The translations under genes and the position numbers were made by a program. From Acidovorax sp. GBBC 1281 (GTDB lineage: Bacteria > Pseudomonadota > Gammaproteobacteria > Burkholderiales > Burkholderiaceae_C), in assembly GCF_028473645.1 (NCBI RefSeq), contig NZ_CP097269.1:2188001-2252000 (forward strand): DNA of 64,000 nt, read 5' to 3'. The first letter of the stretch is position 1. Each line of letters starts with the position of its first letter. Of the stretch, positions 1-64,000 are shown piece by piece. The notes under the pieces are model-generated. The model saw nothing but the letters and a program-made list of their open reading frames with translations. It made no database searches and was not told the DNA's origin.

Positions 1-680
1 TGGAAGGGGAACTGCGCGCTCTTGGTCAACGCGCCCAGCAGCACCAGCACCAGGGCCGTCAGGTACCACGGGTGGTTGCGGATCTGCTCGCCGGCGGCCA
101 GCACATGGTCGAGGTCGTAGCTGCCCACGATGTGCCCGATCACCAGCATGCCGGCCAGCATGCACAGCCCGCCCGTGCCTGTCACCGTGAGCGCCATGCG
201 AGCGCCCCGTCGCGCGTCCTGGCGGTGGTACCAGTAGCCGATCAGCAGGAAGGAGAACAGGCTGGTGAGTTCCCAGAAGAAGGCCAGCTGGATGATGTTG
301 CCCGACAGCACCACACCGGCCATCGCCCCCATGAACGCCAGGAAGAACGAGAAGAAGCGCGGCACCGGATCGGCCGGCGACATGTAGTAGCGCGCATACA
401 GCACCACCAGCGAGCCGATGCCCAGGATCAGCATGCAGAACATCCAGGCGAATCCGTCCATGCGGATCACCAGGTTCAGCCCCAGCGCGGGCAGCCAGGG
501 GATTTCCTGGCGCAGCACCCCGCCCGCGGCGATCTCCGGAAAGTACAGCGCGGCCTGCACCGCGCAGAACAGCGCGATCGCACCGGCGAGTGTGGATTCG
601 GTGTTGCGCGCGTTCGACGGCAGCACCGCCGCCAGCAGGCTGCCGATGAAGGGGAGGAGGACGAGGAGGATCAGGGGCAT
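1..680 (-). CDS. mrpA: Mrp-type monovalent cation/H+ antiporter subunit A, N-terminal part (cut by window edge)
   Basis: The frame opens with ATG at 680 and is still open at base 1, giving about 226 residues. Hydrophobic segments repeat throughout: residues 1-20 (MPLILLVLLPFIGSLL), then GIGSLVVLYARYY and FFSFFLAFMGAMAGVVL. The stretch NIIQLAFFWELTSLFSFLLIG followed by GALTKSAQFPF is the hallmark of the MrpA/NuoL (ND5) family, with the conserved Glu of FFWE and the Lys of TKSAQFPF in the proton path. The family works as a multi-subunit inner-membrane Na+(K+)/H+ antiporter. NuoL itself is less likely because no other nuo gene follows, but the rest of the operon lies outside the window. Subunit A versus a fused A/B form cannot be decided here. 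Confidence 0.85.
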   Translation of the reverse strand, partial: MPLILLVLLPFIGSLLAAVLPSNARNTESTLAGAIALFCAVQAALYFPEIAAGGVLRQEIPWLPALGLNLVIRMDGFAWMFCMLILGIGSLVVLYARYYMSPADPVPRFFSFFLAFMGAMAGVVLSGNIIQLAFFWELTSLFSFLLIGYWYHRQDARRGARMALTVTGTGGLCMLAGMLVIGHIVGSYDLDHVLAAGEQIRNHPWYLTALVLVLLGALTKSAQFPF

Positions 681-779
681 GCCCGGACGATTCTACGGGC
701 ATGCCTTTCGGACATGCTATGAATACCCTAGCAGAGCCCGGAGATTGGGCGTGCTGCTGGCTCGCAATCCGTTGGGTGT

Positions 780-1112
780 CTAACGCGACGCGCCCGCCAT
801 GGGCGGCGATGGGACGGCTGCGGCCGGCGCGCCGCCGAACGCGGCACCGTTCACCGTGAGGCCTTCGCTGGACAGGCGCGCGGCGGAGGCCTTGCCCAGG
901 CCCGGGACGCGGCCGACGAGGTCTGGCCAGTTCTGGAACGGACCTTTCTCCCGGGCCTGGAGAATCCTGGCCGACAGTGCCGGGCCGATGCCTTTGACCC
1001 CGTCGAGGTCGGCGACGGACGCCGTGTTGACCTCCACCGCCGTCACGGCGGCAGCGCAGTGAACGGCTGCGGCCATGGCCATCAGCAGGGCCTTGATCCC
1101 CCGCAGCCTCAT
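780..1112 (-). CDS. ComEA-like helix-hairpin-helix DNA-binding protein
   Basis: A 110-residue protein with an N-terminal signal sequence (MRLRGIKALLMAMAAAVHCAAA) followed by VNTASVADLDGVKGIGPALSARIL, the ComEA-type helix-hairpin-helix signature with the GIG turn, and a second hairpin near RVPGLGKASAARL. Proteins of this family bind double-stranded DNA in the periplasm; ComEA itself serves in natural transformation, but many short betaproteobacterial members are only inferred to do so. The start codon overlaps the stop of lapB as ATGA, so the two are translationally coupled. The C-terminal tail is Pro/Ala-rich. A longer open frame runs through lapB in the same frame upstream, but it carries none of this domain. 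Confidence 0.8.
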   Translation of the reverse strand: MRLRGIKALLMAMAAAVHCAAAVTAVEVNTASVADLDGVKGIGPALSARILQAREKGPFQNWPDLVGRVPGLGKASAARLSSEGLTVNGAAFGGAPAAAVPSPPMAGASR

Positions 1113-2266
1113 AGCTCTTCCACCCGCCGGGCGGGGTAGCTGTCCCAGGTCTGGCAGCCGGGGCACTGCCAAAAATGCTGCCGCGCCTCGAAGCCGCAGG
1201 CCGCACAGCGGTAGCGGGTGAGCGGCTTTGTCGCTTGGTCCAGCGCCTTTTGCACCTGGGGATGGAACTGCTCGTGCTCCAGTGTTTCCTGCGCCAGCCA
1301 CTTCGCGGCCGCCACCAGCGAGGGCTCCTTGTCCAGATGGCGCACGTACCACTGCGGCCCGGGCCGGGACGCGTCGCCCGAGGCGGCGTCCATCGACACG
1401 ATGGCCTCCAGCATGTCCAGCGACGGCGCCCGCTCGTAGTGGCCCAGCAGCAACTGGTAGGTTTCCTCGGCGCGCTGGGTGGCTGCGCCCACTTCGACCA
1501 GCAACGGGGCGGCCAGGGGCAGGGCGCCGGGCGATTCGCGCGACAGTTCCAGCAGCGTGGAAAACGCCTGTTCCGGCCGGCCGCAGCGGTGGTGCAGGCG
1601 GGCCAGTTCGATGCGCGGGCGGGGGGCGTGGGGCGCGGCGGCCACGGCCTCTTCGAACTGCGCCTGCGCGGCTTCCTGGTCGCCTTGCGCGGCCCGCGCG
1701 ATGGCCTGCTCGCACAGGTAGTGGGCCTGCCGCGTGCTGAAGTCGCCCTGGTGCGATCCGTGCCTCTTGCGGGCGATGGCCGCCGCCTGCGGCCAGTCGC
1801 GCGAGCGTTCGTAGATGGCCAGCAGGGCCAGGCGCGACTGGCTCTCGAACGGCGTGTTCTCCAGCCGCCGCAGGGCATCCTCCGCGCGGTCGAGCAGGCC
1901 GGCCTTGAGGAAGTCCAGGGCCAGCGCATGCTGTGCCCGGTCGCGGTCGGTGCGGCTCAGGTCGCCGCGCGACAGCAAGTGCTCGTGCACGCGGACCGCG
2001 CGGTTGTACTCGCCACGGCGGCGAAAGAGGTTGCCCAGCGCGAAATGCAATTCGGACGTGTCCGGATCGTTCTGCACCGCCTCGATGAAGGCATCGATCG
2101 CCTGGTCCTGCTGCTCGTTGAGCAGGAAGTTCAGGCCCTTGAAATAGGCCTTGGGCGCGCGGCGGTTCTCCTCGCGCAGTTGCCGCAGGTCGAAGCGGGA
2201 GGCGAACCACCCCAGCACGAACGCCAGCGGCAGGCCCAGCAGCAGCCAGCTGAAATCAAATTCCAT
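1109..2266 (-). CDS. lapB: Lipopolysaccharide assembly protein B (TPR protein)
   Basis: The 385-residue protein has one N-terminal membrane segment (residues 4-22, FDFSWLLLGLPLAFVLGWF), a long run of TPR-like helices (for example NEQQDQAIDAFIEAVQNDP and GDLSRTDRDRAQHALALDFLKAG) and a C-terminal rubredoxin-type knuckle with two CxxC pairs (YRCAACGF ... CPGCQTW). That is the LapB/YciM architecture, and the length matches the family (about 389). In E. coli LapB sits in the inner membrane and brings LpxC to FtsH for degradation, limiting LPS synthesis. It lies directly downstream of lapA, overlapping it by 11 bases, as in E. coli. ftsH is elsewhere in this window (about 51 kb). Confidence 0.93.
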   Translation of the reverse strand: MEFDFSWLLLGLPLAFVLGWFASRFDLRQLREENRRAPKAYFKGLNFLLNEQQDQAIDAFIEAVQNDPDTSELHFALGNLFRRRGEYNRAVRVHEHLLSRGDLSRTDRDRAQHALALDFLKAGLLDRAEDALRRLENTPFESQSRLALLAIYERSRDWPQAAAIARKRHGSHQGDFSTRQAHYLCEQAIARAAQGDQEAAQAQFEEAVAAAPHAPRPRIELARLHHRCGRPEQAFSTLLELSRESPGALPLAAPLLVEVGAATQRAEETYQLLLGHYERAPSLDMLEAIVSMDAASGDASRPGPQWYVRHLDKEPSLVAAAKWLAQETLEHEQFHPQVQKALDQATKPLTRYRCAACGFEARQHFWQCPGCQTWDSYPARRVEEL

Positions 2267-2576
2267 GGATGGAGGGCGGTTGTTGTTGCAGGTCCGGCAC
2301 GGCTGGGGCCGCGACCGGTGCGGGGGCCGGGGCTTCAGCCGGCAACGCGGCCTGTGCGCGCCGGGCGGCGCTGCGGTGCTTCCACCAGCGGGGCACCATG
2401 CCCAGCACGCCCACGACGACCCCGGCCGCGAAGGCCGTCAGCACGACGAGCACCAGGGGGGCGCTCCAGTGCGTGCCGAAAAAGAAGTGCACGGTGGCGT
2501 CTTGCTGGTTGTTCAGCGCAAAAGCGAACAGGGTAAAAAAAATGGCTGCCTTGAGCAGCCACAGGAGGTATTTCAT
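2256..2576 (-). CDS. lapA: LapA family inner-membrane protein
   Basis: A 106-residue protein with two membrane segments (about residues 3-21, YLLWLLKAAIFFTLFAFAL, and 40-62) separated by NNQQDATVHFFFG, the conserved pattern of the LapA/YciS domain (DUF1049). The C-terminus is a Pro/Ala-rich cytoplasmic tail. LapA is the partner of LapB in LPS homeostasis, and the adjacent overlapping lapB supports the assignment. It follows ihfB by 114 bases in the same direction. A run of A on the given strand at 2535-2540 lies inside the gene (FFT codons) and is not a terminator. Confidence 0.85.
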   Translation of the reverse strand: MKYLLWLLKAAIFFTLFAFALNNQQDATVHFFFGTHWSAPLVLVVLTAFAAGVVVGVLGMVPRWWKHRSAARRAQAALPAEAPAPAPVAAPAVPDLQQQPPSIHGI

Positions 2577-2690
2577 GCGTCTCCCCGGTGGTGTGGGGGC
2601 ATTCTACGGGCACGCCGTGGCGCGTCTGCCATCTGCACCGATACCCGTGCCACGGGCTCCTGGCGCTTGACAGCCAAGCGCAGGCAGCTA

Positions 2691-3020
2691 TCAATTTTGA
2701 TGTTTTTGCGCCGGTGCATCGACGATGCCCATTTCGACCGTGCGCTGGTCTACGGCTTCGCGCAGGGCCTTGCCGGGCTTGAAGTGGGGCACGCGCTTTT
2801 CCGGGATCGCCACGGCTTCGCCGCTGCGGGGATTGCGGCCCATGCGGGGTGGGCGGCGGTTGACCGAAAAGCTGCCAAAACCCCGGATCTCGATGCGGTG
2901 GTCGCGCACCAATGCGTCGCCCACGGCGTCCAGAATGGTCTTGACGGCGTATTCGGCATCGCGCTGGGTGAGCTGGCTGAACCGTGCTGCCAGTTCTTCA
3001 ACGAGGTCTGATCGGGTCAT
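2691..3020 (-). CDS. ihfB: Integration host factor beta subunit
   Basis: A 109-residue DNA-bending protein beginning [14 protein letters not shown]. It contains the HU/IHF core [18 protein letters not shown] followed by [14 protein letters not shown], with the intercalating Pro in the [10 protein letters not shown] arm. IhfB pairs with IhfA to bend DNA in transcription, replication and site-specific recombination. The gene follows rpsA, the usual gammaproteobacterial and betaproteobacterial order. It ends with about 10 residues beyond the E. coli protein ([10 protein letters not shown]). IHF is the normal co-factor of sigma-54 activators, and both a sigma-54 and an NtrC-type activator occur in this window. 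Confidence 0.96.
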
Positions 3021-3047
3021 GGAATCCTAGTCTTTGCAACCTGGGAA

Positions 3048-3083
3048 ACAGAACAAAAAGAAGCGGGCGCACGAGGCGCCCGC
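3048..3083 (-). terminator. Rho-independent terminator after rpsA
   Basis: An 8-bp perfect stem (GCGGGCGC at 3063-3070 and GCGCCCGC at 3076-3083) with a 5-base loop is followed, on the minus strand, by a T-rich stretch (TTCTTTTTG). It lies between rpsA and ihfB, so it should end most rpsA transcripts and lower ihfB expression relative to rpsA. Confidence 0.75.
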
Positions 3084-3123
3084 CATTCACAACCGCCGAA
3101 GCGGTCGTTGCCTGACTCTCGGA

Positions 3124-4809
3124 TTACTTGTCCGAGTTGTCCAGCTTGGCGCGCAGCAGGGCGCCCAGGCTGGTCGTGCCGGCGCTTTCGCGGCTCGATT
3201 GCTGGCTCAGGTTGGCCATGGCGCCTTGCTCGTCGGCCATGTCCTTTTGCTTGATCGACAGCTGGATGTTGCGGGTCTTGCGATCCACGTTCACCACCAC
3301 GGCCGTGACTTCGTCGCCTTCCTTGAGCACATTGCGGGCATCTTCCACGCGGTCGCGGGAGATTTCCGAAGCGCGCAGGTAGCCGATGATGTCTTCGCCG
3401 AGGTCGATTTCAGCGCCACGGGCGTCCACGGTCTTGACCTTGCCGGTCACCGTCTGGCCCTTGTCGTTCACCGTCACGAAGGTGGTGAATGGGTCGCCGT
3501 CGAGCTGCTTGATGCCCAGCGAGATGCGTTCGCGGTCCACGTCCACGGCCAGCACGATCGCTTCGACTTCCTGACCCTTCTTGTAGTTGCGAACGGCGGC
3601 TTCGCCGGTTTCGTTCCAGGACAGGTCGGACAGGTGCACCAGGCCGTCGATGCCGGCAGCCAGACCCACGAACACGCCGAAGTCGGTGATCGACTTGATC
3701 GGGCCCTTGACGCGGTCGCCGCGCTTGGTGTTCTGTGCGAACTCTTGCCATGGGTTGGCCTTGCACTGCTTCATGCCCAGGCTGATGCGGCGCTTGTCTT
3801 CGTCGATCTCGAGGACCATGACTTCGACTTCGTCACCCAGCGACACGAGCTTGGAAGGAGCGATGTTCTTGTTGGTCCAGTCCATTTCGGAGACGTGCAC
3901 CAGGCCTTCGATGCCGGGTTCCAGTTCCACAAATGCGCCGTAGTCGGCAATGTTCGTGACCTTGCCGAACAGGCGGGTGCCCGAAGGATAGCGGCGCGAA
4001 ACGCCCATCCATGGATCGTCGCCCATTTGCTTGAGGCCCAGGGACACGCGGTTCTTTTCGGTGTCGAACTTGAGGATCTTGGCCGTGATTTCCTGACCGG
4101 CCGTGACCACTTCCGAAGGATGGCGAACGCGGCGCCATGCCATGTCGGTGATGTGCAGCAGGCCGTCGATGCCGCCCAGGTCCACGAACGCACCGTATTC
4201 GGTGATGTTCTTGACCACGCCCTGAACGATGGAGCCTTCCTTGAGGGTTTCCATCAGCTTGGCGCGCTCTTCGCCCATGGAGGCTTCCACCACCGCGCGG
4301 CGCGACAGCACCACGTTGTTGCGCTTGCGGTCGAGCTTGATGACCTTGAATTCCAGGGTCTTGTTTTCGTAAGGCGTCAGGTCCTTGATCGGACGCGTAT
4401 CGATCAGCGAACCTGGCAGGAAGGCGCGGATGCCGTTGACCAGCACCGTGAGGCCACCCTTGACCTTGCCGCTGGTCGTGCCGGTGACGAATTCGCCGGA
4501 TTCCAGGGCCTTTTCCAGCGCCAGCCAGGAGGCCAGGCGCTTGGCGGTGTCACGCGACAGGATGGTGTCGCCGTAACCGTTTTCGATCGAGCCGATGGCC
4601 ACGGAGACGAAATCGCCCACTTGGACTTCGACTTCGCCCTTATCGTTCTTGAACTCTTCCAGGGGCACGTAGGCTTCGGACTTGAGGCCGGCGTTCACCA
4701 CGACGAAGTTGTGTTCCACGCGCACGACTTCGGCGGTGATCACTTCGCCCGGACGCATTTCGGTGCGTGTCAAGGACTCTTCGAAAAGGGCGGCAAAAGA
4801 TTCAGACAT
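3124..4809 (-). CDS. rpsA: 30S ribosomal protein S1
   Basis: The 561-residue protein has six S1/OB-fold repeats. Successive copies of the pattern [38 protein letters not shown] and [18 protein letters not shown] are visible, and the start [13 protein letters not shown] is typical for betaproteobacteria. S1 binds mRNA leaders on the small subunit and is needed to initiate most mRNAs. Length matches the family (about 557-570). It is preceded by the aroA-cmk fusion and followed by ihfB, an arrangement conserved from E. coli (cmk-rpsA-ihfB). The upstream gap of 183 bases is expected to hold its own strong promoter, but I cannot pick one clear site. Confidence 0.97.
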
Positions 4810-4992
4810 GTATTTCCTAAAGCCGCAAACAGGGTTCCGACAGCACCATTGCCATCGTTTTTAGAGCTGCCTGCGGAGGTTTTTTGCGGCAAAACCGCGG
4901 TTAGGTTGGAGAACCGCACGGTCTGGGCACTGGGTGCCTGTGGGGCCGGGCGGGCCTGTCCGGGGCGTGAGCCTCGGGTTGCAACCCCGTGC

Positions 4993-7011
4993 CTAGGTGG
5001 CGAAGGGCTGTCGTTCCTGCCACCAGGCAAGCACCTGCTCGACAGCCGCATCGACCGTGAGCGAAGAGTTGTCCAGAACCAGGGCATCCTGCGCCGGCTT
5101 CAAGGGCGCAACGCTGCGGGAACTGTCCCGGGCGTCGCGCGCCTCCAAATCGGCGCGAAGGTCTGCGATGCTAGCCGAAATCCCCTTTGAAATCAACTGT
5201 TTATGCCGGCGTTCGGCCCGGCATGCCGCGCTGGCGGTCAAGTAGACCTTCAATGCGGCCTGGGGAAAGATCACGGTGCCCATGTCGCGCCCGTCCGCCA
5301 CCAGCCCCGGAAGCCGCCGGAAGCTGTGCTGCAGGGCCACAAGTGCCTCCCGCACGGCGGGCAGTGCGGAGACGCGCGACGCATTCATTCCCGCTTCTTC
5401 AGTGCGGATGGTATCAGTCACATCATCGGCGCCGAGCCAGATCCGCCCGCCTTCGAATCGCACGGGCAGTCCGCGTGCGAGCGTCGCGATGCGCGGCTCG
5501 TGCGCCGCATCGATCTGCAGGCCCGCCCGCAAGGCCGCCAGCGCCGCGATTCGGTACATGGCGCCCGAGTCCAGAAACCGGTAGCCCAGCCGCTGCGCCA
5601 CGGCGGCGGCCACGGTGCCCTTGCCGGATGCGGTGGGGCCGTCGATGCAGATCACCGGAATGCGTTCCGTGGGGGGGTGCGTGACGGAAAACAGCGCCTC
5701 GAAATAATCCGGAAACGTCTTGGCCACGCACTTGGGGTCTTGGATGCGAACGGGCAGCGCCGCCGGATTGAAGGCCGCCAGTGAAAAGCACATGGCCACG
5801 CGGTGGTCATCGTAGGTGTGGATGCTGGCGGCCCGCCAGCCGGCAGGCGCAGCCGGGGGCGTGACGCGCAGGAAGTCCGCGCCTTCCTCCACCGTGGCGC
5901 CGAGTTTGCGCAGCTCGGTCGTCATGGCGGTCAGGCGGTCGGTTTCCTTGACGCGCCAGCTGGCGATGTTGCGCAGCGTGGTCGTGTCTTCGGCATAGAG
6001 GGCCATGACGGCCAGCGTCATGGCGGCGTCGGGAATGTGGTTGCAGTCCAGGTCGATGGCCTTGAGCGGCCATGCGCCGCGGCGGATCTTCAGCCAGTTG
6101 GGCCCGCCCGTGACCTGTGCGCCCATGGCCTGCGCGGCCTCGATGAAGCGGATATCCCCCTGGATGGAGTCTTGCCCCACGCCCAGGATCTGCACGCCGT
6201 CGTCCTGCTCGGCAACGCCGGCGATGGCACCCAGCGCAATGAAATAGCTGGCCGAAGACGCGTCGGCCTCGACGTGGATGCTCCCGGGCGAACGGTATCG
6301 GCTTCCGGCCGGGATGGTGAACCGCTGCCACTGGTCATGCTGCACATCGATGCCGAACCGCGACAGCAACTGCAGCGTGATGTGGATGTAGGGCCGGGAA
6401 ATCAGCTCGCCCACCACCTCGATCACCACGTCTTGTTGGACCGCGACCAGCGGCAGGGCCATCAGCAGGGCGGTGAGGAACTGGCTCGACACGTCCCCGC
6501 GCACGGGAATGGGCCTGGACAGCGATAGCGGCGGTACGCCTTGGGCGTGTGCGATGCGCAGGGGCGGAAACCCTTCGTTGCCCAGGTAGTCGATGCGGCA
6601 GCCGAGCTGGCGCAGCGCATCCACCAGGTCACCGATGGGCCGCTCGTGCATGCGCGGCACGCCGGACAACTCGAACTCGCCGCCCAGCAGTGCCAGCGCG
6701 GCCGTCAGCGGGCGCATCGCCGTGCCGGCATTGCCCAGGAAGAGGGCGGCCGGGGCGTTGGCGGGTTGTGTGCCCAGCCCCGTGATGCGCACGCTGGCGC
6801 CTTGTTCATCCACTGTGCAACCCAGTTGACGCAGCGCATCGAGCATGACCCGGGTGTCATCGGATGCCAGCAGGTCGTGGATTTCCGTGGTGCCTTCGCT
6901 CAGTGCCGCCAGCAGCAAAACACGGTTGGAAATGCTTTTGGAGCCCGGAAGCTGGATGGCGCCACCCGCCGTGGCCAGGGGCGGGAGGTCGAGAAACTCG
7001 GTGCTGAACAT
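4993..7011 (-). CDS. aroA: Bifunctional EPSP synthase / cytidylate kinase fusion
   Basis: A single 672-residue reading frame. Residues about 1-440 are 3-phosphoshikimate 1-carboxyvinyltransferase: [17 protein letters not shown] near the start, [17 protein letters not shown], and [13 protein letters not shown] near the end. A short linker ([16 protein letters not shown]) leads into cytidylate kinase: [19 protein letters not shown] (Walker A), LDSGAMYR, and [13 protein letters not shown]. The first domain makes EPSP in the shikimate pathway and the second phosphorylates CMP/dCMP. The two are separate neighbouring genes in most bacteria; the fusion is known in Comamonadaceae. The start at 7011 overlaps the tyrA stop as TGATG, and in-frame upstream sequence has no homology, so this start is preferred. 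Confidence 0.95.
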
Positions 7012-7913
7012 CAGGAATTGGGGGTGGGTGTGCGCTGCGCGCCCATGCGCCAGTGCGCGCGGGTTTCGCTGGCCAGGGTGATCAGGTCTTCCAGCGCCTG
7101 GGAGTTGCCCTGCTGCATGGTCTGCTCCAGCTGCTGCAACGCCTGCTGGAAGAGCTGCGACTGCGCCAGCAGCTCTTCGCGGTTGGACAGCAGAATGTCT
7201 CGCCAGACCTTGGGGTCGCTGGCCGCGATGCGGGTGAAATCGCGAAAGCCCGGGCCTGCCAGGGACAGGAACATATCGCCATGGTCTTGCGCCGTGATGC
7301 TGTTCATCATGGCGAAGGCAAGCAAATGAGGCAGGTGGCTGACGGACGCAAAGGCAGCGTCGTGCGATTCGGGCGACATGCTTTGCACCCGGCAGCCCAG
7401 CGTGCGCCACACTTCTTCGGCCTTTTGCAGATGGGCGGTCAAGGTGCGCTCGGTCGGCGTGAGGATGACCTGGCGCCCGCTGTACAGCTCGGCTTCCGCG
7501 TATTCCACGCCGGACACCTCGCGCCCGGTGATCGGGTGGGCCGGAACGAAGGATCCCACCTGGTCGCGGAGGGCGCGGCGTGCGGCCTGCACCACGTCGG
7601 CCTTGGTCGAGCCCACGTCCATGATCAGCATCTGCGGTGTGACGAGGTGCTTGATGGCCTTGAGTGTGGCCTCGGTCGCGGCCACGGGGACGGCCACGAG
7701 CACGATGTCGGCGCCCGCCACGGCGAGCAAGGCGGACGGTGCCTCGACATCGATCACGCCCATCTGGCGGGCGCGGTCGGTGGTGGACGGCGACTTGCTG
7801 TACCCGACTACGCGCTTGACGAGGCCGGCCTTCTTCATGGCCAGAGCGAACGACCCTCCCATCAGGCCGCAGCCGATCAACCCCAGCTGTTCAAACATGG
7901 CGGGCCCGCTCAT
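7011..7913 (-). CDS. tyrA: Prephenate dehydrogenase
   Basis: A 300-residue NAD(P)-binding dehydrogenase. The Rossmann motif is [17 protein letters not shown] near residue 10; the chain continues with [24 protein letters not shown], and [17 protein letters not shown], the conserved substrate-binding segment with its catalytic His. It oxidatively decarboxylates prephenate (or arogenate) on the way to tyrosine. The start MSGPAMFEQ is chosen because its ATG overlaps the pheA stop as ATGA; a second ATG five codons on is an alternative. It ends overlapping aroA. The hisC-type aminotransferase found between pheA and tyrA in some Burkholderiales is absent. Confidence 0.95.
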
Positions 7914-9007
7914 GGCGCGACCGGGTAGGTGCCCAGCACCTTGTAGAACGCGCACAGCGCACGCAGTTCTTCGAGGGCCCGTGCCACATGGGGCAGGGAC
8001 GGGTGGCCGTCGAGGTCGATGTAGAAGTAATACTCCCACTGGCCCGTGCGGGCCGGCCGGGATTCGAATCGGGTCATCGACACGCCGTGGGTCTTGAGCG
8101 GCACCAGCAGGTCGTGGACCGCGCCGGGACGATTGGGCACCGAGATGACCAGGCTGGTGCAGTCCTTGCTGGACGGCGGTGGCGTCTGCAGCGTGTGCGG
8201 CAGGCAGATGATGGCGAACCGGGTGCGGTTGTAGGCATCGTCCTGAATGGCATGTGCGACCAGGTGCAGGCCGAATTGCGTGGCGGCACGTTCGCTCGCA
8301 ATGCCCGCCCACGCCGGATTGGTGGCGGCCAGCCGGGCCCCTTCCGCATTGCTGGACACTGGGCGGCGTTCCGCGTGGGGCAGGTGCTTGGAGAGCCATC
8401 CCTGGCATTGCGCCAGCGCCTGCGGGTGTGCCAGCACCGCTTCGATGCCTTCGAGCGAGTCGGACTGCCGCATCAGGTTGTGGCGCACCAGCAGGCTCAC
8501 TTCGCCGACCACGTGGCAAGGCGTGTGCAGGAACAGATCGAGCGACCGGGTCACCACGCCCTCGACCGAATTTTCCACGCCGACCACGCCGTACTGCGCG
8601 CTGCCCGCCGCCGTGGCGTGGAACACTTCGTCGAAATTGGCGCAGTACATGAGGTCGGCCGCGCCACCGAAGAACTCCACGGCCGCCTGCTCGCAGAAGG
8701 TGCCGGCCGGGCCGAGCACGGCCACCCGCTGCGGGGACTCGAGTGCCAGGCAGGCGGACATGATCTCGCGCCAGATGGCTGCGACATGCGGCCCCTTCAA
8801 TGGGCCGGGATTGGCGGTCTGGATCTTCTCGATGACCTGGGCCACCCGGTCGGGACGGAAGAAGGGCGTGCCTTCGCGCTTCTTGATCTCACCCACCCGT
8901 TCGGCGACCAGGGCGCGCTGGTTCAGCAGCGTGAGCAGTTGCTGGTCGATGTTGTCGATTTGGACGCGCAGGCTGGCGAGGTCCGGAGAGGCTTGCGGGA
9001 TGGTCAT
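7910..9007 (-). CDS. pheA: Chorismate mutase / prephenate dehydratase (P-protein)
   Basis: 365 residues in three parts: an AroQ chorismate mutase helix bundle (residues about 8-95, LRVQIDNIDQQLLTLLNQRALVAERVGEIKK), a prephenate dehydratase domain beginning VAVLGPAGTFCEQAA with GVVGVENSVEGVVTRSLD, and a C-terminal ACT domain (LVISVPNRPGAVHDLLVPL ... ESRPARTGQWEYYFYIDLDG). The ESRP segment is the usual phenylalanine feedback site. It converts chorismate to phenylpyruvate. It lies 38 bases after serC and overlaps tyrA, so serC-pheA-tyrA-aroA/cmk reads as one operon of serine and aromatic biosynthesis. Confidence 0.96.
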   Translation of the reverse strand: MTIPQASPDLASLRVQIDNIDQQLLTLLNQRALVAERVGEIKKREGTPFFRPDRVAQVIEKIQTANPGPLKGPHVAAIWREIMSACLALESPQRVAVLGPAGTFCEQAAVEFFGGAADLMYCANFDEVFHATAAGSAQYGVVGVENSVEGVVTRSLDLFLHTPCHVVGEVSLLVRHNLMRQSDSLEGIEAVLAHPQALAQCQGWLSKHLPHAERRPVSSNAEGARLAATNPAWAGIASERAATQFGLHLVAHAIQDDAYNRTRFAIICLPHTLQTPPPSSKDCTSLVISVPNRPGAVHDLLVPLKTHGVSMTRFESRPARTGQWEYYFYIDLDGHPSLPHVARALEELRALCAFYKVLGTYPVAP

Positions 9008-9045
9008 GAAAGGTGTGGGGGCGTTTTCTCTGGACTGTCAGGGCT

Positions 9046-10155
9046 TCAGGCGTGTTTGCGCTCAAATTCTCGCATGTAGGCCACCAGGGCCTCGACGCCC
9101 GACAGTGGCATGGCGTTGTACAGGCTGGCGCGCATGCCGCCCACCGATTTGTGCCCCTTGAGCTGCAGCAGGCCGCGTTCCTTGGCGCCTGCCAGGAAGG
9201 CATCGTTGCGCGATTCGTCGCGCAGGAAGAATGGAATGTTCATGCGGGACCGGGCGTTCTCCGACACCTTGTTCACATAGAACTGCGACTGGTCGATGGT
9301 GTCGTACAGCAGCCGGGCCTTTGCGATGTTCCGATGCTCCAGCGCCGCGATCCCGCTCAGTTCGCCCTCGCGCTGGCGCTTGAGCCACTGGAACGTCAGG
9401 CCGGCCACGTAGATGCCCCAGGTGGGCGGGGTGTTGAACATGGACTGGTTGTCCGCCACGATCTTGTAGTCAAAAGCGCTGGGGCAGGCGGGCAGGGCGT
9501 GGCCCAGCAGATCCTCCCGCACCACCACCAGCGTGAGGCCGGCGGGCCCCAGGTTCTTTTGCGCTCCACCGAACGCCAGGCCCACGCGCGACCAATCGAC
9601 GGCGCGCGATGCCACATGGGAGGAAAAATCGATGACCAAGGGCGCATCGCTGCCCAGCGCCTTCAGGTCGGGCAGTTCTTGGAATTCAATGCCGTGGATG
9701 GTCTCGTTGCTGCACAGGTGCAGGTAGCTGGCGCCGCGGCTCAACTCCCAGCTGGCTGGCTCGGGCAGCGTGGTGAAGTGGCTGGTCTCGCCCGATGCGG
9801 CCACGTGCACTTCCGCCGCATATTTGCGGGCTTCCTTCACCGACTTCTGGCTCCAGCTACCGGTGACGACCATGTCCACCGTCGCTGCGCGCGAGAGGTT
9901 CAGCGGCACGATAGCGTTCTCAGCCAGACCGCCACCCTGCATGAAAAGGATCTTGAACTGCGAAGGCACCGCCAGCAGCTCACGCAGGTCGGCTTCGGCC
10001 TGTTCGTAGATCGACAAGAACTCTTTGCCGCGGTGGCTCATCTCCATGACGCCCATGCCGCTTCCGTGCCAGTCCAGCATTTCGGCAGCCGCTTGCTGCA
10101 GGACTTCGGCGGGAATGGCGGCCGGGCCGGCGGAGAAGTTGTACGGGCGATTCAT
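9046..10155 (-). CDS. serC: Phosphoserine aminotransferase
   Basis: 369 residues starting [20 protein letters not shown], the SerC signature. The PLP lysine lies in [18 protein letters not shown], and the C-terminus holds [12 protein letters not shown]. It transfers the amino group of glutamate to 3-phosphohydroxypyruvate in serine synthesis and also acts in pyridoxine synthesis in some bacteria. It is probably the first gene of the operon with pheA, tyrA and aroA/cmk, and it follows gyrA after a 101-base gap holding a small palindrome. Confidence 0.96.
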
Positions 10156-10201
10156 GGTTTCAAGTGAAATAGGGCCTCAGCGCATATTTATCTAGGGCTG
10201 A

Positions 10202-10222
10202 TTGCTATGGTTGTGATAGCAA
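10202..10222. repeat. TTGCTAT-N7-ATAGCAA palindrome
   Basis: Perfect 7-bp inverted repeat (TTGCTAT at 10202-10208, ATAGCAA at 10216-10222) in the gap between serC and gyrA. A similar short palindrome with the same TGCTAT core is at 28527-28545. It may be a dispersed repeat or a weak transcript-end hairpin; there is no U-run. Confidence 0.5.
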
Positions 10223-10256
10223 AGCGTCCTTCGGAGCGCTTCGCATGGGGCATGGA

Positions 10257-12896
10257 TCAGGCGTCTGCGGGCGGCGTGCCACCTTCTTCATCGGCGTCGA
10301 TGTCCGGCACATTGGCATCGTTTTCCACGATGCGTTGCAGGCCGCTCAACTGCGAGCCTTCGTCCAGCGCGATCAGCGTCACGCCTTGGGTGGCGCGGCC
10401 CAGTTCGCGGATCTCCGACACGCGGGTGCGAACCAGAACACCCTTGTCAGTGATCAGCATGATCTCGTCATCGGCGTGGACCAGCGTGGCCGCCACGACC
10501 TTGCCGTTGCGCTCGCTCTGCTGGATCGCGATCATTCCCTTGGTGCCCCGGCCATGGCGCGTGTATTCGACGATGCTGGTGCGCTTGCCGTAGCCGTTCG
10601 CAGTGGCGGTGAGCACGCTCTGGGTCTCGTCTTCGGCCACCAGCATGGCGATCACGCTCTGCCCGTCTTCCAGCATCATGCCGCGCACGCCGCGTGCCTG
10701 GCGGCCCAGGGGGCGCACGTCGTTTTCGTCGAAACGCACCGCCTTGCCGCCATCGCTGAACAGCATGACATCGTGCGCACCGTCGGTGAGCGCCGCGCCG
10801 ATCAGGTAGTCGCCATCATCCAGGTTGACGGCGATGATGCCGCCCTTGCGGGGGTTGCTGAATTCATCGAGCGCCGTCTTCTTAACGGTGCCCATGCTCG
10901 TGGCCATGAACACGTAGCGATCAGCCGGGAACGTCCGCATGTCGCCGGTCAGCGGCAGAACCACATTGATCTTTTCGCCTTCTTGCAACGGGAACATGTT
11001 GACGATCGGGCGGCCGCGCGAACCGCGGGAGCCGGCCGGCACTTCCCAGACCTTGAGCCAGTAGAGGCGACCGCGGTTGGAAAAGCACAGGATGTAGTCG
11101 TGCGTGTTGGCGATGAAGAGCTGGTCGATCCAGTCGTCTTCCTTGGTCGCCGTCGCCTGCTTGCCGCGGCCGCCGCGTTTTTGCGCCCGGTATTCGGACA
11201 GCGGCTGACTCTTGATGTAGCCCGTGTGGCTGAGCGTGACCACCATGTCGGTGGGCGTGATCAGGTCTTCGGTGGACAGGTCTTGGGCGCTGTATTCGAC
11301 CACGCTGCGCCGCGCCCCGAGCTTGTGCTGGCCGAACTCCTGCTTGATGGACGTCAGCTCTTCGCCAATGATGACGGAGACGCGTTCTGGCTTGGACAGG
11401 ATGTCCAGCAGGTCTTCGATCACGGCCATCACGTCCCGGTATTCGGAAACGATCTTGTCCTGCTCCAGGCCGGTCAGGCGCTGCAGACGCATCTGCAGGA
11501 TTTCCTGCGCCTGGGTGTCCGACAACCGGTACAGGCCATCCTGGCCCATTCCGTATTCACGCTCCAGCCCTTCCGGACGGTAGTCGTCCGCATTCACGGT
11601 GCCACCGTCGGCCCGGGTGCGCGTGAGCATCTCGCGCACCAGTTTGCTGTCCCACGAGCGGGTCATCAGTTCCGCCTTGGCCACGGGGGGCGTCGGCGAC
11701 TCGCGAATGATCCGGATGAAGTCGTCGATGTTGGCCAGCGCCACCGCCAGGCCTTCCAGCACATGGCCGCGTTCGCGTGCCTTGCGCAGTTCGAAGACCG
11801 TGCGGCGCGTCACCACTTCGCGGCGGTGCTGCAGGAAGACGCTGACCAGTTCCTTCAGATTGCAAAGGCGCGGCTGCCCGTTCACCAGGGCCACCATGTT
11901 CATGCCGAACGTGTCCTGCAGCTGCGTTTGCTTGTACAGGTTGTTCAGCACCACCTCGGGCACTTCGCCGCGCTTGAGTTCGACCACCAGGCGCATGCCC
12001 GACTTGTCGGACTCGTCCTGGATGTGGCTGATGCCTTCGATCTTCTTCTCGTGCACCAGCTCGGCCATCCGCTCCTGCAGCGTCTTTTTGTTGACCTGGT
12101 ACGGCAGCTCGTCCACGATGATGGCTTGGCGCTGGCCGCGGTCGATGTCCTCGAAGTGGCAGCGCGCACGCATGACCACCTTGCCGCGGCCCGTGCGGTA
12201 GCCGTCCTTCACCCCGTTGATGCCGTAGATGATGCCGGCCGTGGGGAAGTCGGGTGCTGGAATGATCTCCATCAGATCGTCGATGGATGCGTCGGGGTGG
12301 TGCAGCAGGTGCAGGCAACCATCCACTACTTCATTGAGGTTGTGCGGGGGAATGTTGGTGGCCATGCCCACGGCGATACCGCCGGAGCCGTTGACCAGCA
12401 GATTGGGCAGCTTGCTGGGAAGAACCAGCGGCTCTCTCTCGCTGCCGTCGTAATTGGGGCCGAAGTCGACGGTTTCCTTGTCGATGTCCGCCAGCATTTC
12501 ATGGGCGATCTTCGCCAGGCGGATTTCGGTGTAACGCATGGCGGCCGCGTTGTCGCCGTCCACCGAGCCGAAGTTGCCTTGGCCATCGACGAGCAGATGG
12601 CGCATGGAAAAGTCTTGCGCCATGCGCACAATCGTGTCGTACACCGATTGATCACCGTGCGGGTGGTATTTACCGATCACGTCGCCAACGATACGGGCGG
12701 ACTTCTTGTAGGGCCGGTTCCAATCGTTGTTGAGTTCGTGCATTGCGAACAGCACGCGCCGGTGTACCGGTTTGAGGCCATCGCGCGCATCGGGCAGCGC
12801 GCGACCCACAATTACGCTCATCGCGTAATCGAGATAACTTCGCCGCATTTCCTCTTCAAGGCTGATGGGCAGGGTTTCTTTGGCGAACTGTGTCAT
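10257..12896 (-). CDS. gyrA: DNA gyrase subunit A
   Basis: 879 residues. The N-terminal breakage-reunion domain has [33 protein letters not shown] and the catalytic Tyr in AMRYTEIRL. The C-terminal domain carries six-bladed beta-pinwheel repeats and the GyrA box ([10 protein letters not shown], reading [10 protein letters not shown] here). In the quinolone-resistance region the sequence is [11 protein letters not shown]: Gln occupies the position of E. coli Ser83, while Asp87 is kept. The C-terminus ends in an acidic tail (DIDADEEGG). It forms the A2B2 gyrase that introduces negative supercoils. It is transcribed away from the ompA-type gene, with 224 bases of shared upstream region. Confidence 0.97.
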
Positions 12897-13120
12897 GGAG
12901 AACTGCGTGGACGGCGGAGGAGGGCCATTCTAGGCGGAACGTCTTGTCGCAAGTGCGCAACACATCAGGGGTAAAGCGCTTTTGTCCTACCGTGCGCGCC
13001 CCGTCTGCAACCACTTTGCGTTGTTACGTATGGCACAATCATTTCAACGTTTTTAGTGATGGTCACTGATGACGTCCATATTCGCAGCGCGGCTGCGGCT
13101 TTTTCCCCAAGAGGAGAACC

Positions 13121-13786
13121 ATGAAGAAACTGAACAAAGTGGCGATGTTGTTGGCCTCTGCTGTGCTTGCTACCTCGGCTGGCGCTCAAGTCAAAGCAGC
13201 CGACGGCGGCAAGGTTGTTGACAACTGGCAGAACGGTACCGGCGAACTGGTGTGGAAGAACGGCACGAATGAACTGTGCTGGCGCGATGCCAACTGGACC
13301 CCTGCTACCGCTGCTGTCGGTTGTGATGGTGCTCTGGTTGCTCAGGCTCCTGCTTCTACCCCTGCCGCTGCTGCTCCCGCACCTGCTGCAACGCCCGCTC
13401 CTGCAGCGCCTCCTGCTCCCGCAGTGGCCAGCAAGGTGACGTACGCTGCCGATGCGTTCTTCGACTTTGACAAGTCCGTGCTCAAGCCAGAAGGCAAGGC
13501 CAAGCTGGATGACCTGGTCTCCAAGGTCAAGAGCGTGAACCTGGAAGTCATTATCGCTGTGGGTCACACCGACTCCGTCGGTACCGATGCCTACAACCAG
13601 AAGCTGTCGGTTCGCCGCGCTGAAGCTGTGAAGGCTTATCTGGTGTCCAAGGGTATCGAAAAGAACCGCGTTTACACTGAAGGCAAGGGCGAGAAGCAAC
13701 CCGTCGCCGACAACAAGACCAAGGAAGGCCGTGCGAAGAACCGTCGCGTGGAAATCGAAGTGGTCGGTACCCGCGCTTCTAACTGA
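13121..13786 (+). CDS. OmpA-family outer membrane protein
   Basis: 221 residues: signal peptide [22 protein letters not shown], a short two-Cys N-terminal segment ([20 protein letters not shown]), a Pro/Ala linker (residues about 75-103) and a C-terminal OmpA peptidoglycan-binding domain ([20 protein letters not shown] ... [24 protein letters not shown] ... [10 protein letters not shown]). The diaminopimelate-contacting Asp and Arg of the TDxxG...R pattern are present. There is no full 8-stranded barrel, so it is a short anchor protein rather than a porin. The ribosome site is AGAGGAG five bases before ATG. A hairpin terminator follows directly. gyrA-ompA-ubiG-gph is a conserved Burkholderiales order. 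Confidence 0.9.
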
Positions 13787-13803
13787 TTTCCGAATCAGTC
13801 ACG

Positions 13804-13830
13804 AAAAAGCCCCGGAAACGGGGCTTTTTT
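13804..13830 (+). terminator. Rho-independent terminator after the ompA-type gene
   Basis: AAAAAGCCCCG and CGGGGCTTTTT form an 11-bp stem with a GAAA tetraloop, followed by T residues. The flanking A and T runs make it bidirectional in form, but only the + strand has a gene ending here. It separates the abundant ompA transcript from ubiG-gph. Confidence 0.9.
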
Positions 13831-13862
13831 TATGGGCCATCTCTTTTGGAGCACCTACCCAC

Positions 13863-14576
13863 ATGAGCGATCACATTAATGCCGATCCAGCAGAGCTGGC
13901 CAAATTTTCCGCACTCGCCCACCGCTGGTGGGATCCGGAAAGTGAATTTCGCCCATTGCATCAGATTAATCCGTTGCGTCTGGAATGGATCAATGGCATA
14001 TCGCGTTTGGAAGGGCAGCAGGTGCTGGATGTAGGATGTGGTGGCGGCATCCTCTCCGATTCGATGGCCAGAAAAGGCGCACAGGTAACGGGCATCGATC
14101 TGGCCAGCAAATCATTGCGCATCGCGCAACTGCATGCCTTGGAAACCGGGACACCCCATGTGCAATACCGCGAAATCAGCGTGGAGGACTTGGCTGCGGA
14201 AGTGCCTGGCACGTTCGATACCGTCACCTGCATGGAAATGCTGGAGCACGTGCCGGACCCCGCCTCGGTGATTAAAGCGTGCGCGCGTCTGGTCAAGCCC
14301 GGCGGCTGGGTCTTTTTTTCCACCATCAATCGCAATGCCAAGGCGTTCATGCTGGCAGTCGTCGGCGCCGAATACATTTTGGGCATGCTGCCCAAAGGCA
14401 CGCACGAGTATGCGAAATTCATCAAGCCCAGCGAATTGGCGTCCGCTAGTCGGCTGGCGGGCCTTGATATCGTTCACAGCCGCGGACTGGAGTACAACCC
14501 GCTGACCAAACGCTATTGGCTGAGTGCCGACACTTCGGTCAACTACATGCTCGCTGCACGCCGCGCCGCCGTATGA
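13863..14576 (+). CDS. ubiG: Ubiquinone biosynthesis O-methyltransferase
   Basis: 237 residues beginning [33 protein letters not shown], the classic UbiG N-terminus. SAM-binding motif [16 protein letters not shown], then [10 protein letters not shown] and [14 protein letters not shown] follow in family order. It methylates the two catechol hydroxyls in ubiquinone synthesis. The ATG at 13863 is preferred because homology starts there; the frame is open upstream through the ompA terminator region without similarity. Its stop overlaps the gph start as ATGA, so the two are coupled. Confidence 0.95.
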
Positions 14577-15250
14577 GTTCACCTGTCTTTACCCATGTTC
14601 GTGCCGTCTTGTTCGACCTCGACGGCACATTGATCGATAGTGCTCCTGACCTGGGTGCTGCCGCCGACAAATTGCGAACGGACCGTGGCTTGCCGTCTCT
14701 GCCTGCCGAGCGGTATCGGCCCATGGCAGGGGCCGGAGCCAGGGGCATGTTGTCCGTGGCATTCGATATGGATACGGCCCATCCTGACTTTCCTGCGTTC
14801 CGGGAAGAGTTCTTCGTCAACTACGAGGCCTGCATTCAGCAGCGCACGAAAGTGTTCGATGGCGTGGAGGCATTGATCGCCGAGTTGACCCGGCGTGGCA
14901 TGCCCTGGGGCATCGTCACCAATAAGGCGGCACGATTCACGGACGTCTTGGTGGCGGCCACGCCGCTGTTCAGCAGCGCTGGAGCGGTGATCAGTGGCGA
15001 CACCACCGCGCACAGCAAACCACATCCTGAGCCCCTGCTCGAAGCCGCCAGACGCCTGGACATCGAGCCAGCGCATTGCATTTACGTCGGCGACGATGAG
15101 CGCGACATCGTCGCGGGCCTTGCGGCTGGCATGCACACCGTGGCCGCTTTATACGGCTACCTCGGTACGCAGACCGCGGTGCACGAGTGGGGCGCACAGG
15201 CCGCAATTAAATCTCCGCTAGAGGTCTTGCAATTGATCTCGGCGCCTTAA
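14573..15250 (+). CDS. gph: Phosphoglycolate phosphatase (HAD family)
   Basis: 225 residues with the HAD motifs in order: [16 protein letters not shown] (nucleophile Asp), [11 protein letters not shown] (motif II), KPHPEPLL (motif III Lys) and [19 protein letters not shown] (motif IV acids). The family removes phosphate from 2-phosphoglycolate arising from DNA repair or RuBisCO. The neighbour ubiG is standard; in Burkholderiales this gene is commonly called gph. Its stop codon TAA at 15248-15250 overlaps the likely -10 element of ssrA. A related HAD phosphatase with another substrate cannot be excluded. Confidence 0.88.
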
Positions 15251-15253
15251 AAT
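15227..15253 (+). promoter_or_regulatory. Probable sigma-70 promoter of ssrA
   Basis: TTGCAA at 15227-15232 and TAAAAT at 15248-15253 are separated by 15 bases and lie 9 bases before the mature tmRNA 5' end at 15263. The -10 element overlaps the gph stop codon. Confidence 0.5.
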
Positions 15254-15262
15254 ATGAGTCTT

Positions 15263-15651
15263 GGGGCTGCCCTGGTTTCGACGTGGGTTCGGAATCGGCG
15301 TGGTGCATGTCGAGCTTGAGTGGCGCTCGTAAATCTGCATTCAAAAAACTAACTGCAAACGACGAACGTTTCGCACTCGCACTCGCCGCTTAAAAACCGG
15401 TGATCGAGCCTTGTAACAGCATGCTAGCGGGCTGGGCAAGGGGGTCGCAAGACCTCCCGGCTGCAAGGTTATTCACGCTGGCTGGTTCCGTGCCGGGTAC
15501 CTTGGCATGGAGCGAGATCCAAGGGTACTGGTGACCCACGTAGCGTGCGACTGCGCGACGTGGGCCATGAGAATCAAAACAGACCGCTAAACATGTAGAT
15601 CTGCCCGAAGAAGGCTTGCGGACGCGGGTTCAATTCCCGCCAGCTCCACCA
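15263..15651 (+). ncRNA. ssrA: tmRNA
   Basis: One-piece tmRNA of 389 nt. The 5' end GGGGCTG pairs with CAGCTCC at 15641-15647, followed by discriminator A and CCA at 15649-15651. The T-arm is CGGGTTCAATTCCCG just before. The tag reading frame resumes at GCA (15355) and ends at TAA (15391-15393), encoding ANDERFALALAA. With SmpB, it rescues stalled ribosomes and tags the nascent chain for proteolysis. The element inserted at its 3' end restores the terminal 19 bases, so the RNA itself is intact, but its original terminator is now 9 kb downstream (24688-24727). Confidence 0.97.
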
Positions 15652-15653
15652 CT
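15635..15653 (+). repeat. attL, 3' end of ssrA
   Basis: 19-bp direct repeat copy covering the end of the tmRNA T-stem, acceptor stem and CCA plus CT. The identical copy is attR at 24663-24681. The bases just outside differ between the copies (T versus C on the left, T versus C on the right), defining the core exactly. Confidence 0.93.
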
Positions 15654-15743
15654 TTTATAACTCGTTGCTTTTAAAGGATTTTTTAGGGTACGGTTACACA
15701 ACCACTGCGGGGAGACACTAAAGGGCACACTTGGAGCCCATGA

Positions 15744-17480
15744 ATGCTGTCCTCGTCGTACCTTCAAAAATCTCGCAACGGCGTTTACTTCGCGCGGTTT
15801 GTTGTTCCTGCGCGACAAAGAGTCCCTGCCGATGGCCGGGACTTCAAACTTTCTACTGGCACCAAGGACCCGCGCCACGCTAAGGCGGCAGCGCGCTATT
15901 TGCGGGTTCTTTTCGACGCCTTCTTGATGGAGAATGCAACAGTTACGCGCGCCAGCGCGGTTGCTTTCCTTCAAGCGCGCATGAAAAAACCAACAGTACC
16001 GCCCATGCCCTTTGGGGTGAAGATAAAGGGGCAGGGATTCGACATTGAGCTGACCGACCTTGGCCCCCAGGATGTGGGCAACATGGACCAGCTCATCGAG
16101 AACGTGACCCGAGGCGCCGCAAGGATTGCACCTTCAACCATTGCGGTTTGGGACCGGCCTTCCGATGAGCCGACCCCGCCAGACCATGCCCCGGCCATCA
16201 ATGAGCCTGGGCGCCTATCGCCCGTGGCAGCAAAGACCGTGGGCCGGTTGGTCAAAGAGTATTTGAAGTACGAGCAGGACCGGGCTACTGAAAAGGAAAT
16301 CGGCGTCAAGAAGGTGCCCCAAATCCGCACCCGCCTGAAACCCTTCATCGACCGTTTCAGCGCTCGGCATGTTGGCACCCTCACGCCTTTGGACTTGGAG
16401 CAGTACCGCAAGGACTTGGCGTACTACCCAAAGAACATCGACAAGTTGCCAGGGGCCGGGGGACTGCCTTTCGATACGCTCATCCAGAGGGTGCGCTCCA
16501 AGTCGCTTTTCCGGGCGAATGGTCAGCAAGCCCAGACCATCACGCAGAACACCTTGGATGGCTACCTAACCGTTGCGGCCAACTTTCTGGAGTTTTGCAA
16601 ACGGCAGTACGCCGTCAATCCAACCCTGTTGGAGGGATTCAAAGTGAAGACAACTCAGGCCCGCAAGGGTGCATCGCGGCGCGCCTTCACTCAGAAGGAA
16701 ATGCAGCAAATCTTCGGGTCGGACTACTACCGGGATGGGGCATACAACCGCTCCTATCAGTATTGGGTCATCCACTTGGCAGCGTTCACCGGAGCGCGCG
16801 TCAATGAGCTCTCGCAACTGACCACCGACGATGTTCGGCAGGACGATGAAGGGCTATGGTTCCTGAACATCACGGCAGCGGAAGACGACGGCCAAAGCGT
16901 CAAGAACGAAGAGAGCCGCCGCATCATTCCGGTGCACCAAAAGCTCATCGACCTGGGGTTCATCGACTATTGCCAAACCAAGAAGTCCGCAGCCAAGGAT
17001 AGGGCTGTCAACTTGTTTGACCTCAACCGGGCCAAGGCCGATGGTTACGGGAAGGCTGCGAGCCAGTGGTTCAACACCAAATACCTGCGGGACTATTTGA
17101 AGATTGAAGACCCGAATGTGGTGTTTCACTCGTTCCGTCATCGGTTCATCAGCTCGCTGGCTCAAGCCATCTTGGACGCCTCGGGCGTATCGGAGGAAAC
17201 GGCCATCAAGGAGCGTATCCCCGAGGCCCTGATTCTTCGTCGCCTTGCTGGTCACTCCGTGGCCCATGCTATGACGGCAGGCCGTGGACAGTTCGATGTC
17301 CACACGGATACCTACACCGGGGCTTTTTCGGTCAGGAGTATGAAGCGGGTAATTGACCGTCTCAATTATCCCGGCGTCGATTTTTTTACCTACATATCTC
17401 CGAGCACTTCTTCGCGAAAGAGAGTTCGCAAGGTTGCTAATGAGCCTTTTGAGGTCTTCTCGTTAGACGGTCTTGTTTAG
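15744..17480 (+). CDS. int: Site-specific tyrosine recombinase (element integrase)
   Basis: 578 residues. The C-terminal catalytic domain shows the tyrosine-recombinase residues: Arg in FTGARVNELSQL, HxxR in HSFRHRFIS, His/Gly in RLAGHSVAHAM and a probable nucleophile Tyr in THTDTYTGAF-like VHTDTYTGAF. The N-terminal half (YLQKSRNGVYFARFVVPARQR ... KLSTGTKDPRHAKAAARYLR) resembles the arm-binding region found in integrases that use tRNA or tmRNA 3' ends. It is longer than lambda-type integrases (about 350-400), mainly in the segment before the core-binding domain. GGAG lies seven bases before ATG. It would catalyse integration and excision between the 19-bp att repeats. The 3' end overlaps the mobC-like gene tail-to-tail by 18 bases. 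Confidence 0.93.
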   Translation: MLSSSYLQKSRNGVYFARFVVPARQRVPADGRDFKLSTGTKDPRHAKAAARYLRVLFDAFLMENATVTRASAVAFLQARMKKPTVPPMPFGVKIKGQGFDIELTDLGPQDVGNMDQLIENVTRGAARIAPSTIAVWDRPSDEPTPPDHAPAINEPGRLSPVAAKTVGRLVKEYLKYEQDRATEKEIGVKKVPQIRTRLKPFIDRFSARHVGTLTPLDLEQYRKDLAYYPKNIDKLPGAGGLPFDTLIQRVRSKSLFRANGQQAQTITQNTLDGYLTVAANFLEFCKRQYAVNPTLLEGFKVKTTQARKGASRRAFTQKEMQQIFGSDYYRDGAYNRSYQYWVIHLAAFTGARVNELSQLTTDDVRQDDEGLWFLNITAAEDDGQSVKNEESRRIIPVHQKLIDLGFIDYCQTKKSAAKDRAVNLFDLNRAKADGYGKAASQWFNTKYLRDYLKIEDPNVVFHSFRHRFISSLAQAILDASGVSEETAIKERIPEALILRRLAGHSVAHAMTAGRGQFDVHTDTYTGAFSVRSMKRVIDRLNYPGVDFFTYISPSTSSRKRVRKVANEPFEVFSLDGLV

Positions 17481-17741
17481 CGGCTGGGTAATACTCACAT
17501 GCTCCGGTATTTGAGCATCTTCGAAGGGGCGGGGCTTGTCACCCTTAGCGGTCGCCCAGGCCTTTTTGAGGATGTTGTGAGCCTGAGGGTCATTAGCCGC
17601 CAACTTAAGTAGGGCGCCTCCCAAAGCGTATTTTCTAGCGTCTGAATTTTTTCTGGCGGTGGTGGATACCTTTGCGAGGATTGCAGCTTTCTCAGCGTCA
17701 AGTTGGCTCAATCGCTTTTTCATGGCAGTTATACTGGTCAT
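17463..17741 (-). CDS. TraD/MobC-like relaxosome accessory protein
   Basis: A 92-residue basic protein. An N-terminal helical region of coiled-coil type (MKKRLSQLDAEKAAILAKVSTTARK) leads to DARKYALGGALLKLAANDPQAHNILKKAW, a pattern I recognise from small TraD/MobC-type proteins encoded divergently next to MobA/MobL relaxases (for example TraD of Ti plasmids). Such proteins help the relaxase at oriT. The divergent relaxase gene at 17898 and the palindromes in the 156-base gap support the role. The assignment rests on pattern and position and is not certain at sequence level. Confidence 0.7.
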   Translation of the reverse strand: MTSITAMKKRLSQLDAEKAAILAKVSTTARKNSDARKYALGGALLKLAANDPQAHNILKKAWATAKGDKPRPFEDAQIPEHVSITQPLNKTV

Positions 17742-17761
17742 GCTATAAATCTCCTTTTCGT

Positions 17762-17806
17762 CCTATTAAATTACCACTTTATTTTTGATTGTGCTAATTT
17801 AATAGG
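17762..17806. promoter_or_regulatory. 11-bp inverted repeat between mob genes (operator or oriT part)
   Basis: CCTATTAAATT at 17762-17772 and AATTTAATAGG at 17796-17806 form a perfect inverted repeat around a 23-base spacer. It is AT-rich in contrast to the surroundings and sits 21 bases upstream of the mobC-like start. It is likely a binding site for a relaxosome or regulatory protein. Confidence 0.55.
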
Positions 17807-17871
17807 GTGAATATCCCGAGCGCGTTAATCAGTCCCAGCCCCCAGGTAGCCCCCTGCAAGGGCTCACTTAT

Positions 17872-17890
17872 GCAAACTCTGCGAGTTTGC
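17872..17890. other. Candidate oriT hairpin
   Basis: GCAAACTC and GAGTTTGC form a perfect 8-bp stem with a 3-base loop, preceded by a smaller repeat AGCCC/GGGCT at 17848-17864. It lies between the divergent mob genes, where MobA/MobL-type oriTs are usually found. The nick site itself cannot be assigned by eye. The hairpin is only 7 bases before the first ATG of the relaxase frame. Confidence 0.45.
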
Positions 17891-17897
17891 GTTCGCC

Positions 17898-19340
17898 ATG
17901 GGCTGTGCCCCTGGACCCCGTTGCTTCGCAATCGCCCCGGGGGGTGCTGTGCCTAGCCTCGCCACTTGGTTTACCCCCTCGCTGCAAGTCTTGCAGCGCT
18001 CCAAAGGCCGTAACGCCGTCGAGGCGGCTGCGTACCGCTCCTGCACTCGGCTGAGCGAGGAGCAGCTAGGCGAGGTGCACGACTACCGCCGTAAGACTGG
18101 TCACGTCTGCACCGAACTGTTCGGTGTTGCCGGTCTTGAAATGGGTTTGGATGATATCGGCACCCTATGGAACAAAGCCGAGCGGGCAGAGACTCGAAAG
18201 AACTCGGCTATCGCCCGCGAGTTGATGGTGCCTCTCGCGCACGACTGGACGGACGAGCAGCGCCGACTTTGCGTGCGTGGCTTGTCCGAAATGCTGGTGG
18301 CCCGCTACGGGGTTGCGGTGATGGCTTCCATCCATCGCCCGGCCAATGGGCAAAACGACCATGTCCATATTTTGTTCACCACCAGAGAGGTGGATTCGCA
18401 AATGACCTTCGGCAAGAAGACCCGCATCCTGGACGACATGAAGACCGGTGAAGTGAAAAACATGCGGGAGGAGGTTTGCCGCATCATGAACGAGCACGCC
18501 AAGGCCAACGGCGCCGACTGGTATGTGTACGCAGGAAAGTTTGCAGAGGTGGTCGAAGGACACATTCCCACGGCTCATATTCCGGTCAATGCCCCCCGCG
18601 AACTGCGCGAGACTATGGAAGCGGAAAACCTGGCGATTGTGGAGGCGCGCCCCCTGCTCAAACGCATCATGCAAGAGTCGAAAGAAACGGCCGCGCAAGT
18701 GGAGGCAGCGTTGCAGGTCGCCGCAAGCGCGGCAACCCAAGAGCACCAGATTGTCAAAGCGGAAGTGCCCCGAGAGCGTCCCTCACGTCTGCCACCTGTT
18801 CCCAGCACAAGCCCATTGGGCGAGGACGCCCAACAGCGGAAATTGCAGCTCACGAATTCCCTTGACCTTCGTCAGGCCTTCCGTGAGGTAAGGCGGACTG
18901 ACGCCAAGCGAAAAGAGGGGCGCGAGGTGGCAAAGAAATGGAAGGAACGCCTCCGCGCACTGAAAGCCGACCCACCCGGACCGCTTGTCTCCATCATGTC
19001 CAAACTGGCTCGTGCCTTGGGCGTCCGGGACACCGTGGCGATTTACGAAGAAAAATTAGCCGAAGCCCGGGCGGCTATCGAGCAATGCAGGAAGAACGAC
19101 ACCGCCTGGACTGCGTACATCAACGACCCAGAGCGCAAGCGCAAATATGACGAGTGGAAGCAATGGCCCGAGCACCGCGAGCGGGTCAAGGCGTACGAGG
19201 CGACGTTGCCCGATGCTCCCCGTCCCAATCCGGTGCCCGGACCAGAAGACCACAGCGCAACCCCGTCCAGCACTTGGAATGGCCCTTTCACTTTTACGCC
19301 GCACCAAACGCCAAAGATTCCCGAACCGTGGGAATGGTGA
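17898..19340 (+). CDS. mobA: MobA/MobL family relaxase
   Basis: Up to 480 residues. Motif I region RSKGRNAVEAAAYRSC, then WNKAERAETRKNSAIARELMVPL, and the metal-binding motif HRPANGQNDHVHILFTTREV (HxH) are hallmarks of the MobA/MobL relaxases. It should nick the element at oriT through a tyrosine and lead the strand into a recipient. The C-terminal half is charged and helical, with no primase motif. The start is uncertain: the ATG at 17898 has no ribosome site and overlaps the candidate oriT, while an in-frame GTG at 17949, preceded by a G-rich stretch, would give 463 residues and a more usual N-terminus. Confidence 0.88.
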   Translation: MGCAPGPRCFAIAPGGAVPSLATWFTPSLQVLQRSKGRNAVEAAAYRSCTRLSEEQLGEVHDYRRKTGHVCTELFGVAGLEMGLDDIGTLWNKAERAETRKNSAIARELMVPLAHDWTDEQRRLCVRGLSEMLVARYGVAVMASIHRPANGQNDHVHILFTTREVDSQMTFGKKTRILDDMKTGEVKNMREEVCRIMNEHAKANGADWYVYAGKFAEVVEGHIPTAHIPVNAPRELRETMEAENLAIVEARPLLKRIMQESKETAAQVEAALQVAASAATQEHQIVKAEVPRERPSRLPPVPSTSPLGEDAQQRKLQLTNSLDLRQAFREVRRTDAKRKEGREVAKKWKERLRALKADPPGPLVSIMSKLARALGVRDTVAIYEEKLAEARAAIEQCRKNDTAWTAYINDPERKRKYDEWKQWPEHRERVKAYEATLPDAPRPNPVPGPEDHSATPSSTWNGPFTFTPHQTPKIPEPWEW

Positions 19341-19410
19341 GGAAGTGCTTCAATTCGCTTTCAGAATCGCTTGGTGCTGGACTATGCATCGCGCCGTTAA
19401 GTGGCGCAGT

Positions 19411-20430
19411 TCACAACCAAACTGTGTCTTGGTGCCAGTTCGCCGGTATGCCCATGGCAAAGAGGTGCGCTGGTTTGTTGGCTTCTGGATGTGCTGCAAG
19501 GAGGGCGAGCAATCCGTCTTTTATCCCGTCGAAAATTCCGAGCTTTTTACTCATCAACCGAAGAACTACGAGCGCTGCATAGACGGTATTCGTTTTTGGT
19601 GCTGATGAACCAGGGTGAACCGTCGGAAATGGAATTGAAACTTTGCTAGTAATTCCGTTTGGCGCCAGAATGTTTTTATTCCAAAGTCTTCCATGGTGCG
19701 CACATATATTCCGGATGGCTCGCAGCATCTTTACCCATGTGCGCAAGTCCTTGTACTTCTCCGCTCCCATTCGGTTTCTTGCCATTTTGTCCAGGACAGT
19801 ACTGCATGGTATCGTCGGAGACGAGGCGGGAAAGCTTGGCGCAGCTTCATCTAGATTTGCATAAAACTCGTAGAGCTGTCCTATAGTGGAAAGCTCAAAA
19901 AGTACCCAAAAAGGTGGTAGGTGCTTGTAAATTCCAGATACGTTATTGAAGTAAGTTTTCTGGAAATGTTGAGCGTAATTTTCACTCGAATCGCAAAAAG
20001 AACTGCTAAGTGAATTTATTATACGATTCGGATGCTTTTTACTGGAAAACCACTGTGGTTGAAGGTACCAAAATCCATGGCCAGCAGATTTGCACATAGT
20101 TGCGTCAAGGACTGTTCTGAGCGCAACCTCTATGTCCGGCATCAAGTTGAAGATAAGCTTCTTCAATCCTTCATCAAAGCGGTACATCTCCAAAGCCTGC
20201 TCAAACGTTGAGCCAGCCTTGAAGTTCTTAGGAGCCGGTGCCGCTGGGATGTTTACCAAGTCGAGGTACGGGTATAGGTACCCTCGAAATCGAAAGTAGT
20301 TGACGCGACCCAATAAGTCGCTGGCTTTGGTCACATCACCGATGAGGAGTCCCTGTGCACGAAGTTTGGCTACAACGTCAGGAACTGCCAGGGGATGCTT
20401 GGTGTACGGCTTAAAGCTTAAGGTGGCCAT
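19411..20430 (-). CDS. Abi_2 (AbiD/AbiF-type) HEPN abortive infection protein
   Basis: 339 residues starting MATLSFKPYTKHPLAVPDVVAKLRAQGLLI, then RVNYFRFRGYLYPY and FDEGLKKLIFNLMPDIEVALRTVL, the standard order of the Abi_2 family (PF07751). Near residue 240 is RAIRNICAHHGRLWN, matching the HEPN ribonuclease pattern Rx4-6H. Members cause abortive infection by RNA cleavage and are related in fold to the HEPN domains of Cas13. The gene stands alone against the direction of its neighbours and is more AT-rich than they are. It has 532 bases of non-coding upstream DNA rich in hairpins, which may encode an RNA partner. Activity is not shown by sequence alone. Confidence 0.88.
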   Translation of the reverse strand: MATLSFKPYTKHPLAVPDVVAKLRAQGLLIGDVTKASDLLGRVNYFRFRGYLYPYLDLVNIPAAPAPKNFKAGSTFEQALEMYRFDEGLKKLIFNLMPDIEVALRTVLDATMCKSAGHGFWYLQPQWFSSKKHPNRIINSLSSSFCDSSENYAQHFQKTYFNNVSGIYKHLPPFWVLFELSTIGQLYEFYANLDEAAPSFPASSPTIPCSTVLDKMARNRMGAEKYKDLRTWVKMLRAIRNICAHHGRLWNKNILAPNGITSKVSIPFPTVHPGSSAPKTNTVYAALVVLRLMSKKLGIFDGIKDGLLALLAAHPEANKPAHLFAMGIPANWHQDTVWL

Positions 20431-20686
20431 TGCCCAAAAGAAAAGCCACTGGGTACCTCAAAAGTGCTTGCGCACTTTCTTGGCTTGAACCCAGCAGCGT
20501 TGTTGCAAGCATCTTAACGCAGTCCAGCCAAAAGTTCAAGAGCCCGACCGCCGAGTAGGGGCATCCGTGCTCCCCTTACCTGCCAAAGGTCTGTTTGGTG
20601 TCCAGCTGGTGAGGCTTCTTCCCGTCGCACTGCGCCGAAGATTGCCAAACAGTGTGATCAACGATGATATCAGTTTGGCCGCCTTG

Positions 20687-20754
20687 GGAAGAATAGGAAT
20701 ACTCCGACAAATGGTTTCAGGAAGAATAGGAATACTCCGACAAATGGTTTCAGG
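20687..20754. repeat. Two perfect tandem copies of a 33-bp unit
   Basis: The unit at 20688-20720 (beginning GAAGAATAGGAATACTCC, ending GGTTTCAG) is repeated without change at 20721-20753. The pair is flanked by two copies of TGATATCAG (20665-20673 and 20756-20764). The identity suggests recent duplication or a protein or RNA binding array (iterons). Confidence 0.9.
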
Positions 20755-20831
20755 CTGATATCAGGATGGCTGCCTGCCCTCATCATCACTTGACCCTGCC
20801 CACCCTCAATTGGTAAGTTGATTGGACAAAG

Positions 20832-20861
20832 AAAAAGGCCCGCACGGGGCGGGCCTTTTTT
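20832..20861. terminator. Bidirectional hairpin terminator
   Basis: AAAAAGGCCCGC and GCGGGCCTTTTT enclose a short ACGGG loop, giving T-runs on both strands. On the + strand it would end a transcript from the 20.4-20.8 kb region before rep. On the - strand it would shield Abi_2 from upstream transcription. A terminator here implies a transcription unit within the non-coding region. Confidence 0.8.
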
Positions 20862-20962
20862 ACTGCACCTTCTTTTAGCCGGGAAATGCAGTACAGGGAA
20901 CAAATCCATGATACTAATTCATCGTTCATTGTCAAGTAAACAAGTCGGCGCGAAAGCCGGCG

Positions 20963-22153
20963 ATGTCGCTTGACCAAAAAACACCATCGAAAACGAGCCC
21001 TAATAGGCCGTATATCCGCGTTTCAACCGCATCGCGGCTGATGGCAGGCTATTACCACCGCAACGGCGAAAATCTCAGGGGTTCGTCGGTTGTCGGCTGC
21101 GGTCGTTGGCGCGCCTTCGGATTCGACTCCACTCACGCGGAAATTGAGGTTGGCGCAGACGGTACGAAGCTCCACGGCCACTTCAAGTGCGGCAACGTCT
21201 GGACCTGCGACCAGTGCGCCCGCGCCAGAGTCTCGCAGGCCCGTTCGTGGATTCGTGCTGCCTTAATTCCGGCATTGGAGGCCCATGGCTTGGGGGCAGC
21301 AATGATGACTTTTACCATGGCCCACAGCTACGACGGCAACTGGAAGGATTCCATCGACCTACTGCACGCTGCCTTCAAGCTCTTCGACAAGAACATGTCC
21401 AGGCGCTACAAGGCAATCGGCTGCATGGGCAAGCTGAAAAGCTTGGAAGCGCCGGTAGGTGTCCATGGTATCCATGGCCACTTCCACGTCCTTCTAACCC
21501 ATCTTCTTGGGGCAGATTTGACCGCTTTCGAAGCCCTTGCCCGCGCCGAGTGGGAAAAGGCCGTGGCGCAGGTGGGCGGCAAGTGCAATGACCACGGCTT
21601 TGACCTGAAACTGAACGCCATGGCGGACTATCTCGCCAAACAGGAATTGGCTCACGAAATGTCCAACCACGACACCAAGAAGGCGCGCAAAAAGGGGTTG
21701 CTGTTGGGGCAATTGCTGGACCGCGCAGGCCGAGGCGATGCCAAGGCATCCGCCGAATGGCTGCGCGCCATCGAAGCGCTGCAAGGTCGTAGCCGGTTCC
21801 ACGCTGGCGATATTGCCAAGAAATTGGGCATTTCGACATGCACAGCTTGGGAGGATGAGGAGCGCCGGGAGGAGAGGGAAAGCCTCTCCGCTGACGCGCC
21901 CGAGCCAGTGCGCATTGCGTATCCGATGCGCGACCACCTGACCGCGACACGTCCCGACTCCTCGCGCCCAGGCTTGGCGATGATTCTGCGCGCAGCGAGA
22001 GACGGCGACGCCGCGAAGGTGCTGCAAATGGTGGCAGCCCTATGCCGAGAGGTGAGGGCGCGTAACCGGCGAACGCCGGGCAGTGCCCCGCCGTCCTTCT
22101 GGGATTGGCCGGACGACTACTTCGACCAGTTCATTACGTCCGTCACAAGCTAG
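20963..22153 (+). CDS. rep: Rolling-circle replication initiator (Rep_1 type)
   Basis: 396 residues. A cysteine knuckle, CGNVWTCDQCARARVSQARS, is followed by motif I (MMTFTMAHS), motif II (GIHGHFHVLL, metal-binding His cluster) and motif III (ADYLAKQ, catalytic Tyr with Lys), the order of the Rep_1/pC194-type initiators. It nicks the double-strand origin and starts rolling-circle replication. Its presence means the excised element could replicate as a small circle. The upstream non-coding region is the natural place for its origin. The 3' end overlaps the next gene tail-to-tail by 11 bases. Confidence 0.9.
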   Translation: MSLDQKTPSKTSPNRPYIRVSTASRLMAGYYHRNGENLRGSSVVGCGRWRAFGFDSTHAEIEVGADGTKLHGHFKCGNVWTCDQCARARVSQARSWIRAALIPALEAHGLGAAMMTFTMAHSYDGNWKDSIDLLHAAFKLFDKNMSRRYKAIGCMGKLKSLEAPVGVHGIHGHFHVLLTHLLGADLTAFEALARAEWEKAVAQVGGKCNDHGFDLKLNAMADYLAKQELAHEMSNHDTKKARKKGLLLGQLLDRAGRGDAKASAEWLRAIEALQGRSRFHAGDIAKKLGISTCTAWEDEERREERESLSADAPEPVRIAYPMRDHLTATRPDSSRPGLAMILRAARDGDAAKVLQMVAALCREVRARNRRTPGSAPPSFWDWPDDYFDQFITSVTS

Positions 22154-22955
22154 GCTTCACGCCCCTGTTCTGTTGGTCTTGGACCCGTTTGCGGGCATCG
22201 GCCTCGCTGCCCGCGCTCTTGCCGTCGATGGCTCGCAGGATGGTGGCGGAGTCAATGGCCCTCAGGGCTACTGCCTCTACCAGCCCGTCGCTATCGTGAG
22301 TCCATTCGGCGTAATACGCGCGGCTGCACGAGCGCTTGAACTCGGATGGCAGGATGATGGACATAGGTTCAGGAAGGAAGTTGTCCCCACCCGTGGGGTT
22401 GGACCCAATCCTCACGAGGTCGAACATCCGGCACGGTGCTGCCGGTATCGCAGCGCCCGTAATGGTCCGTCCCCCTTCGGAGTACGGGCCGAAGAACTGC
22501 TTTCCGTCCTGGTCAAACTCCCACCCAACCACTATGGCACCGAGCTTGTCGCCCATCTCACCTTTGATGAAGCTCTCTTTGCCGAATTTTTTCCGAACGG
22601 CTTCCAGCAGGACTTGGCGCGTGTATCGCGCGGTCTTTGGTAGGCGCTGATTTTTTTGAACGAACCAGATGCTGTCGGCGTGGCCCTTGAATGCCGCGAA
22701 CTCATCGAGTGGCCCACTCCACGAGTTGTCGTAAAGACGCTCCCCTTGCCAGGCGGCAAGGCCGCTCTCAATCTTGTTGGTGTAGATCGGTATGACCTTC
22801 ATCTGTGCTGGTCTGCCAAAGGCCGTTTTTGCCTCTCCAACTGACATCCCCAGTTTCACGCCAGCAATGTCGGTGGCGTGTGCGCCGAAGCTAAGCAGCG
22901 CGAGGGCAACGCCAGTCGCAAGGACCGCACGTATTTTTTCGACGATAAAACGCAT
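22143..22955 (-). CDS. Secreted protein of unknown function
   Basis: 270 residues with a clear signal peptide (MRFIVEKIRAVLATGVALALLSFGAHA, cleavage likely after AHA). The mature part starts TDIAGVKLGMSVGEAKTAFGRP, a pattern seen at the start of various periplasmic proteins of unknown role. Two Cys residues (APCRMF, KRSCSR) could form a disulfide. I do not recognise the family. It follows a small lipoprotein gene by 9 bases in the same direction, so the two probably form an operon of the element. Role unknown. Confidence 0.75.
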   Translation of the reverse strand: MRFIVEKIRAVLATGVALALLSFGAHATDIAGVKLGMSVGEAKTAFGRPAQMKVIPIYTNKIESGLAAWQGERLYDNSWSGPLDEFAAFKGHADSIWFVQKNQRLPKTARYTRQVLLEAVRKKFGKESFIKGEMGDKLGAIVVGWEFDQDGKQFFGPYSEGGRTITGAAIPAAPCRMFDLVRIGSNPTGGDNFLPEPMSIILPSEFKRSCSRAYYAEWTHDSDGLVEAVALRAIDSATILRAIDGKSAGSEADARKRVQDQQNRGVKPSL

Positions 22956-22964
22956 CTTGCCCCC

Positions 22965-23099
22965 TCAGTCCGCCATGCCGTTAGAGCCGGTCGCCCACGG
23001 AAGAGGCTGAACGTGTGATGCCGGGCCATGTGTCGGTGTGTTGGGGGTTGTGCAGCCTAACAAGGCTGCAAAGGCGAAGGCAAGGATTGCCAGTTTCAT
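22965..23099 (-). CDS. Small predicted lipoprotein
   Basis: 44 residues from the ATG at 23099: MKLAILAFAFAALLGCTTPN, a typical lipoprotein signal with lipobox LLGC, then a short Pro/Thr/His-rich tail. AGGAGGTC lies 7 bases upstream, a strong ribosome site that favours this start over an in-frame upstream codon at 23153. Small lipoproteins in mobile elements are sometimes entry-exclusion or lysis-type proteins, but nothing here proves that. It is probably co-transcribed with the secreted protein gene downstream. Confidence 0.7.
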   Translation of the reverse strand: MKLAILAFAFAALLGCTTPNTPTHGPASHVQPLPWATGSNGMAD

Positions 23100-23166
23100 G
23101 AGCGATGACCTCCTGTTAACGATGGCGGCACCACGCCGCAACCAGGGGCGCATCGTAGCTCAAGAA

Positions 23167-23181
23167 AGTCGTGTTACGACT
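23167..23181. promoter_or_regulatory. Palindrome upstream of the XRE gene (probable operator)
   Basis: AGTCGT-GTT-ACGACT is a perfect 6-bp inverted repeat, 20 bases before the XRE start and between two divergent genes. The size and place suit a helix-turn-helix dimer controlling itself and the divergent lipoprotein gene. Confidence 0.55.
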
Positions 23182-23201
23182 ATTCCGCTTAAGACTAAAT
23201 C

Positions 23202-23474
23202 ATGCGGGGCATGTCTGCCTCTCTTTACCACGCGAACTACGATGACCTGCGCGCGCTGTTGCGCGCGGTGCGCGTCAAAGCCGGGCTGACGCAGGTGCAG
23301 ATGGCCGATGCCCTTGGGGTGGGGCAGTCCTATGTTTCGAAGCTTGAGCGAGGCGAGAACTTCGTGGACGTTCTTCTGTATGCGAGGTGGTGTCAAGCTT
23401 GCAGCACAAAACCGGGGATAGTTCTTGACCAGTTGCTTGAGAGGTCTGTCAACGTGAAGAAAGTCGGCGACTAG
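23202..23474 (+). CDS. XRE-family helix-turn-helix regulator
   Basis: 90 residues. The HTH_3 domain is clear: LRALLRAVRVKAGLTQVQMADALGVGQSYVSKLERGE, with the recognition helix at GQSYVSKLERG. The tail (VDVLLYARWCQACSTKPGIVLDQLLE) follows the usual small XRE form without an effector domain. ATG at 23211 (MSASLYH) is an alternative start. It lies 53 bases before the TIR gene in the same direction, so it may control that gene, and it has a palindrome at its own promoter. Confidence 0.88.
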   Translation: MRGMSASLYHANYDDLRALLRAVRVKAGLTQVQMADALGVGQSYVSKLERGENFVDVLLYARWCQACSTKPGIVLDQLLERSVNVKKVGD

Positions 23475-23527
23475 AAGGCATCCCGCCTGCCAACTTGCAC
23501 TCTGGGCCTGGGTGAGGCTGGGTTAGA

Positions 23528-24460
23528 GTGTTGGAAAGGATGGGAGTTATGTTCAACTTGCTTGTAACTGCAGATGAAAACGGTTGGTCCGGTCAACCGA
23601 CTACCTTTGCGCTAAGTCGTTGTGTGCGCGAGTACACGGATGCCGCGATTACAGAAAGACTTGGCTCGTTGGATGAAGCCAGCGCAGCGGAGTTGATGAG
23701 CATCCCATCGGTTTTTGCTTACGAAGAAGGCGTGGGGAAGGCACCGAAGTTCGGAAGAATTACAGGTGTCAGCAAAAGGTCGAATCGTATGGAAGTGCGC
23801 GTCGACTATGAATTTATTCATCTCCCCAAGTTCTTGACGAACGAAGAATTGTGGTCGATGGGGGCTGAGCTTGACCTGGGTAGTTGGGAATCCTCGCGCA
23901 CCCATTGGGCAGTCAAAGATGTAGATTTGGCGCGTGAACTACTCCCGAAGGGCGTACTGCTTCCGGCGCAATTCGCTTCCCAGCGTCAGACAACTGCCGG
24001 GGTCCCCAGGGTTGACATCACCGCGCATCGTTTTCAAGTAGCTTTTTCGTTTCCAGGCGAGTACCGAGCGTTAGTAGAGGCGGTGGCGAGGGAGACTACA
24101 GCGCTGTTGGGTGCGCATGCCTGCTTCTACGATATGAACTATCAGGCGCAGCTAGCTAGGCCTGGGCTCGACCTGCTGCTTCAAGATTTGTACGCCCAGC
24201 GTTCTAGGCTTCTTGTCGTGTTCATCGGTGCGGACTACCAGCGCAAGATGTGGCCAAATATCGAGTGGTCCGCGATTCGCGCAGTCATGAATGTCGCCAA
24301 GGAGAAGGGTCGAATCATGTATGTGCGTATGGATGACGGAGCCGTGGAAGGTGTCTTTCCGCAGGACGGCTTTATCGACGCACGCAGGTTTACTCCTGCG
24401 CAAATTGCTGCCTTCATTGCTGAGCGAGTGGAGTTCACTCCCGGTCTACCTCCGGTCTAG
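23528..24460 (+). CDS. TIR-domain protein with unknown N-terminal domain (candidate NADase defence effector)
   Basis: 310 residues. The C-terminal part from about residue 175 is a TIR domain: HRFQVAFSFPGEYRALVEAVA (beta-A/box 1), CFYDMNYQAQLARPGLDLLLQDLYAQRSRLLVVFIGADY, and KMWPNIEWSAIRAV, which places a Glu where bacterial TIR NADases have the catalytic one. The first 160 residues (FNLLVTADENGW ... SRCVREYTDAAITERL ... LMSIPSVFAYEEG) form a separate mixed alpha/beta region that I have seen only in front of effector domains and cannot assign; it is probably the sensor. Bacterial TIR proteins deplete NAD+ on phage infection. It is the last gene of the element, behind an XRE regulator. Confidence 0.85.
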   Translation: MLERMGVMFNLLVTADENGWSGQPTTFALSRCVREYTDAAITERLGSLDEASAAELMSIPSVFAYEEGVGKAPKFGRITGVSKRSNRMEVRVDYEFIHLPKFLTNEELWSMGAELDLGSWESSRTHWAVKDVDLARELLPKGVLLPAQFASQRQTTAGVPRVDITAHRFQVAFSFPGEYRALVEAVARETTALLGAHACFYDMNYQAQLARPGLDLLLQDLYAQRSRLLVVFIGADYQRKMWPNIEWSAIRAVMNVAKEKGRIMYVRMDDGAVEGVFPQDGFIDARRFTPAQIAAFIAERVEFTPGLPPV

Positions 24461-24662
24461 TCCGTCGGCGCTGACCTGCAACCAAGTGCCCAAATTGCAT
24501 TTCGCGGAATTGAACCCAAGTCCGTGTGGCACACCGTGGGATACACTTTGGGGGCACACTTTTCAACGCCCTCGACGTGCCTAACGTAGTGGAGTTTTGT
24601 GGCTCAGCTCTAAGTTGTTGAAAATAATGGTTTTTTAGGTGGGGGAACACTCGGGACTTGGC
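24461..24662. other. Right end of the element, non-coding
   Basis: No gene is seen. An ACACT-GGGG-CACACTT block at 24543-24561 resembles one at the left end (15715-15732), and GGTTTTTTAGG at about 24629-24639 resembles GGATTTTTTAGGG at 15676-15688. These are probably integrase arm sites. The last bases before attR (CGGGACTTGGCTCCCG) imitate the tmRNA T-stem-loop that the insertion interrupts. Confidence 0.5.
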
Positions 24663-24681
24663 TCCCGCCAGCTCCACCACT
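24663..24681 (+). repeat. attR
   Basis: Second identical copy of the 19-bp core found at the ssrA 3' end. The chromosomal sequence to its right begins with the displaced ssrA terminator, which confirms the junction. Confidence 0.93.
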
Positions 24682-24687
24682 CAGGAT

Positions 24688-24727
24688 ACCGCCACACTCT
24701 GACAACGTCAGGCTGTGGCGGTTTTTT
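24688..24727 (+). terminator. Original ssrA terminator, displaced by the element
   Basis: ACCGCCACA at 24688-24696 pairs with TGTGGCGGT at 24714-24722, with an inner stem CTGAC/GTCAG, followed by six T. In the uninterrupted chromosome it would begin about 35 bases after the tmRNA CCA end. Confidence 0.88.
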
Positions 24728-24992
24728 CTTGCTTGAGCGCGTCGTGGAGTATTGCGCCCGTCACGCCGAAATCGCCCGCGAGTCGCACTTGCTGATTCCT
24801 GCCGTTGCCCGACACTTCATCATCGAATGTGGCGGTGGCCACCATGGCCCGCATCGACTCCACGGCCTTGCATCTAAAACCGTTTTTTCCTCGGCATCAC
24901 GGCCTGTAGTGCCACTGCGGCATGAGCGCTGCAGTCCTACACCTGCGTCTAACGGGGGGTCGCAAACTGATTCCTCCTTGGAAAGGAAACTC

Positions 24993-25121
24993 ATGCAAAC
25001 CCCCAGACCAGCCGGTATTTGGAGCACCGCCGACGCGGCACCTGCCAAGACGCGCATTTCCATAGGAAAGCAGCCCTGCCAGGTGGCGGTTGCCGACATG
25101 TCGGAGATGCAGCCATGGTAA
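24993..25121 (+). CDS. Small hypothetical protein
   Basis: 42 residues (MQTPRPAGIWSTADAAPAKT ... MSEMQPW). A good ribosome site, AAGGAAAC, lies just before ATG. The leader resembles that of the gene at 25375 (GGAAAGGAAACTC here, GGAAGGAAATCTCTC there). The stop overlaps the next small frame. No domain is recognised, and it may be non-functional. A weak sigma-54-like match (CGGCATG-AGCG-CTGC, 24918-24932) lies upstream. Confidence 0.35.
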   Translation: MQTPRPAGIWSTADAAPAKTRISIGKQPCQVAVADMSEMQPW

Positions 25122-25306
25122 ACGAGGTCGATTCCCTGGACGGCAAGCCGCGCAAGGACCCCGATCGTCCCAGCCCGGCATTGGTCGAAACAGATCCCGC
25201 AATGCAGCGCATGCCGCAGAAACGGCCTGCATCGCAAAAGGAGGGGGAAGAGGGCGATGTTGCTGCGGACTCCGGCAAGCCATCAGACCCCCTTCGAAAT
25301 GGCTAG
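25115..25306 (+). CDS. Small hydrophilic hypothetical protein
   Basis: 63 residues, highly charged and rich in Pro, Asp and Glu (MVNEVDSLDGKPRKDPDRPS ... EGEEGDVAADSGKP). The ATG sits inside the end of the preceding small frame and has GGAG eight bases upstream. The composition resembles small disordered stress-associated proteins, but no family is recognised. It lies in a stress-gene neighbourhood. Confidence 0.4.
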   Translation: MVNEVDSLDGKPRKDPDRPSPALVETDPAMQRMPQKRPASQKEGEEGDVAADSGKPSDPLRNG

Positions 25307-25374
25307 CCGGACGGCCCTTCGTGCTCCGCCGCCCCTTCATTCATCCCGCCGTGGTCTCTGGAAGGAAATCTCTC

Positions 25375-25893
25375 ATGAACACCCGCAGCCCTGATGCCTT
25401 TCCCTTCCCGACGTCTGAAAGCCATCCTTCTCCTGCGCCCGAAGGCACTGCTCCGGCGTTGAGAGCGACAGCCGATCCGGCACACACGGAGCCGGCTCTC
25501 GACCATGGGATCGAGGAGTCGTTTCCTGCCAGCGATCCGTTGTCGATCGCTGTGACCCAGGTTCACGTTCTACCGCCATTGGATTTGCAATCCCTGCCGC
25601 ATGCTCAGAAAAGGCAGGAGACAACGGCACGCTCCGTGATGAGCGTGGGGCTGATGGCAGGGACTTTGGCCAGCTTCGCATCGACAGTGGTGCTCGCATG
25701 GTGGGGGCGCCATGAGGTGGGCACTACCGGCACGGTGGGTCGTTGGGTCGAACCGGCCGATGGCACTCCCCGCCTTGGCGATGACCGCTCCCAGCGGTCC
25801 ATGGCAACGATCTGTGCGACTTTCGCGGCGGGTATTGCCGTGGGCTGTGCCGTGGCGCGCCGATGCCAACGCAGCCGTCGAGAAAACGCATAG
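25375..25893 (+). CDS. Membrane protein with EESFPASDP motif
   Basis: 172 residues from ATG at 25375, behind GGAAGGAAA. The first half is soluble and contains LDHGIEESFPASDPLSIAV, a short conserved motif (xEESFPASDPxS) found in many small proteobacterial proteins of unknown role linked to stress. The second half has two membrane segments (SVGLMAGTLASFASTVVLAWWG and ATICATFAAGIAVGCAVA) and a basic C-terminus. It is probably an inner-membrane protein. The function is not known. It is the gene nearest to the manganese catalase remnant, on the opposite strand. Confidence 0.65.
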   Translation: MNTRSPDAFPFPTSESHPSPAPEGTAPALRATADPAHTEPALDHGIEESFPASDPLSIAVTQVHVLPPLDLQSLPHAQKRQETTARSVMSVGLMAGTLASFASTVVLAWWGRHEVGTTGTVGRWVEPADGTPRLGDDRSQRSMATICATFAAGIAVGCAVARRCQRSRRENA

Positions 25894-26109
25894 ATGGCGA
25901 TCGGAACACGTGCGCGGTCATGACCGCCACCGTGCACCATCACGCTAACTTGATGATGATCGGCGCGATGGCTTTCGCGCCGCAGGATGCCATTGACTGC
26001 GCGTGCAAACCAAAAGCCACCCGGGGCTTGCCCCCGGGCCGCGGAAAGTACCTCATCGGGACATCACCACGGCCGGGGAACGCGCTCAGGCGCATCAGTC
26101 TTCGAGCGT

Positions 26110-27026
26110 TTAACGTACGTTGCGCAAACCGCCCGCATCACCCACAGGGTCCAGATCTTCTCCCATGCCCAGTTCGGCACCCGTGGTGGGATCGATGTCG
26201 GGCTGCGATGCCGTGCGTTCGGCCATCTGCTCCACGGCGGGCGCTTCCAACTCGTTCAGGGTCACGGTCGCCAGGCCATCGCCGCCATCCACCGCTTCCG
26301 CGCCCTGGGGCGGGGGAACGGCGTTCCAGCGGTCCCCTTCGTTCCATGCGCCCCGCACTTCGGGCTCGCCCTGCGAGGTGCGAAAGACACGCTGGTGAAG
26401 CGCGGATCGCCTGGCAGCTTGCCGGCAGGGAAGTTCGGTTCGATGGCATAGAGCGCTTTTTCAAACGACTTCTGGTGGGCGATCTCGCGCGTCATGAGGA
26501 AAGTCAGCGCGTCTTTCACGCCCGGGTCGTCCGTGAGATTGATGAGGCGTTCGTACACGATCTTCGCGCGGGATTCGGCTGCGATGTTCGACCGCAGGTC
26601 GGCGGTGGGCTCGCCAATGGTGTCGATGTAGGCAGCGGTCCAGGGCACGCCTGCCGAATTGATCAACGCCGGGCCACCCCCGTACAGCACCTGGGTGAAG
26701 TGGCTGTCGTTGTCTGCGCCGGTGATGGAGCGGTAGAGGTCGCCTTCCTTTTCAATGCCTTCCGCCAGCCGGCCCTTGGCGCCCTTGTTGAGCATGCCCA
26801 CGATGGTGCCGATGATCTCCAGATGGCTCAGTTCTTCGGTGGCGATGTCGAAGAGCATGTCCTTGCGGCCACGGTCGTCCTCGCCCAATGCCTGGGTGAA
26901 ATAGCGGCAGGCTGCGGCGAGTTCGCCCTGGGGTCCGCCGAACTGCTCCAGCAGCAGGTTGGCGAGGCCGGGATTGGTTTCGCTGATTCGTACGGTGTAT
27001 TGCAGCCGCTTGTTATGAGAAAACAT
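26110..27026 (-). pseudogene. Manganese catalase, frameshifted
   Basis: From ATG at 27026 (AAGGAG seven bases upstream) the protein begins MFSHNKRLQYTVRISETNPGLANLLLEQFGGPQGELAAACRYF and carries the di-manganese ligand regions GELAAACRYFTQAL, TEELSHLEIIGTIVGML and EIAHQKSFEKALYAIEPNFPAGKLPG. After FTSVSF (codon near 26385-26390) homology jumps to another frame, which reads FRTSQGEPEVRGAWNEGDRWN ... DGGDGLATVTLNELE to a stop at 26110. One base appears lost near 26386. The intact enzyme would break down hydrogen peroxide without haem. As sequenced, the C-terminal cap and the metal-site Glu/His set are kept, but the tail is replaced by unrelated residues. Confidence 0.85.
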
Positions 27027-27415
27027 GAATGCTCCTTGTGGGGTTGAGCCAGCGGGTTCACCGACAGGCGACGCCATGCGGCGTCGATGGGGTCGGGGCA
27101 AGCGGTGTGCCGCAGGAGCGGGCCCGGGCCGATGGCATTGCAGAGCGGTGGTGTGGGCGAGCAGATCCCCTGCATCTGCGCTGTCCCGCGTTGCTGGTGG
27201 AGGCTCAGCGGAACACGCCATGCACCCTGTGAGGCCCATGGCTCGAGCCACCCGCGCCAGTGCCGGTGACGCTTGGCAGTGCATTCAGCCATCGCCACCG
27301 GCAGGCCCTGCAACAGGGGAGCAATTGCCTGCGAGGTGCCGCACGGTAACTTTTGCAGCGGTTTTTTCTGTTTCCCCGGTAGAGAATGGCCGCTGTCTAG
27401 GGAAGTGAAGCCTGT
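27027..27415. other. Intergenic region upstream of the manganese catalase
   Basis: 389 bases without a supportable gene; short open frames here are not conserved-looking. The only element picked out is the sigma-54-like site at 27098-27112. Confidence 0.6.
27098..27112 (-). promoter_or_regulatory. Sigma-54-like -24/-12 site before the catalase
   Basis: On the minus strand it reads CGGCACA-CCGC-TTGC. Both invariant pairs (GG and GC) are present with the required 10-base spacing; one consensus base (first T) differs. Predicted transcript start is about 60 bases before the catalase ATG. Confidence 0.45.
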
Positions 27416-28258
27416 CTAGAGCCCAGGCCGAGCGATGGGCGGCGCCACGGCGGCGTGGCGCTTGTGGGCGCTGGCGAGGTAGGTTTTCACGATGATCCGC
27501 TCGGCCTCGCGGTCGATGGGCAGGCCTTCGAGAAAATCGTCGATGGCTTCGTAGCTCACACCGAATGCGTCTTCGTCGGGCCGCTACGGTGCCAGCGTTT
27601 CCAGATCGGCCGTGGGCACTTTCATCACCAGATCGCGGGGCGCGCCCAACGCGAAGCCCACCACGCGCACACGGCGCTTGTTCAGGCCCGCCAGCGGGAG
27701 CACGTCGGCCGCTCCGTCGCCATGCTTGGTGAAAAATCCCATCAGCGCCTCGGCGGCGTGATCGGTGCCGATGACCAGCCCGGCCGTGGCACCGGCCACT
27801 GCGTATTGCGCCACCATGCGGGCCCGCGCCTTGATGTTGCCGACCAGGAAGTCTTGCGACGCGGCATCGCCCAGGTCCACGCCGGCAGCGATCAGCGCCT
27901 GCTGCATGGCATCGACCGATGCGCGGATGTCGACGGTGCGCACCTCATCCGGCGCGATGAAGTCGAGGCACCTGGCGGCCTCGGCCTCGTCCCGCTGCTG
28001 GCCATACGGCAGCCGCATGGCGATGAAACGGGCGCTTTCTCCGGAGGCTCTCTGGCGGGCCACGGCCCGCTGCGCCAGGCAGCCGGCGACGAGCGAATCC
28101 ACGCCGCCGCTGATCCCGAGCACGTAGGTCCTACGCCCGGTGCGGGCAAGGTACTGGGCCAGGAAATCGACATGGCGCTCCAGTTCGGCCTCCACATCGA
28201 ACTCGCGCACCACCGACAGGGATTCCAGAATCTGGGATTGGCTGGGTCTCTCGCTCAT
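27416..28258 (-). pseudogene. nadE: Ammonia-dependent NAD synthetase with internal stop
   Basis: The frame from 28258 (MSERPSQSQILESL; GAGGAG upstream) has the P-loop YVLGISGGVDSLVAGCL, then LGDAASQDFLVGNIKARARM, VIGTDHAAEALMGFFTKHGDG and LNKRRVR, all NadE signatures. After VPTADLETLAP a TAG (27584-27586) interrupts the frame. Reading on gives RPDEDAFGVSYEAIDDFLEG ... KTYLASAHKRHAAVAPP and a natural stop at 27416, for 280 codons, the normal family length. CAG to TAG (a single C-to-T change) explains the stop. The lost 55 residues close over the active site. A glutamine-dependent NadE elsewhere in the genome probably supplies NAD. Confidence 0.85.
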
Positions 28259-28526
28259 GTGCATTCGCTCCTCAAGGATGGGTGGTGGTTGGGCGGGGGG
28301 CGGCGCGGCGCGGGCGTCGCCAGTCCGCAAAAGGACCATTGGGGGGCCAAGCGGCCGGGCGCAGTTGTCGTAGGGGGCCGGCATGCCGCTGCGCGTTGCC
28401 AGACAGGGGGTGGGAGCGCGCGAGGGGGGCACGGTCCGGCAGAGCGGCCCACCCCCATCCATTTCGGATGCCGCCGAAGCACCATGGGTCAAAAAGGCCT
28501 CTGCCGCAATAAGTACTAAGGCATTG

Positions 28527-28545
28527 TGCTATAAAAAATATAGCA
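28527..28545. repeat. TGCTATA-N5-TATAGCA palindrome
   Basis: Perfect 7-bp inverted repeat with an AAAAA loop, just downstream of the hybrid kinase stop. The core TGCTAT/ATAGCA is shared with 10202-10222. It could serve as a weak transcript end for the kinase gene. Confidence 0.5.
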
Positions 28546-28558
28546 AATGATTGTGAGC

Positions 28559-31500
28559 TCAGTGCGATGCGTTGCCTCGCTGCCGGGCCTCGATGAGCGC
28601 CACGAGTTTCTGGACCTCCACGGGCTTGACCATGTGCGCGTCGAAACCCGCCTCGGCGGCGGCGTTGCGGTCCGCCTCCTGGCCCCAGCCGGTCAGCGCG
28701 ATCAGTTGCACGTCCTCACCGCCCGGCAGGGCACGCATCTGGCGTGCCACCTCGTGCCCGATCATGCCTGGCATGCCGATGTCGAGCACGGCCACGTCCG
28801 GCATGGCCTGGCGGGCAGCCTCGAGCGCTGCGGGGCCGTCGGAACAGGTGCTTACCTCGCAGCCGGAGATCTGCAGCAGGGTGGCGATGCTCCAGGCCGC
28901 ATCGGCGTTGTCGTCGGCCACCAGCACCTTGGGCGCCGTGGTGGACAGCTTGCGCAGCGGGGCGGGCGGCTCGGGCTCCGGCAGCGGGGCGAGGGGCTCC
29001 GCCTGCGCCAGCGGCAGACGCACGGTGAAGGTGCTGCCCTTGCCGGGGCCCGAGCTGCTGCCCTCCACCAAGCCGCCGTGCAGTTCCACGATGCTGCGCA
29101 CGAGCGCCAGGCCGATGCCCAGGCCCCGCGTGCCGGGCAGGTCGGAAGTTTCCTGGACGAACATGCCGAACATGCTGTGGATGTTGCCCGCTTCCATGCC
29201 GATGCCGTTGTCAGTCACGGCGATCACGGCGGTGCGCTGGTCCACGTGGGCCCGTATCCCGATGTGCCCGCCCTGCGGGGTGTATTTGGCGGCGTTGGCC
29301 AGCAGGTTGGACAGCACCTGGCTGAGCCGCACCGGGTCCGCATCGAGCACCACCGGCGTGTGCGGCAGCACCACCTCCAGCCGGTGCGCGCCGGCTTCGA
29401 TGGCGGGCTTTGTGGTTTCGATGGCCATGTCCACCACCTCGGACAGCAGGATGCGGCGGCGGTGCAGGGTCAGGCGTCCCAGCCGCAGGCGAGAGACGTC
29501 CAGCAGGTCGTCCAGCAGCGTCTTCATGGCGGCGGATTGCCGGTCCAGGATGTTGGACGATTGCGCCCGCTCCCGGTCGCTCAGCTGCCCCGACTGCAGC
29601 GCTTCGGCGGCATTGCGGATGGAGGCGAGGGGGTTGCGGAGCTCGTGCGACAGCACGGCCAGGAACCGGTCCTTGGCGGCGTCGGCGGCTTCCAGCGCCG
29701 AGTGCGCGGCTTCTTTCTGCCGCAGGGCCTCGACCAGTTCGGCCCGGCTGGTCTCCAGGTCTTCCTGGGCCTGGCGGGCACGGCTCTGGTCGCGCAGGAT
29801 CTTGACGAAGCCGACCACGGCGCCATCGTCGAGCATCGGCATCAACACCCCGCTGGCCCAGAAGGTGGTGCCATCTTTGCGGCGGTGCAGGCGGTCGTCC
29901 ATGGCGCGGCCATCGGTGAGCGCCTGGCGCACCTCGATCTGCGGCGCGCCCAGGGCACGGTCTTCGTCGGTGAAGATGATGTCGGCGGGCTGCCTGAGCA
30001 CCTCGGCCTCGGGGTAGCCGAGCAGGCGCTCGGCGCCCACGTTCCAGCGGGTCACGCGCATCTGCGGATCGGTGGAGAAGATGGCGAACTCGACCGCGTT
30101 CTCCACGATGAGCCGCAGTTGCTCCTCGCTGCGGCTGAGGGCTTCTTCCGCCCGTTTGCGCTCCGTCACGTCGGTGCACATCACCAGCGCGGCGTCGGCT
30201 CGGCCTTGCACGTTCGACAGGCGGCTCACGTTGTTGAAGGTCCAGATCACCGAGCCGTCCTTGCGCAGGCAGCGCTTTTCGACTTGGAAAGGCTCGCCGT
30301 GGCGGGCGAGCTTGTCGAACAGCCGCGCGCTCTCGGCCCGGTCGTCGGGGTGGACGAGATCGAGCATCGACATGCCCACGATTTCGGCCTCGGAGTAGCC
30401 CAGCAGCTCGCGGTAGCTGCGGTTGGTGAATTCGATGCGCCCGTCCAGCGACACCTCCATCACCCCGGCCGTCGCCTGGCTGACGATGAGGCTGAATCGG
30501 TCCTGCGAGACACGCAAGGCCTCCTGGCTGTGTTTGCGCTCGGTGATGTCCACGAACGTGAGCACCACCCCGGCAATGCGGTCGTCCAGCGTGCGGTAGG
30601 GCAGGGCCCTGACCAGGAACCACTGGCCGCCGCCCTTGCCGACCTCGCGCTCCATCGGCACCAGCCGCTCCAGCACGCGGCGGGCATCGGAGGTCATTTC
30701 CGGGTAGTCGAGGTGGGTCGCCAGGTCGGACAGCGGGCGTCCGATGTCGGTGGGAATCAGCTTGAACAGCGTGATCGCCGAGGGCGTGAAGCGGGTGATG
30801 CACAGATCGCGGTCCAGGAACACCGTCGCGATCGCGGTGGCGTCCATCAGGTTGTGCATGTCGCTGTTGGAGTGGCCGAGTTCATCGACCTTGCTCTTGA
30901 GCTCGTGGTTGACGGTGGTCAGCTCTTCGTTGATCGACTGCAGTTCTTCGCGGCTGGTTTCGAGTTCCTCGGTGGCCGAGCGCAGCTCTTCGTTCATGGC
31001 CTGCAATTCTTCGTTGCTCGCTTTGAGTTCCTCGGTGGATACCTCGTACTGCTCGACCGTGTCGCGCAGGTGCAGTTTCATGCGCTCGAGCTCTTGCTCC
31101 AGGTGCTGCGCCAGGGGCTCGGAGACCGCCATGGGCCGCACCGGCATGGGCAGCAGCGGTTGCAGCGCCGACGCGGGCTGAATGATCACCAGATAAAAGC
31201 CCGGCGCCTCGTGGAACGGGACGATGCGGACCACCAGCACCATTTCGCCGCCGGCATGGGTGAAGGCCAAAGGCGGGGTCTCCACGGCCGTCTTGCGCTG
31301 CGCTGCCTGGTAGAGCGCAGCGCGTACCTCGATGCGCAGGTCCTCGTGGATGGCGCGCAGCAGGTTGCGGCTGGGCTCGCCGCCCTGAAAGCGCAGGAAC
31401 TCGCCGGCATTGGGCGACAGGTGCACGATGTCGTGGCCGGCATCGATCAGCACGGAGGGCGGCGCGATCTTCTCCAGCAGCCGGAAATGCAGTTCGCCCC

Positions 31501-33178
31501 AGTTGTGGCTGCGGCCCTCGAGAGGCGGCAGATCGCGCAAGGCCGGGGGCGTCGAGGTAAAGGCCGGGCCGGCCAGCACCGGACCGGACCGCGCGGCATG
31601 CTGCGCCTCCATGGCGAGCGAGACGGTGCCGGGCGCAGAGTGCCCCGGCATGCCCGAGCGCGAGGCGGGGCGGTGGCTGTAGATGCGGTGCTTCTTGTCG
31701 AGCACGGCAAACAGGGGGCTGTTGTCTTCGACGGATTCCGACGAGCCCAGAAACATCAGCCCGCGGGGCTTGAGCGAGAAATGGAAGGTGTCGAAAACGC
31801 GGTGCTGGGCGTTGCGGTTCAGGTAGATCAGCAGGTTGCGGCAGGTGACGAGGTCGAGCCGCGAGAACGGCGAATCCTTGAGCACGTCATGCACCGCGAA
31901 CAGCACCATTTCGCGAATTTCGCGGCGCAGCCGATAGCCGCGGTGCTCCTTCACGAAATACCGGCGCAGCCGCTCTTCCGACACATCGGCCTCGATGGTC
32001 GTGGGATAGAGCCCCTCGCGGGCGATGCCGATGGCCTCGTCGTCCAGGTCGCTGGCGAAGACCTGGATCACCGGCGCCGCATCCACCTTGCGGGCGTATT
32101 CACTGAGCAAGATGGCGATGGAGTAGGCCTCCTCGCCTGTGGCGCAGGCCGCCACCCACACGCGCAGCGAATCCCCTGGTCCCTTGCCGGCAAACAGCGC
32201 CCCGATGTGCGCCTCCAGCACACTGAAGCATTCGCCGTCGCGAAAGAAGTTGGTCACGCTGATGAGCAGGTCCTGCAGCAGCGCCCCGGCTTCGCCGGGC
32301 CGCGTGCGCAGGCAATCCAGATAGCCCGGCAGGTCGGCGATGCCGTTGACCTGCATGCGACGGCCGATGCGCCGCAGGATGGTGGCCCGCTTGTAGTAGG
32401 CGAAGTCCCGGCCGGTCCGCGTTCGCAGGAAGATCAGTACGTCGCGCAGGGCCGCCTCCGTGGCCATGCCATGGGGAATCGGGTTTTCCATGGGCGGGGG
32501 GCCCTTCTCCGAAGGCAGCTTCAGGCGGTGCTCGAGCCGGTAGTACTCCAGCAGCCGGCCGGGCATGGCCGCCGCGGGCAGCGTCCAGTCCACCATGCCG
32601 GTGGCCAGCGCCGAGCGGGGCATGCTGCTGTGCTCCGCCTCGTCCGGGTCCTGGGCGATGGTGAGGCCGCCGCGCTCCTTGATGCGCTTGATGCCGATGG
32701 CACCGTCGCCATCCATGCCCGACAGCACGATGGCTGTGGCATGCGGCCCATGGGTGTCTGCCAGCATGCGAAAGAACAGGTCCACGGTCACTTGGCCATG
32801 GCGCGGGCTCGGCAGATCGGCCAACTGCAGAAAGCCGTCATAGGTGCGCAAGACCTTGCCTGGCGGGATGACGTAGACGGTGTTGACCTGGACCTTGCAG
32901 GTCTCGCGCACCTGCAGCACCCGCAGGGAGGTGGAGCGCTGCAGGATATCTGCCAGCTCGCTGTCGTGGTCGGGCGACAGGTGCAGGATCACGACGAAAG
33001 CCAGCCCGGGGTCTTCGGGCATGGACTGCAGAAAGGTCTGCAGGGCCGAGATGCTGCCCGCCGAACCCCCCAGGCCGATCAGCGGCAGCATGTGATAGGC
33101 CCGCGCCGGCGCCACGCTGTCCAGCGCCTCTCCCACATGCTCTTCGGCTTCGTCGGGGGTGGTCAGCGAGTCATCCAT
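28559..33178 (-). CDS. CheB-CheR-PAS-histidine kinase-receiver fusion protein
   Basis: 1539 residues. Order: CheB methylesterase (about 30-215; active Ser in GLGGSAGSISAL, His in LHLSPDHD, Asp in SGMDGDGAIG), CheR methyltransferase (about 240-510; NFFRDGECF, WVAACATGEEAYSIAI), a long coiled coil (TEELKASNEELQAMNEELRS ...), several PAS domains, HisKA (FLAVLSHELRNPLASIRN), HATPase (SQVLSNLLANAAKYTP, GTRGLGIGLALVRSIV) and a C-terminal receiver (VLVADDNADAAW ... VAVLDIGMPGM). Such giants relay stress or envelope signals in many plant-associated bacteria; the CheB/CheR parts may modify their own or a partner protein. It is likely cytoplasmic, with no membrane segments. The neighbouring NtrC-type regulator may be its target. 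Confidence 0.93.
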   Translation of the reverse strand: MDDSLTTPDEAEEHVGEALDSVAPARAYHMLPLIGLGGSAGSISALQTFLQSMPEDPGLAFVVILHLSPDHDSELADILQRSTSLRVLQVRETCKVQVNTVYVIPPGKVLRTYDGFLQLADLPSPRHGQVTVDLFFRMLADTHGPHATAIVLSGMDGDGAIGIKRIKERGGLTIAQDPDEAEHSSMPRSALATGMVDWTLPAAAMPGRLLEYYRLEHRLKLPSEKGPPPMENPIPHGMATEAALRDVLIFLRTRTGRDFAYYKRATILRRIGRRMQVNGIADLPGYLDCLRTRPGEAGALLQDLLISVTNFFRDGECFSVLEAHIGALFAGKGPGDSLRVWVAACATGEEAYSIAILLSEYARKVDAAPVIQVFASDLDDEAIGIAREGLYPTTIEADVSEERLRRYFVKEHRGYRLRREIREMVLFAVHDVLKDSPFSRLDLVTCRNLLIYLNRNAQHRVFDTFHFSLKPRGLMFLGSSESVEDNSPLFAVLDKKHRIYSHRPASRSGMPGHSAPGTVSLAMEAQHAARSGPVLAGPAFTSTPPALRDLPPLEGRSHNWGELHFRLLEKIAPPSVLIDAGHDIVHLSPNAGEFLRFQGGEPSRNLLRAIHEDLRIEVRAALYQAAQRKTAVETPPLAFTHAGGEMVLVVRIVPFHEAPGFYLVIIQPASALQPLLPMPVRPMAVSEPLAQHLEQELERMKLHLRDTVEQYEVSTEELKASNEELQAMNEELRSATEELETSREELQSINEELTTVNHELKSKVDELGHSNSDMHNLMDATAIATVFLDRDLCITRFTPSAITLFKLIPTDIGRPLSDLATHLDYPEMTSDARRVLERLVPMEREVGKGGGQWFLVRALPYRTLDDRIAGVVLTFVDITERKHSQEALRVSQDRFSLIVSQATAGVMEVSLDGRIEFTNRSYRELLGYSEAEIVGMSMLDLVHPDDRAESARLFDKLARHGEPFQVEKRCLRKDGSVIWTFNNVSRLSNVQGRADAALVMCTDVTERKRAEEALSRSEEQLRLIVENAVEFAIFSTDPQMRVTRWNVGAERLLGYPEAEVLRQPADIIFTDEDRALGAPQIEVRQALTDGRAMDDRLHRRKDGTTFWASGVLMPMLDDGAVVGFVKILRDQSRARQAQEDLETSRAELVEALRQKEAAHSALEAADAAKDRFLAVLSHELRNPLASIRNAAEALQSGQLSDRERAQSSNILDRQSAAMKTLLDDLLDVSRLRLGRLTLHRRRILLSEVVDMAIETTKPAIEAGAHRLEVVLPHTPVVLDADPVRLSQVLSNLLANAAKYTPQGGHIGIRAHVDQRTAVIAVTDNGIGMEAGNIHSMFGMFVQETSDLPGTRGLGIGLALVRSIVELHGGLVEGSSSGPGKGSTFTVRLPLAQAEPLAPLPEPEPPAPLRKLSTTAPKVLVADDNADAAWSIATLLQISGCEVSTCSDGPAALEAARQAMPDVAVLDIGMPGMIGHEVARQMRALPGGEDVQLIALTGWGQEADRNAAAEAGFDAHMVKPVEVQKLVALIEARQRGNASH

Positions 33179-33518
33179 GTTGGCGTCTTTCTAATGAATA
33201 CCGATTATTGATCGTGGGCCTTGGCGGTCGAAGGCGTGGTCTGGCAGGCGATGGCGGAAAGCATGCATGGGGCCCGGTCGGAGCCGTGTCCTGGTGGGGC
33301 GTTTCCGGCGATGGGACGGGAGGCGCTGCGCTGGGGGATGGGGGCGGACCGCCGGAGCGGGCAATGGCGTGCACGCCCAATGTGCCTGGCACGTGGCGGG
33401 TTCAGGATTCAGGGCCTTGGCAACGAACCGCTTCGGCGCACCTCCGCAGGCCCGGGGCCCGCGTGAAGGGCCGTGCCTGCGATTGCATGGGGCCGCGACA
33501 GCGCCACTGTGCGCCTGG
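33179..33518. other. Intergenic region between hybrid kinase and response regulator
   Basis: 340 bases with no supportable gene. It must hold the kinase promoter. An AT-rich patch (AATAATCGGTATTCATTAG on the minus strand, ending near 33190) lies 15-35 bases before the kinase ATG. No terminator hairpin was recognised. Confidence 0.5.
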
Positions 33519-34928
33519 TCAAGCGCCGGCGCCGTATTCCTTCAGCCGGTTGTACAGCGTCTTCATGCTGATGCCCAGCATGGCGGCAGTCTGCTCGCGT
33601 CGTTGCCCGCAGTGGGCGAAGGTGGCCAGGATCAGTGCCCGCTCTACTTCCGCCAGGGAGCTGCCCAGCGGCAGGCGCAGTTCGGTGGGGGTGGCAGCGC
33701 CGTTGGCCGGCGCTGCCACCTCCGGCTGCTGCGGCGCAAGCGGTTGGATTGGAAGCTGCGGCTGCGAAGGCACGAGGTCGCGGGGCAGCCAGCGCTCGGT
33801 GACCGGCCCTTCCTGCGTCATCACGAAGGCGCGCTGCAGCACGTTGCGCAATTCGCGCACATTGCCGGGCCATCGGTACTCCGCCAGGCGATCCAGGGCG
33901 GCAGTGGTCAGCGTTTTGCGCCCGCCCTCGCGCGCAGCGATGTCGTCCAGAAAGTGCTGGGCCAGAAGGGGCAGGTCTTCCAGCCGGTCCCGCAGGGGCG
34001 GCAGGTGAAGGGGGAACACGTTGAGGCGGTAAAGCAGGTCTTCCCGCAACGCGCCATCGACCACGGCCTGGGCCAGCTCGCGATTGCTGGCGGCCACGAT
34101 GCGCACATCGGTGTGCCGCGCTTCGGTGGACCCGACGCGCATGAAGGTGCCGGTCTCCAGCACCCGCAAGAGCTTGACCTGCGGCTCCAGCGGCATCTCG
34201 GTGATTTCGTCCAGGAAGAGGGTGCCGCCATTGGCACGCTCGAAAAACCCCAGGTGCTGCCGGTCTGCCCCCGTGAAGCTGCCCCGCTCGTGGCCGAAGA
34301 CTTCGCTCTCGATCAGCTGGGGCGAGATCGCGCCGCAGTTCACCGCCAGAAAAGGCCCGTCGCGCCGCCGGCTGAGGTCATGGAGGGAGCGGGCAACCAA
34401 TTCCTTGCCGGAGCCGCTCTCTCCTGTCACGAACACCGAAACCGACGTGCCGGCCACGCAGGCGATCTGCTCGTACACCTTGCGCATGATGGACGACCGG
34501 CCCAGCAGGTGGCCGAAGCGGCCGGTCGATTCCCACTGCAGGCGCATGTCCTGGATCTCGGCCAGCAGGGTGGAAGGAGAGCGTGCACGGGACAGCACGG
34601 CATTGAGCCGCCGCGTGTCCACCGGCTTGATGAGGTAGTCCGCGGCGCCCAGGCGAAGGGCCTGGATCGAGGTGTCCAGGCTAGCGTGGCCGGTGATCAG
34701 CACCACTTCCGAATAGGAGAGCAACTCGGCCTCCTCGCACAGGGAAAGGCCATTGCCGTCTGGCAACTGCAGGTCGAGCAGCACGATGTCGGGGCGCTGC
34801 AGGGCGATCTGGCGGCGCGCATCCCGGAGCGAAGAAGCCGTGGCTGCCGTGAATCCGCCAGTGTGCAATAAGCTCGCCAGCATGCGCGCGGAGTCGGCAT
34901 CGTCTTCAACTACCAGGGCATGGGCCAT
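33519..34928 (-). CDS. NtrC-type sigma-54-dependent response regulator
   Basis: 469 residues from ATG at 34928 (GGGGAG upstream). Receiver domain: MAHALVVEDDADSARMLASLL ... IVLLDLQLPDGNG (phosphoacceptor Asp) and the Lys of LIKPVD. AAA+ domain: Walker A GESGSGKELVARSLH, the sigma-54 contact loop reading GSFTGA (usual GAFTGA), Walker B GGTLFLDEIT, and YRWPGNVRELRNVLQ. C-terminal Fis-type HTH: RREQTAAMLGISMKTLYNRLKEYG. It should activate sigma-54 promoters after phosphorylation. The degenerate kinase lies upstream, the hybrid kinase downstream and rpoN2 next door, so the four probably form one circuit. Confidence 0.94.
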   Translation of the reverse strand: MAHALVVEDDADSARMLASLLHTGGFTAATASSLRDARRQIALQRPDIVLLDLQLPDGNGLSLCEEAELLSYSEVVLITGHASLDTSIQALRLGAADYLIKPVDTRRLNAVLSRARSPSTLLAEIQDMRLQWESTGRFGHLLGRSSIMRKVYEQIACVAGTSVSVFVTGESGSGKELVARSLHDLSRRRDGPFLAVNCGAISPQLIESEVFGHERGSFTGADRQHLGFFERANGGTLFLDEITEMPLEPQVKLLRVLETGTFMRVGSTEARHTDVRIVAASNRELAQAVVDGALREDLLYRLNVFPLHLPPLRDRLEDLPLLAQHFLDDIAAREGGRKTLTTAALDRLAEYRWPGNVRELRNVLQRAFVMTQEGPVTERWLPRDLVPSQPQLPIQPLAPQQPEVAAPANGAATPTELRLPLGSSLAEVERALILATFAHCGQRREQTAAMLGISMKTLYNRLKEYGAGA

Positions 34929-35011
34929 GCAAAGTCTCCCCGAGTAAGAATTTGAAAAAGAAGAATTATTTGCCGCGATTGCGGTTGCTGGTGTAAACGA
35001 ACGTACAGCGG

Positions 35012-36166
35012 TCAGCCGCTTCGGGATTCCAGCGCGTCCGTCAGCACCTGGGGCCAGTCGGCCCAGGCTGCCCATGCGTCGAAGCCTGCGCGCCGTGCGC
35101 CGGCCGCGTCCAGTGTCTCTTGCGCGCAGTGCATGGCGGGTGCCACGGCCATCATGCACCCGGCGTAGCCTGCTTCTCGGGCTGCGGTTGCGAGATGGCG
35201 AGCCGCTGCAGCCGGCTGGGCGCTTGCCAGCACCAGGTCTGGCAGGTGCTGCAGTAACAGGTCAAGCGTTGGCTGCATCGCTGTGCCTTCCAGCACGAGG
35301 TATCCCTGCCGCTCCAGGGTTTGCCCTGCCGCTTGGCGGTCTCGCCCGTCGTGCAGCGCGACCAGCACTTTCGGGCGCCGCAGTCTGGAAGGCGGTGGCG
35401 GCGCCTCTGCAAGGCAGGGCAGGGCAAGATAGCGACCGCCTCCATCGGCCGACGGAGCGATGTGCCCTCCATGCAATTGAATGACGTGGTCGGCAAGAAG
35501 GTCTGCCAAGGTGGCGGGCGCACCGATGCGCACATCCAGATTCAGCGGGCATGCAGTTCCCGAGGGCCGCCCCATGTCGTCTCTGGGCAGGCCGTGAACT
35601 TCCACGCGCACCTCGCCCTCTTGAGTGGACACGATCAGGTCCATGCGCATTCCCGGCGCTCCCGCTTTGCACGCCCGGCAAAGAAGCTGATCGATCGCCC
35701 GGCGCATCAGGCGGGGATCGGCCATGACCCGCAGGCCTGGAGCGATCTGCTGGGTGCAGGCATAGCCCCCGTTGGAGTTCACCAGTGCTGCCTCCCAGGC
35801 CTGCCGCGCCAGCTCCGAGAAGTCCAGTACCACGCGCCGCAGTTCCATGCGACCTTCGCGCGCTGCCAGCACGTCCTGCAGATCTTCCAGCAGTGATGAC
35901 AGATGCCGCGTCTGCCGCGCGGCCACCGCGCATGCTTCGCTCTGGATGGGCATCGGGTGGGGGGTGAGCGCAATCACCTCCAGTGCTGCGGACAGGGCGC
36001 CCAGCGGGGTGCGCAATTCATGCCCCACGCCAGCCATGGAAAGCCACTGCAGCACCGCAGCAGGGGTTGGGGCGGGGGGAAACTGCCCACCTGCGCCATG
36101 CCCGCCGGGGGCTTCGTCGGATGGGCGAGGCGCTGTCGTCGGGATGGGTGTGGAGGTGTTGTTCAT
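35012..36166 (-). CDS. Degenerate histidine kinase with receiver-like tail
   Basis: 384 residues from ATG at 36166. The HisKA dimerization helix is intact, with the phosphoacceptor in MAGVGHELRTPLGALSAALE. The ATPase part is worn: the N-box position reads MRRAIDQLLCRACKAG without the conserved Asn, and no DxGxG box is visible. The C-terminal 110 residues (PKVLVALHDGRDRQAAGQTL ... LPDLVLASAQPAAAARHLA) fold like a receiver but lack the acidic pocket and acceptor Asp. It probably acts as a scaffold, phosphatase or anti-kinase rather than a kinase. Divergent from rpoN2, and its stop lies 83 bases before the response regulator start, so it is likely co-transcribed with it. Confidence 0.75.
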   Translation of the reverse strand: MNNTSTPIPTTAPRPSDEAPGGHGAGGQFPPAPTPAAVLQWLSMAGVGHELRTPLGALSAALEVIALTPHPMPIQSEACAVAARQTRHLSSLLEDLQDVLAAREGRMELRRVVLDFSELARQAWEAALVNSNGGYACTQQIAPGLRVMADPRLMRRAIDQLLCRACKAGAPGMRMDLIVSTQEGEVRVEVHGLPRDDMGRPSGTACPLNLDVRIGAPATLADLLADHVIQLHGGHIAPSADGGGRYLALPCLAEAPPPPSRLRRPKVLVALHDGRDRQAAGQTLERQGYLVLEGTAMQPTLDLLLQHLPDLVLASAQPAAAARHLATAAREAGYAGCMMAVAPAMHCAQETLDAAGARRAGFDAWAAWADWPQVLTDALESRSG

Positions 36167-36220
36167 GGTGAGGCAGGGGCGTTCCGCTCGTGATGGTGTT
36201 GCCGGGTGCCAAGTGCCGCA

Positions 36221-36235
36221 GCATGCCGCGTGCCA
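36221..36235 (-). promoter_or_regulatory. Sigma-54-like -24/-12 site before the degenerate kinase
   Basis: Minus strand reads TGGCACG-CGGC-ATGC, with a consensus -24 box, correct spacing and one mismatch in the -12 box (A for T). Predicted start about 40 bases upstream of the ATG at 36166. Confidence 0.5.
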
Positions 36236-36395
36236 GTCAATGCCGGTAAGAACCGGGCCATGGAGCGAACCTCTGTCTGAAACTGGCAGGAATTGCGGCA
36301 ATCTCTACCGGTTGAGCGCCATGCCATGCATTGAAGGATAGCGCCGGGTGCTGGTTTTCAAGGCTGGGCAAGCGCTTTCAGCGTAAAGGGTTGCG

Positions 36396-36411
36396 TGGCA
36401 TATGCCTTGCT
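36396..36411 (+). promoter_or_regulatory. Sigma-54 -24/-12 promoter of rpoN2
   Basis: TGGCATA-TGCC-TTGCT matches the consensus TGGCACR-N4-TTGCW with exact GG-N10-GC spacing. The expected transcript start (about 36422) gives a 28-base leader before the rpoN2 ATG. It implies that this sigma-54 stimulates its own gene. Confidence 0.65.
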
Positions 36412-36449
36412 TTGCTGCATAGGATGCGCCCCCCATCAATGGACCTTCG

Positions 36450-37820
36450 ATGAGCCAGCTTAGTCTGAATACTTCCGCAGCGCTCACCCAGAATGCTTCG
36501 CCCCGCTTGCAGCAAGCAGTGCGCCTGCTGCAGATGTCGTCGCAGGATTTTGCGCGTGCGGTGCGGGAGGCTTTGGAGAGCAATCCGCTGCTGGAAGCCG
36601 ACGAGGGTGATGCGCAGCAGGACATGGAACACGCGCCGTTGAGCGACTGGAATCTGTATTCCAAAAGCAGCCGGATCCAATGTTCCGACAGCGATGGGGA
36701 AGGGGCTTGGGAGCGGTCGGCGGCTCCCATCACATTGCGCGCCCATTTGCATGGGCAACTGGACCTGCTTCGTCTGCCGGAGCGCGATCTTCTTTTGGCA
36801 AGGGCGGTCATCGAATCCCTGGACGACGATGGCTACCTGCGCGGCGGAGTCGAAGAGATCGAGCAGGCGGTGCACACCATGGCCCTGTCTCCGAAGCCGG
36901 ACGAGCAGGAAATCCGCATGGCGTGGCGCCGGGTCCAAGGACTGGACCCCGCAGGCGTTGCCGCAGTGGACCTTCAGCATTGCCTGTTATTGCAATTGCA
37001 CACCCTGGAGTGCGGCACCAGCCGGGATCTGGTGCGCCGTGCCATTGAAAGCCACCTGAAAGCCGTGGCCCTGCGCGATCCCGCACGGCTGTCCGAGGCG
37101 CTGGGGGTGTCGCGCGAGGCGGCGGCAGCGGTTTGCGCGCAGATTCGCACGCTCGATCCCAGTCCTTGCCGAGCCTTCCTGCAAGACGATGTGCCGTTTG
37201 CGGTGCCTGACATCGTTGCGGTGAAGGGCGGGCGAGGGTGGCAGATGGTGCTCAACGATGCCGTGATGCCCCGTCTTCGGGTGCATTCCGCCTATGCGCG
37301 GATGTTTCAGCAGCGCAAGCGCAATGGTGAAAGTGCGGCGTTGAGCGCCTGCCTGCAGGAAGCGCGTTGGCTGGTGGGCAATGTGGCGCAGCGCTTTGCC
37401 ACCATCCTGGCGGTGGCGCGAGCCATCGGGCGGCATCAGCAGGCGTTTTTCGAGCACGGCCCGCTGGCGCTCAAGCCGCTGAAGCTGCGACAGATTGCGC
37501 AGGAGGTGGGGGTGCACGAATCCACCGTGTCCCGAGTTACCAACAACAAGTTCATGGCGACCCCGTTCGGCTTGCATGAGCTGAAGTATTTTTTCTCACG
37601 CGGGCTGTCTACGCGCAATGGCACCACCTGCGCGCCTGCAGCCGTCAAGGAACTGGTTTCGGAGTTGATTGCGGCCGAGTCGCCCTCACATGCTTTGTCC
37701 GATGCGGCGATTGCCAGCCTGCTGGCGCAGCAAGGGTTTTCGGTCGCTCGGCGCACGGTCACCAAATACCGTCAGGCGCTTCGCATTTCGGCAGCGCCGG
37801 AACGGCACAGGAACCTTTGA
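36450..37820 (+). CDS. rpoN2: RNA polymerase sigma-54 factor, probable second copy
   Basis: 456 residues. Region I is Gln/Leu-rich (ASPRLQQAVRLLQMSSQDFARAVREALESNPLLE). The core-binding region has LRLPERDLLLARAVIESLDDDGYL. The HTH is VGVHESTVSRVTNNKFMATPFGLHELKYFF, and the C-terminal RpoN box reads ARRTVTKYRQ (consensus ARRTVAKYRE). The acidic region II is short, making the protein about 30-40 residues shorter than housekeeping RpoN. The usual rpoN neighbours (lptB, hpf, ptsN) are absent, so this is most likely an accessory paralogue. It sits beside an NtrC-type activator and a kinase. Confidence 0.92.
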   Translation: MSQLSLNTSAALTQNASPRLQQAVRLLQMSSQDFARAVREALESNPLLEADEGDAQQDMEHAPLSDWNLYSKSSRIQCSDSDGEGAWERSAAPITLRAHLHGQLDLLRLPERDLLLARAVIESLDDDGYLRGGVEEIEQAVHTMALSPKPDEQEIRMAWRRVQGLDPAGVAAVDLQHCLLLQLHTLECGTSRDLVRRAIESHLKAVALRDPARLSEALGVSREAAAAVCAQIRTLDPSPCRAFLQDDVPFAVPDIVAVKGGRGWQMVLNDAVMPRLRVHSAYARMFQQRKRNGESAALSACLQEARWLVGNVAQRFATILAVARAIGRHQQAFFEHGPLALKPLKLRQIAQEVGVHESTVSRVTNNKFMATPFGLHELKYFFSRGLSTRNGTTCAPAAVKELVSELIAAESPSHALSDAAIASLLAQQGFSVARRTVTKYRQALRISAAPERHRNL

Positions 37821-37871
37821 GCCAATCGCCTCCACCCGGCGGGCGGAGACCCCATTCACCAAAGATCAATC

Positions 37872-38150
37872 ATGGCTTTCGCCTGGGCTTCCATCGACGG
37901 ATTGACCTTGTTTTCCCGCACCTCGGCGGTAGAAGGCCATTGGTGTGGGCTGGTCGATGTGCTGCAGGGCATGCAACCCCAGATCACGACCGTGGCCTGC
38001 GCAGAGGTGCGGGCCAGTGCCGCACAAGCGGATTCCGATGCGATCGACCTGGTGCAGACGCTCTATGCGGGCATTGCCCGTCGCAGACATGCACGGCAAG
38101 AGGCTGCGCGTTGGGTGGCGCGGGCGAGCCAGCCGGACACCGCGCGTTAG
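37872..38150 (+). CDS. Hypothetical protein
   Basis: 92 residues (MAFAWASIDGLTLFSRTSAV ... RRRHARQEAARWVARASQPD). It is soluble and has no recognised domain. It starts 51 bases after rpoN2 in the same direction, so it is likely co-transcribed. An AAGATC stretch before the ATG is a poor ribosome site. Real coding is plausible but not certain. Confidence 0.5.
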   Translation: MAFAWASIDGLTLFSRTSAVEGHWCGLVDVLQGMQPQITTVACAEVRASAAQADSDAIDLVQTLYAGIARRRHARQEAARWVARASQPDTAR

Positions 38151-38175
38151 CCGCGCAAGGGCGCGCGTTCGCAAT

Positions 38176-38190
38176 GGGCATGTCGATTGC
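38176..38190 (+). promoter_or_regulatory. Sigma-54-like -24/-12 site before the KGG gene
   Basis: GGGCATG-TCGA-TTGC: GG and GC are correctly spaced, and the spacer TCGA and -12 box are identical to those of the site at 38737. Predicted start about 65 bases before the KGG gene ATG. Confidence 0.55.
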
Positions 38191-38268
38191 CTCTGCCTTG
38201 GCAAGCCCGGTTTCATGGCCGGGCCTGGGCCGTTCCCCTCCACGGGAGCACATTGAAGGAGTATCGAA

Positions 38269-38580
38269 ATGGCCAACCAAGGCAATCCATCCGGTAGCAA
38301 TCGTGGCTTCGCCGCCATGGACGCGGCAAAGCAACGCGAAATCTCAAGCAAGGGTGGGCAGGCAGCGCATCAAAAGGGCACGGCGCATCAGTTCACCTCC
38401 GAAGAAGCCCGCGCAGCAGGCGCCAAGAGCCATAGCAGCCGCAGTTCTGGCGCTGCCAAGGCGGGTGAGGCAGCCAGTTCCGAGGGCGGTGCATCGGGCA
38501 GCGCTCCCAAAGCAAAACCCAAAACTGGAACAGGTCAGCAGCAGGAGGCCGGTGGCGATTCAAATCCCAAAAGCCGTTGA
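38269..38580 (+). CDS. KGG-domain stress-induced protein (YciG-like)
   Basis: 103 residues. The KGG repeat region is clear: NRGFAAMDAAKQREISSKGGQAAHQKGTAHQFTSEEARAAGAKS, as in the small disordered stress proteins of the YciG/GsiB type (PF10685). The tail is Ser/Gly/Ala/Lys-rich. AAGGAG lies 7 bases before ATG. Family members accumulate under general stress or in stationary phase and may act like plant LEA proteins. A sigma-54-like site upstream suggests control by the neighbouring rpoN2 rather than by RpoS. Confidence 0.88.
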   Translation: MANQGNPSGSNRGFAAMDAAKQREISSKGGQAAHQKGTAHQFTSEEARAAGAKSHSSRSSGAAKAGEAASSEGGASGSAPKAKPKTGTGQQQEAGGDSNPKSR

Positions 38581-38736
38581 TTCCAGCGCCTGAACGGGCG
38601 TACGTGCAATGTGTCCGTTGCACGCCGCGCGTAGAGCGCATGACAGTGTCCGTTCAGGCCTCCCCTTTCGCAAATCAAGAAAGCAGCGGTGCGAGCGAGA
38701 TGCGCCTCTCAGTGGGTGCATTGACGCGGACAGTGC

Positions 38737-38751
38737 TGGCACGTCGATTGC
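38737..38751 (+). promoter_or_regulatory. Consensus sigma-54 promoter
   Basis: TGGCACG-TCGA-TTGC is a full match to the consensus TGGCACR-N4-TTGC. Predicted start about 38763, some 95 bases before the next gene. Confidence 0.7.
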
Positions 38752-38858
38752 CATAGTGAGTGGTACGGGTGACCTTCCTCCTGCACAGCCTCGGCATTCG
38801 TTCCGGTGGCTGATCCAGGATGGGCTGGCGCACCAGAACCCATTCCATGAGGCAATCC

Positions 38859-39308
38859 ATGAGCACCAATTACCCCACTCGGGCCCAACGCCATCGCGGA
38901 CTCTTTCAGCAGTTTTCTCCGCTCAATCTCGCGCCTGCCTGGGAGCAATACAGCGTTGTCAAAGCACGGGGAGTGCGCACCATTGCCCTTGGCGGGCATG
39001 CACCCTACAGCGCCTCGGGATGGGTGGTGGAGCAGGCGGTGGGTTGTATTGAACTGATCGGCGCCAAAGTGGCGGGGCTGGGGCAGATGCTTCTGATCGG
39101 CTTCACCCTCAACGAGCAGCCAGCGTTCGCTGGATTTGAAGTCACGGCCACCGATGCCATTGGTACATTGATCTTGCCGGCCCATTGCTTTGCGGCCTAT
39201 GTGGCGATCGCGGCCGGGCAGAACACGCACTTTCGAATCGGAGGGAACGGGCAGTTGAATGCCATCGGGAGCGATCCTTCATCGCTGCAAGTGCCGTCGC
39301 CCATGTGA
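38859..39308 (+). CDS. Hypothetical protein downstream of a sigma-54 promoter
   Basis: 149 residues from the ATG at 38859 (GAGG six bases upstream; ATG at 38847 is an alternative). The sequence is soluble with regularly spaced hydrophobic strands (VRTIALGGHAPYSASGWVVEQAVGCIELIGAKVAGLGQMLLIGFTL ... GFEVTATDAIGTLILPAHCFAAYVAIAAG), suggesting a beta-rich fold. I do not recognise a family. A consensus sigma-54 promoter precedes it. The stop is 45 bases from the end of the convergent oxidase gene. Confidence 0.55.
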   Translation: MSTNYPTRAQRHRGLFQQFSPLNLAPAWEQYSVVKARGVRTIALGGHAPYSASGWVVEQAVGCIELIGAKVAGLGQMLLIGFTLNEQPAFAGFEVTATDAIGTLILPAHCFAAYVAIAAGQNTHFRIGGNGQLNAIGSDPSSLQVPSPM

Positions 39309-39352
39309 TTTTTTGCGGTCCACCGCCAGCGTGGGAGGGGCCGCCTTACCGA

Positions 39353-40816
39353 TCATGTTGCCCAGCCTTCGCTGATGAAGAGCCGGGTGGCGAACAACCC
39401 CGTCGAGGTCCAATGGGTCGCAGGAGACAGCGCGGCGCTGAGGAACTGCCGGCGTTGCTCTCCTTCCAGGGGCTGCAACTGCTCTTTGAACTGATGCAGT
39501 TCGGGGTCCAATGCAGGCTCCGCACTGCCGATGGGGTTGGCATTAGAGCGGTGACGTGCCAAGGCCCTGAACGAGGGCAACCCGCGCGTTTGGTTGGCGG
39601 AGGCGGGCTGGGCATGGTCCTGTCCGTCGCGACTGTCTTCGCCGCGGATCCAATCGTGGATCACCTGCAATTCATATCCCGTGAAAACACCGAACATCTC
39701 CGCGCGTTCCCCTTGAAGCAGGTTCCAGAACCGGCTTTGAGACACCGGCGCTCCCAACTGGATCCAACCACTGTCCACCAGCGCGTCCAGCATGGCATCG
39801 ATGTCGCCCTGGGGTCCCAGCCAATCGTTGACGGTGCGACCGCCAATGCGGCAATAGTCGGAATGCATGCCCGCTCCGGCCGGTGCCTTCCGTTGGAAGA
39901 TTTTCACCACTTCGGTCCTGGCGTCGAACGATGCGATGACCTCCTGGGTGCCGCGCCCGGCATCCGCCAGCTTGCTTCCGGCGCGCACACGCTGCCAGAA
40001 TTGATCGCGGTCTTGCTGCACTTCCAGCATTTGAAGCACGGCCTCGCAGGCCTGCCAGGCATGGCCGCTATCTCCGTTGTCGACCGTGACGTGAAGCGTG
40101 AAATAGTAGGGGTCGATCCCGAGCTCGTTCAGTTCGTATGCCGTGATCAGCAGGTGCAGGGGGAGCTGTTCATAACCCAGGTTGAAGCCGATGACCTCCG
40201 GCAGGAACTGCTCGGCATTCCATCCCAATGCCAGCTGCACCGCGCCCTGCAGATAGTTCGCATCGTCCAGTTGCAGGTCTTGCTGAAGGCCATGCCGCCG
40301 CATCAATTGGCGATAGAGCGTGACGTGGTTTTTGTGCGCCACGCCTTCTCCGAGTTCTTCCAGGTAGGTCTGGAGCAAAGGCCGCAGCCGTTCAGTCGAT
40401 GTATGTCGTGCCAACCCGTACAGCCAGGATCCATCCACCAGCTTGGTCGGCGCCACCGATGCCAGAAAGTTCAGCGCATGGGCGCGGTTGCGAAAGTAAT
40501 GGCGCTCGCTGCCTGCGCGCCGCCCGTCCAGGTAGGTTCGATAACGCTGCGCCACGACCTGTGCGTTTTCGCGGGCCCACGCATGCAGGTCCTCGGGTGC
40601 TTCGCACAATTCGCCGAGGACGTCTTCGCTTTCGTACATCAGCCGCTGCAGCCACTGGGCGGCCTGCTGCCGGGCTTGTGGCGTGGGAGAGGGTGTCAGC
40701 AGCGCCTCGTACAGGCGGCGATAGGGACCGACTGCATTCGGGCGTTGCGCATCTGCAGCGCGAGGCCTTGGGCTGCCATGCAGATCGACGGACGGATGAA
40801 TTTTTTGTGCGAGCAT
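39353..40816 (-). CDS. Iron-containing redox enzyme (haem-oxygenase-like fold)
   Basis: 487 residues from ATG at 40816; an in-frame GTG at 40879 would add 21. The centre (NYLQGAVQLALGWNAEQFLPEVIGFNLGYEQLPLHLLITAYELNELGIDPYYFTLHVTVDNGDSGHAWQA) carries the Glu/His spacing of the diiron haem-oxygenase-like oxidase family (PF14518: E...E-LGID-YF-LH...D--H). Known members desaturate, N-oxygenate or cleave small amino-acid-like or fatty substrates in biosynthetic clusters. It is the third gene of a cassette after the methyltransferase and ATP-grasp genes (94-base gap). It is the only one of the three with an intact frame. Substrate unknown. Confidence 0.8.
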   Translation of the reverse strand: MLAQKIHPSVDLHGSPRPRAADAQRPNAVGPYRRLYEALLTPSPTPQARQQAAQWLQRLMYESEDVLGELCEAPEDLHAWARENAQVVAQRYRTYLDGRRAGSERHYFRNRAHALNFLASVAPTKLVDGSWLYGLARHTSTERLRPLLQTYLEELGEGVAHKNHVTLYRQLMRRHGLQQDLQLDDANYLQGAVQLALGWNAEQFLPEVIGFNLGYEQLPLHLLITAYELNELGIDPYYFTLHVTVDNGDSGHAWQACEAVLQMLEVQQDRDQFWQRVRAGSKLADAGRGTQEVIASFDARTEVVKIFQRKAPAGAGMHSDYCRIGGRTVNDWLGPQGDIDAMLDALVDSGWIQLGAPVSQSRFWNLLQGERAEMFGVFTGYELQVIHDWIRGEDSRDGQDHAQPASANQTRGLPSFRALARHRSNANPIGSAEPALDPELHQFKEQLQPLEGEQRRQFLSAALSPATHWTSTGLFATRLFISEGWAT

Positions 40817-40909
40817 CGTTGGCGATGGACTGGAGGAATGGCTCCATGCTGCGGTGCTGCAATGGGGGGCAGAAGCCACCAGATGGCGCGAACCCCGGTC
40901 GGCAAGGTC

Positions 40910-42237
40910 CTACGCCGCCGATGGTCTCGCTTGCAGCCAGCCCCACGAGCGCAACTGCTGCAGCTCGCCCCCGTCTAGCCGCTCGCCGATGTCGTTGCGA
41001 TACCGCAGATTGGGCACAATCACGTGGCAAACGCAATCCAGGGCGGCCAGGTGGGCGGCGCGCACCGTTGCGCCCACGCCCGTGGCAACGCCCAGGTAGC
41101 CGCATGAGCCACTCGCCACGAGCTGCCCCTGGTGCAGCGCCACCTCTGAAAAATGCAGGCTGTCGCGCTGCGACTGCGTCATGGAGGGATTCAAGAAAAC
41201 CGGTAGCCCCTTGGAGAGTTCTTCATACCCGTGCCGATAGGGGAACGGCGGCACGGTGAGAACCACGCCGCAGGCAAAACCGCTTTTCGTGCCGAAGTCC
41301 GACGTGTCGCGGTGCAGCATTCTGCGAAAGATGGTTTCCCATGGATCGTTGTGAAGGGCTTCGCAGATCGCGAACCCCGGATAGCCGAACCGGCAGGTGA
41401 ACTCGAGAGGCCACAGCCCGCTTTCGTTGGCGATGAGGTTCACGTTGATGTAACCGCAATAGCCGCCATCACGCAGCAGGGGCATGAGGGGGCGCAGGAC
41501 GGTGTCGTACAGGCAGGCGCTTTCCCGGTAGCTGACGATGGTGCCCATCTCTCCGGTGAGTTCGCCCAAGTCGCCCGGGAAAAACCGCTTGTGCTCGAAA
41601 TCGACACACACGGGCGACAGGAAGTCATGCCCGTTGAAGTATCCGCCGACCCCGATCTCGATCCCATGGATGAACTCCATCAAGATGAAGTCCGGTGCGT
41701 CGGCTTGGTCCGCGCGGGCCTTGCCCGCGTGCATGGTCAACAGGGCGCGCACGTCGGCGCCGTCGCCGGACTGGCCGACGTAGTTGCGTGTGCGCTCGCT
41801 GGAGGCCCCGTTGAACTTGAGTACATACCTTGCGGGATGGTCATCGAGGAACGCCATCGCTTCGCCATAGTCGGTGAAACGGTGGCAGCCCGCTACCTGC
41901 AGTCCTGCGGCCTGCAAGGCACTCTGCCCGAATGCGCGGCCCGCCTCCAGGCGATCACCGAGGGTACTGCCGCCGATGACATGAAAGCCTTCGGCGCGCA
42001 GCGCATCCTGCAGGTTACCCTGTGTCGCGGATTCGAAGAGGATCACGCCTTCGTTTCCAGCCGCCTTGATCCATCCCAGTTCGCTTTCCCATCCTTCGAC
42101 GCGCTGCAGGATGCCCTGGAAGACGTCGTGGCACGCAGGGTCTTCAATCACGACCCGCGCACCTCGTGGCCGCGGCGCTGGAGGCCACCGTACATGGCCG
42201 CCAGATCGTTGGTCTGCCCAATGCCCAGAAACCTCAT
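40910..42237 (-). pseudogene. ATP-grasp (PurD-like) ligase, frameshifted near its start
   Basis: The start frame from 42237 reads MRFLGIGQTNDLAAMYGGLQRRGHEVR and then runs into TGA. Homology continues in another frame: RVVIEDPACHDVFQGILQRVEGWESELGWIKAAGNEGVILFE ... VIGGSTLGDRLEAGRAFGQSAL ... YVLKFNGASSERTRNYVG ... FILMEFIHGIEIGVGGYF ... GYINVNLIANESGLWPLEFTCRFGYPG. These are ATP-grasp and PurD-like motifs. The lesion is at about 42150-42160 (one base lost or two gained). The family ligates an amine and a carboxylate in small-molecule synthesis. Its ATG overlaps the methyltransferase stop (ATGA). Real loss versus sequencing error is open. Confidence 0.75.
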
Positions 42238-43203
42238 GCAGCCCGCCTTTGCACCACCACGCCGACGGCCGCGATCCGATCCGCCTCGGCGTAGGCCTGC
42301 CCCTGCAACTCCTCTCCGAAGACATCGGGGTCCAGTTCTTCATAGTGCACTGCGAAGTCGTGGGCGGTGGCGTAGGCCATGACGGAGTCACGGAAAGCGT
42401 CGCGTCCTTCGACGATGGTGGAGCCGGTGTACAGCAGCAGGCGGCCGCCGGGCGTCAAGCGGTCGAGGCTCTCTTTCAAGATGCGCTCAGACAGGGCCTC
42501 TCCGAACTGGCCACCCCCATGTCGGTACGTGCGGCTCGCGTCGTCCATCAGGTAGGGCGGGTTGGCGACGATGAGATCGAACCTGCCGGCCACATTGGAA
42601 AAGAGGTCGCTTTGAACGCACTGCACGTTGCGGTAGCCAGCGACGGCCACATTGGCTGTGGCATGCAAAAGCGCGCGGGGATTGATGTCCGCCAGCACGA
42701 TTTCGCATCCGTTAGGCTGTGCTTGCCAGGCCCTCGCCGCAACAAGGCCTCCCGGCCCGGCGCCGCACCCCATGTCGGCAATGCGTGGGGATCGAGGCAG
42801 AGGCTGCATCCGCAACTGATGGCGAATGAAACTGGCAAACCGGTAGGTATCCGGCCCGAAAAACACAGCATCTTCTTGTGCCGTCGGGAAGGGGGGGCAC
42901 GAAGAGCAGTCCGTCGAGCGAACTGAACCGGACATTGCTCTGCAAAAGGCCGGTTGTTGTGGACTGCAGCCAGCCATCGTCCAGCAGGCATGGGGTGAGA
43001 TCGGCAGGAAGCCGGTCTTTCGAAAACAGCCGGTTCCATCCGAATGCATCGCGCAGGTCCGACCTTTCAGGGTCGTGCGGCCTCGCGAGCACCCGCTGGT
43101 GCGTGAGCGGCGTTACCGTGACGAACCGGTAGCCAGCAGCCGCAAGCCACTGCCCGAGCCGCTGAAGGCTGTGTTCGACAGACCGCGTTGTGGATGCTTT
43201 CAT
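42234..43203 (-). pseudogene. SAM-dependent methyltransferase, frameshifted at a G7 tract
   Basis: From ATG at 43203 the first frame reads MKASTTRSVEHSLQRLGQWL ... RFSSLDGLLFVPP. At a run of seven C (42891-42897, G on the given strand) homology passes to another frame: FPTAQEDAVFFGPDTYRFASFIRHQL, SAM motif RIADMGCGAGPGGLVAA, and DLIVANPPYLMDDASRTYRHGG (NPPY of HemK/PrmC-type N-methyltransferases). Removing one C restores a 322-residue protein. Such tracts are classic sites of phase variation and also of sequencing error. It is the first gene of the cassette with the ATP-grasp and oxidase genes. Substrate unknown. Confidence 0.75.
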
Positions 43204-43542
43204 CGGGTTTGGCAAAAGGCCGTGCAAACAGGAGGGGAGCAGGCGGTGGGGGGGCACGCGCGCTGCGGGATGCCAATCGCCGTGATCTTTCAGGGGGCGT
43301 TGGCTGTCGAGGTGTAGGACAAAAGAGACTGCTTGGCTCACGATCTTTGGCATCGAGGGACCTGGGTGGCATGGGCTGAATGGGCCGCGGAAGTCGGCAG
43401 GCTCTTTCAGTGAGGCTACAATTGGAGGCTTTCCCGCAAAAACGTCGCCCGGCAGCAACCAAAGCAATCCCCCAACAAGCAGCAGTCTTCAGGAATGTCT
43501 TCCTGCGGACTCCGGGCGACCCGTAACCATTCGGAGAACCCA
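43204..43542. other. Divergent intergenic region with carA leader
   Basis: No gene is seen in the first 200 bases. The carA side holds structured leader sequence: GTCGCCCGG at 43444-43452 pairs with CCGGGCGAC at 43512-43520, enclosing AGGAA-TGTC-TTCCT at 43493-43506. GGAG at 43532-43535 is the carA ribosome site. The long-range stem could influence carA translation. No arginine or pyrimidine operator was recognised. Confidence 0.5.
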
Positions 43543-44705
43543 GTGCTTTTGTCTCTACAGGGATCCTTCCCGCCCGCCATCCTGGCGCTCGCAGACGGCA
43601 CGGTCTTTATCGGCAATTCGATTGGTGCCACCGGCACCACGGTCGGCGAAGTGGTGTTCAACACCGCGATCACCGGCTACCAGGAAATCCTCACCGACCC
43701 GAGCTACTGCCAGCAGATCGTCACCCTGACGTATCCGCACATCGGCAACTACGGTGTCAATACCGAGGACATCGAAGCCGACAAGGTCCATGCCGCAGGC
43801 TTGATCATCAAAGACCTGCCGTTGCTGGCCAGCAATTTCCGCAGCACCGAAACTCTCTCGCAGTACCTCGTGCGCGAGAAGACCGTTGCCATCGCCAACA
43901 TCGACACCCGCAAGCTCACGCGCATCTTGCGCACCCACGGAGCGCAGAACGGCGCCATCGTCGGGCTTGCGGCCGGCGAAGCGGTGACCCAGGCGCGCAT
44001 CGACGAAGCCCTGGCCGCCGCCAAAGCGGCGCCCAGCATGAAGGGCCTGGATCTGGCCCAGGTGGTGAGCACTCCCGCAGCTTATTTGTGGGACCAGACC
44101 GAGTGGAAGCTCGGTTCGGGTTACGGCACCCTTGCCGCTCCGCGCTTTCACGTGGTGGCCTACGACTACGGCGTGAAGAAGAACATCCTGCGCATGCTGG
44201 CCGAGCGCGGCTGCCGCCTCACGGTGGTTCCGGCAAAGACCCCGGCAGCCGAGGTGCTGGCCATGAAGCCCGATGGCGTGTTCCTGTCCAACGGCCCTGG
44301 CGATCCGGCGCCGTGTGACTACGCCATCGAAGCCACGCGCCAGATCATCGATGCGGGCGTGCCCACCTTCGGCATCTGCCTGGGCCACCAGATCATGGCC
44401 CTGGCCAGCGGCGCGAAGACCTTCAAGATGGACAACAGTCACCATGGCGCGAACCATCCCGTGAAGGACCTGGACAACGGCCGTGTCAGCATCACCAGTC
44501 AGAACCATGGGTTTGCCGTGGAGACGGAGTCGCTGCCGGCAACCCTGCGCCCCACGCACATCAGCCTGTTCGACGGCACGCTGCAGGGCCTGGAGCGCAC
44601 GGACAAGCCCGCGTTCTGTTTCCAGGGCCACCCCGAGGCCTCGCCCGGCCCGCACGACATCGCCTACCTGTTTGACCGCTTCACCGCGCTGATGGAGAAG
44701 AAATA

Positions 44706-44706
<1 letters not shown>
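43543..44706 (+). CDS. carA: Carbamoyl-phosphate synthase small subunit
   Basis: 387 residues with GTG start (GGAG six bases before). N-terminal CPSase_sm domain: [44 protein letters not shown]-terminal class I glutamine amidotransferase: [38 protein letters not shown] (nucleophile Cys) and [11 protein letters not shown] (His, Glu). It hydrolyses glutamine and channels ammonia to CarB for arginine and pyrimidine synthesis. The TAA stop overlaps the carB ATG by one base (TAATG), so the subunits are translated in step. Confidence 0.97.
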
Positions 44707-47951
<3,245 letters not shown>

Positions 47952-48013
47952 ACGGCACAGTCAGGTTAAGCGTCCGGCCGCCTCAAACGCGGCATAATCG
48001 CCACTGACCAGAG

Positions 48014-48047
48014 ACCGCCGCGCGGCAACGCGCGGCGGTTTCCTTTT
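48014..48047 (+). terminator. Hairpin terminator between carB and greA
   Basis: A perfect 11-bp stem, ACCGCCGCGCG / CGCGCGGCGGT, with a GCAA loop (48014-48039), then TTCCTTTT. It should end carAB transcripts. As it lies 98 bases before greA, it could also act as an attenuator in the greA leader, as known for the greA leader of E. coli. Confidence 0.8.
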
Positions 48048-48136
48048 GGGGCGTCCGTTTGTGCATCCACGGGTGTGCAAGACGCCAGGAGGGCCGCGCG
48101 TTGCGCGGCGTCGAATTGAACGTGGAGACTGATTCA

Positions 48137-48613
48137 ATGGCCACCATTCCCATCACCAAGCGCGGCGCTGAAAAGCTCAAGGAAGAGTTGCACCGCCTGA
48201 AGACCGTCGAACGCCCTGCGGTGATCAATGCCATCGCCGAGGCGCGTGCCCAGGGCGATTTGAGCGAAAACGCCGAGTACGAGGCCGCCAAAGACCGGCA
48301 GGGTTTCATCGAAGGCCGCATCCAGGAAGTCGAGAGCAAGTTGTCCGCTGCGCAGATCATCGACCCCACCGCGCTGGACGCGGGCGGCAAAGTGGTGTTC
48401 GGTGCCACGGTGAAGCTGGAAGACGAAGAAAGCGGCGATGCCGTTACCTACCAGATCGTGGGCGAGGACGAGGCCGACCTGAAGCTGGGCCTCATCAATG
48501 TGTCCAGCCCCATCGCTCGCGCGCTGATCGGCAAGGAGGAGGGCGACACGGCCGAGGTCCAGGCCCCTGGCGGCCTGCGCCGCTATGAAGTGGTGGGCGT
48601 GAGCTACATCTGA
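48137..48613 (+). CDS. greA: Transcription elongation factor GreA
   Basis: 158 residues, the exact family length. The N-terminal coiled coil carries [57 protein letters not shown], including the acidic tip DLSENAEY. The C-terminal FKBP-like domain has the pattern [35 protein letters not shown]. It enters the RNA polymerase secondary channel and restarts backtracked complexes by transcript cleavage. ATG at 48137 is chosen by homology over in-frame upstream codons. Confidence 0.97.
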
Positions 48614-48628
48614 GCGAAAGACGCTGCC

Positions 48629-49036
48629 ATGTATGACCGCGTGCCTATTCTGGCCGCCGCATTGTGGTGGGGGAGTTTGTCGGCCATCGGGTTCCTGGCC
48701 GTACCGCTCCTGTTCGTGCATTTGCCCACACCGGCGGTGGCCGGCAACATGGCCGCACGCCTTTTCGAGGCACAAACCTTCGTCTCGATCGCTTGCTGTG
48801 TGTGCCTTCTCCTGTTGTCCAAGCGAAGGCATGCGGAGACGCAGGAGGACTGGGCCCAGGCCGCGCTGGTCTTCGTGATCGGTGGGCTTTTACTGGCGTT
48901 GCTGGTGCAGTACGGCGTATCGCCCCGCATCGTCGCCCGCCAGAATCTAAGGCTGTGGCACAGCGTGGGCACCGTGATGTACGCGTTGCAGTGGGGATGC
49001 GCTTTGGCCGTCCTGTGGCGAACGTCCCGGCGCTGA
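48629..49036 (+). CDS. DUF4149 family membrane protein
   Basis: 135 residues with four hydrophobic segments: LAAALWWGSLSAIGFLAVPLLFV, FVSIACCVCLLLL, ALVFVIGGLLLALLVQYGV and VGTVMYALQWGCALAVLW. The pattern and the position right after greA (15 bases) fit the DUF4149 inner-membrane family conserved beside greA in Burkholderiales. The function is not known. Probably co-transcribed with greA. Confidence 0.8.
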   Translation: MYDRVPILAAALWWGSLSAIGFLAVPLLFVHLPTPAVAGNMAARLFEAQTFVSIACCVCLLLLSKRRHAETQEDWAQAALVFVIGGLLLALLVQYGVSPRIVARQNLRLWHSVGTVMYALQWGCALAVLWRTSRR

Positions 49037-49072
49037 TTTCTCGGCGCAGGGGACGGTCCTTTCACTGCCCGT

Positions 49073-49816
49073 TCACTCTTTCCAGTGCTCGGCCACCCAG
49101 GTGGCAGGCTGGATGTGGCGAAAGCGGCGATTGCGCCGGCCTGCCAGGGCATCGGGTGGGTTGCACTCACCGTGAAAGATCACGATGCGCGCGTCGGCCG
49201 GAACGATTGGCGGCTTCCAATAATTGGAAGGCCATGCAGGGATGCAGTGGTACTTGAAGCTGGGGCACCAGCCTGCGGGCCAGTAGCTCAGCTTGCCCTG
49301 CTGATGCAGGAAGTCCGAAAGGTAGGCCTGTTCGTTGCGAAATTTTCGGCGGATAGCATCGAAGTGCCCGCGAAAGTATTCGAGTACGTCGGGGTGCGCA
49401 CCGATCTCGAACCGATACACCGATGAGTTGCCTGTGATGCGCCAGGGCCGTTTGTAGTCATGGATGATCAGGAACTCGCCCGGCGCTTCGAAAAAGGCAT
49501 CAAGACCGCCTGTGACGACGACATCCACGTCCAGGAACAGTGCGGTGCCTGACAGGCCATGCAGATCGGCGCTGAACGTGGCGAGCTTGGTCCAGCCGCG
49601 CTCTGGAATGCCGGCGGGCAGGTCCAAGGCTGGAATCGGAAGGCATTGCACTTCGGCCCGGATGCCCGTCGAATCATCCGTCAGGCAGACAAAGCGAAAA
49701 TCCCCAGTGAGATGACGCCGGACCATGGCGTAAAGCCGGTTCACATATTCGGGGCCGTATTTGGTGCCCCATTTCATGCAGATCACGTGGCGCATTCGCG
49801 CCGTGCTGGAGCCCAT
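49073..49816 (-). CDS. Glycosyltransferase-like protein
   Basis: 247 residues. MKWGTKYGPEYVNRLYAMVRRHL and later ALFLDVDVVVTGGLDAFFE give the nucleotide-sugar/metal DxD region of GT-A-fold enzymes, followed by EFLIIHDYKRPWR and FRNEQAYLSDFLHQQG (the D/EQ acceptor-side motif of GT8-like or related families). The donor and acceptor are unknown; a cell-surface polysaccharide role is plausible. Its ATG overlaps the yhbY stop as TGATG, so it is coupled to yhbY. ATG at 49792 (MRHVICM) is an alternative start. Confidence 0.7.
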   Translation of the reverse strand: MGSSTARMRHVICMKWGTKYGPEYVNRLYAMVRRHLTGDFRFVCLTDDSTGIRAEVQCLPIPALDLPAGIPERGWTKLATFSADLHGLSGTALFLDVDVVVTGGLDAFFEAPGEFLIIHDYKRPWRITGNSSVYRFEIGAHPDVLEYFRGHFDAIRRKFRNEQAYLSDFLHQQGKLSYWPAGWCPSFKYHCIPAWPSNYWKPPIVPADARIVIFHGECNPPDALAGRRNRRFRHIQPATWVAEHWKE

Positions 49817-50292
49817 CAATCGGCCTGGCGCTTCTTGACGGATTTCTGCTTCGGCTTCTTGGCCCGCTTGATCTGGCCGCCGGGCGTCAATCGCTGGTTG
49901 CCAAGGACGCGCAACTGCTTGATCTCGGGCCGCTGGCCGCCGCGCTTGCTGAACTTGAGCACTTTCACATCGCGCGGGCCGGGCATGCGGTCTTCGTCGA
50001 CGGTGCGCTCCTTGGGAGGCTGCGGGCGCCAGAGCACCAGCAACTTGCCGATGTGTTGGATGGGCGCAGCGTTGAGTTCTGCCGCCAAGGTCTGGTAAAT
50101 CTGTTCGCGCGATGTCCGGTCGTCGCTGAAGACGCGGACTTTGATCAATCCGTGGGCATTGAGGGCGGCGTTGATTTCTTTTTGGACAGCGGGGGTCAAC
50201 CCATCGCCGCCGATCAGGACGACGGGGTCCAGATGGTGGGCATTGGCGCGGTGTTCCCGGCGCTCTGCGGGAGTCAATTGAATTTGGGGCAT
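49816..50292 (-). CDS. yhbY: YhbY family RNA-binding protein (CRM domain)
   Basis: 158 residues. The CRM domain is at the N-terminus: [51 protein letters not shown], with the GxxG loop as IGGDG. The basic C-terminal tail ([22 protein letters not shown]) is longer than in E. coli (97 residues). It associates with pre-50S ribosomal particles. It is divergent from rlmE across a gap of only 20 bases, as in E. coli. An in-frame codon upstream (50322) would overlap rlmE and is rejected. Confidence 0.9.
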
Positions 50293-50312
50293 GGCCGTAT
50301 TATCGAGGCAGG

Positions 50313-50975
50313 ATGAAAACAAACACGAAAAGCAAGAAGGTGAACAAGGCGTGGCTCCACGACCATGTCAACGACACCTACGTCAAGCTCGCCCAGAAAG
50401 AGGGCTATCGCGCCCGTGCCGCTTACAAACTCAAGGAGATCGACGAACAACTGGGGTTGATCAAGCCAGGGCATGTCGTGGTCGACCTGGGGTCCTCCCC
50501 CGGTGCCTGGAGCCAGTACCTGCGGCGGCGCATGTCGCCAGGAGGCGCGGCAGTCGGCCAACTGAACGGCACCATCATCGCCCTGGATCTGCTGCCCATG
50601 GAGCCGATCGAGGGGGTTGGCTTTCTTCAGGGCGATTTCCGGGAGGACGACGTTCTTGCGCAGTTGCAGGAAGCCGTCCAGGGGCGGGCTGTCGACGTGG
50701 TGGTTTCCGACATGGCCCCCAATCTGTCCGGAATCGAGTCCGCCGACGCGGCGCGCATTTCCCACCTGATCGAGCTGGCCGTCGAATTCGCCGTGCAGCA
50801 CCTCAAACCCGAAGGGGCGCTCGTGGTCAAGCTGTTCCATGGCAGCGGATATGCGCAACTGGTGCAGTTGTTCAAGGAAACATTCAAGGTGGTCAAGCCG
50901 ATCAAGCCCAAAGCCTCGCGGGACAAATCTTCCGAGACTTTTCTGGTGGGAATCGGCTTGAAAAAGCAGGCTTGA
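50313..50975 (+). CDS. rlmE: 23S rRNA (uridine-2552-2'-O)-methyltransferase
   Basis: 220 residues. [44 protein letters not shown] contains the first catalytic Lys region; then SAM-binding [19 protein letters not shown], the catalytic Asp in [11 protein letters not shown], Lys in [12 protein letters not shown], and Glu in [12 protein letters not shown]: the K-D-K-E tetrad of RrmJ. It methylates U2552 in the A-loop of 23S rRNA. GAGGCAGG precedes ATG. The following gene is ftsH, the standard pairing. Confidence 0.96.
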
Positions 50976-51164
50976 ACAGTATGAATGCGGTTCGTCAACG
51001 GTTCCGACCCATGCCAATGCATTCTTCCTATGGGTTGACCATGGCCTCTGCTGGGGTAAATCGCACCGCCTTCCACCTTGAAACGCCTAAAATGCGCCCT
51101 AAATGCGCTAGGACGTCTCCATGACACGTTCGTGGCGTTATCCCCTTTGCTTCTGGAGCCCCGC

Positions 51165-53084
51165 TTGAACAATCAGTGGTTTTCAAAAATTGCCGTGTGG
51201 CTGGTCATCGCCATGGTGCTCTTTACGGTGTTCAAACAGTTCGACACCCGTTCAGGCGCCAGCGCGGGCTCCGTGGGGTACTCCGAATTCCTGGAGGAGG
51301 TGCGGAGCAACCGGATCAAGAGCGCGACCATCCAGGAAGGGCAGGGTGGCACGGAGATCGTCGCCACCACCACCGATGACCGCAAATTGCGCACTACCGC
51401 GACCTATCTGGACCGCGGATTGGTGGGCGATCTGATCAACAACAACGTCAAGTTCGACGTCAAGCCACGGGAAGAGGGCTCGCTTTTGATGACACTGCTC
51501 GTCAGCTGGGGCCCCATGCTGCTGCTGATCGGCGTGTGGGTGTACTTCATGCGTCAGATGCAGGGTGGCGGCAAGGGCGGGGCTTTCAGCTTCGGCAAGA
51601 GCAAGGCCCGCATGCTGGACGAGAACAGCAATCAGGTGACCTTTGCCGACGTGGCAGGGTGCGACGAAGCCAAGGAAGAAGTCAAGGAAGTCGTCGACTT
51701 CCTGAAAGACCCTCAGAAATTCCAGAAACTCGGTGGCCGCATTCCGCGGGGCCTTTTGTTGGTCGGCCCTCCCGGCACGGGTAAAACGCTGCTGGCCAAG
51801 TCCATCGCTGGCGAAGCCAAGGTTCCCTTCTTCAGCATTTCCGGCTCCGACTTCGTGGAAATGTTCGTGGGCGTGGGCGCGGCCCGCGTGCGCGATATGT
51901 TCGAGAACGCCAAGAAGAATGCACCTTGCATCATCTTCATTGATGAAATCGATGCGGTGGGCCGCCAGCGCGGCGCTGGCCTGGGTGGTGGCAATGACGA
52001 ACGCGAACAGACCTTGAACCAGATGCTGGTCGAGATGGACGGCTTCGAGACCAATCTCGGGGTGATCGTGGTGGCCGCCACCAACCGCCCTGACATCCTG
52101 GATGCCGCCTTGCTGCGCCCGGGCCGATTCGACCGCCAGGTGTATGTGACGCTGCCCGACATCCGCGGCCGTGAGCAGATCCTGAACGTCCACATGCGAA
52201 AAGTGCCCGTGGGCCAGGACGTGAACCCGAGTGTGATTGCACGCGGAACCCCTGGAATGTCGGGTGCGGACCTCGCCAATCTTTGCAACGAAGCGGCTTT
52301 GATGGCGGCCCGCCGCAATGCGCGCACTGTGGAGATGCAGGACTTCGAGAAGGCCAAGGACAAGATCATCATGGGCCCCGAGCGCAAGAGCATGGTCATG
52401 CCCGAGGAAGAGCGCCGCAATACGGCCTACCACGAGTCCGGCCACGCACTGATCGGCAAGCTGCTGCCCAAGTGCGATCCGGTCCACAAAGTCACCATCA
52501 TCCCACGTGGCCGTGCACTGGGCGTGACCATGAGCCTTCCTGAAAAGGACCGCTACAGCTACGACCGCGAGTACATGCTGAACCAGATCAGCATGCTGTT
52601 CGGCGGACGGATTGCCGAAGAGGTGTTCATGAACCAGATGACCACCGGCGCCAGCAATGATTTCGAACGTGCCACATCGATCGCCCGCGACATGGTGACG
52701 CGCTACGGCATGACGGAGGCCCTGGGCCCGATGGTCTATGCCGAGAACGAGGGCGAGGTTTTCCTCGGCCGCTCGGTGACCAAGACCAACAACATGAGCG
52801 AGCAGACGATGGAGAAGGTCGATGGCGAGGTTCGCCGCATCATCGATGAGCAATACGCGCTGGCACGCAAGCTGATCGAAGACAACAGCGACAAGATGCA
52901 TGCCATGGCCAAGGCGCTGCTGGAGTGGGAGACGATCGACACCGAGCAACTCGACGACATCATGGCAGGCAAGCCTCCGCGTCCTCCCAAGGACTGGACG
53001 CCTCGCACGCCATCGTCGGGTGGAGATAACTCGGGTGGCGGCACGCCGGCTGTGACGACTGAACCTGCTCCTTCGGCCGCTTGA
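51165..53084 (+). CDS. ftsH: ATP-dependent zinc metalloprotease FtsH
   Basis: 639 residues with a TTG start (GGAG seven bases before); [20 protein letters not shown] is the usual Burkholderiales N-terminus and first membrane helix. The second helix is near residues 108-128 ([20 protein letters not shown]). AAA+ domain: [28 protein letters not shown]. Zinc protease: HESGHAL (HExxH-type, reading [10 protein letters not shown]). It degrades membrane proteins and regulatory targets such as LpxC. LapB, also encoded here, is its LpxC adaptor in E. coli. A terminator follows. Confidence 0.97.
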
Positions 53085-53111
53085 GCCTGCGGCAGAACGC
53101 TGCAACCAACA

Positions 53112-53135
53112 ACGGGGCCTGTGTGCCCCGTTTTT
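53112..53135 (+). terminator. Rho-independent terminator after ftsH
   Basis: ACGGGGC / GCCCCGT 7-bp stem with a CTGTGT loop, followed by five T. It separates ftsH from folP. Confidence 0.85.
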
Positions 53136-53168
53136 GTGTTCTTCTCGTTTAAATCATTCCACGTGTCG

Positions 53169-54008
53169 ATGCACTGGCAGACCAGCCGATTCCAGATCGA
53201 TCTCTCACGGCCTCGGGTCATGGGTATCGTGAATGCCACTCCGGATTCCTTCTCCGATGGCGGGCGGCACGCCACCACCGCGGACGCGATGCGCCACTGC
53301 GAAAGCCTGCTGGCGCAGGGGGCTGACATTCTGGACATCGGGGGGGAATCCACCCGCCCAGGCAGTCCCGCCGTCTCGCTGGACGAAGAGTTGGCTCGGG
53401 TGTTGCCGCTGGTCCGTTCGGCGGTGGGCCTGGGCGTGCCGTTGTCCATCGACACCTACAAGCCCGAGGTGATGCGTGCGGTGCTGGACTTGGGCGCTGA
53501 CATCATCAACGACATCTGGGCCCTTCGGCAGCCTGGCGCCATGGCCGTGGTGGCCGGCCATCCTGCATGCGGGGTGTGCCTGATGCACATGCACCGCGAC
53601 CCCCAAACCATGCAGGCGGCTCCGATGGAGGGAGACGTGGTCTCTCAAGTGCTATCTTTTTTAGAGCAATGTGCCCTAGATTTACATGCGCTGGGGGTCG
53701 AAAAGAGTCGCATCGTGCTGGACTGCGGCATTGGCTTTGGCAAGACGGTGGAGCAGAACTTCGCGCTCCTTGCCTGCCAGCCTTTGCTGTCCCGCGCGGG
53801 CTACCCCTGGCTGGCTGGCTGGTCGCGCAAATCGTCGCTCGGTGCGGTCACGCAGTGGCCGGTTTCCGAGCGCATGGTCCCCAGTGTGGCAGCGGCGTTG
53901 TTGGCCGTGGAGCGTGGCGTGCGCATCGTGCGTGTGCACGACGTGCGCGAAACGGTCGCCGCATTGCAAGTCTGGCAGGCCTCTCAAATTCCCCCACCCT
54001 CACTCTAG
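53169..54008 (+). CDS. folP: Dihydropteroate synthase
   Basis: 279 residues. [18 protein letters not shown] (pterin site), [17 protein letters not shown] (phosphate/pABA loop with the conserved Thr-Arg-Pro), [19 protein letters not shown], and [13 protein letters not shown] near the C-terminus follow the DHPS order. It condenses pABA with the pterin pyrophosphate in folate synthesis and is the sulfonamide target. Starts at ATG 53169 or GTG 53163. glmM starts 34 bases after its stop. Confidence 0.95.
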
Positions 54009-54042
54009 CCTGCGGATATCCTTCAGGCGGAGGCAAAAAATC

Positions 54043-55377
54043 ATGACACGTCGATATTTCGGTACGGATGGCATCCGCGGCACCGTAGGGCAGGCGCCCA
54101 TCACTCCCGACTTTGTGCTGCGGCTCGCGCATGCGGTGGGCCGGGTTTTGCGCCGCAAGGAGGAGCGGCCCACGGTGTTGATCGGGAAGGACACGCGCAT
54201 TTCCGGCTACATGCTGGAGAGCGCGCTGGAGTCCGGCTTCAACTCTGCAGGGGTGGATGTGGTGCTGCTGGGCCCTTTGCCCACGCCCGGCGTGGCGTAC
54301 CTGACCCGTGCCCAGCGCGCAAGCCTCGGTGTCGTGATCAGCGCCAGCCACAATGCCTATCCGGACAATGGCATCAAGTTCTTCAGCGCGCAAGGCACGA
54401 AGCTCTCCGACGAGTGGGAGATGGCGGTGGAGGCGGCGCTGGATGAAGCCCCCGTCTGGGCGGACTCTGCTTCTTTGGGCAAAGCGAGGCGCCTGGAGGA
54501 CGCGGCAGGCCGCTACATCGAATTTTGCAAAAGCACGTTCCCGCAGGATCTGACCCTCAAGGGGGTGAAGATCGTGGTGGATGCGGCCCACGGCGCGGCG
54601 TATCACATCGCGCCCAAGGTGTTCCATGAGTTGGGTGCGGAAGTGCTGGCCATCGGCTGCTCGCCCGATGGCCTGAACATCAACCACCAGGTCGGAGCGA
54701 CCCACCCCGAAGCCTTGGTGCGGGCGGTCCGCGCCAACCACGCGCACTTCGGCGTGGCGCTGGACGGGGATGCGGACCGGCTGCAGATGGTGGACGCAGC
54801 AGGGCGGCTCTACAACGGCGACGAACTGCTGTATCTCATGGCCTCGGACCGTTTGGGCCGGGGCGAGCCGGTGCCGGGCGTGGTCGGCACGCTCATGACC
54901 AACATGGCGGTGGAGCTCGCGCTCAAGGCGCAGGGCGTGCAGTTCGTGCGTGCCAAAGTCGGCGACCGGTATGTGCTGGAAGAGCTGGCCCGCCATCGCT
55001 GGCTTTTGGGCGGAGAGGGTTCGGGACACCTGCTGGCCCTGGACCGCCACACCACGGGCGATGGCCTCATCAGCGCACTCCAGGTGCTTCAGGCGTGTGT
55101 ACGCAACGCCTGCGGTTTGCCGGACATGCTGGCGAATGTGCAGCTCTTTCCGCAGGTGCTTCTCAATGTCCGGCTCGCACCGGGGCAGGATTGGAAGAGC
55201 AACACGACTTTGTCAGACACCTTGCGGTCGGTCGAGGCGGCGTTGGGCGAAACCGGGCGGGTATTGATTCGCGCGAGCGGAACCGAACCTCTGCTGCGCG
55301 TGATGGTGGAGGCCAGCAATGCCGACCATGCCAATCACTTCGCGCAGCAGCTGGCCGACGCGGCGCGTGCGGGGTGA
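54043..55377 (+). CDS. glmM: Phosphoglucosamine mutase
   Basis: 444 residues. [22 protein letters not shown], the phosphoserine loop [18 protein letters not shown], the metal loop [32 protein letters not shown] (sugar loop) and [15 protein letters not shown] (phosphate-binding loop) are all present and in order. It interconverts glucosamine-6-P and glucosamine-1-P for peptidoglycan and LPS. GGCGGAGGC precedes ATG. folP-glmM downstream of ftsH is conserved from E. coli. Confidence 0.97.
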
Positions 55378-55428
55378 GTCCACCTGCAGCGTGCTCCGGG
55401 GCTGAGTCGGCGCAGGGTCTGATCCGGC

Positions 55429-57648
55429 CTATTGCGTCGCATGCTGCCGCTGCAGCAGGGCGGTGATCTGGTGGGCGGGCAAAGGCTTGCTGAAGTAATA
55501 GCCCTGTGCTTCATCGCACCCTTGCTCGCGCAGGTATGACAGCTGCTCGCTCGTTTCCACGCCCTCGGCCGTGGTCCGGATGCCCAGTGCCTGGGCCATG
55601 CGAATGATGGCGCTGACGATGGCCCGGTCGTTGCTGTCGTTGCCCAGGTCTCGGACGAACGACTGGTCGATCTTGAGCTTGTAGATTTGGAAGCGCTTGA
55701 GTTGGCTCAGCGAAGAATATCCCGTTCCGAAATCGTCCATGGACATGCGCACGCCCCGGGCATGGAGCTGGTCCATGGTGGCAATGGCGGAACGGGGGTC
55801 GTCCACCGCGACGCCTTCGGTCAGTTCGAGCTCCAGCCGGTTGGCCCGCAGCGAGGTGCTGTCCAGGAGCCGGCTGACCAGTTCGGGCAACTGCGGCTGC
55901 CTGAACTGCAGTGCCGATAGATTGACCGCCATGGCCAGCCAGTCCATGCCCATGGTGTGCCAGTGCTGCAACTGGTCCAGGGCTGTCTGCATGACCCACT
56001 CGCCGATCTGCAGGATCTGGCCGCTGTCTTCTGCGATGGGGATGAACTCCGCAGGGGAGATGCTGCCCAGGTCGGGGTGCTCCCAGCGGAGCAGCGCTTC
56101 TACGCTGCGGATCTCCCCTGTCGCGATGGTGATCTGCGGTTGGTAGTGCAGGTGCAGCTGGTTTCGCTCCAAAGCGCGGCGCAGGGCATTCTCCAGCAGG
56201 AGGGCGCGCACCGACTGGGCCTGCATTTCCGGGGTGAAGAAGCGGTAGGTGTTGCGGCCGTCCAGCTTCGCCCGGTACATGGCCACATCGGCGGACTGGG
56301 TCAGGGTGTCGAAATCCGCGCCGTCCTGTGGAAACAGCGCGATGCCCATCGAAGGTGCCATCGTGAGTTCGTGGTGCCCGATCTGGTAGTGCTGGCGCGA
56401 CGCCTCCTGCAGCTTGCCTGCGACCCGTGCCGCCCCATGCGCGTTCGCCCCGGGCAGCAGCAGGATGAATTCGTCGCCCCCTAAGCGCGACACGGTGTCC
56501 TTGTCGCGGACGACGGCCCGCAGCCTTTTGGCGATTTCCACCAGCAACGCGTCACCCACCCGATGGCCCAGCGAGTCGTTCACGTGCTTGAAGTGATCGA
56601 GGTCGAGGAAGATGACGGCCAGCGGCGTGCCCCCTTCGCTGGCGGCGCGGATCGCGTGGTGGCTGCGCTCAGCCAGGAGCGTGCGGTTCGGCAGGCCGGT
56701 CAAGGGATCGTAGTGGGCCAGCCAATAGATGCGTTCCTGGTCGTGCTTGCGATCGTTGATCTCGCGGTGCAGGTTTTCCACGGTCTCGCTGAGCTGCCGG
56801 GTACGCTGGTGCACCTGAAGCTCCAGGTCGGCGTGCATCCGGGCCAGCTCTGCCTGTGCCTGCCGCTGCTCGCTGACATCCATGGCAATGCAAACCGATC
56901 CATTGGCCGGACGGGCGGGGTCGATGGCCTTGACACGCACCTCGCACACCACGGCGCGGCCATCCTTGCCGCGCAAGGTCATCTCGCCCACGAAGATCTT
57001 GCCATCCAGCAGCGGTTCATAGCAGCGCTTTTTTGCGTCTTCCCAGTCCGCGTCGCTGAAATGCCACTGCCGCGTCGCTGCGTTGGCCAGCTCTCCAGGA
57101 CCATAGCCCAGCATCTGTTCGAAGTGCTGGTTGCAGCGCGTCATGCGTTGGTTGGAGATGAAGGCGATGCCCACCATGGCCTGGTCGAAAAGGGCCTGCT
57201 TTTCCTGCACCACGGCATGGAGCTGGGTTTGCGCATGCCGCTGCTCATCGATGTCGTCGATGATCCAGATGGATCCTTCCGCCGTGTCGTCTGGGTTGAT
57301 CAGTCGACCGGCCAAGCTGCTCCAGAACAAGCGGCCGTTGCAGCGACGCATCTGGCATTCCGTGCGATAGGTGTCCCCGCGCGCGAGCACCGGATAGGCA
57401 TTGCGCCCCAGTTCCCGGAACGCGTCGGGGGTGGGATACAGGGCCTGACTGCTCAGCCCGATGGTTTCTTCGACCGTTTCATAGCCAAAGATATCGGCAT
57501 AGCGCTGGTTGCAGCGAACGATCTGCCGTTGGCGGATGAACACGATGCCCACGCCGGCGCTGTCCAACAAAGTCTGCTGCTCGCGAAGGATGCGTTGCAA
57601 AGTCGGCCCGGACTGAGAAAGCACGGGCGCATCAAGCGTGGGGCACAT
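55429..57648 (-). CDS. PAS-GGDEF-EAL cyclic di-GMP enzyme
   Basis: 739 residues from ATG at 57648. Two PAS domains (LLDSAGVGIVFIRQRQIVRCNQRYADIFGYE; LFDQAMVGIAFISNQRMTRCNQHFEQMLGYG), a coiled linker (AELARMHADLELQVHQRT), GGDEF (YDPLTGLPNRTLLAER ... VSRLGGDEFILLLPG, active-site motif intact) and EAL (SVEALLRWEHPDLGSISPAEFIPIAEDSG ... ELTEGVAVDD ... MSMDDFGTGYSSLSQLKRF ... AEGVETSEQL, catalytic set intact). It could make or degrade c-di-GMP. No membrane segment is present. An in-frame GTG at 57786 would add 46 residues. Its promoter region is shared with the divergent OlsB-like gene. Confidence 0.93.
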   Translation of the reverse strand: MCPTLDAPVLSQSGPTLQRILREQQTLLDSAGVGIVFIRQRQIVRCNQRYADIFGYETVEETIGLSSQALYPTPDAFRELGRNAYPVLARGDTYRTECQMRRCNGRLFWSSLAGRLINPDDTAEGSIWIIDDIDEQRHAQTQLHAVVQEKQALFDQAMVGIAFISNQRMTRCNQHFEQMLGYGPGELANAATRQWHFSDADWEDAKKRCYEPLLDGKIFVGEMTLRGKDGRAVVCEVRVKAIDPARPANGSVCIAMDVSEQRQAQAELARMHADLELQVHQRTRQLSETVENLHREINDRKHDQERIYWLAHYDPLTGLPNRTLLAERSHHAIRAASEGGTPLAVIFLDLDHFKHVNDSLGHRVGDALLVEIAKRLRAVVRDKDTVSRLGGDEFILLLPGANAHGAARVAGKLQEASRQHYQIGHHELTMAPSMGIALFPQDGADFDTLTQSADVAMYRAKLDGRNTYRFFTPEMQAQSVRALLLENALRRALERNQLHLHYQPQITIATGEIRSVEALLRWEHPDLGSISPAEFIPIAEDSGQILQIGEWVMQTALDQLQHWHTMGMDWLAMAVNLSALQFRQPQLPELVSRLLDSTSLRANRLELELTEGVAVDDPRSAIATMDQLHARGVRMSMDDFGTGYSSLSQLKRFQIYKLKIDQSFVRDLGNDSNDRAIVSAIIRMAQALGIRTTAEGVETSEQLSYLREQGCDEAQGYYFSKPLPAHQITALLQRQHATQ

Positions 57649-57785
57649 GGAAATGAGTGAAGCCCTGGCGGGCGGCAAGTTGTACGAAAGTGTAGCAGTC
57701 GCCCCTGAAATCCTGAGTTCGGGATTGTCTCGATCAAAAGCGCGATGGATGCCTTTTCCTGGGAGGGCTGGCGTCCTCCTTTCCA

Positions 57786-57802
57786 CGTCATGAAGCTGTC
57801 AT
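57786..57802 (+). promoter_or_regulatory. Pho-box-like repeat before the OlsB-like gene
   Basis: CGTCATGAAGCTGTCAT contains two GTCAT half-sites 11 bases apart, the spacing of the PhoB box (CTGTCAT-N4-CTGTCAT). It lies 105 bases upstream of the GTG start. Confidence 0.55.
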
Positions 57803-57907
57803 GGCCTGGACATGGCGGCGTCACTGCCGTTTGCCACAGTCTCGTCCAAGCGGGAAGGGCAACGCTCCTTCAAGCTGTGATCCAACCACCCTTGCAGGGA
57901 GAGACGA

Positions 57908-58744
57908 GTGAACGAACTACCCATCCCGACGATGCCCTTGTGTCCAGACTCATTGCCCAGGGGGTCACTTCATTGCCCTGGCCATTCGGGCGATGTGGCA
58001 AGCCGTTTGTCCACCGAGGGCGGCGTGGAAGTGGCTTGGGCGCGGCACCTCGACGAAGTCCGGGAAGCCCAGCGCCTGAGGTTCGAGGTGTTCGCGTCGG
58101 AGATGGGGGCGCGCCTCAATACCTCGGTGGCCGGCCATGACGTGGACCTTTTCGACGAATATTGCGAGCATCTGCTGGTTCGGGACACGGTCACGCGTCA
58201 GGTCATTGGCACCTACCGCGTACTCACTCCCGCTCAAGCGCGCCGGGTCGGCGGTACCTACAGCGATACCGAATTCGACCTGACGCGGCTGCGCACGCTC
58301 CGCTCTCGCATGGTCGAACTGGGGCGCAGCTGTGTCCATCCGGACTACCGGCACGGGGGCGTGATTCTGGCGCTTTGGAGCGCCCTGGCGGACTTCATGG
58401 TGCGCAATCAACTCGACACCATGATCGGTTGCGCCAGCATTCCCATGCTGCACAACGGGGTAGTGAGCGGCGATGCGGCTGCAAGCATCTGGAGCCAGGT
58501 GCAGAAGTCGCATCTGGCGCCCATCGAGTTCCATGTGCGCCCGCGGCTGCCACTGCCTGTAGACCAACTGGACGGGTCACTGGCGATCGAGCCGCCCGCC
58601 CTCATCAAGGGCTATTTGCGCTTGGGTGCGCGCGTTCTCGGTGCGCCGGCCTGGGACCCCGATTTCAACTCAGCCGATTTGCCGATGCTCATGCGCATTG
58701 CGGATTTGCCTTCGCGATACCGAAAGCACTTCCTCGGAGTGTGA
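57908..58744 (+). CDS. OlsB-like N-acyltransferase (GNAT)
   Basis: 278 residues with a GTG start after AGGGAGA. From about residue 45: WARHLDEVREAQRLRFEVFASEMGARL, DLFDEYCEHLLVRDTVTRQVIGTYRVLTP, LRSRMVELGRSCVHPDYRHGGVILALWSALADFM and MIGCASIPML match the Acetyltransf_5/OlsB family. OlsB adds a 3-hydroxyacyl group to ornithine in ornithine-lipid synthesis; other members are called haemolysin-like. Ornithine lipids replace phospholipids under phosphate starvation, which suits the Pho-like box upstream and the ppk-ppx neighbourhood. No olsA partner follows directly. Confidence 0.75.
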   Translation: MNELPIPTMPLCPDSLPRGSLHCPGHSGDVASRLSTEGGVEVAWARHLDEVREAQRLRFEVFASEMGARLNTSVAGHDVDLFDEYCEHLLVRDTVTRQVIGTYRVLTPAQARRVGGTYSDTEFDLTRLRTLRSRMVELGRSCVHPDYRHGGVILALWSALADFMVRNQLDTMIGCASIPMLHNGVVSGDAAASIWSQVQKSHLAPIEFHVRPRLPLPVDQLDGSLAIEPPALIKGYLRLGARVLGAPAWDPDFNSADLPMLMRIADLPSRYRKHFLGV

Positions 58745-58799
58745 CGGCGCTTTATCTGTCATGAACCTCAGCAAACCTTCCGTGACACCTCCACCGGAT

Positions 58800-58816
58800 T
58801 GTCATGAAAATGTCAT
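58800..58816 (+). promoter_or_regulatory. Pho-box-like repeat before ppk
   Basis: TGTCATGAAAATGTCAT has two TGTCAT half-sites exactly 11 bases apart around an AT-rich spacer, a strong PhoB-box form. CAATACT at about 58826-58832 could be the -10. It also fixes the ppk start downstream at 58863. Confidence 0.7.
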
Positions 58817-58862
58817 GGTGACTGCCAATACTGGGGTGAAACCCATCCCTTTCAAAGCAGTC

Positions 58863-61046
58863 ATGCCGTCGCCTTCAGAGCCCCTCCCCGAATCGCCTCT
58901 TCAATCTGCTGTGCCTACCGGGGAAGTCGAGGAGGCCAATGCGCCCCCTTTGCCAGAGAAATCGTTGAACTCCGATCCTGATTTTCTCAATCGCGACCAC
59001 AGCATCCTTGCTTTCAACGAGCGGGTATTCGACTGGGCCGCGCGGACCGATGTGCCGCTGCTCGAGCGCCTGCGATACCTCTGCATCGTTTCTTCCAATC
59101 TCGATGAGTTTTTCGAGGTCCGTGCCGCTGCCCACCTGACAGCCGCCCAGAACGGCGATACCAAAGGCCCGTATACCGTCGCTTCGTTCGAGGAGTTGGC
59201 CGCCAAGGCCCATGACCTCGTCGCGCGGCAATATGCGCTGTACAACGAATCGCTCACCCCGGCCTTCGCGGCGCAGAACATCCACATCGTGTCGCACGGC
59301 GACCGTACCGGGGCGCAGAGACGCTGGGTGAATGAGTACTTCGACCGGGAAGTCCGGCCTTTGCTGATTCCGGTCGGCCTGGACCCTTCGCATCCGTTTC
59401 CACAGGTCGCCAACAAGTCACTGAACTTTATCGTGCGTTTGAAAGGCAACGATGCCTTCGGACGCGAGAACGAGATTGCCATCGTCAAGGTGCCTCGCGT
59501 TTTGCCGCGCCTGATACGCATGCCCGCCAAAGTGGCTGTGACGGGAGCGCAATTTGTCAGTCTGTCCAGCATTGTGCGGGCACACCTGGCGGAGCTCTTC
59601 ACCGGGCGCGAAGTGACGGAGTTTTCCCAGTTCCGTGTCACGCGCCATTCCGATCTGGCCGTGGATGAAGACGATGTGCGCAACCTGCGAACGGCCCTGC
59701 GCCAGGGGCTGGAGCATCGCCACTATGGTCAAGCGGTGCGGCTGGAAGTGTCATCGAGCTGCTCGCGGTTCTTGTCCGATTTCCTGCAATTGCAGTTTGC
59801 CCTTCCCGATGCGGCGCTGTACCGCGTGCACGGCCCTGTGAATCTGGTGAGGCTTTCGCAGTTGGTGGACCTGGTGAACGATCCAGAACTGCTGTTTCCT
59901 CCATGGCGTTCGGTCTGGCCGCGTCAAATCCAGTCGGGAAGCTCGCTCATCGAACAGATCGGGCGGCGCGATGTGCTGGCCCACCAGCCTTTTGAGAGTT
60001 TCGACGCGGTGCTGGCCTTTCTGCGCGAGGCGGTGAACGACCCGCAGGTGCTTGCCATCAAGCAAACCATTTACCGCACGGGGGCCGATTCGGAGTTGAT
60101 GGAGTTGCTGCGGGAGGCCGTCCGGCGCGGCAAGGAAGTCATGGCGGTGGTGGAACTGAAGGCGCGCTTCGACGAAGAGGCCAACATCAATTGGGCGGAA
60201 GCCCTGGAGTCCATCGGGGCGCAGGTCGTGTACGGTGTGGTGGGCCTGAAGACACATGCCAAGATGCTGCTGGTCACGCGCCGCGAAGGGCGGCATCTGC
60301 GCCGTTATGGCCATCTTTCCACGGGCAACTACAACCCGCGGACCGCCCGCCTATACACCGATCTGAGCTATTTCACGGCCGATGCCGAAGTCACCGCCGA
60401 CATGGATGCGGTGTTCAATCATCTGGCAAGCCAGAACAAGCTGCCCAAATTGCGCAAGCTGGTGCTCGCGCCTTTCCATTTGCAGCAGCACATGCTGGAC
60501 ATGATCGAGCGGGTGGGAGAGGCCGCGGCCAAGGGCGACGATGCCCGCATCGTGGCCAAGATGAATGCCCTGACGGACGATGTGCTGATGCGCGCGCTCA
60601 TCAAGGCGGGGCAGCAAGGTGCGCGCATCGATCTCATCGTGCGGGGTGCCTGCATGCTGCCGGCGCAGCGCAAGGGCATCACGGACAACATTCGGGTGCG
60701 CTCGGTCATCGGACGTTTTCTGGAGCACACCCGGGTGTTCTATTTCCGGGCGGGCAAGGCAGAGGATCTGTATCTGTCCAGCGCAGACTGGATGAACCGC
60801 AACATGCTACGGCGTGTCGAACTGGCCTGGCCCATTACGGACAAGGAACTGCGGCAGCGCATCATCGATGAATGTCTGGTGGCTTACCTGCAGGACGATC
60901 GGGATGCCTGGACTCTGCAGCCCGATGGTACGTATGAGCGCGCGCCGCATCCCGTGTCTGGCAAAGGTGCGCAAAAAGCGCTGATGGACCGCTATGCTGC
61001 GGCGGCAGGCCGAACAATGGCCCACGGCGGCAGCTCCAAGGCATGA
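58863..61046 (+). CDS. ppk1: Polyphosphate kinase 1
   Basis: 727 residues from the ATG at 58863. The PPK1 core starts DFLNRDHSILAFNERVFDWA and LRYLCIVSSNLDEFFEVRAA. The catalytic His regions are GVVGLKTHAKMLLVTRR (autophosphorylated His) and RRYGHLSTGNYNPRTARLYTD; the C-terminus has DWMNRNMLRRVELAWPI. It reversibly transfers the ATP gamma-phosphate to polyphosphate at the inner membrane. The first 60 residues are Pro/Glu-rich and probably disordered. Upstream in-frame codons are rejected because they would lie before or inside the Pho-like box. Its stop overlaps the sixA start. Confidence 0.95.
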   Translation: MPSPSEPLPESPLQSAVPTGEVEEANAPPLPEKSLNSDPDFLNRDHSILAFNERVFDWAARTDVPLLERLRYLCIVSSNLDEFFEVRAAAHLTAAQNGDTKGPYTVASFEELAAKAHDLVARQYALYNESLTPAFAAQNIHIVSHGDRTGAQRRWVNEYFDREVRPLLIPVGLDPSHPFPQVANKSLNFIVRLKGNDAFGRENEIAIVKVPRVLPRLIRMPAKVAVTGAQFVSLSSIVRAHLAELFTGREVTEFSQFRVTRHSDLAVDEDDVRNLRTALRQGLEHRHYGQAVRLEVSSSCSRFLSDFLQLQFALPDAALYRVHGPVNLVRLSQLVDLVNDPELLFPPWRSVWPRQIQSGSSLIEQIGRRDVLAHQPFESFDAVLAFLREAVNDPQVLAIKQTIYRTGADSELMELLREAVRRGKEVMAVVELKARFDEEANINWAEALESIGAQVVYGVVGLKTHAKMLLVTRREGRHLRRYGHLSTGNYNPRTARLYTDLSYFTADAEVTADMDAVFNHLASQNKLPKLRKLVLAPFHLQQHMLDMIERVGEAAAKGDDARIVAKMNALTDDVLMRALIKAGQQGARIDLIVRGACMLPAQRKGITDNIRVRSVIGRFLEHTRVFYFRAGKAEDLYLSSADWMNRNMLRRVELAWPITDKELRQRIIDECLVAYLQDDRDAWTLQPDGTYERAPHPVSGKGAQKALMDRYAAAAGRTMAHGGSSKA

Positions 61047-61507
61047 TGGACCTGATCCTCTGGCGCCATGCGGAGGCTGAAGAGCTTCGTGAGGGAGAAG
61101 ACGATCTGGATCGTCCTTTGACCGCGCGCGGAGAGAAACAAGCTGCGCGCATGGCGGCTTGGCTGGATCGGCAACTGCCAGATGGGTTGCGCGTGCTGTC
61201 CAGCCCCGCACGTCGCACCGAGGCTACCGCGAAGGCCCTGGGGCGCAAGTACAAACTGCGCGCCGAGCTGCTGCCTGGTGGCACCCCGCAGGAACTGCTT
61301 GAACTGGCGCAATGGCCGAAGTCCCGCGGTGCCGTGTTGGTGGTGGGGCATCAGCCAGTGTTGGGTCAAGCCGTGGCAAGCCTTTTAGCCTTGCAGGCGC
61401 CGGAATGCGCCATCCGCAAAGGGGCGGTGTGGTGGCTGCGTCAGCGGCAACGGCCGGAAACCACGGAAACCATCCTGCTGGCGGTGCAGTCCCCGGATTT
61501 TCTCTGA
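61043..61507 (+). CDS. sixA: SixA-type phosphohistidine phosphatase
   Basis: 154 residues. DLILWRHAEAEELREGEDDLDRPLTARGEKQAARMAAWL has the RHG-type catalytic His; SSPARRTEATAKAL and VLVVGHQPVLGQAVASL complete the histidine-phosphatase fold. SixA removes phosphate from HPr-type or phosphorelay His residues. The ATG overlaps the ppk stop (ATGA), so it is coupled to ppk; ppk-sixA-ppx clustering is common in betaproteobacteria. Confidence 0.9.
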   Translation: MMDLILWRHAEAEELREGEDDLDRPLTARGEKQAARMAAWLDRQLPDGLRVLSSPARRTEATAKALGRKYKLRAELLPGGTPQELLELAQWPKSRGAVLVVGHQPVLGQAVASLLALQAPECAIRKGAVWWLRQRQRPETTETILLAVQSPDFL

Positions 61508-61558
61508 GACCAGCACCAACATAAGCGCCAGGGCCAACCGGCGCTCGATGCCCTTGGC

Positions 61559-62032
61559 TTACTTGCGCGCCGTTTTCGCCGGCTTGGCAGCCTTCTTTGC
61601 GACGGGCGCAGGTTGCGCAGGCGTTTGCGCCTTAGGCCGGCCGGTCTTGATGGACGGAACAGCCTGCAGTGCCTTCGCCAATGCATCGTCACCCAACGCC
61701 GAGAGCAGCTTGAGGCCCGCACGCAGCAATTCGCTCTTCTTGGCTGTTGTGCCCAATTGCCCGGTGCGCAGCTTCAATGCTTCGATGGCGGCGTACTCGT
61801 CTTTGGGAATGGTGAAGCTGTCACGCACGAGCTTGGGCTTCTTGGCCTTGGTGTCGCGGGCCGGGCTGGCCACAGCGGGCTTGGCCGCTGCCTTGCGGGC
61901 CGGGGCTTTCTTAGGAGCAGCGGCCTTGCTGCGTGCGGCGGGCTTGGCCGAAGGGGCGGCACTCGCTGCGGGAGCAGGGGTTGCTGCGGTGTTCGAGACA
62001 GAAATGGTGGAGACGTCTGACGTATTGGGCAT
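61559..62032 (-). CDS. Ala/Lys-rich protein with ribbon-helix-helix-like core
   Basis: 157 residues. Residues 1-65 are Ala/Pro/Lys-rich like bacterial histone H1 tails (AAPKKAPARKAAAKPAVASP). A compact middle (KLVRDSFTIPKDEYAAIEALKLRTGQLGTTAKKSELLRAGLKLLSALGDDAL) resembles a ribbon-helix-helix DNA-binding fold, with the strand VRDSFTIP followed by two helices. A second basic tail (KPAKTARK) ends the protein. It is probably a DNA-binding or nucleoid-associated protein. A perfect 27-bp palindrome lies 16 bases before its start, suggesting autoregulation. It lies between sixA and ppx; homologues in this place are uncharacterised as far as I know. Confidence 0.75.
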   Translation of the reverse strand: MPNTSDVSTISVSNTAATPAPAASAAPSAKPAARSKAAAPKKAPARKAAAKPAVASPARDTKAKKPKLVRDSFTIPKDEYAAIEALKLRTGQLGTTAKKSELLRAGLKLLSALGDDALAKALQAVPSIKTGRPKAQTPAQPAPVAKKAAKPAKTARK

Positions 62033-62047
62033 ATGAGTCTAATGAAA

Positions 62048-62074
62048 AAACGGTATATACAGTTTATACCGTTT
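62048..62074. promoter_or_regulatory. 27-bp palindrome at the promoter of the RHH-like gene
   Basis: AAACGGTATA at 62048-62057 and TATACCGTTT at 62065-62074 are perfect inverted repeats around a 7-base centre. It contains -10-like TATA sequences on both strands and lies between the RHH-like start and the ppx 3' end. Confidence 0.7.
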
Positions 62075-62092
62075 CATCCGACGATTGGTCCA

Positions 62093-63571
62093 TCACTGCA
62101 GCTCTGCTGCGAACTCCCAAGGCGTTTTGATCCATGCCGTGCTCTCTTCGCGGAGAAGATGAGCGGACTGCGGATACGCGGCCGACCATCCGGGGCGTGT
62201 GGACAAAGCGAATCGATTGCCTTGCTGGGAAAGCGACAACCCTTGCATGTCGGGCGTGCGGCGGGCGTGGCACAGCGCCACGGCGATCCGCAGGGAGACC
62301 AGCTGCAGCGCCAGGTCGGGATCGTCAAGGTCGGCTTCGAGCTTGCGGACCTTCCCCCGATGGCCTTTCACCAGCAGGCCCAGCCGGTGCAGTTCCCATA
62401 CCGCAAAGCCGGCAGCATCGGTATGGTCCAGGATGTACGCGCCATGGTGGTGGTACTCGCTGTGCGAAATGCGGCAGCCCACTTCGTGCAACTGCGCGGC
62501 CCACGCCAGTTTTCGCTCGGCGCGTTCGCAGTTTTTGCGGCACGCCTGTGTGAACAACGAACAGGCCGTCTTTGCGACCCGCTCCGCGTGCTCGATGTCC
62601 ACCGCGAACCGGTGCATCAATCCCCGCACCGTGGAAGAGCGCAAGTCCGTTTCCGGCAGTTCACGGTCGAGCAGATCGTACAGGGCCCCTTGGCGCAATG
62701 CCCCTTGAGCCACCTGCATCTGATCGATCTGCAACAACTCGAAAATGGCACGCAGCACGCTGAGTCCGCCGCCGATCACGCTGCGGCGTTCTTCCTTGAG
62801 CCCCTCCATGCGCAGGCGGTCTGCCGATCGGACACGCAGCAACTGCTCCTGCAGCCAATCCAGCCCTTGACGCGTGACGAGTCCACTGGGATGGCTTGCT
62901 GCGGCCAGTACATCCCCCACTGCCCCGACCGTGCCGGAGGACCCGTAAGCCACGTCCCAGGTGTCTGGCCGGTAGACGTTGAGTGCCTCGTCCAACACGG
63001 CCTGGGCCGCGATCTCGGCCGTTCGGAATGCCTGGGGCGTGAAGATGCCTTCTGGAAAATACCGGCTGGACCAGGCCACGCTGCCCACCCGATAGGACGC
63101 GACGGCACGCGCCGAAAATTGCTGTCCCAGGATCAGTTCGGTGGATCTTCCGCCAATGTCCACGACCAGCCGACGCTCGTCGGACTGTGGAAGCAGCCGC
63201 GCAACCCCTTGATAGATCAGGCGGGCTTCTTCGGGGCCCGAGACCACTTCGATCCGGTGACCCAGGATGTCGCTGCCGCGTTGGAGAAACACCTCGCGAT
63301 TGCGCGCTTCGCGCAGGGTCTGCGTGGCGACGGCACGGACGTGATGGGGTTCGAAGGCGGTCAGGCGTTCGGCAAAGCGGGCAAGGCAGTCCCAACCACG
63401 CTGCATGGCCTCGGGGGTCAGGTTGCGGTCTTCATCCAGGCCATTGCCCTGACGAACCGTTTCCTTGAGGTATTCCACACGCTGGATATGGCCGTGTTCG
63501 AAACGCCCGATTTCCAGGCGAAAGCTGTTGGATCCGAGATCCACAGCGGCAAGCAGTGTTCCGTCGTGCAT
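62093..63571 (-). CDS. ppx: Exopolyphosphatase / GppA family phosphatase
   Basis: 492 residues from ATG at 63571. ASKHA-fold motifs: LAAVDLGSNSFRLEIGRF, GPEEARLIYQGVA, LVVDIGGRSTELILGQ, and SSGTVGAVGDVLAA. The C-terminal HD-like helical domain contains WAAQLHEVGCRISHSEYHHHGAYIL. It removes terminal phosphate from polyphosphate and/or converts pppGpp to ppGpp. It faces ppk-sixA, so synthesis and breakdown of polyphosphate are encoded together. Length is typical of Ppx (about 500). Confidence 0.94.
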   Translation of the reverse strand: MHDGTLLAAVDLGSNSFRLEIGRFEHGHIQRVEYLKETVRQGNGLDEDRNLTPEAMQRGWDCLARFAERLTAFEPHHVRAVATQTLREARNREVFLQRGSDILGHRIEVVSGPEEARLIYQGVARLLPQSDERRLVVDIGGRSTELILGQQFSARAVASYRVGSVAWSSRYFPEGIFTPQAFRTAEIAAQAVLDEALNVYRPDTWDVAYGSSGTVGAVGDVLAAASHPSGLVTRQGLDWLQEQLLRVRSADRLRMEGLKEERRSVIGGGLSVLRAIFELLQIDQMQVAQGALRQGALYDLLDRELPETDLRSSTVRGLMHRFAVDIEHAERVAKTACSLFTQACRKNCERAERKLAWAAQLHEVGCRISHSEYHHHGAYILDHTDAAGFAVWELHRLGLLVKGHRGKVRKLEADLDDPDLALQLVSLRIAVALCHARRTPDMQGLSLSQQGNRFALSTRPGWSAAYPQSAHLLREESTAWIKTPWEFAAELQ

Positions 63572-63696
63572 GTTGTTGCGCAAGGCGCGCTGGTTTTCAG
63601 GCGGGGCAGCATAGCACCTGCCTCTCCAGTCGATGACGCATCGGAGCTGTGCCAGGAAGGGCGGGGGATGCCGCCCCTCCTGCAATATCGATTCAG

Positions 63697-64000
63697 TTAC
63701 TTTTTGGCCGGTGGCATCAGCACGCGGTCGACCACGTGCACCACCCCATTGCTGGCGGAAATGTCGGCTTGAACGACCATCGCATCTTCCACGGTCACGA
63801 AGGTGCCGGCGCGCGAAAAGGTGATTTCGCTGCCTTGCAGGGTTTTCGCCGAGCCAGGCTGGATGTCGGCCGCAGTCAGTCGCTTGGGAACGATGTGGTA
63901 GTTCAAGACGGCCTGGAGCTTGGATTTATCGGCCTGGAGTTCTGCCATCGTCTTGGCTGGCACAGCCTTGAATGCTTCATCGGAAGGGGCGAAGACCGTG
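63697..64000 (-). CDS. Fasciclin-domain protein, C-terminal part (cut by window edge)
   Basis: The visible frame reads TVFAPSDEAFKAVPAKTMAE, then LQAVLNYHIVPKRLTAADI, and ends VVQADISASNGVVHVVDRVLMPPAKK. These are the H1 (TVFAPSDEAF) and H2 (VHVVDRVLMP) boxes of the FAS1 domain. Such single-domain proteins are usually secreted and adhesive. The N-terminus and any signal peptide lie beyond base 64000. It is followed by ppx on the same strand at 126 bases distance. Confidence 0.92.
   Translation of the reverse strand, partial: TVFAPSDEAFKAVPAKTMAELQADKSKLQAVLNYHIVPKRLTAADIQPGSAKTLQGSEITFSRAGTFVTVEDAMVVQADISASNGVVHVVDRVLMPPAKK

Follow-up and report, generated by a model that had tools for sequence, protein, structure and literature searches.

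Does the DNA in front of an Abi_2 gene of Acidovorax sp. GBBC 1281 encode an RNA that controls the protein? The window (the whole stretch of 64,000 nucleotides that was analyzed, NZ_CP097269.1) contains this gene on the minus strand, and 532 bases separate its ATG (20430) from that of a Rep-like ORF on the plus strand (20963). A sequence-only reading had proposed that the interval 20431-20830 belongs to an RNA-controlled HEPN toxin-antitoxin unit. This stood for ~20436-20540, where comparison supports it well, and not for the whole interval, in which some of the distal sequence looks Rep-linked. The best-supported reading, and a likely one, is a two-part toxin-antitoxin or abortive-infection unit of the AbiF type, with a HEPN toxin neutralized by RNA (Table 1).

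Table 1. Features of the Abi_2 gene and of the gap between it and Rep (window coordinates).
Feature	Position	Strand	Basis or remark
Abi_2 / AbiF-like HEPN protein, 339 aa, candidate toxin	19411-20430	minus	Abi_2 profile, motif, predicted fold
HEPN catalytic motif R240-N-x3-H245	19696-19713	minus	alignment
U-tract UUUUCUUUU, candidate intrinsic terminator / attenuator	20436-20444	minus	5 nt before abi ATG; similar arrangement in relatives
Nested hairpin, candidate antitoxin RNA core	20445-20498	minus	z -4.0; the hairpin search that picked the relatives' RNAs finds it too
GCAACAAC, predicted RNA 5' end	20499-20506	minus	AA[CT]A-type element before stem
Predicted -10 TAAGAT	20511-20516	minus	17-nt spacer; lies in 24 nt that differ from L003 at 1 base
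Predicted -35 TTGAAC	20534-20539	minus	below promoter-scan threshold
Two 33-bp perfect tandem copies holding GGAAGAATAGGAATACTCC, Rep-origin-like, outside the toxin unit	20687-20752	plus	plasmid matches
Strong promoter-like site, two stems and terminator; second small RNA candidate, unrelated-looking	20826-20935	minus	z -4.5

The Abi_2 protein and the hairpin in front of its gene

The protein, the only Abi_2 match in the genome, scores 137.3 bits with the Abi_2 profile (cutoff 25.6). R240, N241 and H245 are nearly invariant across protein alignment A1, and the motif aligns with an RNSCCH stretch of PbAbiF that would correspond to residues 210-215; the PbAbiF R210A+H215A variant is described as inactive in PMC12373285. 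The predicted fold matches that of PbAbiF (PDB 8vz6) over 292 of 297 residues, at 24-27% identity. The literature on AbiF antitoxin RNAs and Cas13 to which the sequence-only reading had referred does exist (RCd22/AbiF of C. difficile, PMC12373285; AbiD/F and Cas13, PMC12165695), and AbiF-RNA pairs have been proposed as ancestors of Cas13 and its crRNA (PMC12165695; PMC12737573). The Foldseek and VIA lists contain no Cas13 chain, which is not evidence against kinship.

The gene lies in a putative mobile element. Sixteen bases of the tmRNA 3' end recur as a direct repeat at 24664-24679. This suggests that an integrative mobilizable element of 9,044 bp, 15636-24679, has integrated at the tmRNA gene. 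The genes of the element encode a tyrosine integrase, a MobQ-like relaxase, Abi_2, Rep, an HTH protein and a weakly TIR-like protein. A 310-aa protein with a sub-cutoff TIR_2 match (23528-24460) adjoins the HTH gene and is possibly a second defense gene of the element.

In the gap itself, which had been noted as free of genes, the four overlapping ORFs of at least 60 aa have no match in Pfam and PHROG except one at chance level (E 0.079). The nested hairpin that had been seen directly 5' of the Abi_2 start is present on the minus strand and goes beyond chance, with an MFE of -32.3 kcal/mol that none of 200 shuffles reaches. In a scan with 60-nt windows (step 20, both strands, 19000-23000) it gives the lowest z (-5.6), followed by 19920-19979 (minus, z -5.2) inside the Abi_2 gene. 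The outer stem pairs 20489-20498 with 20445-20454 (10 bp, two G-U), and the hairpin ends 14 nt before the ATG of abi, on the same strand. The RNA occurs once in the genome. The proximal promoter match is weak (8/12, counted by hand), and the RNA would be expected to start near 20504, given the position of the -10. Comparable elements recur in front of other Abi_2 genes: of 87 hairpins, 58 have AA[CT]A no more than 10 nt ahead of the stem, 36 have CAACA there, and 59 have a -10-like hexamer (at least 4/6) at a distance of 9-30 nt, vs 65 of 261 control stretches; the window's hairpin is in each of the three counts.

The distal part of the gap

The second bulged hairpin proposed at ~20560-20665 does not hold up, being no better than shuffles on the two strands (z +1.03 and +0.45). 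A bidirectional terminator-like inverted repeat does exist, with perfect arms of 12 bp (20832-20843 / 20849-20860). Two features had been overlooked, the 33-bp perfect tandem repeat and a promoter-like site at 20935-20908 (minus). The repeat contains a 20-bp element that recurs beside Rep homologues on plasmids GU722199.1 (19/20) and NZ_MN657134.1 (18/20), and it is a candidate double-strand origin. No Abi_2 gene was listed in GU722199.1 (whole) or in NZ_MN657134.1 (all but ~2.7 kb).

From this it could be argued that the entire region functions in rolling-circle replication, as an origin whose structures serve Rep rather than Abi; the distal terminator also bears a weak, sub-threshold resemblance to ctRNA_p42d. 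However, the matches to the Rep plasmids that exceed chance size are limited to the repeat, the other parts of the gap giving just short pieces of chance size. Moreover, L003, an Abi_2 locus, shares the stretch that runs from the -10 up to the stem, and the layout CAACAAC-stem-U-tract-ATG is that of other Abi_2 loci. An origin spanning the whole region is therefore very improbable.

The candidate at 20935-20826 faces away from Rep. Presumably, by analogy, it may be an antisense or counter-transcribed control RNA of Rep, which we take to be its likeliest reading.

It could also be the antitoxin itself, in a promoter-RNA-terminator-gene layout such as that of RCd22: its promoter matches at 11/12, it forms two stems (z -4.5) and it lies on the strand of abi. 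Nevertheless, it ends 400 nt from abi with Rep-linked sequence in between, whereas in most relatives compared the RNA lies within ~150 nt of the start codon, and the DNA of 20400-20960 shows no similarity to the plasmid collection. An antitoxin encoded at this distal site is accordingly a far-fetched alternative to the proximal hairpin.

abiF RNAs in homologous loci and the divergent clade

A scan of the gap with Rfam gives sub-threshold matches only, terminator-like for the most part. At the Rfam cutoff, RF03085 identifies an abiF RNA upstream of Abi_2 and on the gene's strand in four of the 20 loci compared within the bacterial family, a set that includes the locus of the window. A wider comparison started from 151 loci with a usable start, which after removal of duplicates and of two loci without a hairpin gave 117 hairpins, window included; 66 of these passed a score and motif filter, 44 entered alignment A2 and 27 entered A3. 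One covariance model, R1, was discarded, its 3' arm not being aligned by MAFFT. Model R2, built on the 27 abiF-type RNAs of A3, has 10 pairs, 6 of them with changes on both sides; these RNAs were picked for equal 3'-bulge length, so that their 100% paired cells are partly by construction. The cut-off of R2 was placed at 30 bits. In the genome that contains the window, R2 peaks just below this, at 29.7 bits, on a plain terminator; weaker matches were left uncounted because short ones can be plain terminators. At 30 bits R2 recognizes 75 of 100 homologue loci and 16 of 65 further ones; with the seed loci set aside the counts become 50 of 75, some of them near-copies of seeds, and 14 of 63. It misses 38 of 54 viral-contig loci and all 11 plasmid loci. 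An RNA structure at the position upstream of abi is conserved in many relatives.

Such a hairpin might be a mere leader attenuator or terminator that limits abi in cis, with an RNA that does not bind the protein. The strong stem, followed at once by U-tract and ATG, would fit this function, and RCd22 is described as also acting in cis through early termination (PMC12373285). However, besides stem and U-tract the canonical relatives keep the interior motifs GCCUC...GCGCAC, and both RCd22 and AbiFr are described as binding the protein. Attenuation alone is thus unlikely, though less so than a distal antitoxin or an origin spanning the region.

In some loci a single Abi_2 gene is accompanied by two abiF RNA matches (L062:495-553 and 1206-1264; L089:2684-2750 and 2929-2995; L105:360-421 and 661-716; L083:2898-2950 and 3979-4033). 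Beside two related proteins, the abiF-like RNA carries an additional long arm in its interior (L009:1391-1473, L029:2424-2501); both are weak R2 matches (23.0 and 17.4 bits).

The window RNA resembles RF03085 in its place upstream of Abi_2 on the same strand, its AACA-type 5' end, its GC-rich outer stem and its U-tract followed by ATG. In contrast to the canonical RNA, in which an inner 3-bp helix (CGC/GCG) follows a 1-nt 5' bulge and the large bulge is a 6-nt one on the 3' side, the predicted window fold lacks these features and has a 4-nt 5' bulge (UCAA), a GCC/GGU helix, a 2x2 internal loop and a GNRA-capped apical helix (20460-20479), with no 3' bulge. RF03085 does not match it at the 37-bit cutoff, nor at E up to 10. 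With R2 it scores 9.6 bits (E 0.29 in 3 kb), and over the whole window R2 does not list the proximal hairpin, the distal terminator being its best match (21.5 bits). Covariation in homologous upstream regions, which the sequence-only reading had named as a check, is clear in canonical abiF RNAs and modest in five clade relatives described below, while the score of the window RNA with the canonical model is not significant.

This divergence is shared by related loci. The relatives with DNA that score closest to the window (L003, L030, L205-L209 and L212) give no RF03085 match at E up to 10 in any of the eight, and R2 finds L205 only, at 21.2 bits, below the 30-bit noise level. A tree was built from 54 proteins (18 of P0001-P0030, 7 of the 11 plasmid loci, the window and 28 chosen other loci, without L005 and L006). 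The window, these eight loci, L211 and 18 protein-only relatives form a clade of 28 in it (support 100/100, stem length 1.62). Among the 26 proteins outside the clade, R2 reaches 30 bits in 18 and not in 8, so that divergent or unrecognized RNAs occur elsewhere too. The label 'variant' needs 4 changes on this tree, because proteins with unseen RNA were left unlabeled.

A hairpin and U-tract stand at the same position in members of the clade from gamma-proteobacterial plasmids. The RNAs of L030 and L205-L208 have in common an outer stem of ~6 bp, a short inner helix and an apical helix; those of L209 and L212 fold differently and were left out of alignment A5. In the five RNAs of A5, which fold alike, pairing holds for 97.8% of cells, and both sides have changed in 3 of 9 pairs; 13 of 500 shuffles are as high. 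Counted from the -10 up to the stem, 23 of 24 bases agree with L003, although the proteins are 32% identical, and the L003 RNA, like the window's, has a 5'-side bulge ending in CAA. The L003 hairpin ends ~200 nt before the protein match, with an in-frame ATG 52 nt after the hairpin; the placement of L003 in alignment A4 was wrong and is disregarded.

The near relatives P0001-P0028 (45-92% identical) are known here as proteins only, and near-clade covariation rests on back-translation, in which the protein leaves third codon positions free. Eight relatives in A1 have an annotated start at least 4 residues upstream. Seven of the eight extensions (8-35 residues) are codon-compatible with the hairpin 3' end RYGGCTTTT, against a rate of 3.4% in 4470 control segments, each 14 residues long; those of P0022 and P0028 fit CAACAACGC as well (controls 0.54%), and the eighth, from the distant P0030, is compatible with neither. 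Outer stems are possible in P0022 (9 bp) and P0028 (11 bp), and 229 and 113 of 3000 random peptides, respectively, reach as much. These back-translated stems and 3' ends are supportive of the hairpin rather than proof of it, the stem tests being weak.

Close-relative DNA was not found by a single-protein search, and the best 80 of 568 relatives from a search with alignment A1 are all at most 33% identical. Identity is at most 29% in 54 viral-contig loci and at most 27% in 30 phage records; all 405 plasmid records are below 60%, and among the matches listed at most 34%. In four overlapping genome samples (family, 299 and 399 genomes; order, 399; class, 369), full-length relatives other than the window itself stay at or below 32% identity within the E limits applied. 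A DNA pattern of the RNA hit 40 places in viral contigs, none with an Abi_2 relative better than E 3.5 by tblastn, and these hits were put down to chance.

Proposed control of the nuclease and its meaning

The protein family, predicted fold, catalytic motif, hairpin, its conserved position and its 5' block are established here, and the predicted short hairpin RNA probably keeps the anti-phage-type toxin off. In the likely AbiF-type unit, the promoter at 20539-20511 would give an RNA of ~69 nt that folds as the hairpin, and most transcripts would stop at the U-tract just 5' of the abi start codon. The accumulated RNA would bind the AbiF-like dimeric HEPN ribonuclease and keep it inactive, as PbAbiF and AbiFCd suggest. 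A minority of transcripts would read through and yield protein, so that termination would also cap its dose. A phage or plasmid event that lowers or disturbs the RNA would then free the nuclease and arrest the cell.

The kind of system is already known; the RNA of this branch is unrecognized by the public model RF03085. PbAbiF-AbiFr (PDB 8vz6) is alike in protein fold and in the aligned catalytic R and H; in contrast, nothing in the window RNA obviously corresponds to the inhibitory single-stranded bulge described for AbiFr in PMC12737573. In C. difficile phi027, AbiFCd-RCd22 shares the order of promoter, short RNA, terminator and Abi_2 gene, with proposed co-transcription, but the RNA contains two abiF motifs and starts 168 nt from the ATG (PMC12373285), as opposed to one hairpin and ~74 nt from the predicted start here. 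Type III toxin-antitoxin systems (ToxIN, CptIN, TenpIN) also place an RNA antitoxin upstream of an RNase toxin with a terminator between them. In contrast to these, the unit has no antitoxin repeat array: it has one hairpin, and the sole tandem repeat of the gap is Rep-linked. Type III systems known earlier are stated to differ from AbiFCd-RCd22 in their toxin and antitoxin structures (PMC12373285). A literature search, with subscription papers mostly outside its reach, found no description of this divergent-RNA variant.

With its position and 5' block conserved but its bulge on the other side, the RNA is possibly an antitoxin of a new structural form. Tentatively, and with somewhat more doubt than confidence, we suggest that the clade (beta- and gamma-proteobacterial, several members on plasmids or mobile elements) swapped the canonical abiF RNA for structurally different antitoxin RNAs without the single-stranded 3' bulge, toxin and RNA being re-specialized together. 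If so, these RNAs would inhibit the nuclease through other contacts, scans with RF03085 would miss part of the family, and the window would hold a natural orthogonal AbiF-RNA pair. A reshaped RNA beside an unchanged protein fold would then illustrate how control by RNA can be rewired in a HEPN nuclease.
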